NCBI GenBank assembly: GCA_001800135.1
Contig: MGUU01000010.1
Location: 51,696-115,695 of the forward strand
DNA from: Elusimicrobia bacterium RIFCSPLOWO2_02_FULL_39_32
GTDB lineage: Bacteria; Elusimicrobiota; Elusimicrobia; 2-02-FULL-39-32
DNA length: 64,000 nt
Direction: 5' to 3'
Below the pieces are notes generated by a model. It had not been told where the DNA came from, did not search any database, and worked only from the letters and a program-made list of their open reading frames with translations. Below are positions 1 to 64,000 of this stretch, piece by piece (the stretch's first letter is position 1; each line of letters begins with the position of its first letter). The translations under genes were made by a program, and so were the position numbers.

Positions 1-1746
1 GGAAAGAATTTCTTGAAAAAATGGTTTAAGTGTCCCCGCGATCCACTGGGGCAAAGGAGGAGAAAATCCTTTTTTCTTGCCATGAATAATTTCTTTAGGA
101 AGCCGATCTTCCAATAATTTGCGGAGAGTCCATTTGGTAGTGAGTCCTCTTAGTTTGTAATGAGAAGGGATTGTCGCGGCAAACTCCACAATCCTATGAT
201 CTAGAATAGGGACCCGCACTTCTAGGGCATGGGCCATGCTCATGCGGTCAGACTTTACTAAAAATTCATCCAGCAAATAGGTTTTTTGGTCTAGGTATAG
301 TAATTTTTCAAGATCAATCCCTGATCCAATTTTTTCAAGAACCATTTTAAAACTTTCAAATCCATCATGACCGTTTTTTTCTGCCAAGAAATTTTGGCTA
401 TAAAGATTATTTTTGTCGTCTTCAGTAAATATCTCTTTCCAAGAAAAGTGGCTTCTTTCCACACTGCTTTCAGCTCCTCGCACAAACTGTTTTAGCTTAA
501 ATTCCCAGCTAATTCTATCCCAGGAAACTGGTATTTTTTCCACTAACTTGGAAAATGGCTTTCGTAAAAAAAGAGGAAGCTTTTTGTAATAGGGAGCGTA
601 TTGGGTAGCGATATAGGTGGGGTATCCTGCAAAGAGTTCGTCCCCCCCCTCGCCAGATAGAGCCACTGTGATATGTTTGCGAGCTGCTTGGCAAAGGAGA
701 TAAGTAGGGATAGCAGAACTATCAGCAAAAGGTTCATCAAAAAAATCATTTAACTTTAAAATAATCTCTTGAACATTGGGTTCAAGCAAAATTTCCTGAT
801 GTTCTGATCCGCAAACTTCTGCCAGGGCTTTTGCTCCATCTTTTTCGCTATAGGACTCTTCCGGAAAATGCACAGTAAATGATTTTATTTTTTGAGAGGA
901 AACTCTGGAAGCGTAATAAAGAATGGCGGCGGAATCTAGCCCGCTAGAAAGAAAAAGGCCGGAAGGCACATCCGAGCGCAACTGGAGTTTTAAAGAATCC
1001 ATAAAAAGCTGATCTAAATTTTCTTTGTAGTGGTTCCATCCTAAATCTGGCAGGGAAGAAAAAAGAGCTCTTTCCCAGTAGGTTTCATTTTGCGCGTTTT
1101 TTTTATTAAGGTCGCAGAGCAAAAAATGGCCGGGCTCTAATTTTTTAATGCTTTTAAAAATAGAGCGTGGTTGAGGCACATACAGCAAAGAAAAATAATC
1201 GTCTAAAGCAAAGAGATCCAATTCTTTTGAACAATCAGGATCTTGCAGCAAGGCTTTAATTTCTGAAGCAAAAGCAATGCCTTTAAAGTCTGCTCTATAG
1301 TACAGAGGCTTTATGCCTAAGCGGTCCCTGGCTAAAATCAGTCTTTTCTTTTTTTGATCCCAAAGAGAAATTGCAAACATGCCGTTTAAATGTTCTAAAA
1401 ATTTTAAATCATATTCTTCATAAGCATGGGCAATGGTTTCAGTGTCAGAATTTGTGCTAAAGCTATGCCCTTTTAGTTCCAGCTCTTTTCTTAGTTCCAG
1501 GTAGTTATAAATTTCTCCATTTAAAACCACTACAACATCTTTGGTTTCATTAAAAATTGGTTGGGAGCCGCTCACAAGATCTATAATTTTTAAGCGGCGG
1601 ATAGCCATCCCGAAATTTTTTTCTGGCGCAATATAAAGACCTTCTTCATCCGGACCCCGATGGAAAAGTTTGGAATTCATTTTTTGAATCAGTTCCTGAT
1701 GGATATTGTTTTCAAAATAAGAAAGTTTACCTGTGATTCCGCACAT
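1..1746 (-). CDS. asnB: Asparagine synthetase, glutamine-hydrolysing (partial, C-terminus beyond left edge)
   Basis: This enzyme makes asparagine from aspartate, ATP and glutamine in the cytoplasm. The protein begins Met-Cys-Gly-Ile-Thr-Gly, so Cys2 is the N-terminal glutamine-amidotransferase nucleophile after Met removal. The ATP-pyrophosphatase signature SSGLDSAAIL is read on the minus strand near position 940, and the segment next to the window edge (PPLPQWIAG) is typical of the family C-terminus. The frame is open from the ATG at 1746-1744 to base 1, giving 582 codons; family members run to about 600-650, so only a short tail is missing. The ATG follows directly on the TAA of the upstream MEMO-family gene, so the two are probably co-transcribed. 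AsnB-like proteins in polysaccharide loci can amidate other substrates, so a role other than asparagine supply is possible. Confidence 0.93.
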   Translation of the reverse strand, partial: MCGITGKLSYFENNIHQELIQKMNSKLFHRGPDEEGLYIAPEKNFGMAIRRLKIIDLVSGSQPIFNETKDVVVVLNGEIYNYLELRKELELKGHSFSTNSDTETIAHAYEEYDLKFLEHLNGMFAISLWDQKKKRLILARDRLGIKPLYYRADFKGIAFASEIKALLQDPDCSKELDLFALDDYFSLLYVPQPRSIFKSIKKLEPGHFLLCDLNKKNAQNETYWERALFSSLPDLGWNHYKENLDQLFMDSLKLQLRSDVPSGLFLSSGLDSAAILYYASRVSSQKIKSFTVHFPEESYSEKDGAKALAEVCGSEHQEILLEPNVQEIILKLNDFFDEPFADSSAIPTYLLCQAARKHITVALSGEGGDELFAGYPTYIATQYAPYYKKLPLFLRKPFSKLVEKIPVSWDRISWEFKLKQFVRGAESSVERSHFSWKEIFTEDDKNNLYSQNFLAEKNGHDGFESFKMVLEKIGSGIDLEKLLYLDQKTYLLDEFLVKSDRMSMAHALEVRVPILDHRIVEFAATIPSHYKLRGLTTKWTLRKLLEDRLPKEIIHGKKKGFSPPLPQWIAGTLKPFFQEILS

Positions 1747-2598
1747 TTATTGGATCATCACCCCCGCATAACCCACTGCAAATTCAGATTTTTTTCCTGT
1801 TAGATCGCTGGAAGTCGCATAGCCCAGAAGTTCCGCGTTTTTTGCTCCCAGAAGTTTTGCGGTCTCAAGCATGACTGCTGTAGGTCCAGCCCCGCACATG
1901 GTTATATTTTGTTCCTCAACCACTTTTAAAAGATTTTCTGGGTTTATCTGTAAAATTTCCTCTATTGCCATTCTATCTTGCTTTTCAGCAAATCCGCTGG
2001 CGCTTATTTTTTTTGGAACCTCTTGCCCATAATTTTGGCCGCAGTGGGTCATGTCGCTAGAGCTAATAACGCAAAAGTTTTGATCTGGATTTTTTTTGAT
2101 TGTTTCAGCTAGAGTTTTTGCTAGAGACCATGCAATTTCTTTGCATACCTCTAAACGATAATCTCGCATCTCTATGGGAACAATTTTAGCGTTTGGAGAG
2201 ATCGCTTGTAAAAATGGTATTTGAACTTCAATCGCATGCTCATACAGATGGGCTTCGGTATCCGCTTTAATCTCTTTAGAATTTTGAAGGAGTTCCAAAG
2301 AAAATTCAGATGCTATTTTTATTGGGCCTAAAGGCATTTCCCATTCTCCTTCAGAAAATAGGCTTGTGGGAGTTCCTAATCCAGTATGATTTGTTCCTAA
2401 AATGATGACAGTATCCGCTTGCGAGATTTGAGAATAAACTTTACCAGCTATTTTTCCTGAATAGATCCACCCTGCATGAGGCGCTAAAGCAAAAAAGAAT
2501 TGTTTTTTAGATTTTAAAGAAGGGTTTGTGAAATATTTTTTAATTTCATCTAAAGTTTCTGGATACCACTGGCTGCAATAAGCTTTACGCAGAGGCAT
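1747..2598 (-). CDS. MEMO1-family protein (AmmeMemoRadiSam system protein B)
   Basis: This 283-residue protein belongs to the MEMO family, which is related to extradiol dioxygenases. Conserved motifs are PHAGWIYSG (residues 40-48), LGTNHTG (67-73), EHAIEVQIPFL (120-130), SSSDMTHCG (179-187) and MCGAGPTA (from 234). His41, His71, His185 and Cys235 line up with the metal-site-like residues of human MEMO1. Bacterial members often accompany an AMMECR1-domain protein and a radical SAM enzyme, but neither partner is present here; the gene sits between a Yip1-like membrane protein (5-nt gap) and asnB (no gap). Family membership is clear. The biochemical role is unknown: MEMO-like redox or copper-related functions are proposed for eukaryotic members and cannot be read from this sequence. 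Confidence 0.88.
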   Translation of the reverse strand: MPLRKAYCSQWYPETLDEIKKYFTNPSLKSKKQFFFALAPHAGWIYSGKIAGKVYSQISQADTVIILGTNHTGLGTPTSLFSEGEWEMPLGPIKIASEFSLELLQNSKEIKADTEAHLYEHAIEVQIPFLQAISPNAKIVPIEMRDYRLEVCKEIAWSLAKTLAETIKKNPDQNFCVISSSDMTHCGQNYGQEVPKKISASGFAEKQDRMAIEEILQINPENLLKVVEEQNITMCGAGPTAVMLETAKLLGAKNAELLGYATSSDLTGKKSEFAVGYAGVMIQ

Positions 2599-2603
2599 AA
2601 AGC

Positions 2604-3167
2604 TTAGAGGTTTTTAACTAAAAAGATAAAAAATGCGGTAAAGAGAAAGAAGCAGGGAAAAATAAAAAGAGGTGAAAATTCTAAGAGGGTTGCTTTAAAG
2701 AATGATACAGAATAAACAGTTTGAATAGTTTTCACAGAAAGAAGAAAGGTCCAAAATATAAAAACTATGCAAATCAAAATAAGAAGAAAGCCATTGGTTC
2801 CTTGTAAAATTAATGTAAAAGGAAAAAATAGGTAAAAGGGAATGAAACTATAGGAGGATAGAATAAGGGAGTCCGTAATTTTTTCTTCAAGTTCTTTTTT
2901 TAAGATTTGCGCCCAAAAATGAACCCACATTACTTTTAAAGACAAAACAAAGAAGAGGATAACTGTTCCAATTAGGAATAGGATAGAAAACTTAGAGATT
3001 GTAAAAGAAACAGGGAAGGATAAAAAAACGCTTAAAAATAAAGAAAAGAATGAAGTTGTAAATATTAAAAACGATTCTTTAAGGTTTGAACCTTGTTTAA
3101 TTTTAAGCAGGGTTTCATTCGGGTGAAAATACAGATCTAAAATATTTTCTATTAGTTGTAATCCCAT
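2604..3167 (-). CDS. Yip1-like integral membrane protein
   Basis: This 187-residue, very hydrophobic protein has about five predicted membrane-spanning stretches, starting around residue 30 after a short amphipathic N-terminus (MGLQLIENILDLYFHPNETL). The layout, a cytosolic N-terminal segment with a hydrophobic core of five helices, resembles bacterial Yip1-domain/DUF1282-type proteins, but I see no diagnostic motif. It overlaps the end of sppA by 16 nt and is followed after 5 nt by the MEMO-family gene, so it is translated as part of the sppA run. Its role is unknown; a membrane-organising or transport-accessory role is only a guess from the fold resemblance. Confidence 0.6.
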   Translation of the reverse strand: MGLQLIENILDLYFHPNETLLKIKQGSNLKESFLIFTTSFFSLFLSVFLSFPVSFTISKFSILFLIGTVILFFVLSLKVMWVHFWAQILKKELEEKITDSLILSSYSFIPFYLFFPFTLILQGTNGFLLILICIVFIFWTFLLSVKTIQTVYSVSFFKATLLEFSPLFIFPCFFLFTAFFIFLVKNL

Positions 3168-4102
3168 AAATAGGCAAACCTGATTCCAAATTTATTTAGA
3201 GGTTCTTCCCAGATTTTTCCTTTATTTTCACTTTTTAGAATAGAGAAAAATTTTTCAAAGGGATCTTCCTCGCGCAAAATTTTTGGTTTTTCTTTCAATC
3301 CGGAGATCTCCCCAGCTTTAAGGATCGCTGCTTCTAAATTGCCAAGCTCATCAATTAAACCAGCATCTTTGGCCTGGGCACCGGAAAAAATCCTGCCGTC
3401 AGCCAACTCCAGCAGCTTTGCTTTTTCCATTTTTCTCCCTTTTAATATCGCCTCAATAAATTGGTTATATGCGTCATTAATAATGGAGCGGATAATCTCT
3501 CTTTCTTTTTCTGTCATTTGCCTGAAAGGGGAGCCAATGTCTTTGTGCTCTTTTGATTGTATTGTCTCCACCCTTACTCCTATTTTTTTAAATAGTTCCT
3601 GTAAATTTCCAATTTTAAAAATCACGCCTATGGATCCAGTAATGGTTCCCGGGTCTGCCATAATTTTGTCTGCCGCAGAGGCGATATAGTAACCGCCAGA
3701 GGCAGCCACTTCCCCCATGGAAGCGATCACTTTTTTGCCTGATCTTTTTAATCTCCAGACCTCATCATAAATTTCTTGCACAGCTCCCACGCTCCCGCCG
3801 GGCGAGTTAATCCTTAAAACCACGGCTTTCACATCTTTATCCTCAGAGAGTTTTTTTAATTTTTTAACTACTTGATCCGCTGAATTTTTGGAATGCCAAG
3901 AATCATTGGAGATGGAGATGACTCCATAAAGAGGCACTATGGCAATGACAGGCTGCGGTTCTTTAATTTTTGAGAAAAATGAAAGAAACTGAAAATCCCT
4001 TGCTCCATTTTTTGGTTTACAAAATAGCTGCCCAAGGCCAATCAATATAGCCAAGCCATAAAGGGTTAGGATCAAGAGTAAACTTTTTTTATTTTCTCTC
4101 AT
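3152..4102 (-). CDS. sppA: Signal peptide peptidase SppA, short (36K) type
   Basis: This membrane-anchored S49 serine peptidase degrades cleaved signal peptides. The protein has 316 residues, with one N-terminal membrane segment (about residues 8-27) and a single S49 domain, as in Bacillus SppA and unlike the tandem-domain E. coli enzyme. The catalytic dyad is visible: Ser135 in EVAASGGYY and Lys187 in SKEHKDIGSPF. Their spacing of 52 residues equals that of the B. subtilis enzyme. INSPGGS (99-104) and GSIGVIF (157-163) are also typical. It overlaps the upstream secreted hypothetical gene by 14 nt and the downstream Yip1-like gene by 16 nt, within a minus-strand operon that starts at pcm. Confidence 0.93.
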   Translation of the reverse strand: MRENKKSLLLILTLYGLAILIGLGQLFCKPKNGARDFQFLSFFSKIKEPQPVIAIVPLYGVISISNDSWHSKNSADQVVKKLKKLSEDKDVKAVVLRINSPGGSVGAVQEIYDEVWRLKRSGKKVIASMGEVAASGGYYIASAADKIMADPGTITGSIGVIFKIGNLQELFKKIGVRVETIQSKEHKDIGSPFRQMTEKEREIIRSIINDAYNQFIEAILKGRKMEKAKLLELADGRIFSGAQAKDAGLIDELGNLEAAILKAGEISGLKEKPKILREEDPFEKFFSILKSENKGKIWEEPLNKFGIRFAYLWDYN

Positions 4103-4637
4103 CTTTTTTTTCAGATTCTATTGAACCCGTGGAGTTTAATAAAGAATAAGAAGCGCCTTTTTTATCCAACTGTTCAGCGATTCCAGCTGTTGGAGGGGAA
4201 GGAGGCTTTTCCTTTATTCTTTTTTCTAAATTTTTCTCAATTTCTTTAGATATTGCTAAAGCTTCTTTGCGAATCGTGGAATGGTCCAATTTTAAAGATT
4301 CAGCGATTTTTTTAAGGCCTGTTCCTTTTTCTCTTTCTTTGATTAATTCTTCCAAAGATTTTCCGGATTTTTTTGCCATTAGGATTAAGCGGATTAGCTC
4401 TCTTCTGCCAAACCCTTTGGAAACAGATTCGCTTAAAAGTTTTTCATCCGATGAGAATTTTTTGACCAGGGTCTCTATAAAAGGATCCAAACTTTTTTTT
4501 TCAACTATTTTTTTCGTGTTTTCTTCTTCAATTTTAGGGAATGAGTAAAGATCCTCTTGCGCTATCCCCTTCATTTTAAAATTTGAAAGCAGAAAGACCA
4601 TAAACAAAAAATAAAAGAGTAAAATTGTTCTTCTCAT
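4089..4637 (-). CDS. Exported hypothetical protein, helical and charged
   Basis: I do not recognise this 182-residue protein. Residues 1-26 look like a signal peptide (RR n-region, hydrophobic core, then GIAQED). The mature part is rich in Lys and Glu and predicted mostly helical. A central segment (GFGRRELIRLILMAKKSGKS, then a Leu/Glu/Lys-rich stretch ending KKIAESLKLDHSTIRKEA) has the look of a small helix-turn-helix-like module, but in an exported protein that is unlikely to bind DNA. The tail is low complexity (PPSPPTAG and SESEKKDERK-like). Its ATG overlaps the pcm stop (ATGA) and its end overlaps sppA, so translation is coupled on both sides; a role in envelope proteostasis with its neighbours is an inference only. 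Confidence 0.6.
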   Translation of the reverse strand: MRRTILLFYFLFMVFLLSNFKMKGIAQEDLYSFPKIEEENTKKIVEKKSLDPFIETLVKKFSSDEKLLSESVSKGFGRRELIRLILMAKKSGKSLEELIKEREKGTGLKKIAESLKLDHSTIRKEALAISKEIEKNLEKRIKEKPPSPPTAGIAEQLDKKGASYSLLNSTGSIESEKKDERK

Positions 4638-5374
4638 TTTTTCCTAGGATTTTCTCCAACCATGGGCACAAACCGCACAGGAGCAAGAGATTCTTTATGG
4701 AGCCTGCCATATGACTTTTTAAGCAGTAAAAGTTCTTGAACCTCGCCTGAAAGACCTATTGGAATAACCATTCTTCCTTCTTCTTTAAGTTGTTCTAATA
4801 AAGACGGAGGAACATCTTCTGGAGCGCAAGTAACAATAATTGCGTCAAATGGGGCGAATTCCTTCCATCCTAAATAGCCATCCCCTGTTTTGACCTGAAT
4901 CTTTTCATAACCAGTTTGTTTTAAATTTTTTTTGGCAAATTTAGCTAGCTCCGGAATAATTTCTATGGAATAGGTTTCTGCGCCCAGTTCTGCCAAGAGC
5001 GCGGCTTGATAACCCGAACCAGTGCCAATTTCTAAGACCTTTTCCCCGGGTTTTAAGCTTAAGACTTCTGTCATTAAAGCCACGATGTAGGGTTGGGAGA
5101 TGGTCTGTTGAAAACCTATGGAAACTGGTTTATCTTCATAGGCCTGGCTCCAAGATTCCTTAGGGATAAATAGGTGCCTGGGGACTTTTTCCAGAGCTTT
5201 TATTACTTTAGGGTCCTTAATTTTTCTCTGGATGACCTGCTCTAGCACCATCTTTTTTCTTTGTTGAGAGAAATCAGGCTGGTTCACAAGAGATTCGCTA
5301 GAACTAATTTTTTTGTCTTGACAGGACACAAAGAAAAGAAGCCCAGCATATAGTAAAGTTTTTTCAACCCTCAT
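4634..5374 (-). CDS. pcm: Protein-L-isoaspartate O-methyltransferase with lipoprotein signal
   Basis: This enzyme uses SAM to methylate L-isoaspartyl residues in aged proteins and so starts their repair. The motifs QTISQPYIVALM (90-101) and LEIGTGSGYQ (114-123, SAM-binding) are diagnostic of the PCMT family. Unusually for a family that is normally cytosolic, residues 1-18 (MRVEKTLLYAGLLFFVSC) form a lipoprotein signal peptide with Cys18 in an FVSC lipobox, followed by QDKKISSSES, a typical linker. The mature enzyme would be a periplasmic-side lipoprotein of about 228 residues. It heads an operon with an exported hypothetical protein and SppA, which supports an envelope-protein-maintenance role. 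How SAM would reach an exported enzyme is not explained. Confidence 0.9.
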   Translation of the reverse strand: MRVEKTLLYAGLLFFVSCQDKKISSSESLVNQPDFSQQRKKMVLEQVIQRKIKDPKVIKALEKVPRHLFIPKESWSQAYEDKPVSIGFQQTISQPYIVALMTEVLSLKPGEKVLEIGTGSGYQAALLAELGAETYSIEIIPELAKFAKKNLKQTGYEKIQVKTGDGYLGWKEFAPFDAIIVTCAPEDVPPSLLEQLKEEGRMVIPIGLSGEVQELLLLKKSYGRLHKESLAPVRFVPMVGENPRKK

Positions 5375-5424
5375 TTTTAAGGAATTATTTAAATCTTATT
5401 TTCTAATGTGCCATTTAATTTTAA

Positions 5425-5433
5425 AGTATATCA
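5425..5433 (-). promoter_or_regulatory. Possible extended -10 promoter element for the pcm-sppA operon
   Basis: On the minus strand this reads TGATATACT, an extended -10 (TGn plus TATACT, 5 of 6 to consensus), 51 nt upstream of the pcm ATG. No good -35 is seen at the usual distance, which is tolerated for extended -10 promoters. Sequence match only. Confidence 0.35.
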
Positions 5434-5527
5434 TAAAAAAATAAGGTAGAAATATTCAAAACAATCTTTAAAGCGCGATAAAACTAAAATTTTTTTATTT
5501 TAAAAATAGGATTTTTTAGAGAGAAAA

Positions 5528-5539
5528 TGTAACGTTACA
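5528..5539. promoter_or_regulatory. Perfect 12-bp palindrome, candidate operator
   Basis: TGTAACGTTACA is a perfect inverted repeat lying in the divergent region between pcm (minus) and the giant gene (plus), about 95 nt upstream of the pcm extended -10. Flanking TTTGTCACAAA also shows dyad symmetry. The form suits a dimeric repressor or activator, but the regulator is unknown. Confidence 0.4.
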
Positions 5540-5610
5540 AAATTTGTCACAAAAAGTTTACAAAAAGTTAGAGAAAAGTTTCGCGCACTTCATTTATAAG
5601 CTAGCTTGAA

Positions 5611-5677
5611 GTTTAGTTGTAAGGCAAGTGGAGTTATAGAGTAGTTTAAAATTTAGTTGCAGGAGAGTGGAGTTACA
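5611..5677 (+). repeat. Two imperfect direct repeats upstream of the giant gene
   Basis: The segments 5611-5638 and 5651-5677 share the pattern TTTAGTTGyArG followed by AGTGGAGTTAyA, allowing one gap, and lie 40 nt apart start to start. They sit in the presumed 5' leader or promoter region of the 2027-codon gene and could be regulator sites or duplicated leader elements. Confidence 0.45.
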
Positions 5678-5769
5678 ACGCAAGTTGAAAGGAGAATGAA
5701 AGTGAAAAAATTTAAAAAAGGAGAGGTTACCCTAAAATGTGATTGAGATAACCTTATAGGTTTACGACA

Positions 5770-8700
5770 ATGAGAACTTTCACCAGCAAATACCAGCAAT
5801 TTGTAGGAACCAGATTTTCCCTGCCGATCTTTCTAGATTGGTTTAATCTAGAAACCATCCAGAAAAAATTAACAGTTCTAAAGTTATGTTACAGAACCTA
5901 TCAATGGGTTCTATTCTTTCTTTTTGGAGGCTTTAAAAAGAGCCCCCCACAAATAGAAAGCGGGAACCTTGCAACAGTTCCCGCTTTTACGACAATGAGG
6001 AACTCCACCAGCAGTAGAGTTCTATTAATATATAGCAGAGGTAACAGAATTTGTCAAGCCCCTAAATTTCAATCTAAATATAAATGGAAACAATGCGTTT
6101 CTTTAGCTTTAGCCGCAATTTTCTTTTACGTTAATATAGCTTTTGGCGCAATAGAACCAGCTCAAAAGCTCTGGAAAGAACGCAGAGCCGCTCTTTTAAA
6201 AATAGAAAAGAAAAAGCCAATTCATGAAACATCTGATTTTTTTGTAGATTCACCTCTAAACCCTAATTCAATCCCACAAGGAAGCTTAACGCAACTTCCT
6301 CTGACGCCTCAGGCGGCCAGTCAAAAAATAACTCATCTTACGCAGCTTCCTTCCTTACAAGATCAGTTCTGCCCCAACCCCCTTCCTAAGAATGAGTTAG
6401 GGTTTAGTAGGTTGAATTTAAAATCATTTTTATCAGGAACAGTTCCTATTTTAAAGCATGGAGGAGGCATCAATTCTTGGATACAATCTTTGCCAAGTGA
6501 ATGCGCGGATATTAAGGAAGTTTATTTCCCTGCTGAATGGAAGTCTGGGGATTTGATAGTTATGCACATTCAGGATGCGCATGAGAATTTCCAGGCTCAA
6601 GCTAATATCGCAAAAATATTAGAGTCTCTTACAAAAAAGGGTCAGGATAAAATTGTTGTAGGTTTGGAGGGAGCTCAAGGCAAATTAAATTTTACACCCT
6701 ATCGCTCTTTTCCAGACAAAGGGATTATTAAGGATGTGGCGGATTATTTTTTAAAAAATTCCATGATTTCCGGAGCGGAATATGCAGGTCTGACATTGAA
6801 CCCTGAGGGCTCTGATCAAAGCTCTCTTTTATTCTCAGGCATAGAGGATGAAAAACTTTACTCCAATCATGTTAGAGCTTTTAAAGATTCTGTCCTTGAA
6901 GAAAAAGAGGCGAAGAAAATTATTTTAGAGTTGCAGAACTCTTTAAACCTGCTTAAAACCAAAATATTAAATTCAGATTTAAAAGAGTTAGACCAAAATA
7001 TGACTTTGCACTATAAAGGACAGATTAAGCTAAGCCAATACCTTAAAGTCCTTACTCAGGATGGAATTCCTTCTGATTCAGAGATGATTCACAAATTCAT
7101 GAATGCTTTAAACTTAGAAGAAACCTTAAACTATGAGCAGGTAGAGAAAGAAAGAAGAGCTTTAACCAATAGTTTAGTGGAAAAGCTCCCTAAGCTAGAG
7201 TTGAATAAACTGATTTCCTCTAGTCTTTCATATAGGTTGGGAAATATCAGTTACGGCGCTTTTTATCAATATTTAAAAGATTTGTGTCAGGCTTATGGGG
7301 TGGGTTTAGCCAAAGTCCCAGAGATGGACAAATATGTTCGATATGTTCTATTAACTGGAACGATCCATGCAGAATCATTATTTAAGGAAATAACGCGGTT
7401 GGAAGAAAAGACTGTTCAACGGCTTGTTGTAAATCAGAAAGAGAAAAGTGTGATAAGACTTTCTCAAGATATAAGATTGTTAGAAAAACTTATAAGTTTT
7501 AGTTTGAGTCCTGAGGAGTGGGAGGAATATAAGAAAAGAAGGGATGAGATTCAAAGAGTTGGAAAAAGGATGAGTGAATTTAAGATTTTATCCAAAGGTT
7601 TTTTAGAGGTTTTTTCCAAGAACCAAATTGAAGCGAGCCCGCCTAAGAGAATAGCTATTTCAGAGCAGACCTTTTTAGAATCTTTAAGTTCTTTTGAAAA
7701 ATTTAATCAGTTTGCGATTCAGAGGAACAATGCCTTAGTGGAAAATCTTTTAGCTCAAGAGGCTTCTTTTCAATCTAGAGTTCCAAATCTTGCGATTGGC
7801 TTTTCTGTTCAACAAGGCTTGCCTCAGCGCTCAACACCACGAGCCGCGGAATCGCGCGATGTGGCTAGAGTCGCGGTGCTTATTGCCGGCGGATTTCATA
7901 CTTCTGGGATGACTCAAAACCTTCGAAATCGAAAGATCGCTTATGCAGTAGTCAGTCCAAGATTGGAAATTAGCCAAAAGAAAGGAACAGCATATCTTGA
8001 GATTTTTAATAGAGAAAAAATGCCTTTAGAAAAACTGTTTAGTGGAGAGCGCATTACTCTTAAATCCAGTTCCCCGTTTGCGCCTGTGGGCAAAATTTTA
8101 AATCAAATTGTTCCTGCTTTGGAGGGAGCATTTCTCTCATTTGCCATGGGGTTATTTATAAAAAAGGCACTTCTTAAGATAACTAATTTGGATAAAAGCG
8201 TTAAGAAACAGATTGAAAGGGAAATAATTGATTGGTTTAGCATGTTAAAAGAGGAGAACAGCTTTCACACCATTAAGAATTTAAAAATAAAAGATTTAGT
8301 TGAGATAGAAAGGGATTCAAAAGGCGTTTTCAAAAAAGGCCGTTTGCATTTTGAATTTTATGGAAAAAGTCCGGACAAAGAGAAAAAGAGAGTGGAAGTT
8401 TTCTTGACGATCTTAGACAGCTCACTTAAAGATAAGAGCGATCTTCAATCTCCAAAAAATATCTCTGTTCAAATTAAAGATAGTATTCTCATCCTCAGCG
8501 GGCCCGAGCCCGGATTCTTTGAAAAAAGTTTAGCTTCAATGAAACTGGTAAAACAATCTTTTTATCAGCTGACGCAAGAGTTGAGCAAAAAAATAGTTGA
8601 GGAGCTTAAGATACTAAAAGTTCAAACTTTGGCTGCATCCCATTTATTTTTAAGATCTTTAAAGCCTATCTTAGCTGTGCTATTGGTTGTAAGTTGTAAA

Positions 8701-11700
8701 TTGCAAACAGGTCCAATCACTGTGTCTCCTTTAACCGGGCAGCAAACTAAATTAGAAAAAGCTGTTGGAGAGTCTTTGGAATCAGAAAAAAAACCTGTAG
8801 AAATCCGCTGGAGAAGGTCCATGTTATTAGGAACTGATGGTTCACCCATAAGCTCTCCAGAGATTCCATCTTACGCTGTGGATGTAATGCCATATTTGAA
8901 TCTTGCGCCTAAAGGAGAAATCGAGTTTGAAAATTTTAGCAACGCGCTTTTAAAACTCTATGCTTCTCAAGGGTGGTTGCAAACCTACATACCTTCAATC
9001 AATTTAGAAAAGATGCCTTTACTTTATATTACTGCAAAGGTTTCAAGAGACACACATTTTGAATTTGAGTTAAAAAATCTTTATGAAGCAAGCATTTTAG
9101 GAGGGATTGTGGATAAGGTGCCTAAAGTGATGATTCAACTGCCCTATAATAATGGGCAGCCATACACAAGCGTGATTGATTTGCGGGAAGATTTAAAACT
9201 ATCCAGGGAAAGAAACAAAGAAACAAGATTGATGTTTATATCAGATCCTAAAGCTTATATTGAGATATCGAGAATTGCTTTTGCTCCAGTTGAAGCTCCT
9301 GCCACTCCTCCAGAAAAAACGAATCCTGTGATTCTATCTCCTATACAAGTATTGCCATTTATAAAACCATTGGAACGCGTGGAAGGACTTTTCGATCTCT
9401 CCAGTCCAACTCGTCTTTGGATGCGTCACTCATTTGGCTATTTTGGAATAAAGATTATTCCTATTGATCTTAATTTAAGACCTAGTCTTTATATAACAGG
9501 TAGAACAAATAGTGATATGCAATTTGAAATGGAGATGAGGAATGGAGGAGAGAATACAGTAGGAAAAGATATGGATAATGTTAGAAAAATAATGGTGCCA
9601 TTTCGCAATAGTTCTCAGAAACTAAACACAATATTTATTGATTTAAGAAGCTGGTTTTTAGATCCGAATATGATCAATATGCTTTACTTTTCTGATCCTC
9701 AATCCATATCTGGTGACGCTGGAGGATGGATAGATATCAATAGCATAGTTTTTAGTCAGCCTCTACCTTTTTACGATGAAGAGGAGACTGTTAATCCCTC
9801 TTTGCCTTTGCCAGGAACTTACATTAATGTCCTCCCTCATCTGACTTTTCTCAATAAGGGACAGGTTAAACTTGGCTATTGGTCAGGTTGGATCGAAAGC
9901 AGGATGCCAGCGGTCAATTTAGAAGAATATTCTGATCTTTATATTATTGCAAGAACCACAGCAAAAACTAGGTTTAAATTGGAGTTAAAGAACAAATATT
10001 ATGAACGTCTGGTAGGTCAAATATTAGATGGGGTTCATAAGATACCTATTGAATTGCCCAATACTCATAGTTTATACCGTCCAATTAAGATTGATTTAAG
10101 GGGCAGATTTATTTCAGCGTCAAAGAGAATAGCTGAAAATATAGCAATCTCTGATCCTGCCGGTGGAATAGAGATTGCACAAATCTCTTTTGCTAAGCCT
10201 AAACCATTTAATTTGGTGGAGACATTAATCGCAATGGTTCTCTGGACATTGGTTGGAGGATTTGGAGTTATTTTATCAGGAATATTACCCAATAGTGGGT
10301 TACACATTTTAGATTTAATTTTAAAGATAAGTTCAGGAATCATTGGTTTTTATGGATTAGCAGGAGGATTGTTTTATGCCCGCCATGGATTTTTAGGATT
10401 TCTTGCTCTGGTATCTGCTAGATATTTTGCTCAAAGCTATGGCAAAGATTTAAACCTAGCTAAAGGAGTAAAAGAGGAATTGAAAAAATATGGAATCCCA
10501 CTTAACTCACTTGCAGTAGTTGAACAATTAAGCGGAGCCGGCATTACCACATTTGCTCAAACCCATCAAGAGAAAGGAAAAGTAGAAATTTTATGGTGGC
10601 TGGTAACTAAATGGAAGCAGTTTGACTATTTAAGAAAAATCATGCTTTCGATTGTATTGGCTCATGAAAAAGAAAGAATCCTTGGACGCGATACCATTCG
10701 TATCTACCTCACTAAACCTTTAGTTTCCCTCCAAACACAATTAACTGCTAACAAAAAATTAAAATCCAAAAAAGAACTTATCCCGCTTGTTTTGAAATCT
10801 TTAATTTCTGAAATAGGGAGAGTGAAATTAAATAGTTTAGCTGTTGCCGATGGTTTTGCGCAAGCGCATCATACTCTTAAGATTTTACAGTTTTCCTCTA
10901 TTTTTAATGCTCCCCTTAAAAAAACGTTTGCCCGTCAAAATAAAATGATCCAGCCAGAAAATTTTATGAGGACTGTGCGCTATATGTCCCAAGAGGACTC
11001 ATTAGAAGCATTGAGTTCGTTTAGAGAATTCTATCTCAAGAATCCTATTTTGGCAAAAGAATCCTTTGGCATTTTTTTAGAGAAACTTTTTAGACAAGGA
11101 GGAGAAGCTGAATATTTAGACCCATCCAATGCCATGGGTTTTAAAGAGACTTTAAAAAATGTTGAACTCTTTATTTCCCTGCTTGTTCCGCAAGCCAGAT
11201 TAACCAAAGAACAAAAAAGCATATTGGCAGAGGTATGGAAAAACGGAGCAAGAAAAGCTGAAGAGTTATCCTATTCAAAATCAAATGACGTTGAGGAAGA
11301 ACTTGTGCCGCAAGATGCTGAAAGCTTGCTTGCAAATCTTTTTGATTTTTCTGATGGGTTACACTCTTTAGATAAACTCAGCGTCTTAGCTAAAAGAATC
11401 ACTCTGGCAGTTAATAGGGAGAAAAATAGCGGGAAGAAAATGATCCTTCCTATTATTACTAACAAAGATTCGATTGATATTGAAAGCTTAAAATATCAGT
11501 TAAAGAAGGAGTTCCCGGATATTACAGAAGAGATATTAAGGAAGGTTTCATTTGGAGAATTCGTCATCACCCGCCAAGACCTTTTATCCAGGCAGAATGC
11601 CGATCCCTTAATTGAGATGGATACTGACCTTATTTATGAGATTCTAAGAGAAAGGCTTAAAAAATCTCCAATCTATAGGGGTTTGGAGTTTAACCTACAG

Positions 11701-11853
11701 ATATTTACGGACAATCCTCACAGATTTAAGGAGAGCTGGAAAATAAGACAGCTCCAGTTGTTCATCATTGTATCAGGTAGGAAAGTGATTGAATATTTTA
11801 AAGAAATGGAAGAGTCGCTTCATGCAAGAAGAACTCTTTCAATTCAGCAGTAA
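5770..11853 (+). CDS. Giant exported multidomain protein: TraB/TIKI-like N-terminal region, three beta-rich repeats, membrane segments
   Basis: I know no named homologue for the whole 2027-residue frame. A signal-peptide-like segment (CVSLALAAIFFYVNIAFGA) lies about 110 residues in, so an in-frame ATG at 5995 is an alternative start; both starts share the context TTTACGACAATGAG and neither has a strong Shine-Dalgarno. Residues ~250-730 carry VMHIQDAHENF (His266, His271), VGLEGAQG (297-304) and IAGGFHTSGM (705-714), an arrangement like the TraB/TIKI/ChaN superfamily (early His and Glu motifs, late GGxH). Residues ~960-976 (LKPILAVLLVVSC) look like an internal lipoprotein signal. Three ~130-residue repeats follow (about 1041-1175, 1195-1330, 1354-1477), each with an LYI-FE-E core and an SDP...I..I-F end, resembling jelly-roll carbohydrate-binding modules. 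Hydrophobic segments occupy ~1482-1560. The C-terminal ~460 residues are helical and unrecognised. Reading it as a fusion of two ancestral exported proteins is my inference. Confidence 0.7.
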   Translation: MRTFTSKYQQFVGTRFSLPIFLDWFNLETIQKKLTVLKLCYRTYQWVLFFLFGGFKKSPPQIESGNLATVPAFTTMRNSTSSRVLLIYSRGNRICQAPKFQSKYKWKQCVSLALAAIFFYVNIAFGAIEPAQKLWKERRAALLKIEKKKPIHETSDFFVDSPLNPNSIPQGSLTQLPLTPQAASQKITHLTQLPSLQDQFCPNPLPKNELGFSRLNLKSFLSGTVPILKHGGGINSWIQSLPSECADIKEVYFPAEWKSGDLIVMHIQDAHENFQAQANIAKILESLTKKGQDKIVVGLEGAQGKLNFTPYRSFPDKGIIKDVADYFLKNSMISGAEYAGLTLNPEGSDQSSLLFSGIEDEKLYSNHVRAFKDSVLEEKEAKKIILELQNSLNLLKTKILNSDLKELDQNMTLHYKGQIKLSQYLKVLTQDGIPSDSEMIHKFMNALNLEETLNYEQVEKERRALTNSLVEKLPKLELNKLISSSLSYRLGNISYGAFYQYLKDLCQAYGVGLAKVPEMDKYVRYVLLTGTIHAESLFKEITRLEEKTVQRLVVNQKEKSVIRLSQDIRLLEKLISFSLSPEEWEEYKKRRDEIQRVGKRMSEFKILSKGFLEVFSKNQIEASPPKRIAISEQTFLESLSSFEKFNQFAIQRNNALVENLLAQEASFQSRVPNLAIGFSVQQGLPQRSTPRAAESRDVARVAVLIAGGFHTSGMTQNLRNRKIAYAVVSPRLEISQKKGTAYLEIFNREKMPLEKLFSGERITLKSSSPFAPVGKILNQIVPALEGAFLSFAMGLFIKKALLKITNLDKSVKKQIEREIIDWFSMLKEENSFHTIKNLKIKDLVEIERDSKGVFKKGRLHFEFYGKSPDKEKKRVEVFLTILDSSLKDKSDLQSPKNISVQIKDSILILSGPEPGFFEKSLASMKLVKQSFYQLTQELSKKIVEELKILKVQTLAASHLFLRSLKPILAVLLVVSCKLQTGPITVSPLTGQQTKLEKAVGESLESEKKPVEIRWRRSMLLGTDGSPISSPEIPSYAVDVMPYLNLAPKGEIEFENFSNALLKLYASQGWLQTYIPSINLEKMPLLYITAKVSRDTHFEFELKNLYEASILGGIVDKVPKVMIQLPYNNGQPYTSVIDLREDLKLSRERNKETRLMFISDPKAYIEISRIAFAPVEAPATPPEKTNPVILSPIQVLPFIKPLERVEGLFDLSSPTRLWMRHSFGYFGIKIIPIDLNLRPSLYITGRTNSDMQFEMEMRNGGENTVGKDMDNVRKIMVPFRNSSQKLNTIFIDLRSWFLDPNMINMLYFSDPQSISGDAGGWIDINSIVFSQPLPFYDEEETVNPSLPLPGTYINVLPHLTFLNKGQVKLGYWSGWIESRMPAVNLEEYSDLYIIARTTAKTRFKLELKNKYYERLVGQILDGVHKIPIELPNTHSLYRPIKIDLRGRFISASKRIAENIAISDPAGGIEIAQISFAKPKPFNLVETLIAMVLWTLVGGFGVILSGILPNSGLHILDLILKISSGIIGFYGLAGGLFYARHGFLGFLALVSARYFAQSYGKDLNLAKGVKEELKKYGIPLNSLAVVEQLSGAGITTFAQTHQEKGKVEILWWLVTKWKQFDYLRKIMLSIVLAHEKERILGRDTIRIYLTKPLVSLQTQLTANKKLKSKKELIPLVLKSLISEIGRVKLNSLAVADGFAQAHHTLKILQFSSIFNAPLKKTFARQNKMIQPENFMRTVRYMSQEDSLEALSSFREFYLKNPILAKESFGIFLEKLFRQGGEAEYLDPSNAMGFKETLKNVELFISLLVPQARLTKEQKSILAEVWKNGARKAEELSYSKSNDVEEELVPQDAESLLANLFDFSDGLHSLDKLSVLAKRITLAVNREKNSGKKMILPIITNKDSIDIESLKYQLKKEFPDITEEILRKVSFGEFVITRQDLLSRQNADPLIEMDTDLIYEILRERLKKSPIYRGLEFNLQIFTDNPHRFKESWKIRQLQLFIIVSGRKVIEYFKEMEESLHARRTLSIQQ
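5957..5987 (+). terminator. Intrinsic-terminator-like hairpin inside the leader or N-terminal codons of the giant gene
   Basis: AAAGCGGGAAC (5957-5967) and GTTCCCGCTTT (5977-5987) form a perfect 11-bp stem with a 9-nt loop, running into a short T tract. It ends 8 nt before the in-frame ATG at 5995. Other hairpins precede it: TCTAGATT/AATCTAGA (5831-5851) and AGAACC/GGTTCT just after 5890. This suggests an attenuator controlling expression of the 5995 start, but the T tract is short, so it could also be only a translated hairpin. Confidence 0.45.
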
Positions 11854-11946
11854 AAGAGAGCTTCAAGTTTAAGTCCTAGAGATGTTAGATGAAAGAATGC
11901 TAGACAGATGAACTTGGCTCTTCTAAAAAACAGGAGGTAAACGACA
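11854..11946 (+). promoter_or_regulatory. Hairpin-capable spacer and strong ribosome binding site
   Basis: AAGAGAGCTTCAAGTT (11854-11869) can pair with AACTTGGCTCTT (11911-11922) with a 2-nt bulge. The pair is followed by AGGAGG, a perfect Shine-Dalgarno, 9 nt before the ATG at 11947. It may be a weak terminator or a processing structure between the giant gene and the small secreted gene. Confidence 0.35.
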
Positions 11947-12519
11947 ATGAATACCAAACCAGCAAAGAAGTTAGTGACAGTAGTACTAGGAATTGCAATT
12001 GCAATGTCATTACAAGGCATCGCATTTTGCGGTCAGAGCGCGTTAGTGGATATTGTGATGACCATACAAAATCTATCCATACAGCGCTTAAGTGAAAACT
12101 CCATAGCAGTGATGGCTGCACCGGGTGTTGCCCAAGTTACTGATAGAACCATCTTTAAGAATGATGGTAACGGCACAGTAAACTATGCGATTAAAGTCGC
12201 AAATACTGTGGGAACATGGAGTCTGGTAAGCACAGTCCCACAAGCGAATCAGTATCGTTTATACGCGCTTTGGCATCAGTGGGATCAAAAACCAGCTGTG
12301 AATGAGTTCCAGGCTAATGATATCTTAACAATCAGCGATCAAACTAGCTCAGATACTCTTTTCTTCAACGACACTGAATCGCATGCAATAGATGCGGTAA
12401 AAGGATCTAATGTTGCTCCTAATGAAGAGAGGAATCTTTACATAAGGTTTGACGCGCCTCAAGGCGGCAGCGGAAGCGCCACTTCCCAAATTAGCGTAAA
12501 CGCAGTCGCGCTTCAATAG
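11947..12519 (+). CDS. Small secreted hypothetical protein
   Basis: This 190-residue protein has a clear Sec signal peptide (MNTKPAKKLVTVVLG..., cleavage near AFCG-QSA, about residue 28). The mature part is beta-rich and low in Lys. It includes a segment reading RTIFKNDGNGTVNYAIKVAN that looks like one strand pair of an Ig-like or surface-layer-type domain, and it ends in a Gly/Ser-rich stretch before ISVNAVAL. I cannot name a family. The start is secure: AGGAGG lies just upstream, and the context ACGACAATGA is shared with both candidate starts of the preceding giant gene, suggesting common regulation or a duplicated leader. A surface or periplasmic structural role is a guess. Confidence 0.65.
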   Translation: MNTKPAKKLVTVVLGIAIAMSLQGIAFCGQSALVDIVMTIQNLSIQRLSENSIAVMAAPGVAQVTDRTIFKNDGNGTVNYAIKVANTVGTWSLVSTVPQANQYRLYALWHQWDQKPAVNEFQANDILTISDQTSSDTLFFNDTESHAIDAVKGSNVAPNEERNLYIRFDAPQGGSGSATSQISVNAVALQ

Positions 12520-12546
12520 GATAGGACAAAATGATAAAATCATTGA

Positions 12547-13662
12547 ATGAAAATCTTGCATGTTATCCCTAGCCTTGGGATTGGCGGCACTGAAAAAGTT
12601 CTTTTGCAGCTTTGCAGAGCTCTTGAATCTAAATCTTTGCAGCAGTATGTGGTAGCTTTAAAGGTTGGAGGAGCAACTGAGGAATCTTTAAAAGGAATTC
12701 ATATTCCAGTAAGGGTTCTTAATTCTTCTAACTCTTTTTGGTCAGGCATCTTAGATTTTCCCAGACTTTATTCTGATCTTAAAGAAATCATCGCTGAAGT
12801 TTCACCAGAGATCGTCCATACCTGGCTTAGCCGGGCCAATATCCTTGGCAGGTTTACAGCAAAAAAATGCAAGGTTCCTTATGTTATTTCTAGCTTAAGG
12901 GTTATGGAAGAAGAAAAGTCTTACCATCTCTGGGCTGAACGTTTTACTCAAAAATGGTGCGACCGGGTTACAGTTAATTCCCCTTCTTTAGAAAAGTTTG
13001 CTTTGGAAAAAATTGGCATACCAAAAGAGAAAGTGATTGTTATCCTGAATGGGATTGATTGCAGCGCTCAAAGAATTGACCAGAGCATAGTTGATTCCTT
13101 TAGGAAAGAATGGATAAAAGAGAATGAAGTAGTGATTGGCGCCATGGGACGGCTTCACATTCAAAAAGGGATAGATGTTTTTTTAAAAGCGGCAAAAATT
13201 GTGGCGGAAAAAATACCTAATGCGAAATTTTTAATAGCAGGAGATGGCCCGGAAAAAGAGTCTTTAATGCAGCTTAGTCACTCGTTGGGCATTGAGTCTA
13301 AAGTTCAATTCTGCGGCTGGGTAAAAGAGAGCGCTTCTTTTTTATCGCTTTTACAAATTTTTGTCTTAACCAGTCGTTGGGAAGGGATGCCGAATGTGAT
13401 TTTAGAGGCCATGGCATTAAAAAAACCGATTGTGGCCACAAAAGTTGGAGGCACATTAGATTTAATTGAGCATGAAAAAGAGGGATTATTAGTTAAAAGC
13501 AATGATCCAGAGTCTTGCGCTCAAGCGATTCTTCGGGCACTTCAAGACCGCTTTTTAGTAGAAAAACTTTCCCAGTCTGCTTATCAAAAAGTTCAGCAAA
13601 AATTTAGTTTAGAAAAAATGATTGAATCCTATCGTTCTTTGTATGAAACTTTTGCAAAATAG
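12547..13662 (+). CDS. Glycosyltransferase family 4
   Basis: This 371-residue GT-B fold enzyme transfers a sugar from a nucleotide-activated donor. The N-terminal acceptor domain starts ILHVIPSLGIGGTEKVLLQL, including the GGTE/GGAE-type motif after beta-1. The C-terminal donor domain has IGAMGRLHIQKGIDVFL, LIAGDGPEKESL and the E-x7-E-type retaining GT4 motif (EGMPNVILEAMALKKPIVATKVGG). Its acceptor and donor cannot be read from sequence. It precedes the HAD-to-Ino1 cluster by 38 nt, in which an inverted repeat lies, so it may be the first gene of that operon or a separate unit. A cell-surface glycan or glycolipid target is likely given the neighbours. Confidence 0.9.
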   Translation: MKILHVIPSLGIGGTEKVLLQLCRALESKSLQQYVVALKVGGATEESLKGIHIPVRVLNSSNSFWSGILDFPRLYSDLKEIIAEVSPEIVHTWLSRANILGRFTAKKCKVPYVISSLRVMEEEKSYHLWAERFTQKWCDRVTVNSPSLEKFALEKIGIPKEKVIVILNGIDCSAQRIDQSIVDSFRKEWIKENEVVIGAMGRLHIQKGIDVFLKAAKIVAEKIPNAKFLIAGDGPEKESLMQLSHSLGIESKVQFCGWVKESASFLSLLQIFVLTSRWEGMPNVILEAMALKKPIVATKVGGTLDLIEHEKEGLLVKSNDPESCAQAILRALQDRFLVEKLSQSAYQKVQQKFSLEKMIESYRSLYETFAK

Positions 13663-13680
13663 AGCTCAAATGTTTCATAC
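13641..13680. repeat. Inverted repeat at the end of the GT4 gene; direct repeat into the next gene
   Basis: GTATGAAAC (13641-13649) and GTTTCATAC (13672-13680) form a 9-bp inverted repeat spanning the GT4 stop codon, with no following T tract. In addition ATGAAACTTTTGCAAAATAG (13643-13662) recurs at 18 of 20 positions as the first 20 nt of the next gene (13701-13720), so the same string is the GT4 tail and the HAD head. Confidence 0.6.
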
Positions 13681-13700
13681 GAAATAGGCATACTATACCC

Positions 13701-14444
13701 ATGAAACTTTTGACAAATAGTTTTAAGGCAATTTTATTTGATTTTGGAGGCACTTTAGATTCTGATGGGATTGCTTGGAAAGAGCGGTTTTATCCTATCT
13801 ATCGTTCCTGCGGTCTAAATTTGGATTTTAAAGAGTTTGAAAAATATTTTTTCTCTTCTGATGATGCTTTGGTCGAACAGAAACTTAAAAATCTCTCTTT
13901 TTCAAAAACCATTTATTTACAGGTTTCATTGGTTTTAAAGAATGCTGGGCTTTTGAAAAAAAATGGTTCAAGGCAATTTATAAAATCTGATAAATCCCAT
14001 TTAAATGTTCAGAAATTTTTAGCGCAGAAAATTTCTGATATTTTTATTCAGGATTCTTTAAAAATTATTAAAAGAAACATAAAACTTCTTAAAAAATTAA
14101 AAAAACATTATAAGCTGGGCATTGTATCTAATTTTTATGGAAATTTGCCTTTTATTTGCATGGATTTTGGACTCTCTTCTTATTTTGACGCGATTATTGA
14201 TTCTGAACAGGTAGGATTTAAAAAACCTGATCCCCGCATTTTTGAATGCGCATTAAAAAAGGTGCGGGCAAGAGCTGAGCAAACTCTTTTTGTGGGAGAT
14301 TCTGTTTCCAGAGACATGCAGGGCGCTAAAAATATTGGAATGCCGCATATCTGGTTAAAAGCTGAGAGCTTAAGAGGGATTAAACCCTGTTGTAACAAAG
14401 AAAAAATAATTCATTCTTTACAGGAGCTTGCCCAAATTTTATGA
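13701..14444 (+). CDS. HAD-superfamily hydrolase
   Basis: This is a 247-residue HAD-like phosphatase candidate. Motif I is DFGGTLDSDG with nucleophile Asp14; the usual second Asp (position +2) is Gly16, as in many DFGGTL-type HADs, which may lower or change phosphatase activity. The region around GIVSNFYGNLP fits motif II, VGFKKPDP supplies the motif III Lys, and VGDSVSRDMQGAKNIG is motif IV. A cap domain fits residues ~20-110. Its stop overlaps the next gene's start (ATGA), so it belongs to the inositol-phosphate cluster. It could dephosphorylate an inositol-phosphate or cyclitol-phosphate intermediate; that substrate is inferred from context only. No clear Shine-Dalgarno precedes the ATG. 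Confidence 0.82.
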   Translation: MKLLTNSFKAILFDFGGTLDSDGIAWKERFYPIYRSCGLNLDFKEFEKYFFSSDDALVEQKLKNLSFSKTIYLQVSLVLKNAGLLKKNGSRQFIKSDKSHLNVQKFLAQKISDIFIQDSLKIIKRNIKLLKKLKKHYKLGIVSNFYGNLPFICMDFGLSSYFDAIIDSEQVGFKKPDPRIFECALKKVRARAEQTLFVGDSVSRDMQGAKNIGMPHIWLKAESLRGIKPCCNKEKIIHSLQELAQIL

Positions 14445-15139
14445 GCATTAGCTCAGGCGGGATTATCGCCGCAGGCGATGGATCCAGATTTAAAAAATCT
14501 GGAATTTCAATCCATAAGCCTTTGATTTGCGTGAATGGTTTTCCTTTAATCGGGCACACTCTAAAAAATTTTGAATCTTGCGGAATAAAAAAAATAGTTA
14601 TTATTTTTAATGAAACAGAATCTGAATGTGTTCAGTGGGTAAAAGAGAACTTTCCAAGACTTGAGGTGAGATTTATTGTAAAATCTACAAATTCTTCTTA
14701 TGAAAGTTTTTTCTTAGTAGGGAAGGCTTTAGGAGTTGGGAGGCATTTGATAACCACAGTGGACTCTTTTTGTGAATTAAAGGAATTTAAAAAAATGGCG
14801 GATGATTTTGAATCAGAGGATTCATCCCTTTATCTTGGAGTTACAGATTTTGTGCAAGATGAAAAACCGCTTTGGGTGAGCATGAATCAAAAAAATAATC
14901 GTATTACTCAGTTAGGTCTTGCCCAAGGAGATGCTGTGACTTGTGGTTTTTATAATTTTTCTCATCATATTTTTAGCTTAAAGCCTGAAAAAGAAATGAA
15001 ATCTTTAAGGTTTTATTTAAAGTGGCTTTTAGAGGAACAGGTTCCAACTTATGGGATTCCTTTGGGACAGGTGATTGATATTGATGACCTTGAAGATCTT
15101 AAAAGCGCTGAGGCAATGTTCAAAAAAGGAGAATCATGA
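14441..15139 (+). CDS. Nucleotidyltransferase (NTP_transferase family)
   Basis: This 232-residue enzyme has the sugar-nucleotidyltransferase core: GGIIAAGDGSRFKKSG (residues 6-21), then KPLICVNGFPLIGHTL, the usual Lys plus signature of NTP:phosphosugar nucleotidyltransferases. ITTVDSF (~106) sits where the metal-binding Asp is expected. It would join CTP or another NTP to a sugar-, cyclitol- or choline-phosphate. Because the same operon encodes myo-inositol-1-phosphate synthase and a CDP-alcohol phosphotransferase, CTP:inositol-1-phosphate cytidylyltransferase activity is an attractive hypothesis, unproven. It overlaps both neighbours by 4 nt. Confidence 0.85.
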   Translation: MSISSGGIIAAGDGSRFKKSGISIHKPLICVNGFPLIGHTLKNFESCGIKKIVIIFNETESECVQWVKENFPRLEVRFIVKSTNSSYESFFLVGKALGVGRHLITTVDSFCELKEFKKMADDFESEDSSLYLGVTDFVQDEKPLWVSMNQKNNRITQLGLAQGDAVTCGFYNFSHHIFSLKPEKEMKSLRFYLKWLLEEQVPTYGIPLGQVIDIDDLEDLKSAEAMFKKGES

Positions 15140-16023
15140 CTTTAGAATTTTTAGGACTTTATCGGGAAACGCTTCATTCCCCTCAAAGAGAATTGGATGA
15201 TCTTGAGATTTTAAAATCTACTGCTGAGGAATTAAAGAAAAAAGGGATTAAAGTTACTTTGTTAAAACCAGAGGAGTTTTTAAAAGAGAGGAAAAAATGG
15301 GAGAATTCAAACCTCTCTTTAATCTTTGCCATGTGCGAGCGCAAAGAGATTTTAAAAATTTTAGAGAGTTTTGAATCTTCTTTTATTCCTGTGCTTAATC
15401 CCATTCAGGCGATTTGGAATACATATCGTTATCGGATGGTTTCACTTCTTAATCTGGCCAAAGTTTCTTTTCCTGTGAGCGAATTGGTTTCTACCCATGC
15501 GTCTCATTCAAAGAATTTCAACAGTCACCCATATCCATTTTGGGTAAAAAGGGGCGATGTGCATAATACCCAGGCTGGAGATGTGAGTTTAGTGAAGACA
15601 GCCATAGAACTGGAAAATGTCCTTTCTAATTTTAAAGCTCGGGGAATATCGCAAGCAGTTTTGCAAGAGCATTTAAATGGAGATTTGGTTAAATTTTATG
15701 GAATAGGTTCACCTGCGATCACTAACAGCAGATTTTCAGCTTGGTTTAAGTGGTTTTATCATAAGGATCAGGATTTAAAGAAACACCAATTTTCTGAGGA
15801 TCTCTTAAAAAAACTTACGCAATCCACTGCCCAAGCTTTAGGTCTTGAGATTTATGGAGGGGACGCTGTAGTGCTGCCAGATGGAAAGATATTTGTAATT
15901 GATATCAATGCCTGGCCTAGTTTTGCTTTATTTAGAGCTGAGGCAGCTTCTGCCATAGCCTCTTATCTTCTGGTGCGCAGCGAGAAAAAAGCTCGTGTTT
16001 TTACCACAGTAAAAGTTTCATGA
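15136..16023 (+). CDS. ATP-grasp-like ligase
   Basis: This 295-residue protein has an N-terminal Rossmann-like pre-ATP-grasp part and a central segment of RimK/D-Ala-D-Ala-ligase type: FWVKRGDVHNTQAGDVSLV supplies the ATP-binding Lys, QAVLQEHLNGDLVKFYGIG the next strand, and YGGDAVVLPDGKIFVIDINAWPSF the metal-binding D-x-N end (DINAWP). ATP-grasp enzymes activate a carboxylate and couple it to an amine or thiol. In this operon the amine could come from the neighbouring class III aminotransferase, so an amide or peptide-type modification is plausible. It overlaps both neighbours by 4 nt. The substrate is unknown. Confidence 0.75.
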   Translation: MTLEFLGLYRETLHSPQRELDDLEILKSTAEELKKKGIKVTLLKPEEFLKERKKWENSNLSLIFAMCERKEILKILESFESSFIPVLNPIQAIWNTYRYRMVSLLNLAKVSFPVSELVSTHASHSKNFNSHPYPFWVKRGDVHNTQAGDVSLVKTAIELENVLSNFKARGISQAVLQEHLNGDLVKFYGIGSPAITNSRFSAWFKWFYHKDQDLKKHQFSEDLLKKLTQSTAQALGLEIYGGDAVVLPDGKIFVIDINAWPSFALFRAEAASAIASYLLVRSEKKARVFTTVKVS

Positions 16024-17345
16024 TTAAGAATTTTCCCGGAAAGAGATCAAAAAAAATATTTGAAGAAGAGCAAAAATATATTTCCCCGGGAATTCAGGGC
16101 ATAGCTCTTTATTCTAAAATCGCTTTAGCCAAAGGCAAGAATGCGATTTTAGAAGATGAGGACGGCAATCGCTATATTGATTTTGTTTCTGGCATTGGGG
16201 TGGGCAGTGTGGGACATTGTCATCCTCATTATGTAAAGTCTTTAAAAGCCCAAATCCAAAAAATTACCTATTCTTCTTTTACCACTAAAGTCAGAAAAGA
16301 TTTTTTAAAATTACTCTCTTCACTTTTGCCGGAAAGTTTAAACCGAATTCAGCTTTTTTCAGGAGGAGCAGAAGCAGTGGAAGCAGCCTTTAGGCTGGCA
16401 AAATCTATAACTAAAAAATTTGAGTTTGTCAGTTTTTGGGGAGGTTTTCATGGAAAAACAGGAGGAGTGCTGGGTCTTTTGGGAGATGAGTTTAAAAAAG
16501 ATTTAGGCCCTTTTATGCCGGGTCTTTATCAGGCGTCATACGCTTACTGCTATCGTTGTCCTTTAAAATTAAAATATCCAGAGTGCGGTTTAGCTTGTGT
16601 AGAGGTTTTAAGAAAAGTGATTAAACTCCAAAGCCAACAGCAAATTGCGGCGATTATTGCTGAGCCGGTTCAGGGCACTGCAGGGAATGTTGTTCCCCCT
16701 CCTGAATTTTTGCCTGCAGTTCAGGCAGTAGCAAAAGAATTTAACGCTCTTTTTATTTCAGATGAAATGCAGACTGGTTTTGGCAGAACAGGAAGCATGT
16801 GGGGTTTTGAGGCAGATCATCTTTCTCCGGATATTTTAACTCTTGGCAAAGGGATTGGCGGTGGTTTTCCTTTAAGCGCTGTGGCTTCTTCTTTTAAGAA
16901 CTGTTCTTCAAAACCTTTTTCTAACCCCTCTGGAAGTTCTTCCAGTTATGGAGGCAATCCCTTGGCAGCAAGCGCTGGACTTGCCTCTTTAGAGATTATC
17001 CTTAAAGAGAATTGTGCGCAAAACTCACAAGAATTAGGAGAGCTTTTGCTTCGTCGTCTTAAAAATTTTCAGGAAAAATTTGAATTCGTTGGAGATGTAA
17101 GAGGGCGGGGGCTCATGATGGGCATAGAGTTTGTTAAAAGTAAAAAAACCAAAGAGCCTTTAAGTAAAGAGGTATGTCTTAAAATATTTCAGGAGTGTTT
17201 AAAAAGAGGTCTCCTTTCCATGTCTTATACCTATACTTTTCGTCTAATCCCCCCCTTAACCATTCTTAAAAAAGAGGCTTTAGAGGCTTTTGATATTTTA
17301 GAAGAGACTTTTACCGCGCTTTCTAAAAAAGGAAATTATAAATAG
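16020..17345 (+). CDS. Class III PLP-dependent aminotransferase
   Basis: This 441-residue aminotransferase has the class III hallmarks: GGAEAVEAAFRLAK, GGFHGKTGG, EPVQGTAGNVVPPPEFL, ISDEMQTGFGRTG and LTLGKGIGGGFPLSAV, in which Lys277 is the PLP lysine. The family includes 4-aminobutyrate, acetylornithine and sugar or cyclitol aminotransferases. An insertion with CYRCPLKLKYPECGLAC carries four cysteines (about residues 175-195), also seen in some 4-aminobutyrate-type members. The immediate next gene is a Gfo/Idh/MocA dehydrogenase. An oxidise-then-aminate pair acting on a cyclitol or sugar is suggested by order, not shown by sequence. Confidence 0.88.
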   Translation: MIKNFPGKRSKKIFEEEQKYISPGIQGIALYSKIALAKGKNAILEDEDGNRYIDFVSGIGVGSVGHCHPHYVKSLKAQIQKITYSSFTTKVRKDFLKLLSSLLPESLNRIQLFSGGAEAVEAAFRLAKSITKKFEFVSFWGGFHGKTGGVLGLLGDEFKKDLGPFMPGLYQASYAYCYRCPLKLKYPECGLACVEVLRKVIKLQSQQQIAAIIAEPVQGTAGNVVPPPEFLPAVQAVAKEFNALFISDEMQTGFGRTGSMWGFEADHLSPDILTLGKGIGGGFPLSAVASSFKNCSSKPFSNPSGSSSSYGGNPLAASAGLASLEIILKENCAQNSQELGELLLRRLKNFQEKFEFVGDVRGRGLMMGIEFVKSKKTKEPLSKEVCLKIFQECLKRGLLSMSYTYTFRLIPPLTILKKEALEAFDILEETFTALSKKGNYK

Positions 17346-17353
17346 TTCAGCAC

Positions 17354-18370
17354 ATGTATAAAGGGGCTATGGTCGGGTTAGGACAAGTCGCGCTCCATGG
17401 CCATTTGCCTGCCTGGAAAGAAAACAAAGATTTTCAAATTGTTGCTGGCATAGATTCGTCCACTAAACAACTGGAAGAATTTAAAAAAAAGTTTCCTCAA
17501 GCAGAAATTTATCCCACCTTTGAAGCTTGCAAAAAATTAGAACTAGACTTTGTGGATATTTCAGTTCCCCCATATCTGCACTATCCTTTTATACAACAAG
17601 CCTTAGATCAAGGGCTAAATGTGCTCTGTGAAAAACCTTTGTGCCTGAGTGAAAGCGAGTTTAAATGTTTAGAGGAAAAAGCAGCTTTAAAATCAAAAGT
17701 TCTTTTTACTGTGCATAATTGGAAATTTTCTTTGCTTTGCAAAAAAATATCAGAATTGCTTAATCAAAAAGTCCTTGGAGAGATACGTTACTGCGCTTGG
17801 TATGTTTTAAGAAATGGACCTTCAGCAACTGCGGATCCAAACAACTGGCGTTTAGACCCTAACAAGTCTGGAGGCGGGATATTGCTAGATCATGGTTGGC
17901 ATGCGTTGTATCTTATCTTAGGTTGGTTAAATAAAAAACCTAAAAAGTTGGAAGCGGTTTTAGAAAATCGTCAATATGAAAATTTGCCTGTGGAAGATAC
18001 CGCTAAAGTTTTAATTGAATTTGAGAATGGCGATGAAGGCGTTGGACCTAAAGCTGAGATTTTTCTTACATGGGCATCCAGACTGCGCAAAAACCAAGGT
18101 GTGATTGAAGGAAGTGAAGGCGTCCTTTATATTGAAGATCAATGCTTACGTTTGGAAAAAAAAGGGATTCAAGAATCTTTTAGTTTTCAGTCCCCTCTTT
18201 CTTTGGGTTCTTTTCATCCTGATTGGTTTAAAGATGTAATAACGGAATTTTATTTTGAACTTCAAAATAAGGAACAAAGAGGTGAAAATTTAAAAATGGC
18301 AAAGAGTTGTCTTCATTTGTTTGAATGCGCCAAAGAATCGAACCAAAAAAAATCCTCTATTCTTTTATAA
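17354..18370 (+). CDS. Gfo/Idh/MocA-family oxidoreductase
   Basis: This is a 338-residue NAD(P)-dependent dehydrogenase. The N-terminal Rossmann part is MVGLGQVALHGHLPAW; the family signature EKPL contains Lys94 (C-E-K-P at 92-95); GGGILLDHGWHAL fits the substrate-side His/Asp motif. The family contains inositol 2-dehydrogenase and several sugar dehydrogenases. Two genes downstream lies myo-inositol-1-phosphate synthase, and a class III aminotransferase lies 8 nt upstream, so oxidation of an inositol or inositol-phosphate ring is a reasonable hypothesis. The exact substrate and cofactor cannot be read. Confidence 0.88.
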   Translation: MYKGAMVGLGQVALHGHLPAWKENKDFQIVAGIDSSTKQLEEFKKKFPQAEIYPTFEACKKLELDFVDISVPPYLHYPFIQQALDQGLNVLCEKPLCLSESEFKCLEEKAALKSKVLFTVHNWKFSLLCKKISELLNQKVLGEIRYCAWYVLRNGPSATADPNNWRLDPNKSGGGILLDHGWHALYLILGWLNKKPKKLEAVLENRQYENLPVEDTAKVLIEFENGDEGVGPKAEIFLTWASRLRKNQGVIEGSEGVLYIEDQCLRLEKKGIQESFSFQSPLSLGSFHPDWFKDVITEFYFELQNKEQRGENLKMAKSCLHLFECAKESNQKKSSILL

Positions 18371-18374
18371 TTCC

Positions 18375-19622
18375 ATGCCAAAAATTTTGATAGTTTTAGA
18401 CCAGGAGCAAAATCAAGAACTAGAGAACTTAAAAATTTTGGGACTTTCCTTTTGGGATAGAATTGAAAAACCAGCAAGAAAACATGGTGTAGAGAATATT
18501 TTTTGGAATAAAAATTCTCTAATAGAATCCTTTAGAGAGCAAGGAAATCAGCAAAGCATTAGTAGGGTGGATTTGTTAGAGAACAAAAATTGTCAAACCA
18601 TTCTTAAAATAGATTTTTTAGAACAACTGGATCATGAAGGCATCATCATACTTTATCCAAATATTCTTTTTTCAGAACCTGCTTGGGAAATTTTAGCCAA
18701 GCATCAATGTGAGCCGGAAACTTTTTATGTTTTTGAAGATTGTGACAGTTGTTTTTTGATTCGCAGCAACAATAAAGTTTTTTTAGAGAAACTTTTTAAG
18801 GAAAAGTTGAATTTTAGTTCAGTCTTGCAGAAGTTAAAAGAAAAGTTAATTTTCAAAACTTTGCCTATGACAAAAAAAGAAAGGATTTATTGTAGAAGTA
18901 AGGAGGAACTTCCTCAGGTAGAAAGTTGGCTGCTCCAAGGGCTGATTAAGGATACAGAGGGTTTTATGTCTAAACATTTTGAAAGAAAGATTTCTCTTTT
19001 TTTTAGCAGGCGGCTTTCAATGACCAGGGTAACCCCCAATAGCATGACTGTGATTAGCGCTCTCGTTGGGATTCTAGGCGCTTATTTTTTTATGTTTTCA
19101 GAGAAGTGGTATAATGTTTTTGGCGCTCTATTTTTTTGGCTTCATTCTGTTTTGGATGGCTGCGATGGAGAGCTTGCTCGTTTAAAATTTTTGGAATCCA
19201 GATTTGGAGGGATTTTAGATTTTTGGAGCGACAACCTGGTGCATGCGGCTATTTTTTCAGGCATCGCTTATGGCGCTTATAGAAGCCATGGACAGATTTT
19301 ATTTTTAGGATTAGGATTTTTAGCTGTTTTAGGTACTTTGTTTTCAGCTGGATTTGTTTTTTTAAGAACCATGCGGGAAAAGAAAGAAAAAGGGCCTTTT
19401 TTTACTTCAGTGGTTAAAGAAAATCCGGATCAAAATAAAAATTCAATAGCTAAGTTTGCTGATTTTCTGGCAAGAAGAGATTTTATCTATTTAGTGATTC
19501 TCTTTTCTTTTATGGGAAGAATAGAGTGGTTCTTATGGATGGGCGCTTTAGGCTCACCCATCTATTTTTTTCTTTTATTACTATTAGACCGTAAAAAAAT
19601 TTTTAGGGAGGACATAAAATGA
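18375..19622 (+). CDS. CDP-alcohol phosphotransferase with degenerate nucleotidyltransferase-like N-terminal domain
   Basis: I place the start at ATG 18375, 4 nt after the upstream stop, giving 415 residues; an upstream ATG (18321) would run 50 nt into the preceding gene. The CDP-alcohol motif DGx2ARx8Gx3Dx3D is complete: Asp264-Gly265...Ala268-Arg269...Gly278...Asp282...Asp286. Before it, KHFERKISLFFSRRL and TPNSMTVIS match the linker and first helix seen in bifunctional inositol-phosphate cytidylyltransferase/di-myo-inositol-phosphate-phosphate synthases. Residues 1-190 look like a decayed nucleotidyltransferase domain without the GxGxR/KP signature. About five membrane helices follow residue 225. 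It transfers a phospho-alcohol from a CDP-alcohol. With Ino1 next (ATGA overlap), phosphatidylinositol-phosphate- or DIP-type chemistry is likely. Confidence 0.85.
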   Translation: MPKILIVLDQEQNQELENLKILGLSFWDRIEKPARKHGVENIFWNKNSLIESFREQGNQQSISRVDLLENKNCQTILKIDFLEQLDHEGIIILYPNILFSEPAWEILAKHQCEPETFYVFEDCDSCFLIRSNNKVFLEKLFKEKLNFSSVLQKLKEKLIFKTLPMTKKERIYCRSKEELPQVESWLLQGLIKDTEGFMSKHFERKISLFFSRRLSMTRVTPNSMTVISALVGILGAYFFMFSEKWYNVFGALFFWLHSVLDGCDGELARLKFLESRFGGILDFWSDNLVHAAIFSGIAYGAYRSHGQILFLGLGFLAVLGTLFSAGFVFLRTMREKKEKGPFFTSVVKENPDQNKNSIAKFADFLARRDFIYLVILFSFMGRIEWFLWMGALGSPIYFFLLLLLDRKKIFREDIK

Positions 19623-20989
19623 GTCAGCAATCTTCGTATTATCCAGAACTAGCAAAAGAGATTGAAGCTCCTGAAGGACCACTGGGAGTTCTTTTGCCGG
19701 GTTTGGGAGCTGTGGCTACCACTTTTATTGCAGGTTCCTTATTGTTAAAAAAAGGTTTGGCTAAACCTTATGGTTCTTTAACCCAGATGCAAAGAATACG
19801 TTTAGGGAAAAGAACCAATCCAAAATTTCCTTTAATTAAAGATTTTGTTCCTTTGGCTAAATTAAAGGATTTTATTTTTGCAGGCTGGGATATTTATAAA
19901 GATAACTGTTATGAAACCGCCCTAAAAAGCGGAGTGCTGCCCCAAAATCAAATCGCTAAAATTAGTAAGGAGTTGGCAGGAATCCACCCCCTTTCAGCGG
20001 TTTTTGACAAAAAATATGTGCGCAACTTGGATGGCTCAAACATAAAAAAATTTAAAACAAAAATGGATGCTGCTCAAGAGCTGATCAAAGATATTGAAAA
20101 TTTTAAAAAGAAAAATAATTTAAAAAGAGCTGTGATGGTTTGGTGCGGCTCCACAGAAGTTTACATGACCCCACTTAAGGTGCATGAAACTTTAGAATCT
20201 TTTGAGCAGGGCTTGAAAAAAAATAGCCCTGAAATCGCTCCCTCTATGATTTATGCTTACGCTTCCCTCATGACTAAAACCCCTTATGCTAATGGAGCTC
20301 CCAATTTATGTTTGGATATCCCGGCGTTGACTGAACTTAGCAAAAAACAAAAAGTTCCAATTGCAGGCAAAGATTTTAAAACCGGACAGACCTTAATGAA
20401 AACTATTGTGGCGCCTGGACTAAAGGCAAGAATGCTGGGGTTAGACGGCTGGTTTTCCACTAATATTTTAGGCAATAGGGATGGAGAAGTTTTAGATGAC
20501 CCGGGCTCTTTTAAAAGTAAAGAGGTTAGCAAAGCCTCTGTATTAGACGCGATTTTAGAGCCGGAACTTTATCCTGAACTTTATAAAGAAATTTATCACA
20601 AAATTAGAATTGAATATTATCCGCCGCGCGGGGATGCTAAGGAAGGATGGGACAACATTGATATTTTTGGCTGGTGCGGGTTGCCCATGCAGATTAAAAT
20701 AAATTTTCTCTGCCGGGATTCTATTTTAGCCGCTCCTGTGGTTTTGGATTTAGTGCTATTTTTGGATTTAGCGCAAAGAGCTGGACTTTCCGGCATTCAG
20801 GAATGGCTCTCTTTTTATTTTAAATCTCCCATGTCCAGGCCGGACCTAAAACCAGAGCATGATCTATTTATCCAGCATTTGAAATTACAGAATACTTTAA
20901 GAATTTTAATGGGAGAAGAGGTTCTGGATCACTCTGGGTTAGACTACTATGAGTCTAAAGAGGCTGCCATCAAAGCAACAGGGAAGTAA
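19619..20989 (+). CDS. ino1: myo-Inositol-1-phosphate synthase
   Basis: This enzyme converts glucose 6-phosphate to inositol 1-phosphate (1L-myo-inositol 1-phosphate, also called inositol-3-phosphate) using NAD+. Supporting motifs in the 456-residue protein are the NAD-binding LLPGLGAVATTFIAG (near residue 25), SLTQMQRIRLGKR, VMVWCGSTEVY, NGAPN and the catalytic-core stretches GKDFKTGQT and GWFSTNILGNRDG with its Lys and Asn residues. The length suits bacterial members. It overlaps the CDP-alcohol phosphotransferase by 4 nt and ends the operon; a weak A/T hairpin follows. It fixes the theme of the cluster: inositol phosphate is a product here, whether for an inositol lipid, a soluble di-inositol-phosphate-type compound or an aminated derivative. 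Confidence 0.92.
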   Translation: MSQQSSYYPELAKEIEAPEGPLGVLLPGLGAVATTFIAGSLLLKKGLAKPYGSLTQMQRIRLGKRTNPKFPLIKDFVPLAKLKDFIFAGWDIYKDNCYETALKSGVLPQNQIAKISKELAGIHPLSAVFDKKYVRNLDGSNIKKFKTKMDAAQELIKDIENFKKKNNLKRAVMVWCGSTEVYMTPLKVHETLESFEQGLKKNSPEIAPSMIYAYASLMTKTPYANGAPNLCLDIPALTELSKKQKVPIAGKDFKTGQTLMKTIVAPGLKARMLGLDGWFSTNILGNRDGEVLDDPGSFKSKEVSKASVLDAILEPELYPELYKEIYHKIRIEYYPPRGDAKEGWDNIDIFGWCGLPMQIKINFLCRDSILAAPVVLDLVLFLDLAQRAGLSGIQEWLSFYFKSPMSRPDLKPEHDLFIQHLKLQNTLRILMGEEVLDHSGLDYYESKEAAIKATGK

Positions 20990-20990
20990 C

Positions 20991-21010
20991 CTAAACAATT
21001 TAGTTATTTT
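20991..21010 (+). terminator. Weak hairpin after ino1
   Basis: CTAAA (20991-20995) and TTTAG (20999-21003) with a 3-nt loop, followed by TTATTTTT. The stem is short and A/T only, so this is at best a weak terminator in the 61-nt gap between convergent genes. Confidence 0.25.
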
Positions 21011-21050
21011 TAGAAGCGGGATCAAATTAAATTTGGGAGATGTAAAGGAC

Positions 21051-21728
21051 TTATTTTAAAAGATTAAAGAATTCATCCTCATATTCTTTAAAAAGACCAA
21101 AATCCTGCAGTTTTTTTCCCAGCATAGAAATATAAAGATGGTTTTTCTTTGCTTTTCCAAAGAGTTGTTCAATCATTTTTCTTTTATTTTTTAAGCTTTC
21201 TTCCGCGCTTTCAAAAAATCCGTGCTCATCTAACTCTTTAATATTTACCCCAAAAGAAGCTATGCATTCATCCATGATAAATTTCATTAAGGCAATTTGC
21301 CATGTTTCATCCGGGCCATGGATAATAGCGCTTTGGTTGAGTTCCTGATCCGCAATTCTTTTTTCAATTTCTTTAATTAAATTTTTTATGGAAGAGTGCT
21401 CAATCTGCACAGATTTACTCTCATTTTTAAAATGATATTCCAAACCTCTGGTAGAACCGCTATATTTTTCTGAAAGCCAGTTGCCTAAATCTTGCGCTTC
21501 TCTGCCAAAACCTTCAAACTTATTTTTAAAGAAGTCTGGGGTAATAATTTTAGGTTTTTCAGCTATCACCAGCCCGCGCCTTAAACGGCTTCGGTCCTTA
21601 AAACCTTTAACCTCGGAAAGATAAAAATAGAGAATTTTAGTCTCTCCAAAAGTGGATAAACGGTGCTTTGGGCTTTTTAGAATTTCTGTTTTTTCTAAAA
21701 TATTTTTTAAATGTTCAAATGGATCCAT
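21051..21728 (-). CDS. Conserved-looking cytoplasmic hypothetical protein
   Basis: I do not recognise this 225-residue protein. The start is ATG 21728 (MDPFEHL); an ATG further upstream at 21806 is rejected because its 26 extra codons are the tRNA-Arg gene read as protein. There is no signal peptide or membrane segment. The composition is charged and mostly helical, with the recognisable stretches DRSRLRRGLVIAEKP, AIIHGPDETWQIALMKFIMD and a Lys-rich C-terminal helix. It is convergent with ino1 and lies directly downstream of the tRNA on the same strand, so it may be transcribed with it. No function is proposed. Confidence 0.6.
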   Translation of the reverse strand: MDPFEHLKNILEKTEILKSPKHRLSTFGETKILYFYLSEVKGFKDRSRLRRGLVIAEKPKIITPDFFKNKFEGFGREAQDLGNWLSEKYSGSTRGLEYHFKNESKSVQIEHSSIKNLIKEIEKRIADQELNQSAIIHGPDETWQIALMKFIMDECIASFGVNIKELDEHGFFESAEESLKNKRKMIEQLFGKAKKNHLYISMLGKKLQDFGLFKEYEDEFFNLLK

Positions 21729-21743
21729 TGTTTTATAATAAAA

Positions 21744-21815
21744 TGCGCCCGCCGGGATTTGAACCCGGATTAAGAGCTTCGGAGGCTCTTGTGATATCCA
21801 TTTCACTACAGGCGC
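21744..21815 (-). tRNA. tRNA-Arg (anticodon CCG)
   Basis: On the minus strand a full cloverleaf is present. The acceptor stem GCGCCTG pairs with CGGGCGC (one T-G pair), the D-arm is GTGA...TCAC, and the anticodon stem AGAGC/GCTCT carries the loop CTCCGAA, giving anticodon CCG (Arg, CGG codons). The variable region has 4 nt and the T-arm is CCGGG-TTCAAAT-CCCGG. The discriminator is A and CCA is not encoded. It lies between alaS (upstream) and the hypothetical gene (downstream) on the same strand. Confidence 0.95.
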
Positions 21816-21905
21816 TTTAAATAATTTTAATTATCCTGACTCTTATTTTAAATTAATGTTTAGCCCAAATAATCTAGGCTAGTGAGGCGCGTGGAAAATA
21901 AGCAA

Positions 21906-24572
21906 TTAAACTTCCAATTTTTTAATTATCTCTGGAAGCTCTTCTAAAATTTTTGTGAACTGAGGGGAAGCTTTCCCCCCTCCTTCGGCAAATGTTTCCT
22001 TGCCTCCGGCATTGCCATTAATTTGTTTGGCAAATTCTTTTGCGATTGTTTTTGCAACTAAACCTTTTTTTGCGCAATCCTCGCTTACAGTCACTACAAA
22101 GGATATCTTATCATTGTTTGAGTTGGCGATTAAAACAATGCTGGTGCCTAATTTTTCCTTTAAGAGATCAGCTATTTCTCTTAAGATTTTTGAATTTTCA
22201 GCGCTGACTAGTTCTGCTATAACTTTTAGAGAGTTATCTTGAAAAAGAGGGTGGCTAAGGCTTTTAGATTTTTTAAGCAGTTCCAGCCACTCTTTAGTTT
22301 GACCCTTTCTTTTTAGGTTTTCAAATCCCTGTTCTAATTCACTCTGTTTTTGAATTATTTTTTCTAGTTTTTCAGGAATTTCATTTAAAGAACATTTTAA
22401 TTTTTGAATTACAGATTGAAGCATTGTTTCCTGGGATTGAACAAATTTTAATGCTTTTTCCCCTGCCAGAGCTTCAATTCTCCTTATATTAGAGCCCACA
22501 GAACTTTCAGAGGTAATCTTGAAAAATCCAATTTCTCCAGTAGCCATGCAATGGGTTCCCCCGCAAACTTCTGTGCTGGCATCTTCATATTTTACAACAA
22601 AGACCTTCTCCCCATATTTTTCCCCAAAGAACGCTAAAGCTCCTTCTTTTCTTGCTTCTTCTAAGGAACCCTCAGATCTTTTTCTCACAATGTTAGTTAG
22701 AATGTTTTTATTTACTTCCAGCTCAATTGCGCCGAGCTCTTCTTTAGTGAGCGCTTTTGGATAAGTAAAATCAAAACGTAGTTTTTCCCAAGAAACAAGA
22801 GAGCCTGCTTGTGTAACCTCGGCCCCTAAAATTTTTCTTAAAGCAGCATGTAAAAGGTGAGTTGCGGTATGGTGGCGCATGGTGCTCTGGCGCAAGGTTT
22901 CATTAACTTTAGCAAAAACTTCCTGATCTTTTTTTATGGTTCCCTTAATAACTTTAACTTGATGCGCAATCAGACCTTCAAAAGGCTTTTGCGTGTCTAA
23001 AATTTCTACAAGCGCGGAAGAATCTTTTGACCTTAACTCACCCCTATCTCCCACCTGTCCCCCGCTCTCCGCATAAAAAGGAGTTTCTTTTAATATGAGT
23101 TCACCTATTTCCATTTCATGAAGTTCAAGAGTTTCTTTATTTTCTATTAAGATCCCAAGGATTTTAGTTTCTAACTCTAATGTTTCATAACCTTTAAAAA
23201 TAGTTTTTCCTAATTTTTTTTCAAGGTTGGAATAGAGAGAGATGTCCTTTTCTCCAGAGCCTTTCCAGCCTTTGCGGGCAATGGCAACAGCTTGCTCCTT
23301 AGCTTTTTCATATTCTTTAGAGGAGTAGTTCAGTTCTCCTTGCCAATCTTTTACAATCTCTTTTTGGATTTCTTGATCTAAACCATAGGTATCATAAATG
23401 GTAAAGACTTTTTCTCCAGAAAGGGTGATGTTTCCTAATGGTGTTGGCATTTTTTGAACTTTTTTAATTTTTTTAATCTCTTCTTCTAAAACCTTGGTTC
23501 CAGTTTCAATGGTGGAAATAGAGTTTTCTTCTTCAGTTTTAATAATAGTTTGGATCGTCTCGCCCTTACTTTTAAGTTCCGGGTAAGCAGAACCCATGTC
23601 TTTTACAATCAGAGGAATAAGGGCATGGAGAAATGGCTCTTTTTTGCCATAGATCCAGCCCTGTCTTAAGGCTCTTCTTAGAAGACGGCGTAAAATATAG
23701 CCTCTTCCTTCATTAGAAGGCAGGATACCATCGCTAATTAAAAATGTAGATGCGCGAATATGATCCGCAATGATTCTATAACTTTTTTCACTTAGCAGTT
23801 TGTTATTGATGATAATGAAAATTTCATTTTTAAGTTTTTGAAATGAATCTATTTCAAAGGTTGACTTAAGATGATTCATAACCATGTTCAGTCTTTCTAA
23901 TCCCATGCCAGTGTCAATATTTTTTCTAGGCAAAGGGAGGAGTTTTCCATCCTCGGTTCGATTAAACTGAGTAAAGACTAAATTCCAAATTTCTAAATAA
24001 CGGTCGCAATCACAGCTGGTTCCTTTGCAGTCATGCCCTTGGCTAAAGCTTTCACCCTGGTCAAAAAGGATTTCAGAGCAGGGACCGCATGGGCCTGTGG
24101 GTCCCATGGTCCAGAAGTTAGTTTCTTCTCCCATCCGCACAATTTTTGAATCTGGCAGGAATTTTTTCCAAAGAAGATATGCTTCTTCATCTTCCTTATA
24201 TATAGAGGCATAGAGTCTGGCAGAATCAATCTCACAGATTTTGGTAATGAACTCCCATCCCCACCCAATCGCTTCTTTTTTAAAATAGTCCCCAAAGGAA
24301 AAATTACCCAGCATTTCAAAAAATGTGAGGTGGCGGCTGGTTAAACCCACTCGTTCAATATCTGAGGTTCTTAAACATCTTTGGCAGGAAACAGCTCTTT
24401 CCAGATTCCTTGAGCTTTGTCCCAAAAAATCTTTCTTAAACTGCACCATCCCTGCTGAGGTAAATAAAAGGGTAGGATCTCCTGTTGGGATAAGGGAATC
24501 GGAAGGGACAATGGTATGGCGCTGTTCTTTGAAGAAACTTAAGAAACTCGCTCTAATTTTGGCGCTAGACAT
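21906..24572 (-). CDS. alaS: Alanyl-tRNA synthetase
   Basis: This enzyme charges tRNA-Ala. The protein has 888 residues, the normal length. The class II aminoacylation domain begins near the N-terminus (RASFLSFF, VPSDSLIPTGDPTLLFTSAG with the FTSAGM motif). The editing domain has HHTATHLLH (about residues 565-572) and CGGTHC (about 668), the zinc-binding residues. The C-terminal C-Ala domain with the DHHA1-like stretch NGNAGGKETFAEGGG is intact. It is followed by the tRNA-Arg gene on the same strand. Upstream is the Ig-like gene of the GH57 module; the 66-nt gap could carry a promoter, but I do not see a clear one. Confidence 0.97.
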   Translation of the reverse strand: MSSAKIRASFLSFFKEQRHTIVPSDSLIPTGDPTLLFTSAGMVQFKKDFLGQSSRNLERAVSCQRCLRTSDIERVGLTSRHLTFFEMLGNFSFGDYFKKEAIGWGWEFITKICEIDSARLYASIYKEDEEAYLLWKKFLPDSKIVRMGEETNFWTMGPTGPCGPCSEILFDQGESFSQGHDCKGTSCDCDRYLEIWNLVFTQFNRTEDGKLLPLPRKNIDTGMGLERLNMVMNHLKSTFEIDSFQKLKNEIFIIINNKLLSEKSYRIIADHIRASTFLISDGILPSNEGRGYILRRLLRRALRQGWIYGKKEPFLHALIPLIVKDMGSAYPELKSKGETIQTIIKTEEENSISTIETGTKVLEEEIKKIKKVQKMPTPLGNITLSGEKVFTIYDTYGLDQEIQKEIVKDWQGELNYSSKEYEKAKEQAVAIARKGWKGSGEKDISLYSNLEKKLGKTIFKGYETLELETKILGILIENKETLELHEMEIGELILKETPFYAESGGQVGDRGELRSKDSSALVEILDTQKPFEGLIAHQVKVIKGTIKKDQEVFAKVNETLRQSTMRHHTATHLLHAALRKILGAEVTQAGSLVSWEKLRFDFTYPKALTKEELGAIELEVNKNILTNIVRKRSEGSLEEARKEGALAFFGEKYGEKVFVVKYEDASTEVCGGTHCMATGEIGFFKITSESSVGSNIRRIEALAGEKALKFVQSQETMLQSVIQKLKCSLNEIPEKLEKIIQKQSELEQGFENLKRKGQTKEWLELLKKSKSLSHPLFQDNSLKVIAELVSAENSKILREIADLLKEKLGTSIVLIANSNNDKISFVVTVSEDCAKKGLVAKTIAKEFAKQINGNAGGKETFAEGGGKASPQFTKILEELPEIIKKLEV

Positions 24573-24638
24573 CCTAAATTTAGATAATTCTTTCCCCTCA
24601 TCTTTTTTAAATTAAATTTTAGTAAAACAAAAAAACTA

Positions 24639-25073
24639 TTATTTAGAAGTTTTCTTTAAATTATTGTAATCAATGCAAAGACAGCTAATTGTTTTTGTTT
24701 TTTTATAAGAGCCGTCAGCCAATTTTATTCTGGCCATGCACTTATGTTTCCCGGGAAGAATATAGTACCAGTCAAACCAGTGATATCCCACGCATTGTCT
24801 GCAAGCTATCCAATCGCTTCCATCAATGGAAACTTCTACCTCGCCATTGCCTGCGCTTATGCGGATGGCATAATGCCTTGGGTTGAGGATTTCTCCTTCT
24901 TTGGGATAATCAATCGTAATCTGATCCTTAACCTTTTTTGCTTCTATGGTTTGGCTAGGGTTAGCGGCTTCTATGGGTTTCACGGTTTGCGTTAATTTTT
25001 CCGGTGATAGTATAGAGTTTATTTTTTTAACCGGTCCTTTCCGTTTTAGTTTTTCTAAGTCTGCTAGTTCCAT
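24639..25073 (-). CDS. Ig-like-fold protein of the GH57/DUF4912 module
   Basis: I chose ATG 25073: the run GGAGGGAG just upstream is an ideal Shine-Dalgarno, and the ATG lies 1 nt past the GH57 stop. A TTG further upstream (25100) would put that run inside the gene. The 144-residue product has a basic, linker-like first half and a beta-rich second half (IDYPKEGEILNP, VEVSIDGSDWIACRQCVGYHW, then an LPGKHKCMARIKLADGS segment). That pattern is typical of bacterial Ig-like or carbohydrate-associated domains in which a P..G motif opens the fold and VEVSIDG sits mid-domain. There is no signal peptide. It is translationally coupled to the branching enzyme, suggesting a binding or regulatory partner in polysaccharide metabolism (inference). 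Confidence 0.65.
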   Translation of the reverse strand: MELADLEKLKRKGPVKKINSILSPEKLTQTVKPIEAANPSQTIEAKKVKDQITIDYPKEGEILNPRHYAIRISAGNGEVEVSIDGSDWIACRQCVGYHWFDWYYILPGKHKCMARIKLADGSYKKTKTISCLCIDYNNLKKTSK

Positions 25074-25074
25074 T

Positions 25075-26682
25075 TTATCTCCCTCCTTTATGATTTCCAA
25101 AGACCGTATAATTTAAGTTTGGAAATATGTTATCTTTAGTTTCACATTCATGCAAAAAATTTTCATTGATTGTTTTTGAAAGAAATTCATGTTCTAAGGT
25201 TAAAAAACGATGGATATGATCTTGGGTCCTTTTTTTAGAATATTGGGTGGCTGTGCCTGCTGTCATTAAAAATCCCCAATCTGAAGACTGAGCTAGTAGA
25301 ACCTCTCTTGCCATTTGGTTTAAGGAACGGCGTTCAACCCCATTCTTAATGTTTGGATGTTTTTCTGCCAGATGAATCATTTTTTCTGTGATTTTATGCA
25401 AATGGCGATAAATCCAGTCGTTAGAGCCATTCAGCCAAACCTCATAATAACCTTTATCTCCCCAAGAAGAGTCGCAAGGTTCCACCATTTGATTGTGTGA
25501 AAATTTTTCTAAATATTCTGAAGGCGTAATACAGCTAAATGTTTTTTGATCATAGTGTATTTTTTTAAAAATAAATTCTAGGAATTGAGGCCCTTCATAC
25601 CACCAATGGCCAAAAAGTTCCGCATCATACATGGAAACTACTATTGGCTCCCTTTGCAGAATGCCATTTAAATGGGAAATTTGGTGTTCTCTATTAAAAA
25701 CAAAGTTGCCGGCATTTTCCCCAGCAGCTTGGGTAGCCCAATCTGGATTGTAGGGTTCTTTATGCTGCAAAGAGGTTTTGCCAGTAATTCTATGATACTT
25801 TAAACCAATATTTCTTCTGACCCCGTCTGGATGAAGGTATGGACGCACATACTCATATTCCAGATCATAGCCTAGATCTCTATAGAATTCCCTATAGCGA
25901 TAATCCCCGGGGTAGCCTTGTTCCGCGCTCCATACTTGATGCGCAGTTTCCATGTCCCTTCCAAAAGCAGCAACTCCTTTTGGCGTAATAATTGGGGCAA
26001 ATACTCCATACCTAGGTCTGGGATTTCCAAACAATATGCCATGCGCGTCTAAAAAGAAATAGCGGAGCCCCTCATTGCGCAAAAGCTCATCCACCCCTTT
26101 GGTGTAGGCGCATTCAGCCAGCCAGATGCCCTTGGGCTTTCTGCCAAAAGATTCCTCATAGGAATGAACCCCCACCTTAATTTGCGCTGCTTGGGCTCTT
26201 TTATCTATCATCAGCGGGAGGAATCCATGGGTTGCGCAACAGGTAATAATTTCTATAAATCCTGCATCTTGCAGATTTTTAAACCCTGTAAGAATATTGC
26301 CATGATACTTTTCAAAGATATCTCTACATTTTTTAAGTTTTTTTTCATACATTTGGGCTGCTGCAAAAAACTGAGGAATCGCTCTTGTGCGGTGAACCTC
26401 TTTTTCAATCAGTTCAATTAGTTTGTTTAGGTGTCGTAAATAACGGGACTGAAGCAACTGGTCTTTCATCATGGAACATAGGGTTGGGGAAAGGTTTACG
26501 GTATAGCGGAAATTAATTTTTTCTTCTGCCAGCCGTTCTGAGAACTCTAAGATAGGAATATAAGTTTCAGTAAGAGCTTCATAAAGCCAGTCTTCTTCCA
26601 GGAAAGTATCATATTCCGGGTGCCTTATATAAGGAAGATGGGCATGGAGCACTAAACACCAATACCCTTTAACTTTATCCAT
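25075..26682 (-). CDS. GH57 1,4-alpha-glucan branching enzyme-like protein
   Basis: This 535-residue GH57 family protein begins with the motif LVLHAHLPYIRHPEYD. The catalytic nucleophile Glu190 lies in GIWLAECAY and the acid/base Asp353 in SMYDAELFGHWW, at positions close to those of characterised archaeal GH57 branching enzymes. The C-terminal DUF1957-type helical region (SSWGDKGYYEVWLNG) supports branching enzyme over amylase. The enzyme introduces alpha-1,6 branches into glycogen-like glucan. It sits between a DUF4912 protein (26-nt gap upstream) and the Ig-like protein (1-nt gap downstream), forming a three-gene module. Confidence 0.9.
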   Translation of the reverse strand: MDKVKGYWCLVLHAHLPYIRHPEYDTFLEEDWLYEALTETYIPILEFSERLAEEKINFRYTVNLSPTLCSMMKDQLLQSRYLRHLNKLIELIEKEVHRTRAIPQFFAAAQMYEKKLKKCRDIFEKYHGNILTGFKNLQDAGFIEIITCCATHGFLPLMIDKRAQAAQIKVGVHSYEESFGRKPKGIWLAECAYTKGVDELLRNEGLRYFFLDAHGILFGNPRPRYGVFAPIITPKGVAAFGRDMETAHQVWSAEQGYPGDYRYREFYRDLGYDLEYEYVRPYLHPDGVRRNIGLKYHRITGKTSLQHKEPYNPDWATQAAGENAGNFVFNREHQISHLNGILQREPIVVSMYDAELFGHWWYEGPQFLEFIFKKIHYDQKTFSCITPSEYLEKFSHNQMVEPCDSSWGDKGYYEVWLNGSNDWIYRHLHKITEKMIHLAEKHPNIKNGVERRSLNQMAREVLLAQSSDWGFLMTAGTATQYSKKRTQDHIHRFLTLEHEFLSKTINENFLHECETKDNIFPNLNYTVFGNHKGGR

Positions 26683-26707
26683 AGGAGATATGAAGGTTTA
26701 GAAGAAC

Positions 26708-27598
26708 TTACTTGTTCTCTGTTTTTCTGGTAACAGAGATATGAATGGTTCTTGTATCTTTCTGATCTCCAGAAACAGCTTCTATTGGAATTTCTAAATT
26801 GCCGTCAGGCAGAGCAAGCCTTAAAGAAAAAGTGCCGTCAGGGTAGAGTTCTATGGGTTTTTCAGCAACTGTGACTGTGGCGGTTTTTTCAGTAGCGCCG
26901 TAAAGCACAAGCTCACAATCTGCCACAAGCCAAAAAGATCGTTCCTTTCGCTTTTCTTCTCCCATTGTCATATTCATAGAAGAGATACTGCTTATCCCTC
27001 TCCATGAAGAAATTTGGGCTAGAGTTTCCCATCTTTGGGCAAGCATTCTAGCTAATTCTAAAGAACCCATGCCAACCTTTCCTCCACCAGAGGCTTCTAA
27101 GACTTTTTCCAGCTCTTCCTTAATAGTAACCCATTTTTCATCAATGATGTCAGAAACTCTAGCATTAGGAAGGGTAATAAGGTTAGATTTTGCAATTAAA
27201 ATAAATCGTCCGTCAGGGGTTTTTAAGCCTAATTCCGCGTACCAGCTTCCCCCCTCTTTATCCGCGTGTAAATACCAATTTTTTGCATCCAGACTAACAG
27301 GAACATCTAAACTGCGCAGGGGCTGTAAACTAGGATTTACTTCTACCATTCTTACAACAGATTGAGCTGTAATAAAAATATTTTCCCCATGTTTTGATTT
27401 TAGATCCACATAAGTTTTTTCTGTAATTTCCCAATAGATATACATCCAATGTGGATCCCTGGGAAGTAGGACAGTTCTTGTTTCCCCATAATGTTGCGGT
27501 AAAGGAGCCCCATGGTCCATAAAATTGGATGGTTCTTCCGCGCCTTGGGACCGGCCCCCAGAAGTAATATTATTTAAAGTTAATGTTTGGTCACTCAT
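26708..27598 (-). CDS. DUF4912-domain protein
   Basis: This 296-residue protein carries the DUF4912 core: LPQHYGETRTVLLPRDPHWM followed by YIYWEIT, the family's aromatic signature, and then a beta-sandwich-like segment. The C-terminal ~70 residues (VLYGATEKTATVTV, PDGTFSLRLALPDG) resemble an isoamylase/carbohydrate-binding early-set fold. It has no export signal. A strong Shine-Dalgarno (AAGGGGGTG) precedes the ATG, and a good promoter lies at 27631-27659. It is first in the operon with the GH57 branching enzyme, so glucan binding or regulation of glucan synthesis is likely. The function of DUF4912 itself is not established. Confidence 0.85.
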   Translation of the reverse strand: MSDQTLTLNNITSGGRSQGAEEPSNFMDHGAPLPQHYGETRTVLLPRDPHWMYIYWEITEKTYVDLKSKHGENIFITAQSVVRMVEVNPSLQPLRSLDVPVSLDAKNWYLHADKEGGSWYAELGLKTPDGRFILIAKSNLITLPNARVSDIIDEKWVTIKEELEKVLEASGGGKVGMGSLELARMLAQRWETLAQISSWRGISSISSMNMTMGEEKRKERSFWLVADCELVLYGATEKTATVTVAEKPIELYPDGTFSLRLALPDGNLEIPIEAVSGDQKDTRTIHISVTRKTENK

Positions 27599-27630
27599 GA
27601 TGAAAGCACCCCCTTCTTTTTAATAACCCC

Positions 27631-27659
27631 ACTTTACAATATAAGAAAAAATTTGTCAA
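27631..27659 (-). promoter_or_regulatory. Promoter of the DUF4912-GH57 operon
   Basis: On the minus strand TTGACA (27659-27654) is followed after 17 nt by TAAAGT (27636-27631), 32 nt upstream of the ATG. The -35 is perfect and the -10 matches 4 of 6. Confidence 0.6.
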
Positions 27660-27662
27660 ACC

Positions 27663-27691
27663 TTGACAAGTTTTGAGTTGTCTGCTAGAAT
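27663..27691 (+). promoter_or_regulatory. Promoter of the TIG-repeat/PorV operon
   Basis: TTGACA (27663-27668), a 17-nt spacer and TAGAAT (27686-27691) match the sigma70 consensus at 11 of 12 positions. The -35 faces the -35 of the divergent promoter: TGTCAAACCTTGACA is a 6-3-6 palindrome at 27654-27668, so the two polymerases would compete for the site. Confidence 0.7.
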
Positions 27692-28003
27692 CTCTTTACA
27701 TTTGGAAAAATTTCGTTTAAAAATTGTTTAAAAAAAGTTTAAAAGGCTATTGACAAGATTTTTGTGATTTGTTAAACTCTTTGCATGTTGGATTGTAGTT
27801 AGAATTTTTTAAGAAATTGTCGTCGAGGATGCATGGAGAAAAGAGATTCAAGCAAAATTCGAAAACATAAATTGTCTTATTATTTTTTTCTAGATTCACT
27901 CGAACTTGCTCCGCATCTTTTCTTTTCACGCCTTCCTCAAAAAAAATTGGTAAATAAAAATTAACAGCACAAGCTTAAATCCAAAAGAGCAGTCCCAGTC
28001 CAC

Positions 28004-28027
28004 TGGCGCAAATTTATTTTTGCGCCA
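28004..28027 (+). other. Perfect 9-bp leader hairpin
   Basis: TGGCGCAAA (28004-28012) pairs with TTTGCGCCA (28019-28027) around a 6-nt loop, immediately after a CCAGT/ACTGG pair. No T tract follows, so it is not a standard terminator. It lies about 50 nt upstream of the chosen start of the TIG-repeat gene and may stabilise the leader or control access to the start. Confidence 0.5.
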
Positions 28028-28073
28028 ACAATCAAAATTTTATTTAAAACCAAATAAAATGGAGGAAGAATCC

Positions 28074-31000
28074 ATGCATTTATCTTATTTTAAAAAATCA
28101 AGCAACATAGAAAATAATTCGCGTTCAATCGCGAAAACTAAATTGGGAGGGCAAAGAATGAAGCGATCATTTGTATCGTCAGCCATAGCCAGTGTTGGTG
28201 CAATGCTTGCCAGTTTCGGGTTAGCCGCAATAATGTTTTTATCCATCTCTACCCGGGCTGAGGCATTGACTATTTCTGTAGGCACGCCTACGGTTATAAA
28301 TAATACGACCGTTGATCAATTTGTGCAAGCAAAGGATGTAGCAAATAATTATATTCATGTATTTTATACCACAAAGAGCGCTACAACTTTTTCTATTATG
28401 CTTGCATCTAACACTGCAAATGGCAGTTATACTATAAGCACCTTAAGTACAGGCGCTATTAATACTACTAGAAGTGCGCCTACATATCTTAATGTTGTTT
28501 ATACGGATACTGGTGTTCCTCATGTTTATTTTTATGATACCTCTTCTAAAACAATTAATTATTTAGTTGGAACAACGCAAAATCAAAGTCCTCAATTTAT
28601 TCTTGGAAGTGGTTTAGTAACCGCATCAGGATTAAGCGCAAATGCTTCTGGTAATGGATTTTTACTTGTTTATTCTTCACTATCAGCAGATGGCAGTCGC
28701 TATAGTTTAGAGGCTAGCTCTATTAGTTTTGGAGACTCAGCAGATACCCTTGGTTCATTTATTACGGTACTTTCTAGTGGTTCAGGTAATATTGGAAGTA
28801 CTGGATATTTTTCTTCCTTCCTTAATAGCACAAATCAACAAAGAGGTGTTGTTTATTATGATGCGCTTGCAAATGCTCTTAAGCTAGTAAATATTAGTGC
28901 AGGTGCAATTGTAGAAGCAAGAGATACAATTGATAGTGGTTCAATGAGTAATATTTATGTTATAGATGCAGGCAATGTAACCCGAATTGTTTATACCAAT
29001 AGTTCTGTAGGAGTAAAATATGCTGTTCAAAGAAGAAATATCTCTTCTTGCTGGTATATACAAAAGATTGATGATGGAGATGCGCAGACAATTGATAATA
29101 CAGCCAGCGCTCGTGGATTGATTGTTTCTTATGTAAAGAGTAGTAACCTTTGGGCTGTTTTTGGGTCAACAGGAAGTTTCTTTGATGATTTTAGTGAAAA
29201 TATTACAGGGGTCCAGTTAGGTAAAGCTACTCTTGTTTCTGGTTTAACAACATCTAAAGGTGGTATTTTAAATAACCCCACTGATGGTCGAATTCCTCTT
29301 GGAATTTTCAAACATGCTAATGGTTTAGCATCTTTAAACTTTTTAACTTTAAGTGGAACTGTGCAAGATTCTTATGGCACAGCTCTTAGCGCTGTTCGTG
29401 TGCGTTCTAATATTACAGATGGTGGGGCTGGAGCGATTCTAAATGATTTAAATCCAGCTGATTCGCCAACTGAGACAGAAGGTGGATTAACATCCAGTGC
29501 TGGTACATATGCAATTTATGTAGCTTCTGGAGCTACAATGAGCGTGTCTGCATCTTCTGGTACTGGTTCTGTTTGGGCTTTTGTGCAAGCCACGAGTCAT
29601 ACAATTGTAAGTGTAAGTACTGCTTCAACAGGAAATATTTTCTCTCAAGCAATTAATGTGAATTTTATCGGTGTATCTTCTCCAACATTTGCAACCCGTC
29701 CAACTAGCGCTACAGCAGTTTCCGGGGATATCTCAGCAGGTGCTCCGTTTGTTGGAGTAAGCATCACTACAACTTCAGTGGCTTGGGGACTCGGCGATGT
29801 TTTAGCTTCTTCTTTTACGATAACTTCAATAAATGAACAGGTATCCAATAGATTTGCAAGAGGAGGTAATTTTAGATTTGCTCCTTCTGCTGCAGACTCA
29901 ATCAGTGAAGATAGTAGCTTTCTCTCTACAGGGACAGTAACAGAGTTCAGTGCCAATACTGCTGTAGCAAGCCGTCATATCAATGTTACAAGTTTTGATC
30001 CTTCTGCAGACAGTGGTATAAATGTGCACAATGGAGCAGCTCAATTTAGAAGTATTGCTGCTTCTACTGCTAGCGCAACATTTCCTTTAACTTATACAGT
30101 TGTATATACTACTAAGACAGGAGTAGATAGTGGTATTACAATGCAGGGTAAAAAAGAAAATGCTCTTATATTAACTAAATTTCAATATAATCTTATCAGT
30201 CAGCCTAATGATGGATTAACATCCTCAAGTGGTCCTGTGATTACCTCTACTAAAGCAGAATTCGTCTTAATTTCTTATTCATCAAATGGCCCAATGTTCC
30301 CAAGAAATAAAACGGGTAGTGGTGATTCAACAGTAGGTACGGTTTTTCTTACTACAACTTCAAATCTAGAAATTGGACCAGATCAAATTGGAGGGAAAAT
30401 TAGTTTAACTGTAGCAGCATCTTCTAATTCCACAATTATTAGAGCCAATGGAAATATTTTTGGTTTGAAAACTCCTGAAAATACAAGTGGTTTTAATCCA
30501 TGGTATGTGCGTATTTCAACAAATGTCAATGGAGTGTGGCATTCTGCAATCTCCCCATCTACTATAACATTCTCCACTCCAACAATTACAGCAATTGCTG
30601 CACAGACAGGAGATTCAACTTTATTAATTTCTAGCGCTGCAGCTACATCTGTTAATATCAATGGCACTGGATTAATAAGTGGTACAACTCTTTGGATTTC
30701 TACTGCTCCACAAGGTTCAATTCTCGCGTCTGGTCTTCCTCAAGTTTTTGCGCAGAATGCTATTGTTAATGCCTTTACTGTAAATAGCAGTAGTTGGGCA
30801 ACTGCAACATTTACTCCTAAAACAAATGCAACTGCTGGGTATTACTTCTATATAGGTTCAGGTTGTGTTACGGGTGGTGGTATTTCTAATTCAGATACAG
30901 CTATTTCTGTTTCTACTGTAATTGCTCAATCGCAAAATATTAGTGTAAATATTGCAAGTATGTCTATTTCTTCAATTCTACTGTCAAGTGGAACTGATGT

Positions 31001-33779
31001 GCGAACATCTAGCGCAGTTGCAAATACCAGAAGCTATGATTTTACAGTAAACGGATGGGGGCTAATGGTAGGTTCTACAATATCATTTGTTGCGGTAGAT
31101 GGATCTTCATTTACAACTGCTGTTGCATTAGAAAATGTAGATAGTTCAAGCCGAACTGGAACACTATCAAATGTTAATTTTAGAGGGATGTCTCCTGGCA
31201 AGTTTTATACTGTAACTGCATCAACATCTTTAGGTAACCGTGCAACTTCTGAATTCATAGCAGAATCTACTGTAAATATTCGAGGTCTTGCGAGTTTATC
31301 TGGTGGGAGTGTTATTTATAGTCCAAATGCGCTCTGGGTTTCATCCATTGCCATCACTACTATAACAACCCCAATTATAACTGATATTCCTAATGGCACT
31401 TTATATAACTCTACGCATAATGTTGTTGTAGAGCTTCAGGGTAGAGGTTTTGTTCTTGGATCTTCTATCACATTCTCAATATCTCATGCGAATGGGAATA
31501 TAAATTTTACTACTTTTACACATACTACTGGCAGTGAAACTGGTATTATTTCAAATCATGGACAATCAATGAGAGTTACTATCCCAGGCACCGCAACTGT
31601 AGCAGGTGTAAGTTCTGGTTTATTTGGTTCAGTTTCTACAGGGGTATTTACTGTAACTCTAACTACTACAATCGCAGATGCGGTTAGTGATGATACAAAT
31701 CTTAGAACAGCAGTTGGTTCATTAACCCTTCTTGCTTCTACAGTTTCAAGTGTTTCTAATGTAGATAATACAAATTACGCTACTATGCAATTTGGTTCAT
31801 TTACTATAACTGGGGTAGGTCTAATGGATGGAACCACAGCAGAACTTTATCTTGATGGTTCTGATGCTGCAAAAATTGGAAGCGCTTCCTTAACTGTTCT
31901 TAGTGTGGCTAGAACCAGCGCAACTGCTTCCTTTGATTTAAGATCTGCTACTGGAACAGGCAGCGCAGTTGCCTCCTATAGCATGGTTATTGATAGGGTT
32001 CATCCTACTGCTGCCTATAGTAATGCAAGGTTAAGATCAGTTGCAACAGGTATTTCTATTGCAAGCGTACCTGCTGTTAATTCCATAACTCCAATTACTG
32101 GAGGTAATAGTGGGGCTACAACCGTAACTCTTTATGGTAGGGGGTTAACTATTGGAACTACTGTACAAGCTAAGTTTTCTCCAACCTCTGCATCAACTGA
32201 ATATGTTGCATATACAGCAGCGAGTTCAGCTACTTTTTCTGCAGCTTTAACATTAGTTGACAGCACAGGTACAACTGCAACATTTAGTTTCCCTTCTGGG
32301 AAGATGCCAGGCGCATGGGTCATTAGTGTTTCCACTACAATTGATCCTGGAACCTATACTGGAGCTAGTAAATCTGTGCTTGGCCGTACATTATTCTCAA
32401 CAAATACTTTAGCGCAATTTACTGTAAGCGAATCTTCAGCGCCCAATGTGCCAACAGGGCTAACGGTTCTATCAGCTGGAATAAAAACGGTTACTTTACA
32501 ATGGATAGCTCCAGGAGATGATGGAACAACTGGCAGTTTAACAGCTGGCGCAGGATTTATTGTGTATTACTCTTCTGGATCTAGTGATAGAGGCCAGGGG
32601 TGTGCTCCTTGTTATCCAGTTCAAGCTCTACAGGGATTAAGTGGCACAGCTTTAACAGGATATGCAACAAATTATAATTTTGCAAATACCTGGGCACAAT
32701 TTTTACCCTATGGTCATAGAAATAGCGCGCTTTCAACAGATACTATAAAAAATTCAGCGCCATTTAATTTCTCAACTAGCAGTACAAGAGGATTAGTTGT
32801 TTCAACACAAACCTTAACTATTGGGACAGATTCATTGATTGTAAATGGAACTGCTGGTACTGGATCAATAGCTCCAGGAGCTACTGTTCAGAGAACTCTT
32901 ACAATACCTGAATCTGGATCATTCTCTAGTGATGGCGACTTCTGGTTTATAGTTAGAGCCTTTGATGAATCTGGAAATATTTCTGATAACACAGCTGCTT
33001 ACTCTACTGCTGCTGCAACTATCAAGGCTTCTGTAAGCGCTACTGTAACAGCCGGAGATCCAACCATTGATCCTAACAAGGACAACACTGTAACTTATAC
33101 AATCACTGAAGTTTCTGTGGCTGGTGTAACAGTAAAAGAACTTACTCTTAATGTTTCTGCAGGTTCTCTAGACGGTTCTGATAAGTTCACAACACCAGTT
33201 GTGGTTACAGATCCCCCAGCTGATACACCTGGTGTTACAGGTGTGGGCGCTGCCTTGGATCTTAAGTTAGATAGTGGTAAAACAGAATTTAAGAAAGCTA
33301 TTGAAATTATTATGCAAGTTAATGAGGGTGAATTAATAAATAAACTTGCTGGTAAATCAATTAAGACGGTTAAGCTTGCATATTACAATGGTTCTAGATG
33401 GGTTATTATAAAAGACTCATCCCTAACAGCAGGTGGAAATGTAAAGGGTAAAACAACTCACCTTACTCAGTTTAGAGTAGTGATTGCAGCTCCTGCATCG
33501 AACCTAGCTGGAACAGTTGTTTATCCAAATCCATTCAGGCCAACGGTTGCAGCTCAACTAGTCCAAGGCATTACTTTTGATCTAATGCCTGTGGATTCAA
33601 CTATCCAGATATATACACTTGCTGGAGATTTAGTAAAACAATTAAAGGCTGATGCAACTGGTATAGTGAACTGGAATGCAAAGAATGAGGATGGAAAAGA
33701 TGTGGCAAGCGGGGTCTATTTCGCCTTAATTAAGGGCGGAGGAGACAAAAAGACCCTCAAGATTGCGGTTCAAAGGTAA
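28074..33779 (+). CDS. Giant secreted protein with TIG-like repeats, Fn3 and C-terminal FlgD-Ig/T9SS-type domain
   Basis: I place the start at ATG 28074 (GGAGGA 8 nt upstream); ATG 28158, with GGGAGG 7 nt upstream, is equally good and gives a standard signal peptide (MKRSFVSSAIASVGAMLASF, A-rich, cleavage near TRAEA). A TTG at 28020 lies inside a hairpin and is rejected. The ~1900-residue product is Ser/Thr-rich and beta-stranded. From the N-terminus it shows a propeller-like region, a carboxypeptidase-regulatory-like segment (LSGTVQDSYGTAL, ~29340-29650), at least five IPT/TIG-like repeats (~30570-32400, e.g. VTLYGRGLTIGTTV) and an Fn3 segment (~32430-32720). The end (VVYPNPFRPT ... GDLVKQLK ... 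GKDVASGVYFALI) matches FlgD-Ig/T9SS type A tails. It is probably a surface adhesin or anchored filament exported with the PorV-like neighbour. Confidence 0.8.
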   Translation: MHLSYFKKSSNIENNSRSIAKTKLGGQRMKRSFVSSAIASVGAMLASFGLAAIMFLSISTRAEALTISVGTPTVINNTTVDQFVQAKDVANNYIHVFYTTKSATTFSIMLASNTANGSYTISTLSTGAINTTRSAPTYLNVVYTDTGVPHVYFYDTSSKTINYLVGTTQNQSPQFILGSGLVTASGLSANASGNGFLLVYSSLSADGSRYSLEASSISFGDSADTLGSFITVLSSGSGNIGSTGYFSSFLNSTNQQRGVVYYDALANALKLVNISAGAIVEARDTIDSGSMSNIYVIDAGNVTRIVYTNSSVGVKYAVQRRNISSCWYIQKIDDGDAQTIDNTASARGLIVSYVKSSNLWAVFGSTGSFFDDFSENITGVQLGKATLVSGLTTSKGGILNNPTDGRIPLGIFKHANGLASLNFLTLSGTVQDSYGTALSAVRVRSNITDGGAGAILNDLNPADSPTETEGGLTSSAGTYAIYVASGATMSVSASSGTGSVWAFVQATSHTIVSVSTASTGNIFSQAINVNFIGVSSPTFATRPTSATAVSGDISAGAPFVGVSITTTSVAWGLGDVLASSFTITSINEQVSNRFARGGNFRFAPSAADSISEDSSFLSTGTVTEFSANTAVASRHINVTSFDPSADSGINVHNGAAQFRSIAASTASATFPLTYTVVYTTKTGVDSGITMQGKKENALILTKFQYNLISQPNDGLTSSSGPVITSTKAEFVLISYSSNGPMFPRNKTGSGDSTVGTVFLTTTSNLEIGPDQIGGKISLTVAASSNSTIIRANGNIFGLKTPENTSGFNPWYVRISTNVNGVWHSAISPSTITFSTPTITAIAAQTGDSTLLISSAAATSVNINGTGLISGTTLWISTAPQGSILASGLPQVFAQNAIVNAFTVNSSSWATATFTPKTNATAGYYFYIGSGCVTGGGISNSDTAISVSTVIAQSQNISVNIASMSISSILLSSGTDVRTSSAVANTRSYDFTVNGWGLMVGSTISFVAVDGSSFTTAVALENVDSSSRTGTLSNVNFRGMSPGKFYTVTASTSLGNRATSEFIAESTVNIRGLASLSGGSVIYSPNALWVSSIAITTITTPIITDIPNGTLYNSTHNVVVELQGRGFVLGSSITFSISHANGNINFTTFTHTTGSETGIISNHGQSMRVTIPGTATVAGVSSGLFGSVSTGVFTVTLTTTIADAVSDDTNLRTAVGSLTLLASTVSSVSNVDNTNYATMQFGSFTITGVGLMDGTTAELYLDGSDAAKIGSASLTVLSVARTSATASFDLRSATGTGSAVASYSMVIDRVHPTAAYSNARLRSVATGISIASVPAVNSITPITGGNSGATTVTLYGRGLTIGTTVQAKFSPTSASTEYVAYTAASSATFSAALTLVDSTGTTATFSFPSGKMPGAWVISVSTTIDPGTYTGASKSVLGRTLFSTNTLAQFTVSESSAPNVPTGLTVLSAGIKTVTLQWIAPGDDGTTGSLTAGAGFIVYYSSGSSDRGQGCAPCYPVQALQGLSGTALTGYATNYNFANTWAQFLPYGHRNSALSTDTIKNSAPFNFSTSSTRGLVVSTQTLTIGTDSLIVNGTAGTGSIAPGATVQRTLTIPESGSFSSDGDFWFIVRAFDESGNISDNTAAYSTAAATIKASVSATVTAGDPTIDPNKDNTVTYTITEVSVAGVTVKELTLNVSAGSLDGSDKFTTPVVVTDPPADTPGVTGVGAALDLKLDSGKTEFKKAIEIIMQVNEGELINKLAGKSIKTVKLAYYNGSRWVIIKDSSLTAGGNVKGKTTHLTQFRVVIAAPASNLAGTVVYPNPFRPTVAAQLVQGITFDLMPVDSTIQIYTLAGDLVKQLKADATGIVNWNAKNEDGKDVASGVYFALIKGGGDKKTLKIAVQR

Positions 33780-33793
33780 GGGGGGTGATAGCG

Positions 33794-34798
33794 ATGAATA
33801 ATACATTTAAATTAAATATAAGGATAATGAAAATGGAAAATCTAACTAAAAAAACCAACATGATTGGAAAAATAATGGTAAGATTCGTTGCTGCACTCCT
33901 GGCTGTTGTGCTTTGCACCCCGCTTATGTTCGCAGCCTTTAGCGATAAAGATGCTGGCACACGCACTGGGCAGTTTTTAAAACTTCCTGTGGGCGCAAGA
34001 GCTATAGGCATGGGTGAAGCATACACTGCTATAGCTGATGATGCGAATTCTATCTATTATAACGTAGCTGGTCTTGCTCGTTTAGAGAAAAAAGGCGCAG
34101 AGTACATGTTCTCTAAATATGTGGAAGAAACTAGCTACCATTGGGTAGCTTTCGCAATGCCTATATCTGAAACCATTGGTTCTGCTGGTATTGGTTTCCA
34201 ATATTTTACAGCAGGCAGCATAGATGAAACAGATATAAAAGCATCCAAGGTGGGTACATTTACCCCCAGCGATCTTGCTGTAAACCTTTCCTATGCGAAA
34301 GTATTAATGGAAATTCCTTTAGGATTAAACCTAAAAATCATAAACTCTAAGATTAAAGAGTCTGCTACTACTGTAGCAGTGGACTTAGGCGCGCAATATA
34401 ATAAACTAATGGATGGTAAACTACTTCTTGGTTTTACCGCGCAAAATCTTGGAGGAAGCCTTAAGTTTGAAACTGATAGCTCTAAGCTGCCAATCTTGAT
34501 TAAACTTGGCAGCGGATACAAGGTTTCTGATAGCTGGGTAGCTGCAGCGGACATTGTTTTCCCAGAAGACAATTCCCCAACCCTTGCTTTGGGAACAGAT
34601 TATAAATACCAAATTCAAGAAGGGATGAATCTTTCTGGAAGACTAGGATACAATTCTAGAGGTAGAAAGGTGGATGGTTTTAATGGAGTAACCGTTGGAG
34701 TAGGTTTTGGATTCCAAATGGCTACATTAGACTATGCCTGGATGCCTTTAGGAGATCTTGGATCTACTCACAGAATCTCTGTTGGCGTAAAGTTCTAA
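33794..34798 (+). CDS. PorV/PorQ-family outer-membrane protein
   Basis: This 334-residue beta-barrel protein has the family opening (RTGQFLKLPVGARAIGMGEA, then YTAIADDANSIYYNVAGLA) that is diagnostic of PorV/PorQ (UPF0164-like, FadL-related) proteins, and it ends in a terminal Phe (ISVGVKF), as outer-membrane barrels do. I use ATG 33794 with GGGGG 8 nt upstream; a GTG at 33785 is less likely. The signal peptide core is FVAALLAVVLCTPLMFA, giving a long n-region, so a later Met could also serve. It follows the TIG-repeat gene by 14 nt, and a strong terminator follows it. In Bacteroidetes PorV works with type IX secretion substrates, consistent with the neighbour's T9SS-like tail. Confidence 0.88.
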   Translation: MNNTFKLNIRIMKMENLTKKTNMIGKIMVRFVAALLAVVLCTPLMFAAFSDKDAGTRTGQFLKLPVGARAIGMGEAYTAIADDANSIYYNVAGLARLEKKGAEYMFSKYVEETSYHWVAFAMPISETIGSAGIGFQYFTAGSIDETDIKASKVGTFTPSDLAVNLSYAKVLMEIPLGLNLKIINSKIKESATTVAVDLGAQYNKLMDGKLLLGFTAQNLGGSLKFETDSSKLPILIKLGSGYKVSDSWVAAADIVFPEDNSPTLALGTDYKYQIQEGMNLSGRLGYNSRGRKVDGFNGVTVGVGFGFQMATLDYAWMPLGDLGSTHRISVGVKF

Positions 34799-34820
34799 AG
34801 TTAAATAATATAAGTTTTAG

Positions 34821-34861
34821 CAAAACGCCCTATCTTCTTTCAAGATAGGGCGTTTTGTTTT
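34821..34861 (+). terminator. Strong bidirectional intrinsic terminator
   Basis: CAAAACGCCCTATCTT (34821-34836) and AAGATAGGGCGTTTTG (34842-34857) form a perfect 16-bp stem with a 5-nt loop, followed by TTTT. The A tract in the left arm lets it act for minus-strand transcripts as well, so it also closes the convergent methyltransferase gene. Confidence 0.93.
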
Positions 34862-34937
34862 GTGCGTGCGCTCTTCAGAACAAATTTGTTTGTTAGGAGT
34901 TAAAAGTCCTCCGCAATTTCAATTGAAGCTGATACTT

Positions 34938-35645
34938 TTATTTTTGGAACTCATCTACCACTGACGCCTTAAAAATAAATTGGTATCCGAAGAACTCTGG
35001 AGAAATCGAATAAAAAAATTTAAGGAATTTTTGTCCGAAGATTGGAATACGGTTCAAAAGCCCATTAAATTTTGGAATCCCGTTGTCCCAGTCAAATCCC
35101 CAGTTATCAATTTTTAAACCGGAATCCTGCAGGAATTTTCTTGCAGTTTTAAGTGTGAAAAATTTTAAATGCGAATCATCTAGAATCCCAGTTTTTGTAT
35201 AATCGAAACGGCCTAAGAGCAGATTTAATCGTACTGACCAATGTGCCACATTTGGCAGGGCGATAATAAAGAAACCTTTTTTACTTAAAGAGTGTTTCAA
35301 TCGTAAAATTGTTCCCAAAGGGTCGGTTAAATGTTCAAGCACATTGGAGCAAAGAATGACATCAAATTTTTCATGGATACCCTTAAAAAAATTATCTGAC
35401 TGAACGTCACCAACAAAAATATTTTCATAAAAGGGCCGGGCCATCTCCGCGGCATGCTGCTCCAGTTCAACAGCCCACAAGACACAATTGCGTTTTTCTT
35501 TGAGAAATTTTCCGATATATCCCGTCGCACAGCCAATTTCCAGAACTTTTTTTCCGTTGCCGATAAATTCGACCATTTGGCGGTCAGCCCAGTGAGGATC
35601 AATCTGATCGAGCTTATAATCTTTGCGGTCGTATTTTAGTTCCAT
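34938..35645 (-). CDS. Class I SAM-dependent methyltransferase (Methyltransf_23-like)
   Basis: This 235-residue methyltransferase has motif I VLEIGCATGYIGKFL (near residue 35), the acidic motif II VELE, and VILCSNVLEHLTDP, the EHL-type signature of the Methyltransf_11/23 group. Such enzymes usually act on small molecules, quinones or glycan residues; the substrate is unknown here. It stands alone between the terminator and a 248-nt gap. Its start and upstream flank (about 35590-35690) are noticeably more G/C-rich than neighbouring DNA, which could indicate a different origin. No clear Shine-Dalgarno is seen, although the frame is otherwise unambiguous. Confidence 0.85.
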   Translation of the reverse strand: MELKYDRKDYKLDQIDPHWADRQMVEFIGNGKKVLEIGCATGYIGKFLKEKRNCVLWAVELEQHAAEMARPFYENIFVGDVQSDNFFKGIHEKFDVILCSNVLEHLTDPLGTILRLKHSLSKKGFFIIALPNVAHWSVRLNLLLGRFDYTKTGILDDSHLKFFTLKTARKFLQDSGLKIDNWGFDWDNGIPKFNGLLNRIPIFGQKFLKFFYSISPEFFGYQFIFKASVVDEFQK

Positions 35646-35893
35646 CGCGGCGCGGGCTGGGGAGGGCTGGGCGGACTTAAACGGTATGGTTTACGAGTGG
35701 GTCCCAAATGTTTTACAGACAAAAATTCTTTTAAAAAATATAAGAAACAATTTTATTCATAAAAAAAAGATCTATTATTCATGTTCTTTTATTTCTATAA
35801 AAGTATTTTTCAGTTGAAATTTAAATAAAGGGTGGATTTTTTTGGTAATGTCTGGTTTAATTTTTAAGTCTTTAATCATTAAATATTTATAAA
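35646..35893. other. Intergenic gap with a GC-rich patch
   Basis: The first ~40 nt (35646-35685) are unusually G-rich (CGGCGCGGGCTGGGG-like), and the rest is very A/T-rich with many TTTATAA strings. I see no gene, tRNA or convincing terminator. The abrupt composition change may mark an insertion or recombination junction beside the methyltransferase. Confidence 0.4.
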
Positions 35894-36730
35894 TTAATCT
35901 TTGCTAAACCACCAGTGTTTTTTCTTCTGTTCTTTAACTCTGTTTTTAAGAATTTTTTCTTGCTCTTCAATGGAAAGTTTTCTTTCTTCATCAGTTAAGA
36001 GATCAGCTTCACCACCAATTATTTCCTGACCAGACCCTTTGATTGCTGGAATTTTCTTTGGTTTTTTTGGCGGCTTCCAATTTTCAAAACTTTTCACAAG
36101 TTCAACTATATCTTTTTTTAAGTTTTGTGAATAAACCTGCATATTATAATTTTTATTGTAAAAAGGGTCGGATCCTTTGCCAGGAGGAAGATTCCATAGA
36201 TAGCATGGATTTTTCCAATTTGAATACATAGGTTCATAAATATTAATAGTATATCTAAACCATGAACGATCCTTTTTAACCCCAATTAAAGCATCTATCC
36301 TTAATGGAGTGCCTCCGGAATTGATTTGATTCATTAATTCTTCATAATTTTCTGGCTTATCACAGTTGCCTTTATTGAGGCTAAAAGCCCATGGTTTTTC
36401 CACGCTTCTTGCAACAATGACATATTCATTTTTATTTTCATCATCTTCTACCACAAAGGTTTGCCAGAATGTTTTCCATTCAGGGCTTCTTGCATGGAAT
36501 GCTTTTTGCACGGTATCTATAATAATTTGGGGCGGCATTCTTGTGCGGATGGATTTCCCAAATTGTTTTCTCTCTTTTATTTGAGTATCTATTGCAGCAT
36601 GGATTGAAGGAATAAAGTAAAGAGTTGTAAAAAGGAAAATGATAAGTAGGTTCTTAGATATTAGAACTGACAGGTTTTGAGACCTTCTTTTTAGGGTTTT
36701 GAACTTAAAATTTAGAAAAGAAATTTTCAT
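35894..36730 (-). CDS. Exported hypothetical protein with charged C-terminus
   Basis: I do not recognise this 278-residue protein. A basic N-terminus (residues 1-28) precedes a hydrophobic segment LLIIFLFTTLYFIPSIHA, with likely signal cleavage after IHA (near residue 45). The mature domain has mixed alpha/beta character with many aromatics (AFHARSPEWKTFWQTFVVEDD, then YSNWKNPCYLWNLPPG). Cys residues are few. The last 50 residues are Lys/Glu-rich and helical (LTDEERKLSIEEQEKILKNR) and end WWFSKD. It is followed downstream (35646-35893) by a gap and preceded by purH after 27 nt, so co-transcription with recX-purH is possible. No function is proposed. Confidence 0.6.
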   Translation of the reverse strand: MKISFLNFKFKTLKRRSQNLSVLISKNLLIIFLFTTLYFIPSIHAAIDTQIKERKQFGKSIRTRMPPQIIIDTVQKAFHARSPEWKTFWQTFVVEDDENKNEYVIVARSVEKPWAFSLNKGNCDKPENYEELMNQINSGGTPLRIDALIGVKKDRSWFRYTINIYEPMYSNWKNPCYLWNLPPGKGSDPFYNKNYNMQVYSQNLKKDIVELVKSFENWKPPKKPKKIPAIKGSGQEIIGGEADLLTDEERKLSIEEQEKILKNRVKEQKKKHWWFSKD

Positions 36731-36757
36731 AATAAACTTTATTATATAAAAAATTTT

Positions 36758-38464
36758 TCAATGTTTAAAGTGCCTAATGCCGGTAAAAATCATGGAGATA
36801 TTATTTTCATTGGCTGCGTCAATAGATTCCTGATCTCGAATGCTTCCTCCTGGTTGAATAATAGCGCTTACCCCGACCTTAGCAGCTTCTTCTATGCAAT
36901 CTTTAAATGGAAAAAATCCGTCTGAAGCCATCACTAGCGGCAGCGCTAAGTTGGCAGGGTTAAGTTTTGAATCGCGCAGGGCAAAAGTTTTTTCAACTAA
37001 AAGTCCTGCTTTTTGAATGGCAATTTTAAGAGAGTCAATTCTTGAGGTTTGTCCTATGCCAATCCCAAGGGTTAAAGCTCCGCGAGCAAGAAGAATGGCA
37101 TTAGATTTAACATGTTGGCATACCTTCCAGGCAAATTCTAAGGAGTAGAGTTCTTCTGGCGTGGGTTGCCGTTTAGTGACAACCTTACGCGTTTCCTGAT
37201 CTTTGGCAGAGATAAGGTCAGAAATAGGGTCAATTTCCTGCATGAGATAACCGCCTGAAATTTTTTTAATGTCATATTCGTAAGGAAGCGTTAAAGTAAT
37301 TTTTTGTCTTAAAATTCTTAAATTTGTTTTTTTCTTGAAAATTTCAAGGGCTCCAGGGCTATAGTCTGGAGCAATGATACATTCAAAAAAAGTTTTTACT
37401 ATTTCATTCGCGGTATCTTCCTCTACGGTAGAAGAAAAACCAATCACTCCTCCAAAAGCGCTTAAAGGGTCTGCTGCAAAAGCCTGTTTAAAAGCCTCTA
37501 AGAGACTTTGCGCAATGGCAACTCCGCAAGGGTTAGTATGTTTAATAATCACGCAGGAAGCATTAGATTTGCTGTAAGGCACATTAGCGCCTTCACTGCC
37601 AAACATTAAGGAATTTACAATTTGCCATGCGTTTTCAAGGTCTAAATAGTTGTTAAAAGAGAGCTCTTTGCCTTGTAAAACTTCCGCATTCACCACTCCC
37701 CAATCCCTGCCTCCAGATTCTTTGTAGAGAGCTGCTTTTTGTTGAGGGTTTTCTCCATACCTTAAATCTTTTACTTTTCTAAGGCCAATGGTGAGCTCTT
37801 CTTTAAACAAGGATTCCTCTTCATCTTTAGCTGGAAGCGAGGGTTGAGAGACTTTAAATTCAGAAATAGAGATTTCTCTAAAATATTTTGTAATCATGCT
37901 GTCATAATGAGCAGTATGGGCAAAAGCTTTTTCTGCCAAGGTTTTTCTAGTTGTTACAGAAACATTTCCTTTTTCTTTTAGCTCTTGAATCACTTTTGGA
38001 TAATCTTTGCTATCGCAGAGCACTATCACATTCTCAAAATTTTTAGCAGCTGCTCTTAAAAGCGAAACGCCGCCTATATCTATGAATTCAAGCATTTCTG
38101 ATTTTGGGATTTTATTTTCTAAATGGATTTTTTCAAAGGGATAGAGGTTAACTACCACGCAATCAATGGGTTGTAACCCTTGTTTATCCATATCAGTTTG
38201 GTGGCGCGGATCCCCTCTAGTATAAAGAATGCCTCCAAAAATTTTAGGGTGAAGGGTTTTTACCCGGCCTTCTAATATTTCCGGGAATCCTGTAAAATCT
38301 TTTACTTCTTTTGTGGAGATTTCTGCCTGGCTTAGAGTTTTTGACGTGCCGCCTGTAGAAATAATCTCAAAACCTATATTGGAAAGTTCATGGGCAAATT
38401 CTACAACTCCAGACTTATCAGATACTGAGATCAGGGCTAATTTCCGTGGTTGGGGTTTGGTCAT
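36758..38464 (-). CDS. purH: Bifunctional AICAR formyltransferase / IMP cyclohydrolase
   Basis: PurH catalyses the last two steps of de novo IMP synthesis. The N-terminal IMP cyclohydrolase (MGS-like) domain begins LALISVSDKSGVVEFAHEL and contains STGGTSKTL and KTLHPKIFGGIL. The C-terminal AICAR transformylase domain has LRYGENPQQKAALY, SFNNYLDLENAW, IKHTNPCGVA and ASDGFFPFKDCIEEA. At 568 residues it is about 40 longer than most, with a small insertion in the middle. The start ATG 38464 has GGAGGA 5-10 nt upstream, and the gene overlaps the end of recX by 47 nt. Confidence 0.96.
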   Translation of the reverse strand: MTKPQPRKLALISVSDKSGVVEFAHELSNIGFEIISTGGTSKTLSQAEISTKEVKDFTGFPEILEGRVKTLHPKIFGGILYTRGDPRHQTDMDKQGLQPIDCVVVNLYPFEKIHLENKIPKSEMLEFIDIGGVSLLRAAAKNFENVIVLCDSKDYPKVIQELKEKGNVSVTTRKTLAEKAFAHTAHYDSMITKYFREISISEFKVSQPSLPAKDEEESLFKEELTIGLRKVKDLRYGENPQQKAALYKESGGRDWGVVNAEVLQGKELSFNNYLDLENAWQIVNSLMFGSEGANVPYSKSNASCVIIKHTNPCGVAIAQSLLEAFKQAFAADPLSAFGGVIGFSSTVEEDTANEIVKTFFECIIAPDYSPGALEIFKKKTNLRILRQKITLTLPYEYDIKKISGGYLMQEIDPISDLISAKDQETRKVVTKRQPTPEELYSLEFAWKVCQHVKSNAILLARGALTLGIGIGQTSRIDSLKIAIQKAGLLVEKTFALRDSKLNPANLALPLVMASDGFFPFKDCIEEAAKVGVSAIIQPGGSIRDQESIDAANENNISMIFTGIRHFKH

Positions 38465-39110
38465 GTGCTCCTCCTTCTTTTTGATGTCTGCTTAAAACTT
38501 TTTCTATTGTTTCAAATGAAAAACCTTTTCTTGCAAGATACTCGTAGAGACGACGATAAAGGGTTCTTGAATCAGATCTTTTTATTTGGTTTGCCCGCTT
38601 AAGGAGCGCTTGATATGCCCGTTCTTCTTCACCGAAGAGGTTTTTATCGTCTCTTAAAACTTCCTGAATAATTTTATGCGCCTCTTTTTCTTCAATCCCT
38701 TTTTCCATGAGTTCAGTTATAATTTTTTCTTGCCCAAGGAGCTGATTTTTCATTTTTGATTCCGCAAACTCTTTTCCAAATTGAAGGTCATTGATTATTT
38801 TTTTTTCTTTTAGTTCTTTGGTCACAGAATGCAGGGCTTCTGAGGAGAATTTTTTTCTTTTTAGCCTTTCTTGCAATTCTATTTCACTATGAGATCTTGC
38901 GGCAAGTAAAAGATAGGCGTATTCCATTGCTTCTTTTTTTTCTTCGATTGCCCTTAATTCGTTTAATTTTTCATCAGTAATTTCCATGCCTTCTTTTATG
39001 GAGTAAGTAAGCATTAATTCATTGTGCAGCCTTAAAAAACTATTATCTTCAAATAAAATATGGAAATAATTTTTTTTATATTTTTGTTGAACTATTTTGA
39101 CTATTTTCAT
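38418..39110 (-). CDS. recX: Regulatory protein RecX
   Basis: This 230-residue protein of the RecX family, which binds RecA filaments and inhibits RecA. It consists of three-helix RecX repeats: YAYLLLAARSHSEIELQERL (repeat 1), VTKELKEKKIINDLQFGKEF with YAES-like spacing (repeat 2), and later repeats ending ARKGFSFETIEKVL. The N-terminal ~60 residues (IVQQKYKKNYFHILFED) form the extra beta-rich domain of some longer members. recA is not in the window. The last 15 codons overlap the start of purH, an unusual pairing suggesting only transcriptional coupling. Confidence 0.88.
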   Translation of the reverse strand: MKIVKIVQQKYKKNYFHILFEDNSFLRLHNELMLTYSIKEGMEITDEKLNELRAIEEKKEAMEYAYLLLAARSHSEIELQERLKRKKFSSEALHSVTKELKEKKIINDLQFGKEFAESKMKNQLLGQEKIITELMEKGIEEKEAHKIIQEVLRDDKNLFGEEERAYQALLKRANQIKRSDSRTLYRRLYEYLARKGFSFETIEKVLSRHQKEGGAHDQTPTTEISPDLSI

Positions 39111-39332
39111 GGTTTTTTCTTATAAAACCAAAGTACAACCATTTCCTCGCTGAAGCTCGGTCATTTATAAATTATATAAAAAATATCATTGGAATAAGAG
39201 AGGGCGTTGGAATAAATAGGAGAAAAGAGTTAAAATTTAAAAAATAAACCTGAATCAGTAGTCAAAAAGTCCCGGAAGTGAACCTACGCTTAAAAGTTAA
39301 AGATATTTTATAACAAGGAGGGTGTTTTTTTT
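39111..39332. other. Divergent intergenic region recX / bcp
   Basis: A 222-nt A/T-rich gap between divergent genes. It contains CATTTCCTCGCTG followed by AAGCTCGGT near 39143-39164, which resembles one arm of the foldback element at 53501-53674. It ends with a strong Shine-Dalgarno (AAGGAGGGTG) for bcp. No promoter reaches a convincing match. Confidence 0.4.
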
Positions 39333-39818
39333 ATGAAAACAAAAGAACTAGATGCGGAAGAATTAAAGGAAGGGGATGCTGCTCCAGATTTTGAGTTAAA
39401 AGATCAGGATGGAAAATCAGTGAAACTTTCTGATTTTAAGGAAAAAAAAGTTGTTCTATATTTTTATCCCAAAGATGATACTCCGGGCTGCACTAAAGAA
39501 GCCTGTAGTTTTAGAGATCATGTCGGCGCGTTTAATGACCAAGATGCGGTGATCTTAGGGGTTAGTTTAGATAAAGCGGATTCTCATAAAAAATTCATAA
39601 GTAAATTTCAGCTTAACTTTCCTTTGCTTTGCGATGAAGAGGCAAAAGTTTCCAAACTTTTTGGAGTTTACAAAAAGAAAAATCTCTATGCCAGGCTTTT
39701 CTGGGGCATTGAGCGCACAACATTTGTGATTGATGAACAGGGAAAACTAAAAAAAGTTTTTCGTAAAGTTAAAGTGGATGGGCATACTGAAGAAGTTTTA
39801 GCGGCTTTAAAAGGATGA
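39333..39818 (+). CDS. bcp: Thioredoxin-dependent peroxiredoxin, BCP/PrxQ type
   Basis: This 161-residue peroxiredoxin reduces hydroperoxides. The peroxidatic cysteine is in YPKDDTPGCTKEACSFRD, and the second Cys five residues later is the resolving Cys of alpha-2-type PrxQ enzymes. Other family segments are PDFELKDQDGKSVKLSDF near the N-terminus and ERTTFVIDEQGKL near the C-terminus. The start has AAGGAGGGTG upstream. Its stop overlaps the next gene's ATG (ATGA), so it is co-translated with the alcohol dehydrogenase-like gene. Confidence 0.95.
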   Translation: MKTKELDAEELKEGDAAPDFELKDQDGKSVKLSDFKEKKVVLYFYPKDDTPGCTKEACSFRDHVGAFNDQDAVILGVSLDKADSHKKFISKFQLNFPLLCDEEAKVSKLFGVYKKKNLYARLFWGIERTTFVIDEQGKLKKVFRKVKVDGHTEEVLAALKG

Positions 39819-40861
39819 AAGCTCTTTGTCTGGCAAACCACGGCGGTCCAGAACAATTAAAGTTTGGGGATTTGGAAACTCCAAATATAGAAGAAGGTCA
39901 GGTTTTAATTCGGGTTCGGGCATGTGCTTTGAACCATTTAGATATTTTGGTTAGAAATGGCATTCCTGCTTATCCAGTAAAGTTTCCACACATCTTAGGT
40001 TCAGATATTAGTGGTGAAATTAAAGAGATTCACCCTCAAGCTAAGAAACAGTTAGAATCGCTTAATTTAAAGATAGGTTCTCAGGTAGTGATTGCGCCCG
40101 GCTTATCTTGCGGGAGTTGTATTGAATGCGCTAAAGGGCATGATAATCAATGTGATTCTGCAAAAATTATAGGCGCAGCCACAAAAGGAGGTTATGCTGA
40201 ATTTTGCGTTGTGCCAGCCAAAAATGTATTTCCTAAACCATCTCATCTATCATTTGAGGAGGCAGCCTCTTTTCCTTTAACATTTTTAACAGCATGGCAT
40301 ATGTTGGTAACGCGCGCTCAACTAAAACAGGGCGAAAAGGTTTTAGTAGTTGGCGCAGGCTCTGGGGTAGGGAGCGCAGCTATTCAAATTGTAAAAATTT
40401 TTCACGGGATTGTTATTGCCGCATCTTCTTCTTTAGAAAAACTAGAGTTAGCTAGAGGATTAGGAGCGGATTTTACGATTCATATAGAAAAAGAAGATGT
40501 TTTTAAAAAGGTTAGAGAAATAACTGATCATCAGGGTGTTAATATTGTATTTGAACATGTTGGGCCAGCTACCTGGGAACAATCTTTTAAATCTTTAGCG
40601 CGTTGCGGAAGAATTGTAACTTGCGGCAGCACTACAGGACCTACAGTTCCGCTAGATTTAAGAGCTCTTTTTTCTAGAGATATTAGTATTCTAGGCTCTA
40701 AATTAGGGACTTTAGAAGAATTTAATAAAATTTTGCAGCTTATGGAAGAGAAGAAATTAAAACCAGTGATCAGTAAGATATTTCCTTTGTCAGAAGGGCG
40801 TTTAGCTCATGAATTTCTGGAGAAAAGAGAACAATTTGGCAAGGTAGTGCTAAAGATTTAA
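39815..40861 (+). CDS. Zinc-type alcohol dehydrogenase / quinone oxidoreductase (MDR superfamily)
   Basis: This 348-residue MDR enzyme has GSDISGEIKEI and a structural zinc-lobe segment CGSCIECAKGHDNQCD with four cysteines, so it is closer to zinc alcohol dehydrogenases than to zinc-free quinone reductases. The NAD(P)-binding motif is VVGAGSGVGSAAIQIVK. The catalytic zinc ligands are less obvious: the expected early Cys is in VRACALNHLDI (CALNHLD), as in many zinc-poor MDR members. The substrate is unknown. It is coupled to bcp and ends sharing TTAA with the convergent nfo gene, with no room for a terminator. Confidence 0.85.
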   Translation: MKALCLANHGGPEQLKFGDLETPNIEEGQVLIRVRACALNHLDILVRNGIPAYPVKFPHILGSDISGEIKEIHPQAKKQLESLNLKIGSQVVIAPGLSCGSCIECAKGHDNQCDSAKIIGAATKGGYAEFCVVPAKNVFPKPSHLSFEEAASFPLTFLTAWHMLVTRAQLKQGEKVLVVGAGSGVGSAAIQIVKIFHGIVIAASSSLEKLELARGLGADFTIHIEKEDVFKKVREITDHQGVNIVFEHVGPATWEQSFKSLARCGRIVTCGSTTGPTVPLDLRALFSRDISILGSKLGTLEEFNKILQLMEEKKLKPVISKIFPLSEGRLAHEFLEKREQFGKVVLKI

Positions 40862-41739
40862 GGGCTAGAAAACAGATCTTTTAAGGTTTTTAAATTTTCC
40901 ACATCTTCTTTTAGTTCCGGCCCTTTCGGGGTTTCTAAACACATGGGTTTCCCCGAGAATCTTTGATCATTCAAAAGAAGATTAAATGGTTCTTTCCCTA
41001 AAAATCCTTTTCCAATATGTTCATGCCTATCTACCTTAGAACCTAGTTCTTTTTTAGAATCATTCAAATGAAAAGCTGCTAGTTTTTCTAACCCAATTTT
41101 TTCATCGAACTCCTTAAATGTCCTTTCATAGCCATCTGGAGTGCGTATGTCATAGCCTGCGGCAAATGCATGTTCTGTGTCAAAACAGACTTGAACTCTA
41201 TCTGAGAGTTTAGTTTCTTGGATGATGGCTCCGATCTGCTCAAAAGAGTATCCAAGATTCGTTCCCTGACCCGCAGTAATTTCTAAAGTGATTTGCGCAT
41301 TAAATCCTTTGGTTGCGTCATGGACTTCATTTAGAGACTTGGCAATTAGTTTAATCCCTTCCTTTTCCCCAGCTCCTGTATGCGAACCAGGGTGAGCTAT
41401 CAAATAAGGTATTTCTAAAGTTTCACAACGCTCCATTTCATCTATCATAGCTTGAACAGATCTGGATCTTAAAAAATCATTAGGAGAGCCTAAATTTAAA
41501 AGATAGGAATCATGGGCAATCACTATTTTTATAGAGCTTTTACTTTTATAAGATTTAAAATTGGAAATTTCTTCTTTGCTGAAGGGGCTGGCCTTCCACT
41601 GACGGGAACTTTTTGTAAAGATTTGAATTGCTTCGCAGCCAATGGAATCGCCGGCAAGAATAGCCTTATCTACCCCTCCAGCAATTGACATGTGCGCTCC
41701 TAAAAGCGGTTTTGAGAGGTTTGACAACTTTTTGGTCAT
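40858..41739 (-). CDS. nfo: Deoxyribonuclease IV (endonuclease IV, AP endonuclease)
   Basis: This 293-residue TIM-barrel AP endonuclease acts in base-excision repair. Family motifs include LLGAHMSIAGGVDKAI (metal-binding His), LIAHPGSHTGAG, LEITAGQGTNLG, VCFDTEHAFAAGYD (Asp and His metal ligands), FHLNDSKKELGSKVDRHEHIGKG and CLETPKG near the end. The length is normal. The gene is divergent from the ferredoxin gene and convergent with the alcohol dehydrogenase-like gene, whose stop codon it overlaps by 4 nt. Confidence 0.95.
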   Translation of the reverse strand: MTKKLSNLSKPLLGAHMSIAGGVDKAILAGDSIGCEAIQIFTKSSRQWKASPFSKEEISNFKSYKSKSSIKIVIAHDSYLLNLGSPNDFLRSRSVQAMIDEMERCETLEIPYLIAHPGSHTGAGEKEGIKLIAKSLNEVHDATKGFNAQITLEITAGQGTNLGYSFEQIGAIIQETKLSDRVQVCFDTEHAFAAGYDIRTPDGYERTFKEFDEKIGLEKLAAFHLNDSKKELGSKVDRHEHIGKGFLGKEPFNLLLNDQRFSGKPMCLETPKGPELKEDVENLKTLKDLFSSP

Positions 41740-41896
41740 ATGTGATAATAAATTAAATATTTGATTAGAAAATTAGCTTAGCTTTTAACAATCATACTAT
41801 AAAAATATTCTGCTTCCCAAAAGTATATTTAGGTAAAATTTTAAAAAAAATTAGGCTTGAATGGCATCATAAATTAACTATTTAGATGAAATTATT
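41740..41896. other. Divergent intergenic region nfo / ferredoxin
   Basis: 157 nt, strongly A/T-rich, presumably holding promoters for both neighbours; TATAAA and TATAAT-like strings occur around 41800-41810. No clear pair of -35 and -10 with 17-nt spacing was found. Confidence 0.3.
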
Positions 41897-42157
41897 ATGG
41901 AAACTCAAATAAAATCAGCAGTTCAAAAACCTAAATCTAAACTCATTGCAAAAATCAGCCCGGATCTTTGTTCTGGCTGCGAAGCTTGTCTTTCTGTGAT
42001 GCCTCATCCAGACTGTATTGTTAAAGTTGACTCCCCTTCTACGACCCCTTTTGCCATGGTAGTTGTGGATGTGCAGAATGAAAAATGCACTGGCTGCACT
42101 CTTTGCATGAGGATCTGTCCATGGGAAGCGATTTCCATGGTTCCCCGCCCTGCTTAA
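41897..42157 (+). CDS. Small 2[4Fe-4S]-type ferredoxin
   Basis: This 86-residue protein has one full cluster motif CTGCTLCMRICP near the C-terminus and a second, CSGCEAC followed after eight residues by Cys (HPDC) near the N-terminus. It is thus a modified two-cluster ferredoxin, in which the P that normally follows the fourth Cys of the first cluster is displaced. The N-terminal ~25 residues are basic and unstructured. It is monocistronic; its stop shares TTAA with the convergent ligA gene. Its electron-transfer partner is unknown. Confidence 0.85.
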   Translation: METQIKSAVQKPKSKLIAKISPDLCSGCEACLSVMPHPDCIVKVDSPSTTPFAMVVVDVQNEKCTGCTLCMRICPWEAISMVPRPA

Positions 42158-44169
42158 TTTACACTATTTTTGTTTACTAGTTTAAGAAATTCTTCTTCTT
42201 TTATCACCATAATTCCCAGTTCTTTTGCTTTTTTTAGCTTTGAACCTGGGTTTTCTCCACAAACAATCAAATCTGTATTTTTAGTGACTGAAGAACTGGG
42301 TGTTCCTCCGCATTGAATGAGAAGTTCCTCTGCTTGGGAGCGCGAAAGAGAGGAGAGTTCCCCTGTGAAAACCACTATTTTTTTTGTTAGCTGAGTTTTT
42401 TGATAAGAGATTTTTGGCTCTGTAAAATTAACCCCATAAACCTCAAGTTTTTCAATCAGTTTTTTTGTTTGGCTGGATTTAAAGAAATTTAAGATCGAAC
42501 GCGCAATAATAGGGCCGCACTCTTCTATTTGCAGTAATTCTTCCTCAGTCGCTTTCATTAAGTTTTTTAAGTGTGTAAAATGTTCAGCTAGAATTTTGCT
42601 AAGTTTTTCCCCCACATGCCGAATGCCTAAGGCAAATAATAATTTGGAAAAGGGACGGGACTTACTCTCTTTAATTTGTTTTAAGAGATTCTCAGATTTT
42701 TTTTCTTTAAATAGCGCGCACTTCAATAAATCTTCTTTTTTTAATTTATAGAGTTCAGAAAAATCTTGAACAAGTTTTTTTTGAAGCAGTTCATGGACAA
42801 TCGCCTCACCCAATCCTTCTATGTTCAAAGCGTCTCTGGAAGCATAATGAAGCAGCCCTCTTTCTAACTGCTCCGGACAAGAAGGGTTTAAACATCGCAG
42901 AGCTACTTCGCCTTCTTCATTAAAAATAGTTTCAGAACAGGAAGGGCATTCTCTAGGCGTAATGATTTTTTTACTGTTTTTGTCATGTTCTAAAACTCGG
43001 ATGATCTTTGGAATAACGTCCCCAGCTCTTTCAATCAGCACAGTGTCTCTTATCTGGACTTCCAGCCTTTCTATTTCATCGAAATTGTGCAGGGAGATAG
43101 AGGAGATGACTACACCTGCGCATTCAACAGGTTCTACTTTGGCAACAGGCGTCACGGTTCCTGTGCGGCCAACGGAAAATTCTACAGACAAAATTTTAGT
43201 TTTAGCTTGATGCGCTTTAAATTTAAAAGCAACAGCCCAGCGAGGGCTTTTAGCGGTTTCTCCTAGCAGCTTTTGGCCATGAAGGGGATTGCATTTAATC
43301 ACTAAACCATCAATTTCATAGGGAAGGGAAGCTCTTAAATTAAACCATTCCTCATAGATTTCACATACTTCTTGCGCGTTTTTAACAATTTTTAAACCAT
43401 TGCCAAGGGTTGGCAGGTGATAGGCTTTACAGGTCTCTATGAATTGACTATGGCTAGAGATTTTTAATTCTAAACTTAGAGCCCCTAGGGAATGAACACA
43501 AAATTGGAGATTTCTGCCTAATGTCATAGAAACATCTTTTTGTCTTAAAGAGCCAGAAGCCGCGTTTCTAGGGTTAGCAAAAGGTTTTAAATTTTTTTGT
43601 ATCAATTTGTGGTTTGTCAGCTCAAAATCTTTTTTTAAAAAATAAACCTCACCTCTGGCTTCAAACTGTTTTGGAAAAAAAGAAGTTTCTGAATAGAGTT
43701 TTAAAGGGATGCTGCGGATAGTCCTGGCATTGGCTGTTACATCTTCACCGATCATGCCGTCTCCGCGAGTGGCAGCTCTAACTAAAATTCCATTTTCGTA
43801 AGTAAGACTAAGGCTGACCCCGTCCATTTTGGGTTCAACCGCAACTTCTATTTTTTCATCCTTGCCTAAATTTTTTTCTAACCTATTCCACCATCCTTTA
43901 AATTCTTCTTTGGAATAAACATTTTCTAATGAGAGCATGGGGATAGAATGAGCGACTGGTTTAAAACTAGACTCTTGCTTTCCTCCTACTCTTTGGGTAG
44001 GTGAGTCTGGAGTAATGAGTTCAGGATGCTGAGATTCGAGTTCTTTTAGTTGGCCGATGAGATCATCAAATTCTTTATCTGTGATCTTAGGTTCATTTAA
44101 GACATAATAAGCATAGTTATAATTTTCAATTTTATCTTTAAGTTCTTTAATTCTATTCCGAACATCCAT
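42154..44169 (-). CDS. ligA: NAD+-dependent DNA ligase
   Basis: LigA seals nicks in replication and repair. In the 671-residue protein the adenylation lysine is Lys114 in VEPKMDG, and the N-terminal Ia domain contains YYVLNEP. RGDGMIGEDVT, the OB-fold segment and the zinc finger (CPSCSETIFNE ... CLNPSCPEQ) are present. HhH motifs follow (RHVGEKLSKILAEHF, GPIIARSILNFF), and the protein ends with a BRCT domain (KIVVFTGELSSLSRSQAEEL). All expected domains are intact. The gene is separated from nusB by a 165-nt gap. Confidence 0.97.
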   Translation of the reverse strand: MDVRNRIKELKDKIENYNYAYYVLNEPKITDKEFDDLIGQLKELESQHPELITPDSPTQRVGGKQESSFKPVAHSIPMLSLENVYSKEEFKGWWNRLEKNLGKDEKIEVAVEPKMDGVSLSLTYENGILVRAATRGDGMIGEDVTANARTIRSIPLKLYSETSFFPKQFEARGEVYFLKKDFELTNHKLIQKNLKPFANPRNAASGSLRQKDVSMTLGRNLQFCVHSLGALSLELKISSHSQFIETCKAYHLPTLGNGLKIVKNAQEVCEIYEEWFNLRASLPYEIDGLVIKCNPLHGQKLLGETAKSPRWAVAFKFKAHQAKTKILSVEFSVGRTGTVTPVAKVEPVECAGVVISSISLHNFDEIERLEVQIRDTVLIERAGDVIPKIIRVLEHDKNSKKIITPRECPSCSETIFNEEGEVALRCLNPSCPEQLERGLLHYASRDALNIEGLGEAIVHELLQKKLVQDFSELYKLKKEDLLKCALFKEKKSENLLKQIKESKSRPFSKLLFALGIRHVGEKLSKILAEHFTHLKNLMKATEEELLQIEECGPIIARSILNFFKSSQTKKLIEKLEVYGVNFTEPKISYQKTQLTKKIVVFTGELSSLSRSQAEELLIQCGGTPSSSVTKNTDLIVCGENPGSKLKKAKELGIMVIKEEEFLKLVNKNSVN

Positions 44170-44334
44170 GGTCTTTTAAAAGTCGCTTAACCCAAAATAT
44201 TCATTTGCTGCTGAGATATCCCCCCTTGACTTCGCTGGGGGAGAGGCGAGATGAAAAAATGGACTTTCTTTTTGTCAAAATCCACAATTTTACTATTTTC
44301 ATAACTCAGTGCTTTTTTTAGGCTAGTAGAAAAT
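44170..44334. other. Gap between nusB and ligA with a GC hairpin
   Basis: CCCCCC...TTCGCTGGGGG near 44221-44243 can pair as a 5-6-bp GC stem (either strand), but the minus-strand read has no T tract. It may be a weak terminator or a processing signal at the end of the rib-nusB run, or part of the ligA leader. Confidence 0.35.
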
Positions 44335-44739
44335 TTAGATTTTTCTTTCTCCCTTAATCTTGTCTAAGATTCCATTTACGAATTTACTGGAGTCTTCAGT
44401 AGAATAATTTTTTGAGATCTCAATCGCTTCATCAATGATCACTGAAATCGGGGTTTCTAAATCAGTAAGAATTTCAAAAGTGGAGATGCGCAGGATATTC
44501 CTATCAATTGCCGCCATTCTGCGAATGTCCCAATTTTCCGTATAGCGCCTAATCAGAGTGTCTATTTCTTCCTGACGATCCAAAACTCCAGAGAGCAAAT
44601 GTTTAGAAAAAATGGATAAGGGCCCTGGTAGGAGTTCAAAGCCTATTGCATTGAAAGCTGCTTCTTTGCTAAATCCGCACATGTCATGCAGGTATAAAGC
44701 TTGTAAGGCTAATTCCCTTGCCTGCCTTCTTAGTCCCAT
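44335..44739 (-). CDS. nusB: Transcription antitermination protein NusB
   Basis: This 134-residue all-helical protein binds boxA RNA with NusE for rRNA antitermination. The N-terminal signature RRQARELALQALYLHD and the C-terminal block ISVIIDEAIEISKNYSTEDSSKFVNGILDKI are both diagnostic. The start is ATG 44739, overlapping the end of ribH by 10 nt; ribH-nusB adjacency is common in bacteria. It closes the riboflavin gene run. Confidence 0.96.
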   Translation of the reverse strand: MGLRRQARELALQALYLHDMCGFSKEAAFNAIGFELLPGPLSIFSKHLLSGVLDRQEEIDTLIRRYTENWDIRRMAAIDRNILRISTFEILTDLETPISVIIDEAIEISKNYSTEDSSKFVNGILDKIKGERKI

Positions 44740-45152
44740 TGAATTTCAGCCATTAAAATTGCGGCTTCTGCGGCTTCTACGCCTTTATTGCTGGAACCTT
44801 TTCCTGAGCGCTCTTGGGCTTGCTTAAGATTGTCTGGGGTTAGGATTCCAAAGGTTATAGGAATTTTAGAAGAAATAGAGATTTGCATGATTCCATTAGC
44901 CACTGCTTGAGAAATGTATTCATTATGAGCAGTTTCCCCTTTTAAGATGCAGCCTAAACAGATTATGGCATTAAATTTTTTTTTCTCTGCAAGGCAGGAG
45001 GCTAAATAAGGAATTTCAAATGCTCCGGGAACCCAATAGACTGAGATATTTTTTTGTTGAATTTTCTGTTTTTTAAAGGCGGAGAGGGCTCCTTGCAATA
45101 ATTTTTGCGTAATACTTTGATTAAATCTGGAGACAATGATTGCAAATTTCAT
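44730..45152 (-). CDS. ribH: 6,7-Dimethyl-8-ribityllumazine synthase
   Basis: This enzyme makes lumazine from the RibA/RibD-derived pyrimidine and dihydroxybutanone phosphate. Motifs are IVSRFNQSITQKLL (near residue 6), VPGAFEIPYLASCLA (~45), ICLGCILKGETAHNEYISQ (~73-91, including the catalytic-site His in AHNEYI) and PITFGILTPDNLKQAQERS. The length of 140 is at the short end but complete. It overlaps ribBA by 4 nt and nusB by 10 nt. Confidence 0.97.
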   Translation of the reverse strand: MKFAIIVSRFNQSITQKLLQGALSAFKKQKIQQKNISVYWVPGAFEIPYLASCLAEKKKFNAIICLGCILKGETAHNEYISQAVANGIMQISISSKIPITFGILTPDNLKQAQERSGKGSSNKGVEAAEAAILMAEIQWD

Positions 45153-46351
45153 AAAACTTTAAGGTAATGTCCTAATTTTTCTTTTTTGGTTCTTAAGTAA
45201 TGGATATTTGAAGGATTGGATTTAATTTCTAACGGGACCCTTGCTGTCACTTTCAGGTGATAACCTTCCAAACCCACAATTTTTCTGGGGTTATTGGTCA
45301 TTAAACGGATGGTTGAGAGCCCTAAGTCAACTAAAATTTGAGCTCCAATCCCATATTCTCTTAGGTCCGGAGCAAAGCCAAGTTCTTTATTAGCTTCAAC
45401 TGTGTCTAGTCCTTTATCCTGTAAGGCATAAGAATGAAGTTTATTTTTTAAACCTATTCCCCTTCCTTCCTGGTGCATATATAAAACAACTCCCTGGCCG
45501 ATTTTTTCTATTTTTTTCAAAGCTGCTTCTAGTTGTTCTCCGCAATCACAGCGCAGAGAATGCAGCACATCCCCGGTAAAGCAGGAGGAGTGAACCCGAA
45601 CCAAAACATTTTTTTTGCCTCTAGGCTCCCCTTTCACTAAAGCCACATGATATTCATGCAGCACAGCGTCTTCATAAAGATGAAGGAGGAATTTTCCAGA
45701 TTTAGTTGGCAGCTCAGTAGAAACAACCCGGCGCACAAGTTTTTCTGTTTTCCTTCGGTATTCAATTAAATCTTGAATGGAAATAATTTTTAGTTTGTGT
45801 TTTTTAGAAAAATGAATCAGTTCCGGCATTCTAGCCATGGTGCCATTGTCATTCATAATTTCACAAATGACTCCAGCAGGGTAAAGTCCAGCCAGTTTTG
45901 CGCAGTCCACAGCTGCTTCTGTGTGGCCTGCGCGCACTAAAACCCCGCCTTCTTGATAGCGCAATGGAAAAACATGGCCAGGCCTTGCAAGATCTTCACC
46001 CTTAGTTTTTGGATTGATCAGGGTTTTAATGGTAGTTGCCCGGTCATGCGCTGAGATTCCGGTGGTCACCTCTTTTTTAGCGTCCACAGAAACTGTAAAG
46101 GCAGCCTCTTTGGTTTTGTCTGGTCTCTCAACCATGGGATGAATATTTAAAGTGTCTAGTCTTTCTCCCACAATCGCAACACAAATAAGGCCGCGCCCAT
46201 GGGTAGCCATAAAGTTAATATTTTGAGGGGTTACTTTTTGAGCGGGGATATACAGATCTCCCTCATTTTCTCTCCCTGGGTCATCTACGATGATCACCAT
46301 TTTTCCATTTTGGATTTCCTCAATTGCTTTTGGGATTGGAGTTAAAATCAT
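45149..46351 (-). CDS. ribBA: Bifunctional DHBP synthase / GTP cyclohydrolase II
   Basis: This 400-residue fusion provides both riboflavin precursors. The N-terminal RibB domain (1 to ~205) has DDPGRENEGDLYIPA, with the acidic metal-binding residues, THGRGLICVAI and RPGHVFPLRYQEGGVLVRAGHTEAAVD. The C-terminal RibA domain has RVHSSCFTGDVLHSLRCDCGEQ (three zinc Cys) and YMHQEGRGIGLKNKL. Both active sites look intact. It is followed by ribH with a 4-nt overlap and preceded by ribE after 67 nt; no FMN riboswitch is seen in that gap. Confidence 0.97.
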   Translation of the reverse strand: MILTPIPKAIEEIQNGKMVIIVDDPGRENEGDLYIPAQKVTPQNINFMATHGRGLICVAIVGERLDTLNIHPMVERPDKTKEAAFTVSVDAKKEVTTGISAHDRATTIKTLINPKTKGEDLARPGHVFPLRYQEGGVLVRAGHTEAAVDCAKLAGLYPAGVICEIMNDNGTMARMPELIHFSKKHKLKIISIQDLIEYRRKTEKLVRRVVSTELPTKSGKFLLHLYEDAVLHEYHVALVKGEPRGKKNVLVRVHSSCFTGDVLHSLRCDCGEQLEAALKKIEKIGQGVVLYMHQEGRGIGLKNKLHSYALQDKGLDTVEANKELGFAPDLREYGIGAQILVDLGLSTIRLMTNNPRKIVGLEGYHLKVTARVPLEIKSNPSNIHYLRTKKEKLGHYLKVL

Positions 46352-46418
46352 ATTTTTTCCTTTTTTATAAGCATGAACTATTTAATTTTTAAGATTGGGG
46401 CTTGCGCAAAAAATATTT

Positions 46419-47045
46419 TTATAATTCTTTGTTAATATTTTTAAATTTTAAAATGTTTTGCGTTTGTTTTAAAATTATTTTTGATAAAATATCTGCTTCC
46501 AAATTTACCGATTCACCAACCTGTTTTTTTCCTAAATTGGTATTTTTTTCCGTATAGGGAATAATCGAAACTGAAAAATTTTTATTTTTTGAATCCACAA
46601 TTGTTAAAGAAATTCCATTCACTGCAATTGAACCTTTTGGAATGATACATGGTTCTAAGAAATCAGGATAACTAAATCTATAGATTTTCGAGTTTCCCTG
46701 TTTTTTTATATCGTTTAAGATACCGGTAGAGTCAATATGACCTTGCACAAAATGGCCTCCAACTCTTGATCCAATTTGAAGGGAACGTTCCAAGTTTACC
46801 AGAGATCCTGCTTTTGCACATTTAAGTGTTGTTTTCTTTAATGTTTCTTCCGAAGCATCTACTTTAAATAGAGTTCCTAATGGAACTTTTTTTCTCTCAA
46901 CCACAGTTAAGCAAACCCCATCTATGGAGATGCTTTCTCCAACTGCCAGAGATTTAAATTGAGATTGAATAAAGAAACAAAGTCCTTTATCTTTTTTCCT
47001 AATCTCCTTTATTTTTCCCAGACCTTCAATAATGCCTGAAAACAT
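46419..47045 (-). CDS. ribE: Riboflavin synthase, alpha subunit
   Basis: Riboflavin synthase dismutates two lumazine molecules to riboflavin. The 208-residue protein has the two homologous lumazine-binding repeats. Repeat 1 opens MFSGIIEGLGKI and has SISIDGVCLTVVE; repeat 2 contains GGHFVQGHIDSTG and SIAVNGISLTIVD. The start at 47045 is the canonical MFSG. It lies between ribD (25-nt gap) and ribBA. Confidence 0.97.
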   Translation of the reverse strand: MFSGIIEGLGKIKEIRKKDKGLCFFIQSQFKSLAVGESISIDGVCLTVVERKKVPLGTLFKVDASEETLKKTTLKCAKAGSLVNLERSLQIGSRVGGHFVQGHIDSTGILNDIKKQGNSKIYRFSYPDFLEPCIIPKGSIAVNGISLTIVDSKNKNFSVSIIPYTEKNTNLGKKQVGESVNLEADILSKIILKQTQNILKFKNINKEL

Positions 47046-47070
47046 CGCTTAGTTCTTAACCCAAAACATT

Positions 47071-48189
47071 CTATTGGCTTGTGGAGTTCTTAAAACCAAC
47101 TGAATTTTTTGGTTTAATCCTGGCGCTTATCATTAAATCACAGCCGATTTTTTTAGTTTCCATTTTTTTAAGTCGCAAAGATTCTTTTATTCTTTGAAAT
47201 CCTTTGCCGTCAAAAACAGTGATCGCATCTTTTCCCCCAATGAGAATGGGAGCGATAAAAAAAAGAATTTCATCCACCTCGTTTTCCTCTAAAGCAATAG
47301 TTGAAGTGATCCCTCCGCCTTCAATCAAGAGTTTAGAAATCTCTCTTTTGGCGCATTCTTTTAAAAATTCATGGAAAGTAATATTACCATTTTGAGATTT
47401 TAGATAAATCCACTCAATGTTTTTTTCTACAATTTTTTTTCTTTTAGCCAAGGATGGCGATGAGTGAAATATCCATGTGGGAGCGCTGGAATTAAAAATT
47501 TTAAGATCTTTTGGCAGCTCCCCTGTTTTAGTCAAGACCATGCGCACAGGATTTCTGCCTTTGCCGTGGGAGGTGAGAGATGGGTTATCTTGACGAACCG
47601 TGTTTGCTCCTACAAGAATCCCATCCATTTCTGTGCGGAGAGTGTGGCTAAAATTTCTTGAAGCCTTTGAACTAATCCACTGGGAATTTTTAAGAGAGGT
47701 GGCGATTTTTCCGTCCAGAGACATTGCGGATTTTAAGATCACATAAGGTTTTTTTTGCGTCATATATTTTATGAAATACCTATTTAAGTCTTTAGCTTCG
47801 GGCTGGAAAAGACCGGTTTCAACTTGAATGCCGGCAAGTTTCAATTCCTTAAATCCTTTATTTCTAACCAAAGGGTTAGGGTCAGGTAGGCTGGATATTA
47901 CCTTGCGAATGCCTGCTTGAATAATGGCTCTGGTACAGGGCGGGGTTTTTCCCCAATGGCAGCAGGGTTCTAGATTGGTGTAAAGCGCGCCGCCTTTAGC
48001 ATTTTCTCCTGATTTTTTAAGAGCAACTATTTCTGCGTGAGGTCCGCCAAAGTTGGCATGAGTTCCCTGGCCAACAACTCTATTATTTTTGACAATTACA
48101 CAACCTACTAACGGGTTTGGGCTTGCTCCGCTAATCCCTTTTTTTGCTAAGTCAAAGGTAAGTTGAATCCATTTTTCATCTTCATTCAT
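47071..48189 (-). CDS. ribD: Riboflavin biosynthesis deaminase/reductase RibD
   Basis: This 372-residue bifunctional enzyme acts on the pyrimidine product of RibA. The N-terminal deaminase domain has GPHAEIVALKKSG (zinc His and catalytic Glu) and NLEPCCHWGKTPPC (two zinc Cys). The reductase domain starts near residue 150 (YVILKSAMSLDGKIAT), with WISSKASRNFSHTLR and LLIEGGG. Both domains look intact. It overlaps the upstream OmpA-like gene by 4 nt, so translation is coupled to an envelope protein gene, an unusual partner for riboflavin synthesis. Confidence 0.96.
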   Translation of the reverse strand: MNEDEKWIQLTFDLAKKGISGASPNPLVGCVIVKNNRVVGQGTHANFGGPHAEIVALKKSGENAKGGALYTNLEPCCHWGKTPPCTRAIIQAGIRKVISSLPDPNPLVRNKGFKELKLAGIQVETGLFQPEAKDLNRYFIKYMTQKKPYVILKSAMSLDGKIATSLKNSQWISSKASRNFSHTLRTEMDGILVGANTVRQDNPSLTSHGKGRNPVRMVLTKTGELPKDLKIFNSSAPTWIFHSSPSLAKRKKIVEKNIEWIYLKSQNGNITFHEFLKECAKREISKLLIEGGGITSTIALEENEVDEILFFIAPILIGGKDAITVFDGKGFQRIKESLRLKKMETKKIGCDLMISARIKPKNSVGFKNSTSQ

Positions 48190-49043
48190 TTAGTTTTCTG
48201 TGGCGGGTTAGAAGCTGCTTTTTGAGTTATTGAAGAAGCTATTTCTCTTGGAACCAAGGCGATTTCTATGCGCCGATTTTTACTGCGCCCTTCAGCAGTT
48301 GCATTGTCCGCTACTGGATGATATGGACCGTAACCAGCGGCATAGAGGTATTCTGGGTTCACTCCGCCTGCATCTTGAAGATAGCGGGCAACAGTAGTGG
48401 CTCTGGCTGTGGAAAGCTCCCAGTTAGAAGGAAATTTTTCTTTTAAAGAACCGCCAATTGGGATATTATCTGTATGGCCTTCAATTCGGATCTGTTTATC
48501 TTTAACTTTTTTTAAAATATTAGCCACCTTTTTTAATACCTGTTTTCCACCGTCATTAATTTCTGCTTCGCCAGAATTAAAAACAATTCTATCCACTAAA
48601 GAAACAGAAAGCTTATTTTGTAATTGGGTAATTTGAATGGAACCCTGCTGGATCTCTTTTTTCATGTCTGTAACCAGGCTGTCATAGGTGCCTTTTAATT
48701 TTTCCACTTCCAGGGCTTTTTCTTTTTCCACATCCTGTTTTTCTTTTACAAGGTCTGCTACTCTTTTTTGCAGTTCTCCCTTGCTAGATTCAAGATCTTT
48801 TAAAAGCTGTCCATTCGTTGTTTCAAGAGTGGCAACTTTGGCTTGGAGTTCTGTTTGGGTTTCATCCAATTTTTTTTGCAAGGACACTAGATTTTGATCG
48901 CACTCTTCACTTGTTTTTTTTGTTTGTTCCAGTTCACTTACTTTTTTTTCATATTCTTTTTTTGGGATCCTTCCCATGGCATAGGATAGAGACGAAATTC
49001 CAAGCATTGAGATAGAGACCATTAAGATTAGACTTTGCTTCAT
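48186..49043 (-). CDS. OmpA-family peptidoglycan-binding envelope protein
   Basis: This 285-residue protein has a signal peptide (MKQSLILMVSISMLG, cleavage near SYA-MGR, about residue 22) followed by a coiled coil (~30-140, Lys/Glu/Leu heptads such as LKKLDETQTELQAKVATLE-like). The C-terminal OmpA domain (~150-270) includes VFNSGEAEINDGG, IEGHTDNIPIGG (peptidoglycan-binding) and AGYGPYHPVADN...RSKNRRIEI. The form, coiled coil then OmpA without an N-terminal barrel, resembles proteins that tether the outer membrane or a motor to peptidoglycan. It sits first in the rib run, with a 50-nt gap to the phosphoesterase upstream. RBS: GGAGGA before ATG 49043. Confidence 0.93.
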   Translation of the reverse strand: MKQSLILMVSISMLGISSLSYAMGRIPKKEYEKKVSELEQTKKTSEECDQNLVSLQKKLDETQTELQAKVATLETTNGQLLKDLESSKGELQKRVADLVKEKQDVEKEKALEVEKLKGTYDSLVTDMKKEIQQGSIQITQLQNKLSVSLVDRIVFNSGEAEINDGGKQVLKKVANILKKVKDKQIRIEGHTDNIPIGGSLKEKFPSNWELSTARATTVARYLQDAGGVNPEYLYAAGYGPYHPVADNATAEGRSKNRRIEIALVPREIASSITQKAASNPPQKTK

Positions 49044-49093
49044 ATTGTTCCTCCTTAAAAGATAACTACATCTTCCTATAATTTTTCTTGCTT

Positions 49094-49831
49094 TTATCGT
49101 CCATAGCTTAAGCGCTCAATTAAAAAAAGAGGCAGGCTCGCTTGTTTCATTTTATCCTGCACAGCATGGATGTCATAACTGGAGCGCAAGCATTTAATTT
49201 CAAATTTTTCAGAGTCATAAATCACGCAGGCTGCGCGCGGATCTCCGTCCCTTGGCTGGCCAACAGAGCCCACATTTACAATGGTTTTAGCTTGTGAGTC
49301 GCACTTGAAAATTTCTCCATCACCTAAAGGTTTATGTTGGATCATTCCTAAAGAGTCTGAATAAAAAATTGAAGGCACATGCGTATGCCCTATAAAACAG
49401 ATAGGGGTTCTAAAATATTCAAGGTTATCTAAGTATTGTCTGGGGGTGAGAAGATATTCATCAATCGGGTCTCTGGGGCTTCCATGGGTTAGGGTAAATT
49501 GAGATCCGTCAATTAATCGTGGCAGCCGCATTAAAAAATTTTTATTTTCTTCTTTTAAGTGTCTTTTAGTCCAAATAATAGAGCGAGCCGCAAAATCATT
49601 AAACCATGTCAGTTCTTTTAAACCAGACACTGCGTAATCATGATTCCCGGCTGTAATTTGGATTTTTTTAAGGCCAATGATTCTTTGAACAACTTCATTT
49701 GGGTTTGGCCCATAGCCAACAATATCTCCCAGACACACAAAGGATTGAATTCTTTCTTTTTTAAAACAGGCAAGAACCGCTTCCAGAGCCTCCAGATTTG
49801 AATGAACATCTGAAAAAATGCCATAACGCAT
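49094..49831 (-). CDS. Calcineurin-like metallophosphoesterase (YfcE/MJ0936-like)
   Basis: This 245-residue binuclear-metal phosphoesterase starts MRYGIFSDVHSNLEAL, carrying the first metal ligands (Asp, His), then GDIVGYGPNP (GD motif), GNHDYAVSG (GNH) and GHTHVPSI (GHxH); NVGSVGQPRDGDP closes the family core. Such enzymes act on phosphodiesters including cyclic nucleotides and diadenosine polyphosphates, so the substrate cannot be assigned. It starts 36 nt after the smc stop and likely shares its transcript. Confidence 0.93.
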   Translation of the reverse strand: MRYGIFSDVHSNLEALEAVLACFKKERIQSFVCLGDIVGYGPNPNEVVQRIIGLKKIQITAGNHDYAVSGLKELTWFNDFAARSIIWTKRHLKEENKNFLMRLPRLIDGSQFTLTHGSPRDPIDEYLLTPRQYLDNLEYFRTPICFIGHTHVPSIFYSDSLGMIQHKPLGDGEIFKCDSQAKTIVNVGSVGQPRDGDPRAACVIYDSEKFEIKCLRSSYDIHAVQDKMKQASLPLFLIERLSYGR

Positions 49832-49867
49832 ATGACGATTTTATGAAATATCTTCGGACTTTTCAAA

Positions 49868-52800
49868 CTACGCGGGAGTCAATTCTGCTTTTGTTTGGGA
49901 AGGTTGCTTTTGTAATTTTACAGAAAGGATTTTGGAAATGCCGGATTCTTCCATGGTCACGCCGTATAGGATGTCCGCAGCTTCCATGGTTTTAGGGTTG
50001 TGTGTCACTGCCATGAATTGGGTCTTATCTGAGAAATGATTAACTAAATTAAGATAACGGGTTACATTTGCCGGGTCTAAGGGCGCGTCCACCTCATCTA
50101 AGATGCAGATGGGAGAAGGTTTAACCATGAAGAAAGCAAAAAGCAAGGCGATAGCGGTCAGGGTTTTTTCTCCTCCAGACAAAAGAGCGATATTTTGCAA
50201 TTTTTTTCCTGCGGGTTGAGCCACAATCTCCACCCCTGATTCTAAAATATTGGATTCATCTGTTAAAAGTAGATCCGCAACTCCGCCCACAAAAAGTTGA
50301 GAATAAACCTCCTGAAAGTTTTCACGAACTTTTAAATAGGTCTGTTTAAACTGATCTTTGGTGGTTCGGTTAATCTCAAAAATCGCTCCTCGAAGATCTT
50401 CTTTGGCTTTTAAGAGATCCTGAATTTGGGTATTTAAGAATGAAAAACGGTCTTGAAGATTTTTATATTGTTCCGGAGCTTCCAAATTCACTGAATTGGA
50501 AAGAGACTCCACTTTTTTCTTTAAACGATCTACTTCTTCAACGCTGATTGTTTCTTGCAATGAAAAATTTTCTTTTGCCTGTTCAAAGTTTAAGGCATAG
50601 GTTTCTTGCAAACGGTTTAAATGATTATTTTTTTCCGCTTCAAGAGTTCTTAAATTCAGTTCTATCTGATGCAGGAGTTCGCTTAAGGTTTTATGGGTTT
50701 CTCTTAAAGCATGCAGGGATTCTTGAATCTTAAGGTTAGATTCCTCCATTTCCCTTTTTTTATTTAGCAGGTTTTCTGCGCCGGAAGAAATTTTTTCTTT
50801 TTCAGCTTCAAGTTCTATAACTTTTTGGCTGGATTCTTTTTGCCTGAGCTGACAATTTTTTAGCTGGGACTGGCCCTCTTTAATTTCAAGTTTTGCTGTT
50901 TCAATATTTTTTTGATACTCCTCAAAATGCGCTCGCCATCCTTGAAAGACCTCTTTTTTTTTGGTTAAGTTCTCAAGAAAATTTTCCAGCCTGATTTCCG
51001 CTTCTTTGCTTTTAAGTTGGAAAGAATGTTCTTCTTCCTTTTTGGCTTCAATGGAACAGTCTAGTTCCATTCTTTTCTGTTCATGATCTTTTAAAACAAG
51101 ATTTCCTTTATTAATTTTTTCTTCAATAACATTAATTTTTTCTTTGGTTTCATGCGCGGCGTTTTGGTTAGATTGGATTTGTTCTTTTAGCCATTCTAGC
51201 TCTCGCGAGAGAAGTTTCCACTGCTCATTTTTAGAATCAAAAATTTCCTGGAAATGTTTTTTTTCTAATCTGCTTTTTTCTAAAGCTAGACCTTTTTGAT
51301 TTAAATCTTCTCTGCTTTTCTTTAAGCTACCCTCTAATTCCTGACATCTTTTTCCTGATGTCTCTATTTCCAATTTCAACTGGACACTTTCCTGATTTAA
51401 GTCTTCTTTTAACTTAAACTGATTTTGTGAAAGGGATGAAGAATGAGAGGGAATGGATTCTTGGCTCTCGGCTTCACTGAGGATGGAATCGCTTCCCCCG
51501 TCAATTAGAGCCCGGTCATAAAGGGTATTGCCTCTAAGGAAGGCTGAGCCTAAAAGATAATTTTTCAATGGATTTAATTCAGGATCGCACTGCACAAATT
51601 GCAGCAGAGAGTTTGCGTTTGGCAGGGACTGTAGATGCGGAAGGTTAATGGTTGGGATTTTTTCTAAGATAAAGCAGCAGGCTCTTCCCATGCGATTTTC
51701 TTTTATCCAGTTGAGAGCAGCTTCCGCATCTTCTAATCTTTCAAACACCAAAAAATTTAATTTGTTTCCTAAGAGCGCTTCAATCCATTGAGCGGAATTT
51801 TTTGAAACTTTTAAAAGGAGCCCGACAACCCCTTTTAAGCCCGGGAATCCTTTTTTTAAGATCGCTTCCGTGCCTTTTTTATAAGGGTGGTTTAAAAAAG
51901 TTTCAGTAAGGATTTTAGACTGAGCTTCTAGTTGAATTATTTTTTTCTCCAGAGTTTGGTAAAGCTCCTGTTCTTTTTCCTGTTCGGTTTGAAGGAGGTT
52001 GAAATTTTTTTCTAAGGAAGCTTGTTCTTGGAAAAGCTCTTCTTCTTTAGAAGTCAGAATCTTTACCGCATTCTCCGCCTCTTTTAGCTCCGAAGAAAGT
52101 TTGGTTTCTTCTGTAGAGCATTTGTCCAATTCTTTTTGATTGGAAAGAACTTCAAGTTCTTTGTGGCTGCTTAAAGAACTTAGTTTGTTGAGTTCATTTT
52201 TTAACTCCGTAGTTTCCATATTTAGTTGGAACAGCATCTCTAGTATCTCTTTTTTTGAACTTTCCAGTTTTTTCCTCTCATCTTCTTTAGATTGCCATTG
52301 ATTTTTTTCAATCAGAAAGCTCTCTTTTAATAAAGATTCTTTGCTTTCAAATTCATTCAACTCAGTTTCAGATGTTTTTAATTTTTCTTGAACGTGGGAG
52401 AGTTCATTTTGATTCTGTTGGATTTGTTCTTCTAATTTTTTTTCTTTTTGCAGGAGTTCTTGTTCCCTTTCAAGCGAATTTTTTAATTGTTGATCCGCGC
52501 TGTACATTTCTTTATCTAATTTCAGGATTGTAGAATTGTTATCGTACAGCTCTTTTTCAATTCCATCCTGTATTAAGCGATTTTGAGTCCACTCTGCTTC
52601 TGCTAGGTCAGAGTTTGTAGTGGTTTGCTCAATTTCTTTTCTGAATTCATCGCTTTTATTTTGTTTGCTCAAAATTTCTTGTTCTAAGGTTTGACATTGG
52701 TTCAGGATAAAAGAGACTTCTTTATTTTTAAGCTCCTCTTTAATTTTTTGAAAATTTTGCGCTTTTTTTGCCGCAGCTTCCAAAGAATCCATTTGCTCTT

Positions 52801-53392
52801 TAATCAAAAAAAGAATGTCATTTAAACGGCTTAAATCCAGCTCTACTTTTTCTAATTTTCTTAAAGCTTCTTCCCTGCGAACTTTGTATTTGGAAATTCC
52901 AGCAGCTTCTTCAAAAAGTTCGCGTCTTTCTTCTGCCTTGGCGTTAATCACAAAATCTACTTCGCCTTGAGCTAAGATGGAGTAGCCTTCCCCAATGCCT
53001 GTATCTAAGAAAAGGTCTCGGATGTCTTTTAAGCGGCATTGAGTTTGATTAAGGAAATATTCAGATTCTCCGCTGCGAAAGAGCTTGCGGGTTACTTCTA
53101 CTTCTGTAAAGTCAATTGGCAAAAGATGGTGGGTATTGTCAAAGGTCAGAGTTACTTCTGCTAAATTCATAGGGGCTTTTCCAGTAGATCCGGCAAAGAC
53201 TACATCCAGCATCTGTTTAGAACGCAGGGATTTAGCGGACATTTCTCCTAAACACCAGCGGAAAGCATCCACAATATTGGATTTGCCGCAACCATTTGGC
53301 CCTACAACAGCTGTGATCCCTTCTTTAAAGTCGATCACAGTCTTATTTGCGAACGATTTAAAGCCGACCATTTCTATTGTTTTTAATTGCAT
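49868..53392 (-). CDS. smc: Chromosome segregation protein SMC
   Basis: This is the 1174-residue condensin ATPase. The Walker A GPNGCGKS is at 31-38 (after LKTIEMVGFKSFANKTVIDF); long coiled coils flank a hinge around 520-660 (FPGLKGVVGLLLKVS ... LRGNTLYDRALIDGG); the ABC signature LLSGGEKT is near 1070 and Walker B/D-loop ICILDEVDAPLD near 1100. Length and architecture are normal. scpA/scpB are not in the window. A good promoter is directly upstream (53441-53469), with two foldback elements beyond it. It is probably the first gene of the smc-phosphoesterase-ompA-rib run. Confidence 0.98.
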   Translation of the reverse strand: MQLKTIEMVGFKSFANKTVIDFKEGITAVVGPNGCGKSNIVDAFRWCLGEMSAKSLRSKQMLDVVFAGSTGKAPMNLAEVTLTFDNTHHLLPIDFTEVEVTRKLFRSGESEYFLNQTQCRLKDIRDLFLDTGIGEGYSILAQGEVDFVINAKAEERRELFEEAAGISKYKVRREEALRKLEKVELDLSRLNDILFLIKEQMDSLEAAAKKAQNFQKIKEELKNKEVSFILNQCQTLEQEILSKQNKSDEFRKEIEQTTTNSDLAEAEWTQNRLIQDGIEKELYDNNSTILKLDKEMYSADQQLKNSLEREQELLQKEKKLEEQIQQNQNELSHVQEKLKTSETELNEFESKESLLKESFLIEKNQWQSKEDERKKLESSKKEILEMLFQLNMETTELKNELNKLSSLSSHKELEVLSNQKELDKCSTEETKLSSELKEAENAVKILTSKEEELFQEQASLEKNFNLLQTEQEKEQELYQTLEKKIIQLEAQSKILTETFLNHPYKKGTEAILKKGFPGLKGVVGLLLKVSKNSAQWIEALLGNKLNFLVFERLEDAEAALNWIKENRMGRACCFILEKIPTINLPHLQSLPNANSLLQFVQCDPELNPLKNYLLGSAFLRGNTLYDRALIDGGSDSILSEAESQESIPSHSSSLSQNQFKLKEDLNQESVQLKLEIETSGKRCQELEGSLKKSREDLNQKGLALEKSRLEKKHFQEIFDSKNEQWKLLSRELEWLKEQIQSNQNAAHETKEKINVIEEKINKGNLVLKDHEQKRMELDCSIEAKKEEEHSFQLKSKEAEIRLENFLENLTKKKEVFQGWRAHFEEYQKNIETAKLEIKEGQSQLKNCQLRQKESSQKVIELEAEKEKISSGAENLLNKKREMEESNLKIQESLHALRETHKTLSELLHQIELNLRTLEAEKNNHLNRLQETYALNFEQAKENFSLQETISVEEVDRLKKKVESLSNSVNLEAPEQYKNLQDRFSFLNTQIQDLLKAKEDLRGAIFEINRTTKDQFKQTYLKVRENFQEVYSQLFVGGVADLLLTDESNILESGVEIVAQPAGKKLQNIALLSGGEKTLTAIALLFAFFMVKPSPICILDEVDAPLDPANVTRYLNLVNHFSDKTQFMAVTHNPKTMEAADILYGVTMEESGISKILSVKLQKQPSQTKAELTPA

Positions 53393-53440
53393 CTTTTACC
53401 TTCCTTTTATGAATAGTGGCATTCTTTTACCATTGAGTAA

Positions 53441-53469
53441 AACATACCGAAAAAGTGCGCTTTTGTCAA
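53441..53469 (-). promoter_or_regulatory. Promoter of smc
   Basis: On the minus strand TTGACA (53469-53464) and TATGTT (53446-53441) are separated by 17 nt, 49 nt upstream of the smc ATG. The -35 is perfect and the -10 matches 4 of 6. The promoter lies about 30 nt from the end of the large foldback, so the structure could influence it. Confidence 0.7.
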
Positions 53470-53500
53470 GGGGGGTGAGAGAGAATTTTTTTAAAGCTTT

Positions 53501-53674
53501 GGTTAAACCGAGATTATGCATTAGGAAATGGAATTCTACGAAAAATATGGGTCATCTTTCGTCACAAAAAAGTTCGACCGTACCCATAAGTACGCTCTCA
53601 CTTTTTTGCGCCGAAATCTGACCCATCTTTTTCGTCTCGGTTCTCATTTCCTAATGCATAAGCTCGGTTAAACC
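53501..53674. repeat. 174-bp near-complete palindromic (foldback) element, MITE-like
   Basis: The two halves are inverted copies of each other. The outer 30-nt arms (53501-53530 and 53645-53674) match at 28 of 30 positions, including an unbroken TTATGCATTAGGAAATG/CATTTCCTAATGCATAA. A second pair (53538-53554 and 53619-53635) matches at 16 of 17, a third (53557-53573 and 53600-53616) at 15 of 17, and the centre is CGTAC-6 nt-GTACG. The whole would fold into a single hairpin of about 80 bp with two small internal bubbles. There is no coding potential. The likely class is a MITE or other foldback repeat; a structured RNA or cruciform regulatory site upstream of smc is the alternative. No target-site duplication is obvious. 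Confidence 0.85.
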
Positions 53675-53731
53675 CGTATTTTGCAATAGGACGTTGGATT
53701 CGACGACACGCAAGATTGCAAAATACAGGTT
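53671..53731. repeat. Second foldback element, adjoining and related to the first
   Basis: AACCCGTATTTTGCAAT (53671-53687) is inverted as ATTGCAAAATACAGGTT (53715-53731), 16 of 17 matching, around a 27-nt loop. It overlaps the outer end of the first foldback by 4 nt. Its left arm and loop (53683-53706) match the left arm of the first element (53518-53541) at 18 of 24 positions without gaps, so the two seem to be members of one repeat family. Confidence 0.75.
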
Positions 53732-53813
53732 AAGAGTTTTTTCCCGCATAAATAGACCAAATAAGACGCTTCCCATGATCTTTTATTGTCATAGAATAGG
53801 TTTTGGGGGACAT

Positions 53814-54227
53814 ATGTCAATCACTGAAAGAAAAGTTTTTCTTTTCCTTTTTCTCTTTTTATGTTTAGGAATTGGTCTTAAAGTTTATAGAAGCCATTTA
53901 GAAGAGCCAAAACTTAAGGTTCTTCATAATAAAGAATTTGAAGATTTAATTAAAGGATTTGAAGATAAGAGAGAACAGGCGGTTGAGCTGGATTTAAATT
54001 TAGCCTTTCAAAAAGATCTTGAATCCCTTCCTGGAATCGGTCCGAGTTTAGCTAAAGAGATCATTCAATATCGTGTTAAGAATGGAAAATTCACAAAACC
54101 AGAGGAGCTGCTTAAAGTTAAAGGCATGGGACTTATTCGTTATGAAGCGCTCAGGTCTTATTTTAAAGTCAACAACAAAAAAGGCAAGCTTTTGAAAAAA
54201 ATTAAAAAGTCAGTTAAATACAAATAG
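53814..54227 (+). CDS. comEA: ComEA-like helix-hairpin-helix protein
   Basis: I chose ATG 53814 (GGGGGA just upstream), giving 137 residues; an in-frame ATG at 53694 would start inside the second foldback and is rejected. A membrane anchor (residues 8-24, FLFLFLFLCLGIGL) precedes a ~40-residue linker and a tandem HhH module: ESLPGIGPSLAKEI (70-83) and EELLKVKGMGLIRYEAL (97-113), the DNA-binding form of ComEA. The tail is Lys-rich. In competent bacteria ComEA binds incoming double-stranded DNA at the membrane for ComEC. comEC follows after 90 nt. Confidence 0.87.
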   Translation: MSITERKVFLFLFLFLCLGIGLKVYRSHLEEPKLKVLHNKEFEDLIKGFEDKREQAVELDLNLAFQKDLESLPGIGPSLAKEIIQYRVKNGKFTKPEELLKVKGMGLIRYEALRSYFKVNNKKGKLLKKIKKSVKYK

Positions 54228-54317
54228 CCATAATCACATATCAGGGCAGCGTTCCATCAAAGGTCATGTCATTGGTATCCATGATAAAAATGTTTTTTAC
54301 GCGTTAGGGATTGGACT

Positions 54318-56678
54318 TTGAATCATCCCCCTTTTATTTTTGTTCTTCTACTATCTTTTGGCGTTGCTTTGGCGCATGTCTTAAAAGTTGGATTTGCATT
54401 TTTAATATTTCTTAATTTTATCCTTTTTCTTTTAGCCTTTTTATTCTCAAGATTTTTAAGACTTTATTATTTGTTTATTGGATTGTCTTTAATATTATTG
54501 GGAATGAACTGCACTTTTGAAAAATCAGAAAGATTAAAGGAAAGTTTAAATTTAGATTCCACTTATTTTATTGGAAGAATTTCTTCTTTTCCTTCAGAAA
54601 TCCTCTCTCCTTATGGAACAAGAGTCCGTTTTAAATTTAAATGCGATAAAAAAATAGGGAGACAGTTCTGGTTTAAGTTCAATCAGACCCTTTTAGTTTC
54701 TCTGCCTAAACCGGATTTTGATTTGCAATATGGGGATGAGCTGCTTATAAAAGGAGAGCTTAAAAAGCCTCAAGAAGCAAGGAATCCTGGAAGTTTTAAT
54801 ACAGAAGCTTATTTTGAAAGAGAAGGGATTTTTGCATTAGTTCGTCTTAAGGAAAAAAGAGATTTGCTGCTCCTTTCCAGAGGGAAAGGAAATTTTATCT
54901 TAAGCTTTATCGGAAAATTGCGCCAGGATTTGATCAAGATGATTAACAAAAATATTCCTCCTCCTCAAAATTCAGTGGTCAGCGCTTTGCTTTTAGGGGA
55001 TCAGAAAAATATCCCTTTTGAAATTAAAGATGATTTTGTGAAAAGCGGGAGCGCTCATTTGTTGGCCATTTCTGGAGGGAATATCGCGCTTCTCTCCACA
55101 CTTTTACTTTTGTTTCTAAAATGGTTTTCATTGCCTAAAAGGCTTTCCTATTTCGTTACACTGCTTGCTTTGATTTTTTATTGTCTTTTAACTGGCTGGA
55201 GCTCAAGCATTTTACGAGCAACATTCATGGCAGTCGCCTATCTTTTGGGTCTTATTTTAAAACAAGGAGGAGAAGCCATGGTCTCTTTTTCCTGGTCAGC
55301 TATTTTTATTTTAATTTTTGATCCTTTTCAACTTTTTGATCCGGGTTTTCAGTTTTCTTATATTACGGTTTTTGCTTTATTGACTCTTATTCCTCCCCAA
55401 GGAAAAAATCTTTCCGATAAACCTTTAAGAACCATTTTAGGGAAAATATTCTTTTCTTTAAAACAGATATTCTTAACCTCTTTTGTAGCATGGATTGGAG
55501 TCATGCCATTAATTGCCTATTATTTCTATCTATGGAACCCAGTAACTATTTTAGCCAACATCCTTACAGTGCCCTATTTTTCCCTTGTGATTACAGGGGG
55601 TTTTTTTTGGATTATTTTCGGCTCTTTAAATGATTTTTTCGCGGACATTTTAGGACTTTCTCTGGGGTTTTTAACTAGGACTTTAATTTGGCTATGTAAA
55701 GTTTTTGCTAGTTTCCCGTATGCCTATATCCATGTGAAGCCGCCTCCTATTTTAGCCATTTTGTTATTTTATGCGCTGATTTTTATTTATATTTTTAGAG
55801 ATTTTTTAAAAATATCCATTTTAAGATTTTTCATTTTAATTCTTTTTTTAGCCAATTTTTTATTTTGGAAAGAGTTGCTAAATTTTGACCCACAAAAACT
55901 TAAAATAACGTTCTTAGATGTTGGCCATGGAGATTCAATTTTTTTTGAATTCCCCAATAAAGCGAATCTTCTTGTAGATTGCGGCTCTGGCGGGATTTTA
56001 GACCAGGGAAGGATTACGATTGCTCCATTTTTAAGATCAAAAGGGATTAACACTCTAGATGCAATTTTGATTACTCACCCTCATCTAGACCATTATGGAG
56101 GGTTAAATATTCTTTTAAAAGAATTTAAAGTAAAGCGTTTGTTTGATAATGGAGATAGAACCTCCCATGATTATGAAACACTTTTCAAAAATCGAACGCT
56201 GGACCGTCAGATTTTAAAAGCAGGTGATCAAATCTTAGGGTTTGGCGAGGCGAGCATGGAAATCTTTTATCCTTATAAAAGCATGCTAGACGATCCAACT
56301 ATTGGACCTAATGACCAATCCATTGTTTTTAAACTTGAACTTGGACAATTTTCTCTGCTCATGGCAGGGGATATAGAAGAAAAGGCTTTGAGCCAATTAA
56401 AATATTTAAAAGAGAAATTAAAAAGTAAAATTTTAAAAATTCCTCATCATGGAAGTTATGAAAATAAGTCTGAAGAAGAATTCATAATCTATGCCGAGCC
56501 TGAAGCAGCCATTATCAGTGAATCAGAGAATAACACCTATCATCTTCCCTCGCCTCTAACTCTGAATTTTTTAAAGAATTTTGGAGTTGACATATATCAG
56601 ACAGGGCTTTGCGGTGCCATTGAATGTGCTACTGATGGAAAATTATATGAAATCAAGACAATGATCGTCTCTAACTAA
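54318..56678 (+). CDS. comEC: DNA internalisation protein ComEC/Rec2
   Basis: This 786-residue competence channel protein begins at TTG 54318; no in-frame ATG lies closer, and upstream ATGs in another frame end quickly. The N-terminal OB-fold/DUF4131 region (~60-200) is followed by the multi-helix Competence domain (~200-500), with ALLLGDQKNIPFEIKDDF and LLAISGGNIALLS. The C-terminal metallo-beta-lactamase domain starts KITFLDVGHGDSIFFEF, with zinc-type ligands HPHLDH (His587, His589, Asp591, His592). The full-length domain set suggests a working uptake channel. A terminator-like hairpin follows at 56682-56733. Confidence 0.95.
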   Translation: MNHPPFIFVLLLSFGVALAHVLKVGFAFLIFLNFILFLLAFLFSRFLRLYYLFIGLSLILLGMNCTFEKSERLKESLNLDSTYFIGRISSFPSEILSPYGTRVRFKFKCDKKIGRQFWFKFNQTLLVSLPKPDFDLQYGDELLIKGELKKPQEARNPGSFNTEAYFEREGIFALVRLKEKRDLLLLSRGKGNFILSFIGKLRQDLIKMINKNIPPPQNSVVSALLLGDQKNIPFEIKDDFVKSGSAHLLAISGGNIALLSTLLLLFLKWFSLPKRLSYFVTLLALIFYCLLTGWSSSILRATFMAVAYLLGLILKQGGEAMVSFSWSAIFILIFDPFQLFDPGFQFSYITVFALLTLIPPQGKNLSDKPLRTILGKIFFSLKQIFLTSFVAWIGVMPLIAYYFYLWNPVTILANILTVPYFSLVITGGFFWIIFGSLNDFFADILGLSLGFLTRTLIWLCKVFASFPYAYIHVKPPPILAILLFYALIFIYIFRDFLKISILRFFILILFLANFLFWKELLNFDPQKLKITFLDVGHGDSIFFEFPNKANLLVDCGSGGILDQGRITIAPFLRSKGINTLDAILITHPHLDHYGGLNILLKEFKVKRLFDNGDRTSHDYETLFKNRTLDRQILKAGDQILGFGEASMEIFYPYKSMLDDPTIGPNDQSIVFKLELGQFSLLMAGDIEEKALSQLKYLKEKLKSKILKIPHHGSYENKSEEEFIIYAEPEAAIISESENNTYHLPSPLTLNFLKNFGVDIYQTGLCGAIECATDGKLYEIKTMIVSN

Positions 56679-56681
56679 TGC

Positions 56682-56733
56682 AAAGGGATTTGTTGGTTTC
56701 TTCGCTTAGGCGACTAAACCAATAAATCTCTTT
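56682..56733. terminator. Terminator between comEC and the DUF2442 gene
   Basis: AAAGGGATTTGTTGGTTT (56682-56699) and AAACCAATAAATCTCTTT (56716-56733) pair at 16 of 18 positions, with an inner TCGC/GCGA pair in the loop. The left end has an A run and the right end a T run, so it can serve both the plus-strand comEC and the convergent minus-strand DUF4160-DUF2442 pair. Confidence 0.65.
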
Positions 56734-56771
56734 ACTTCCTTATGTTTCAATTATATTAGGATGGGATAATG

Positions 56772-57032
56772 TTAGAAACGACTGGGACGACCAGCAACGA
56801 TTCCTTCAACTGAAAGATCTTCATCAATTTCTGGCCAATGGATGCTAGCTCCCATCCCAAATATTTCGTATTTTTCTCTTTGGCGTTTAGTTGCTTTTTT
56901 TAATCTAGGATAGAATTCCAGAGGAACCCTAATTTCCCTTCCATCTGTAAGTTCAAGACAGAGAAAATCATTAGTAAAATCAATCTTCTTTGCAACAGGT
57001 TCATATTCAACTTTTTTTGCTAAAGTATTCAT
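56772..57032 (-). CDS. DUF2442-domain protein (possible antitoxin-like partner)
   Basis: This 86-residue protein shows the DUF2442 pattern: FTNDFLCLELTDGREIRVPL, then the FYPRLKKAT segment and GASIHWPEIDEDLSVEGIVAG, ending PSRF. Proteins of this family are usually encoded next to a DUF4160 protein, as here; such pairs have been proposed as toxin-antitoxin-like modules, but the activity is not established. Its ATG (57032) overlaps the end of the DUF4160 gene by 26 nt. Confidence 0.85.
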   Translation of the reverse strand: MNTLAKKVEYEPVAKKIDFTNDFLCLELTDGREIRVPLEFYPRLKKATKRQREKYEIFGMGASIHWPEIDEDLSVEGIVAGRPSRF

Positions 57033-57249
57033 CCCATCTCCTTCGGATTAACCCTTCATGTTTTGTGACCAATTGCGATGCTTTCCGTAATTCTGAAACG
57101 TTCATTCCCAAATTTCTTGCGAGCCCTACGGGTTGAATCCAAAATTTTGATAAGGCTGATTGATACTGCACATGAACGTGAGGAGGTTCCATTCTTTCAT
57201 TGGAATGAAAAAACAATCTAAATCCTTTCTCACGGCATATTGTTGGCAT
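57007..57249 (-). CDS. DUF4160-domain protein
   Basis: This 80-residue protein has the DUF4160 core: FRLFFHSNERMEPPHVHVQY (the EPPHVHV block is diagnostic) and the C-terminal LVTKHEGLIRRRWDEYF. It overlaps the DUF2442 gene by 26 nt and is the first gene of the pair. The family is thought of as part of small mobile two-gene modules. The start used is ATG 57249. Confidence 0.85.
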   Translation of the reverse strand: MPTICREKGFRLFFHSNERMEPPHVHVQYQSALSKFWIQPVGLARNLGMNVSELRKASQLVTKHEGLIRRRWDEYFSKKS

Positions 57250-57689
57250 TTACTGCTGGTATTATATCAAAGAAACAGGGCTTAATTTCTGTAAAGCTAG
57301 TAATCACTTCAAACTTACTATCGTGCTCTTACCTATCTATGTTCATTGATTCGCTGATGTGCGCGGAACGATTTTTGACCCTTTGACTTTTGAAAGAATG
57401 CGCGAAAAAATCCTAACCTCTTACGCATTCAATATTAATAGAAGTTTAACAGGAAATTAGTAAATGTCAAGGTCGGGAAAAAAGTGTTATAGTTTCGTTA
57501 CAAAGAGTTTTGAAAAAGTTTAAAACTGGGAGTAAGTTTATAAAAATGGGCTTATGCATTACATTAATTTGATCTTGTTTAGAACCAATGGTAAAATTCA
57601 GTAGATTTTGAGAAGCATTCAACATGTAGTTCCGCTTGAATATTGATAGCGCAAATATTCGGTTAAAAAGGAAGATAAATTTTTGTTAA
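57250..57689. other. Intergenic region between DUF4160 and queC
   Basis: This stretch of about 440 nt has no convincing gene. It contains TTGACATTTAC on the minus strand (a possible -35 for the DUF4160 pair near 57460-57470, with no good -10), repeated AAAAAGTTTA strings (57513-57523), and GGGCTTATGCATTACATTAA near 57548-57567, which shares GCTTATGCATTA with the foldback arm upstream of smc. It may hold a decayed copy of that element. Confidence 0.4.
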
Positions 57690-58322
57690 ATGGCAGGAAA
57701 AAGCGTGATCAGAAAAAAGGCATTGGTGGTGCTTTCAGGGGGCATAGATTCATCTGTAGTTTTGTGGTGGGCAAGATCTAGAGGTTGGAATTTGGCAACT
57801 CTTTCCTTTTATTTTAAAGGCAGAAGAAAAAAAGAGATAGAAGCTACTCAAAAACTGCGTAAACTAATTGGCTGTAAAGAAAATTTTGATCTAAATTTAT
57901 CGTTTTTAGATTCCCCAAAAAGTGAAGAGTCCTGCTATATTCCTAAAAGAAATTTAATGTATTATGGGATTGCAGCCTCTCTTGCAGAAAAAATTCAGGC
58001 AAAGTGTATCTTAGGAGGCCATTGCAAACACGATGGCAAGGTTTTTTTTGATGCAAGGGAAAATTATTTTCAATCCTTGAATCATTTAATTCAATCCGGA
58101 TCAAAAAATAAGAGAGGACCTTCCTTGCTTTTTCCCTTGATTCGTTCCAGTAAAGATGAGATTATTAAGTTAGGAGAAAAACTAAAAGTGCCATTTCAGG
58201 TTACTTGGAGCTGTTCGTTGGATGGGGCAGCGCATTGTTGGAACTGTAAGTCTTGTAAGGAGCGCGAAGATGGGTTTAAACTTGCAGGAGTAAAGGATCC
58301 GCTTTATGCAATTAAAAAATAG
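57690..58322 (+). CDS. queC: 7-Cyano-7-deazaguanine synthase
   Basis: QueC converts 7-carboxy-7-deazaguanine to preQ0 with ATP and ammonia. In the 210-residue protein the PP-loop SGGIDSS is at 16-22 and the zinc site is CSLDGAAHCWNCKSC (Cys175, 183, 186, 189). The typical ILGGHCKHDGK stretch and the DPLY C-terminus are present. It is at the short end for the family but complete. It overlaps the SDR gene by 17 nt and lies in a cluster that ends with queD. queE and folE are not in this window. Confidence 0.93.
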   Translation: MAGKSVIRKKALVVLSGGIDSSVVLWWARSRGWNLATLSFYFKGRRKKEIEATQKLRKLIGCKENFDLNLSFLDSPKSEESCYIPKRNLMYYGIAASLAEKIQAKCILGGHCKHDGKVFFDARENYFQSLNHLIQSGSKNKRGPSLLFPLIRSSKDEIIKLGEKLKVPFQVTWSCSLDGAAHCWNCKSCKEREDGFKLAGVKDPLYAIKK

Positions 58323-59040
58323 AGTTGCTCTTGTCACTGGCAGCGCAAAACGAGTTGGCAAAACAATTGCCCTTGCTCTTGCCAAAAGAGGCGCAAATCT
58401 CATTATTCACTATAAAAATTCTAAAAAAGAGGCTGAAAAAACTGTTCTTGAAATTAAAAAGATTGGAAGGAAAGCCTGCGCGCTTAAAGCAGACCTGGCA
58501 TCCAGCCAAGACTGCTTGCAAATGGTAAAAGAAGCTTTGGCAATTTTTGGACGCATTGATATCTTGGTGAACTCAGCCTCAGTTTATGAAGAAGCTAGAT
58601 TTGGGGAGATCAGAGAAGAGCTTTGGGATCAGCATTTAAACACAAATTTAAAAGCCCCTTTTTTCCTTTCTCAGGCAGTCTCTAAAGGGATGTTAAAAAA
58701 TAAATCTGGTAAAATTATTAATATTATTGATTCAGATATTCATAAGCCTTACAAACATTATTTGCCTTATTTAGTTTCAAAATCTGGGATGGCAGGGTTA
58801 ACCTATTGCCTGGCCAAAGAACTTGCGCCTTATGTCCAAGTGAATGGAATCTCTCCTGGACCTGTGCTTTTACAAAAAGATTGGGGTCCAAAAATAAAAG
58901 CAGCCATTTTAAAGGTGACCCCTTTAAAAAAAATTGGCTCTCCAGAAGATATTGCCAATGCGGTTTTATTCTGCATTGAAGGTACGGATTTTATGACAGG
59001 AGCCATTATTCCAATAGATGGAGGACAGCATATTGAATAA
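58306..59040 (+). CDS. Short-chain dehydrogenase, pteridine-reductase-like (FolM/PTR1 type)
   Basis: This 244-residue SDR has the nucleotide motif TGSAKRVGKTIA; the TGxxxRxG form is characteristic of pteridine reductases rather than general SDRs. The catalytic motif is YLVSK (Tyr and Lys), and YPxP-like ISPGPVLL follows. It probably reduces a dihydropterin or related pteridine with NADPH; this fits its place between queC and queD, whose pathway passes through a carboxy-tetrahydropterin. The reaction is inferred. It overlaps queC by 17 nt and the next gene by 23 nt. Confidence 0.8.
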   Translation: MQLKNRVALVTGSAKRVGKTIALALAKRGANLIIHYKNSKKEAEKTVLEIKKIGRKACALKADLASSQDCLQMVKEALAIFGRIDILVNSASVYEEARFGEIREELWDQHLNTNLKAPFFLSQAVSKGMLKNKSGKIINIIDSDIHKPYKHYLPYLVSKSGMAGLTYCLAKELAPYVQVNGISPGPVLLQKDWGPKIKAAILKVTPLKKIGSPEDIANAVLFCIEGTDFMTGAIIPIDGGQHIE

Positions 59041-59872
59041 GGTTCTTCCAGAAGAAAAGATTTCAAAATATGATGGAATTTTAGCGCATTTTTATGATTT
59101 AGATCACAACTGGCGGGATTATAATAAACAAATAGATCTGATTAAATCTTTATTCTCCAGCCAAGAGCTTAAGAAAAAAATAAAAATTTTAGAACTTTGC
59201 TGTGGTTCTGGAACTCACACGCTTTTCTTAAGCCAAGCAGGATTTGAGGTTTTAGGAGTAGATCATTCTCTTGAGTTAATTCGGCAAGCCAAAATAAAAA
59301 GTGAAAAAGAAAAAGTTTTTCCTTTATTTAAGCAAGGCGATATTTTTAGTTTGCAAGATGATCCCAATTTTTATCATCATTTTGATTGCGTGCTTTTATT
59401 AGGTTGGACACTTTCCATTCAATCTTTATATGAAAGATTCACTAAAATTTTAGAGCTTGCGAACTTTGTTTTAAAAGAAAAAGGTTTTTTTATTTTTGAT
59501 ATTATCTTAGATAAAAATTTTAATCCAAATTCTACTCAACCATTAGTTTATGAAACTCAAGATGGAATGAGAGGAACTTTACAAATCCGATCCAAGGAAA
59601 ATACGGCTAAAAGGACCATGGATTTTGAGTATCAATGGAAGATTGACAAAGGAGATGGATCTGGCGAACAATTTTTTTCAGTGAATGAAGCTCTAGCAAT
59701 TGTAGAGAGAGAAGATGTTCTTTTAAAAGTCAGCTCTTTTAAAGATCAATTTGAGATCCTGCATGAGTTAAGCGGTTATTCGCTTAACACTATTCACAAA
59801 AAGGGAGATAAAAATTTAGTGATGGTTTTAAGGAAAACTTTATCTTCTGACGTTTTATCAGAGACTGCGTGA
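59018..59872 (+). CDS. Class I SAM-dependent methyltransferase
   Basis: This 284-residue methyltransferase carries motif I LELCCGSGTHTLFLSQ, with motif post-I LGVDHSLELI. The next block, HHFDCVLLLGWTLSIQ, is the acidic/hydrophobic strand typical of the Methyltransf_25/11 group. A start at TTG 59033 with GGAGGA 7 nt upstream is an alternative to ATG 59018. The substrate is unknown; lying between a pteridine-reductase-like gene and queD, a pterin or deazapurine substrate is possible but unproven. Confidence 0.8.
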   Translation: MEDSILNKVLPEEKISKYDGILAHFYDLDHNWRDYNKQIDLIKSLFSSQELKKKIKILELCCGSGTHTLFLSQAGFEVLGVDHSLELIRQAKIKSEKEKVFPLFKQGDIFSLQDDPNFYHHFDCVLLLGWTLSIQSLYERFTKILELANFVLKEKGFFIFDIILDKNFNPNSTQPLVYETQDGMRGTLQIRSKENTAKRTMDFEYQWKIDKGDGSGEQFFSVNEALAIVEREDVLLKVSSFKDQFEILHELSGYSLNTIHKKGDKNLVMVLRKTLSSDVLSETA

Positions 59873-59915
59873 AAAATTTTGGGAGAAGTCCTTTTGAATG
59901 ATAGGAGGAATTAGT

Positions 59916-60320
59916 ATGTTTTCAGTGACGAAAATTATTTCTTTTTGTTATGGACATCGTTTATTAAATTATTCAGGCAAATGTAAATATCTTCATGGGC
60001 ACAATGGCAAGGCAGAAATTTTTTTGCAAAGCGAAAAATTAGACCCAAGAGGAATGGTTATTGATTTTTCTGATATTAAAGAATTAATTGGTTCTTTTAT
60101 TGAGCAGAAGTTAGATCATAAAGTGCTGCTTTCCAAGGATGATCTTTTGATCCCATTTTTAGAAAAACTAAATGAGCCGTTTTTTTTAATGGATGAAAAT
60201 CCTACAGCGGAAAACATCGCAAAACTCATTTTTAATTTTGCTAGATCTAAAAACCTGCCTGTAGTTTCAGTAAAGCTCTGGGAAACCGAAACCTCTTTTG
60301 CGGTTTACAGAAAGGATTAA
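59916..60320 (+). CDS. queD: 6-Carboxy-5,6,7,8-tetrahydropterin synthase
   Basis: QueD converts dihydroneopterin triphosphate to carboxy-tetrahydropterin. The start is ATG 59916 with AGGAGGA 6 nt upstream, giving 134 residues. The zinc ligands His14 (in YGHRL), His27 and His29 (in LHGHNGK) and the conserved Cys23 (in SGKCKYLHGH) are present; DFSDIK and the LDHK...NPTAENIAKLIF block complete the family pattern. It ends WETETSFAVYRKD, with the expected Glu. With queC it marks a queuosine/preQ0 locus. Confidence 0.92.
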   Translation: MFSVTKIISFCYGHRLLNYSGKCKYLHGHNGKAEIFLQSEKLDPRGMVIDFSDIKELIGSFIEQKLDHKVLLSKDDLLIPFLEKLNEPFFLMDENPTAENIAKLIFNFARSKNLPVVSVKLWETETSFAVYRKD

Positions 60321-60340
60321 TTTATCAGAAATATTCGTTT

Positions 60341-62431
60341 ATGAATTATTCTGGTAGAATTTTTTCTAATCTAATCTTAAGTTTGGCCATTGGCATAACC
60401 ATAACCTTATTTTTTCAGGTTTTGAAAGTTCCTTGGCCACCCTTAAAGGAATTATTTGCTGTTTGGAGTAGCGGAAATTATTGGTCATTGATAGCAACTT
60501 CTTTCAATGATTTTCTTTTTTTTAAGGGAGCCTACCTACAATATTTATGGGGAGTTCTTGTCTATTTTTCAATGACTGCTCTTATTTTAAGAATAGGCAA
60601 GGTTTGGCTTGGTAAATTAGACTTAAGGATTCAGGGATGGACGAGTTCCTTATCTCTCTTGGTTCAATGGACTTTGGGAACTGCTACGATGAGTTTAATC
60701 TGGTTTTTCCTTTGTTTATTTGGGACACTCTCATCCAAATGCGCACTCCTTTTATTTTTTTGTGGTCTGATCTTTGGTTGCATATATACATATGAATTTT
60801 TTAAGAAATCAAAATGGAGTTTATCATGGATTGCTCAATATTCTACTCTTGAAAGGACGATGTTATTTATTATCTTGGGCATGCTTTTTGTTTATTTATT
60901 TCCTGCTTTTGTTCCTGAATCATGGTTTGATGCCTTAGTTTATCATTTAGGATTGCCTTCCTATTATATTGCGAATAAGGAATTTGTTCCCAGCCCCTAT
61001 AATATTTTTTCATACCTGAATCAAAATAGTGAAATGCTTTTTCTTTGGTCTTTATTGATGAAGTCAGAAGTTGCTTTAAAGCTTTTAAATTGGACCTTTT
61101 TAGTTATGACCTTAGTTGCAGTCTATACTTTTGTTAAGATATTTTCAGATATCTATTGCGGGTTAGTGGCAGTTTTATTCGTATTAATGATGCCCATAGT
61201 TACGTTTCAAGCTCAGGTGGCTGGCAATGATTTACAGATGGCTCTTCAACTACTCACAGGCTGGATATTATCGCTTGTACCTTTTTTATTTTTAAAATTT
61301 AGTGATGGAGAAGATCATCCTAAAGAATTATTTAGGGTACTGTTTTTAAGCGGATGTTCCTATGGAGCTAGCTTTGGCACAAAATATAATGCTCTAGTTA
61401 CAGTTTTTTGTTGTTTTATGGGATCTTTTATTTTAGTCCTTAGGAATTTTGGATTTCGAAAATTAGTTAAATGGTTTTTACCTTGTTTAATAGGTTTTTC
61501 AATTTTTAGCGCGCCTTGGATGCTAAGAAATTTTTTTTACACCGGTAACCCAGTTTATCCTTTTGTTCAAAAAGTTTTTAACAAATCTTATGTAAAACCA
61601 TGGCATAGTTCAGAGAATACCATAGGAACAGGAGAAAAATCCAAAGGAACCGGAGTCCTTTTAGATTTAAAACAGTTTTTTCGAGAGACTATTGGAATGG
61701 TGCAAGGAACTCCCACCTATCAGGTTGGATGGATTTTTGGTATGTTTTTAGTGACATTCATTTCATTTTTTTATAAAGAGAGGTTTATAGTTCAGATGAC
61801 CTTTCTGATCTCATTAGCTAGTTTTGTGATTCTATCTTTTCAAGTTCTTACTCCAAGGTATCTTTTAATTTCTTATTTGTTAATTACAATGTGCATGGCG
61901 ACTAATCTTATAAATTTTTCAAGCTCATCTATCTTAAGAGGGTTAATTTTTATTTTTATTTTTTCCAATGTTTTTTTTCATGGTTTTATAGAAATTTTTT
62001 TAGTCAAGAATATGCATAGTTTCACCCTTTTAACTTTAGGAGCAACACCGGAACGTTTTGAACTCCCCACCTCGGATATTGTGATGATCAATCACTGGAT
62101 GAAGAAAAACAGCACAGACCAAACGAGAGTTTTAATGATGGGGATCGCGATGCCCTACCCTTTTGAGAAACCATTTCTTTACAGTTCCCCTCTAGATGTG
62201 CAGTATATAGATGAAGCTTTAGATCGCTGTAGTTCTCCTTTAGAGTTAAAACAATTTCTTGAAGATTCTGGATTTCATTATATCCTTTACAGTGATTTAT
62301 GGAGCGCTTATATTAACTCCACTCATTCTAAGATGACACAGGAAAAAATTGATGTTTTAAAAGCTTTTTTTAAGGAATATTTAACTTTGCTCAACTCTCA
62401 AAATAAGCTCAAGTTATTCAAAATAATATGA
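60341..62431 (+). CDS. Multi-span membrane protein, GT-C glycosyltransferase-like
   Basis: This 696-residue protein has about a dozen predicted membrane helices. An early loop with SWFDALVYHLGLPSYYIAN (W-x-D-A-x-x-Y-H) resembles the first periplasmic loop of GT-C (ArnT/PMT/GT39-like) transferases, and SFGTKYNALVTVF and PWMLRNFFYTGNPVYPFV match motifs widespread in such proteins, usually read as lipid-linked-sugar mannosyl- or glycosyltransferases. The C-terminal ~150 residues form a soluble periplasmic-type domain. It is followed with a 4-nt overlap by a second membrane protein, and preceded by queD after 20 nt without a clear terminator, so it may belong to the same transcript. Confidence 0.75.
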   Translation: MNYSGRIFSNLILSLAIGITITLFFQVLKVPWPPLKELFAVWSSGNYWSLIATSFNDFLFFKGAYLQYLWGVLVYFSMTALILRIGKVWLGKLDLRIQGWTSSLSLLVQWTLGTATMSLIWFFLCLFGTLSSKCALLLFFCGLIFGCIYTYEFFKKSKWSLSWIAQYSTLERTMLFIILGMLFVYLFPAFVPESWFDALVYHLGLPSYYIANKEFVPSPYNIFSYLNQNSEMLFLWSLLMKSEVALKLLNWTFLVMTLVAVYTFVKIFSDIYCGLVAVLFVLMMPIVTFQAQVAGNDLQMALQLLTGWILSLVPFLFLKFSDGEDHPKELFRVLFLSGCSYGASFGTKYNALVTVFCCFMGSFILVLRNFGFRKLVKWFLPCLIGFSIFSAPWMLRNFFYTGNPVYPFVQKVFNKSYVKPWHSSENTIGTGEKSKGTGVLLDLKQFFRETIGMVQGTPTYQVGWIFGMFLVTFISFFYKERFIVQMTFLISLASFVILSFQVLTPRYLLISYLLITMCMATNLINFSSSSILRGLIFIFIFSNVFFHGFIEIFLVKNMHSFTLLTLGATPERFELPTSDIVMINHWMKKNSTDQTRVLMMGIAMPYPFEKPFLYSSPLDVQYIDEALDRCSSPLELKQFLEDSGFHYILYSDLWSAYINSTHSKMTQEKIDVLKAFFKEYLTLLNSQNKLKLFKII

Positions 62432-64000
62432 GCCAGCCGAATCAAAAAAATCAGACTTTTTCAAAATTCGCTTTTTTTGGCGCTCTCATTTGCCTCCTTT
62501 TTTTTATTCTCTATTGGTCATGGATTTTAATCTTTCATCTTTCTGAGCGAGCGCTGAATAGAGCGGATAATCTTGTTTATGCGCAAAATGCAGCACAGTC
62601 AGCACAGTTTCTTTTAAGTGGTTTTTGGATACAGTGGATGGGCAGTTTTATGCAGGATAATGCGGCAAAACCAATAACAAACGCATTGATCTCTTTAGCT
62701 TTTTTCCTATTTAAAGGAGGGTTAAGCACCTATTATCTTGGCATGAGTTGTTTAATCATATTATTTTTTTTAATTTCCACAATGGTTCTAAAGCGTCATT
62801 TTGGAGCCACAGTTGCCTTATTTTATTCTGTTTTTTTACTGAGCTCTAATTTGATCCTTGAATATAGTTTAGATGGTGGTCATAACTGGGTAGGTCAGTT
62901 TTTTCTTTGGATCGCATTCCTATTCGTTCCTTTTACAGGCGGCTGGAAATGGTTTAGAACTTTTTTTATTGGTTTTTTTATTTCCATGTCTCTTATGGCC
63001 AGCATTCACCTTTTGCCTTTTACTCTCTGGTTTTTAATTTGTTCTATTTTTTATCAGTGGAAAAGTTCTGATGGGAAAAATAGTGTTTCAACTAGAACCT
63101 TTCACAGACCGCTTATTTTTCTTTTTTTGGGGCTATTAACCCTCCCCTCTATTTTAGTGGCTTTAACGCACTCTATCGCGCAAAAATCATATCTTGAAAT
63201 TTTGATATATCAAATAAATAATTCTTCATCAAGCGCAAAGAGTTTTTATAGTGATCCTTATTATTTTTTTAATTTTCTGACCAAGGGAGAATCCTACACT
63301 TTTTTATTAGTTTGCTTCATAGGATTTTTATTTGGATCTATTTCGATTTTGAGGAGAATAAAAGAGCACAAGGTTAAATTTTTAGAAGTTATGTTTGTTA
63401 CTACTTTTTTATTTTTTCTGCTTTTTATGGAGTTTTCAGGAGCTTTGAAATTAGGCAGAATTTATTTGCCAGCTCTGCCATTTTTCTTTGCAGCTTCTGC
63501 GATTGGGATGAGTGAATTAATCCATAAAATAAGTTCGTTGAAATTAAAAATTTGCATAGTCTCTCTCTTATTGGGGAGCACAACTATTTTTGGGTTCATA
63601 AGACAAAAAAAGACAAAAGATGCTTTTTTTGCTGGAAAGCATTTAATGCCGTTTTTAATTCAAAATAGGATTTCCCCTCAAGATTTGATAGTGGTTGGGG
63701 TTCATTATCCTTATTCCTATCTAGGAGGAGAAGAAAAGTTCGTTCCTTATCTTCGTTCTGGGCTTAAAAGAGAGATTAAAACTGGAGAGGAATTAGTTTT
63801 CTTAAGTTATTTTTCAACCTGGCTTTGGCAGGATTTTTTAGAAGAAGAAAATAAGTTGGGTATCTCAAGACCAGAAGATGTTGTGCCAGTTAAAAAGATT
63901 TTTAATTCAAGGGAGCCCTATCAAGAAGTAGGCGGGGTGGAAAATATTGATTTCCAGATATTTTCAAATGAAGCGATTTATGACTTGGTTATGAAAAAAA
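62428..64000 (+). CDS. Multi-span membrane protein, partial (continues beyond right edge)
   Basis: This frame is open from ATG 62428 to the window end, 524 codons. The ATG overlaps the previous stop (ATGA). At least ten hydrophobic segments are visible, from about residue 12 (FAFFGALICLLFFILYW) on, then a soluble stretch with SREPYQEVGGVENIDFQIF near the edge. The architecture and coupling suggest a partner of the preceding GT-C-like protein, perhaps another glycosyltransferase or a dolichyl-type membrane enzyme, but I see no diagnostic loop. The N-terminal ~8 residues (SQPNQKNQ) are polar and precede the first helix. Confidence 0.7.
   Translation, partial: MSQPNQKNQTFSKFAFFGALICLLFFILYWSWILIFHLSERALNRADNLVYAQNAAQSAQFLLSGFWIQWMGSFMQDNAAKPITNALISLAFFLFKGGLSTYYLGMSCLIILFFLISTMVLKRHFGATVALFYSVFLLSSNLILEYSLDGGHNWVGQFFLWIAFLFVPFTGGWKWFRTFFIGFFISMSLMASIHLLPFTLWFLICSIFYQWKSSDGKNSVSTRTFHRPLIFLFLGLLTLPSILVALTHSIAQKSYLEILIYQINNSSSSAKSFYSDPYYFFNFLTKGESYTFLLVCFIGFLFGSISILRRIKEHKVKFLEVMFVTTFLFFLLFMEFSGALKLGRIYLPALPFFFAASAIGMSELIHKISSLKLKICIVSLLLGSTTIFGFIRQKKTKDAFFAGKHLMPFLIQNRISPQDLIVVGVHYPYSYLGGEEKFVPYLRSGLKREIKTGEELVFLSYFSTWLWQDFLEEENKLGISRPEDVVPVKKIFNSREPYQEVGGVENIDFQIFSNEAIYDLVMKK

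Follow-up and report, generated by a model that had tools for sequence, protein, structure and literature searches.

A palindrome of 160 bp lying upstream of smc in the window (the whole 64,000-nucleotide stretch of DNA analysed here) belongs to a family of small foldback elements scattered among genomes of the Elusimicrobiota. We observed that the element recurs, that a congener has empty sites, that direct repeats flank its ends more often than chance allows, that its length is nearly constant and that its arms change together. Taken as a whole, these copies probably represent a gene-less foldback family with AT-rich direct repeats of 4-6 bp, likely moved in trans and likely needing one folded strand.

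Results

A first-pass annotation of the window had described a near-complete palindrome of 174 bp without a coding frame. The palindrome is real, as its outer 30-nt arms (53501-53530 and 53645-53674) are 93% complementary and its centre (53579-53594, CGTAC-CCATAA-GTACG) contains the 6-nt loop previously placed between CGTAC and GTACG, but the mobile unit comprises only the inner 160 bp with the ends CC..GG, and the TTAAA on both sides is target sequence (Table 1). The RNA fold of positions 53480-53700 had an energy of -88.8 kcal/mol compared to a mean of -42.9 for shuffled sequences (z = -9.9; reached by 0 of 200 shuffles), and folding of positions 53490-53750 with DNA parameters gave z = -11.8. 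The element occupies a non-coding gap between two divergent genes, smc and a ComEA-like gene (both named by eye), at a distance of 115 bp from the smc start codon. The statement on coding frames needs one amendment: the list of open reading frames holds no protein gene in the element except a 178-aa frame antisense to smc (53085-53621, plus strand, TTG start), which reaches into the element and which we take for chance.

Table 1. Parts of the foldback element upstream of smc and of the hairpin abutting it (positions in the window).
Feature	Position	Strand	Basis
Left target copy, TTAAA	53503..53507		Empty site in relative (L038) is TTAAG; direct-repeat analysis
Full-length foldback element, 160 bp, minus strand probably under selection to fold	53508..53667	-	Fold; covariance-model match 1-160; mismatches; consensus energy
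Outer internal loop, first side, GA on minus strand, faces 53637-53638	53535..53536	-	Alignment A2; mismatch columns
Outer internal loop, second side, GA on minus strand	53637..53638	-	Alignment A2; mismatch columns
Inner internal loop, first side, GA on minus strand, faces 53598-53599	53574..53575	-	Alignment A2; mismatch columns
Inner internal loop, second side, GA on minus strand	53598..53599	-	Alignment A2; mismatch columns
Apical loop, 6 nt	53584..53589		Sequence; fold
TTAAA common to both abutting hairpins	53668..53672		Sequence
Second copy, internally deleted (putative), 57 bp	53673..53729		Comparison with L060; weak minus-strand model match, E = 0.0094
Right target copy of the hairpin pair, TTAAG, matches empty site	53730..53734		Comparison with L038

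To judge from its sequence, the 57-bp foldback next to the element looks like an internally deleted member of a subfamily that is seen whole as L060. Base 53537, beside the outer loop, differs in the window copy from a G that is nearly invariant in the family, which fits the expectation for a drifting copy. Another palindrome, shorter and imperfect, is found at 5512-5555 of the window, with the centre TGTAACGTTACA. An Rfam scan of the window returned one tRNA elsewhere and nothing else; matched against the element itself, five hairpin families all stayed below threshold, the best being MIR8562 (E = 1.2e-6; 42.4 bits, with 211 required).

The site upstream of smc was compared with that of a close relative, a congeneric Elusimicrobia groundwater metagenome-assembled genome (JACPBF010000001.1) whose Smc is 95% identical. 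Its gap upstream of smc (L038) aligns with the window save for point differences and the absence of both hairpins, leaving a single TTAAG. Given this close relative without the insertion, a conserved role of the element at smc appears unlikely, and the smc setting looks incidental. Joined flanks of further copies were then searched reciprocally between the own genome (G000) and genome G001. Clean empty sites were found for 4 of 11 copies of G000 (L012, L013, L019, L026) and for 4 of 12 copies of G001 (L054, L056, L058, L060); the remaining 15 of the 23 tests were left uncounted because the relative had a partial site, none at all, remnants or some other sequence (L008, L011, L016, L027 and L050 are examples), L061 among them, which looks like an empty site but has CTAAG. 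The flank alignments of the eight clean sites overlap by 4-5 bp in six cases, and by 6-7 bp at L056 and L026, the tip itself matching the flank. The two target copies of L019, L054 and L056 are alike and each one base off the empty site, while those of L013 are unlike each other (TAGA, TAAA). One copy of G001 (C19:57303) interrupts a long gene, leaving one frame of 968 codons and another exceeding 3,300, and the G000 counterpart has a single frame across the site. In the stretch around this very long split gene (L198, G001:C19:47301-67300) the second frame is open for its more than 3,300 codons to the stretch end.

To the right of the L058 copy (G001:C18 near 604500) the flank carries a direct repeat of TTTGTAA type that matches more than 10 other places in G000; it has the look of a regulator box, of which the Pho box is an example.

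Among 46 distinct copies, picked by tips and size, 38 carried exact direct repeats of 4 bp or longer at the element ends and 26 carried repeats of 5 bp or longer, whereas pairing left flanks with the right flanks of other copies (1000 shuffles) gave means of 20.3 and 7.4 and maxima of 27 and 13, respectively; eight copies had no exact 4-bp repeat. The repeats were mostly TTAAA or TTTAA, with CTAG, CTAA, TATGA, TATTC, TATTTA, TTCAA and TTTTAA as others, and this variety indicates that the flanking TTAA belongs to the target rather than to the element. The length of the target repeats ranges between 4 and 6 bp, a spread that fits a single enzyme poorly. The ends of the family are CC..GG, of the TTAAACCCG..CGGGTTAA type, and the terminal inverted repeats matched at 16-20 of 20 positions in scanned copies, the scan having selected for tips.

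The search for further copies by sequence and by covariance model, proposed in the first-pass annotation, recovered the family both in the own genome and across the phylum. At E up to 10, and with 40 of 69 candidates scored, G000 (2.52 Mb, 27 contigs) yielded at least 59 matches. Several of these hit the two strands of a single place, and many are short tips. Full or nearly full copies were seen in the window and at C13:64187, C2:14318 and C16:107862, the other places seen being halves, deleted forms or tips. Searched by DNA, the family was found in 9 of 60 relatives. A covariance model built from 31 copies (alignment A2) matched at least 16 of 340 genomes of the phylum under strict filters, corresponding to at least 11 of 191 good genomes and at least 15 of 100 genera (8 candidates scored per genome); the carriers belong to families f1, f3, f6, f13, f23, f24 and f25. 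Genome G003 had no DNA match, yet the model matched one place there, on both strands. Phages and plasmids that were searched gave no match; among viral contigs, 17 stretches shared one 16-mer and none of these matched the model at E up to 1, and a second pattern gave 0 matches.

Length was 157-163 bp in 45 of the 46 analysed copies, a set from which L057 (188 bp, with an internal duplication) and L051 were excluded. Longer members occur in G036 (196 bp), G013 (193-235 bp) and G001 (188 and 203 bp); those of G013 (L218-L221) lie within one genome and their direct repeats are less clear. The tip pattern occurred at 45 places in G001 and 19 in G000, and the reversed pattern once in each. Tips were paired at element-like spacing (up to ~190 bp) at 22 of the 45 places in G001 and 4 of the 19 in G000, solo tips being common, above all in G000. 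Three of these, at C5:70588, C10:184045 and C10:239943 of G000 (L254, L255, L256), consist of TTAAACCCGAAACTTGCATTAGAAAATG or nearly so and are partnerless; in L254 and L256 the final ATG of the tip starts an alanine-dehydrogenase-like and a PheT-like gene (by eye). A different interior, CAGGATGTGCGCAGCTCATGACAAC, stands between the same kinds of tips in L020, L021 and L023 (G000) and L059 (G001), and the stretch ahead of it in L021 and L059 could encode MKIAKRCIIF.IF.LQDVRSS. Most copies lie outside genes, and copies other than that of the window adjoin genes other than smc.

In alignment A2, 93.7% of cells pair and both sides have changed in 24 of 41 pairs. The covariation score was 0.443 compared to 0.157 for shuffled and 0.050-0.152 for slid controls; such scores are inflated by related copies, and counts within one cluster are not independent. 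Covariation extends to interior pairs (helices 2, 3 and 5). Between near copies (at least 93% alike, 33 pairs) 94 changes were one-sided and 27 two-sided, between copies 88-93% alike (18 pairs) 81 and 56, and between copies 80-88% alike (42 pairs) 266 and 256. Individual copies thus drift, but pairing persists in those lineages from which further copies descend.

Mismatches distinguish the two strands. On the printed strand (window plus), positions outside the loops held 56 A.C and 8 G.T mismatches, which are 56 G.U and 8 A.C on the minus strand (32 copies, one dropped for length). A second count, of 45 copies in 18 clusters, took every state a single time in each cluster and omitted column pairs covered by fewer than 10 copies as well as 12 that were open in over half of the copies. 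Here the ratio of G.U to A.C on the minus strand was 14:0 among cluster-shared states and 41:7 among single states, and G.A and A.G were also frequent (20 and 22). Singleton substitutions on this strand, taken from 7 clusters with at least three copies, were C>T 23, G>A 16, T>C 13 and A>G 12, i.e. 35 towards G.U versus 29 towards A.C, a bias too mild to explain the G.U excess by mutation. The minus-strand fold was the more stable one in 42 of 46 copies, and three copies that stood in reverse in this comparison probably account for three of the four exceptions; the minus-strand consensus of 45 copies folded at -47.2 kcal/mol versus -26.5, with 38 of 47 pairs doubly changed. Two persistently open loops place 5'-GA-3' opposite 5'-GA-3' on the minus strand (tandem G.A). 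The higher covariance-model score of the printed strand is a product of model construction and carries no evidence. The G.U-biased mismatches and the tandem G.A loops, both read from aligned sequences, suggest that selection acts on a single folded strand, whether as RNA or as single-stranded DNA, and the folded minus strand would then be the working form.

These data bear on the interpretations first offered for the palindrome. Copies, empty sites and direct repeats argue for the proposed non-autonomous foldback mobile element. The suggestion of a structured RNA holds in so far as covariation points to a structured strand, which could be RNA or single-stranded DNA. Neither a unique locus nor unrelated sequence in relatives combined with a lack of copies, both put forward as arguments against a mobile family, describes what was found: copies exist elsewhere and the relative has the same flanks minus the element. 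Mobility and conservation by compensatory change had been set up as alternatives, and both hold: insertions at individual sites are gained and lost, yet pairing is maintained across the family.

A mobilising enzyme was sought in the genomes and between the tips. Across 12 genomes, PF13701 (IS1380-type) and PF13546 (IS701 / DDE_5) were each found in none, PF01797 (Y1_Tnp) in six but not in G000, G001, G002, G004, G005 or G008, and PF01609 in six, with one gene each in G000 and G001. Reverse transcriptase (PF00078) was present in 7 of 16 carriers and absent from 9, including G000, G004, G326 and G327, some of these assemblies being incomplete. Two PF01609 genes were rejected as mobilisers: L128 has a decayed tip upstream but no matching right end was seen, and in L129 no matching pair of ends was seen. 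The former (G001:C39:114338) is an IS1634-like transposase gene (by eye) downstream of the decayed tip TTAAACCCGGATTTTGC. L136-L140 entered automatic tip scans only. Long elements bounded by tips were sought by a pattern search of six genomes and by a scan of 273 sequences (1.7 Mb, overlaps included); four pairs of tips emerged at spacings of 2.8-4.9 kb, and the frames inside three of the four included no transposase (by eye). No transposon with like ends was thus found in the five families, the tip search or the scan of 1.7 Mb of sequence. Movement would most likely depend on a transposase acting in trans, one that is perhaps lost or carried on elements outside these assemblies.

Orientation and target choice were examined as well. 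A preference for one replication strand was rejected as a general rule, as only 25 of 40 copies lie on the G-rich side, although 14 of 18 do so in G000 and G001 together. By gene strand, 22 of 40 copies share an orientation; among the 46 copies, both neighbouring genes run with the minus-type strand in 14 cases and against it in 9. Targeting of stop codons was likewise rejected: a facing stop is found no further than 1 nt away in 7 of 40 copies, which is no clear excess given that 9.6% of non-coding TTAAA/TTTAA sites hold a stop (stretches of G000, G001, G326 and G324).

Discussion

In the mechanism that we favour, a staggered-cut transposase encoded elsewhere would recognise the CC..GG ends, and selection would preserve, in source copies, a folded minus strand that bears two tandem G.A loops and consists of either single-stranded DNA or RNA. 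Other copies would drift and be truncated or deleted, and the smc site would be an incidental non-coding landing place. Counting against this mechanism are the failure to find a transposase with matching ends, the 15 of 23 tested copies that gave no clean empty site, the eight copies that lack an exact 4-bp repeat, the uneven length of the target repeats and the existence of longer members. A bolder version, which we regard as possible but doubtful, has a hairpin transposon travelling in the form of a single folded strand (the minus strand here, be it RNA or single-stranded DNA) that is read over its whole 160 nt via the two G.A loops and yet inserts with the target duplication of a staggered cut, a combination unlike MITEs, REP/RAYT systems or attC.

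The ends, direct repeats and empty sites would also fit an ordinary MITE, whose DDE transposase needs only the terminal inverted repeats and whose palindrome is inherited with an interior of no role, and the mainly one-sided differences between near copies (94 versus 27) resemble drifting DNA. Such a model of DNA ends, however, predicts neither covariation of interior pairs nor a length held at 157-163 bp in all but one of 46 copies, nor loops open at fixed places, nor strand-biased mismatches; these features count against it, and we consider it unlikely. One-strand, G.U-tolerant pairing and tandem G.A loops could also mark a structured RNA gene copied via RNA in the manner of a SINE-like retroelement, which is improbable given the lack of reverse transcriptase in 9 of the 16 carriers, incomplete assemblies among them. 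A REP-type hairpin that a Y1 (RAYT) transposase mobilises while one replication strand is single-stranded DNA would explain a strand-specific hairpin with open loops and the bias towards the G-rich side in G000 and G001, but six genomes including these two are devoid of Y1_Tnp, the overall distributions by GC skew and gene strand show little of that bias, and the element ends carry direct repeats, which RAYT-type insertion is not known to leave; this explanation is very improbable. Least credible of all is a role in regulation, or as a cruciform, for smc or its divergent ComEA-like neighbour. The non-coding gap between divergent genes and the very stable fold would suit such a role, whereas the element is absent from the congener with 95% identical Smc and its other copies stand beside other genes; the congener's empty site contradicts a conserved smc element, as it does the idea that all relatives share these insertions site for site.

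Several known systems share features with the family. Integron attC sites are strand-specific folded hairpins with conserved unpaired bases and fixed core sites at both ends, whereas the flanks of the Elusimicrobiota element vary (TTAAA, CTAG, TATGA and others). Elements of IS1380, piggyBac and IS701 type use TTAA- or YTAR-like targets, some with CC-type ends, and resemble the element in these respects, but PF13701 and PF13546 are absent from the 12 genomes. REP/RAYT systems depend on a Y1 transposase, and the own genome is without a PF01797 match.

Closer in size are the ERIC/IRU, RUP and Correia/NEMIS elements, described as gene-less sequences of ~100-200 bp with inverted repeats and target duplications whose transcripts are predicted to form long stem-loops (PMC2229807). 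As far as this source covers them, they have mostly 5'-TA-3' termini, as opposed to CC..GG with 4-6-bp targets, RUP has an insertion sequence with like ends (IS630-Spn1), for which no counterpart was found here, and no comparable conserved strand-specific fold is reported for them (PMC2229807). Rickettsia palindromic elements (RPEs), at ~105-150 bp, are likewise palindromic and spread over the genome, but are often located in frame within genes according to the sections consulted (PMC2229807, PMC10969869), whereas the Elusimicrobiota copies are mostly outside genes and one checked insertion in a long gene breaks the frame. Some RPEs are CGTC-tagged, and the GTAG- and CGTC-tagged REPs are portrayed in the same source as intergenic hairpins, 20-40 bp long and tagged on one side by unpaired bases, the CGTC type having no known transposase (PMC3733652); the present element, by contrast, has 160 bp and is paired to its tips. 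A literature search found no description of a 160-bp foldback family from Elusimicrobiota.

The family is thus one of MITE-like foldback elements scattered through a phylum and unusual in its full-length, strand-specific fold. Accounts of bacterial MITEs usually regard them as a pair of ends with mere filler in between. Here, a near-constant length and the full fold are held across several families of one phylum as the sequence turns over, and a model of structure detects the element where DNA similarity failed, as in G003. Together with the strand-specific mismatches, these features make it testable whether a small mobile element may depend on a folded strand and yet duplicate its target.
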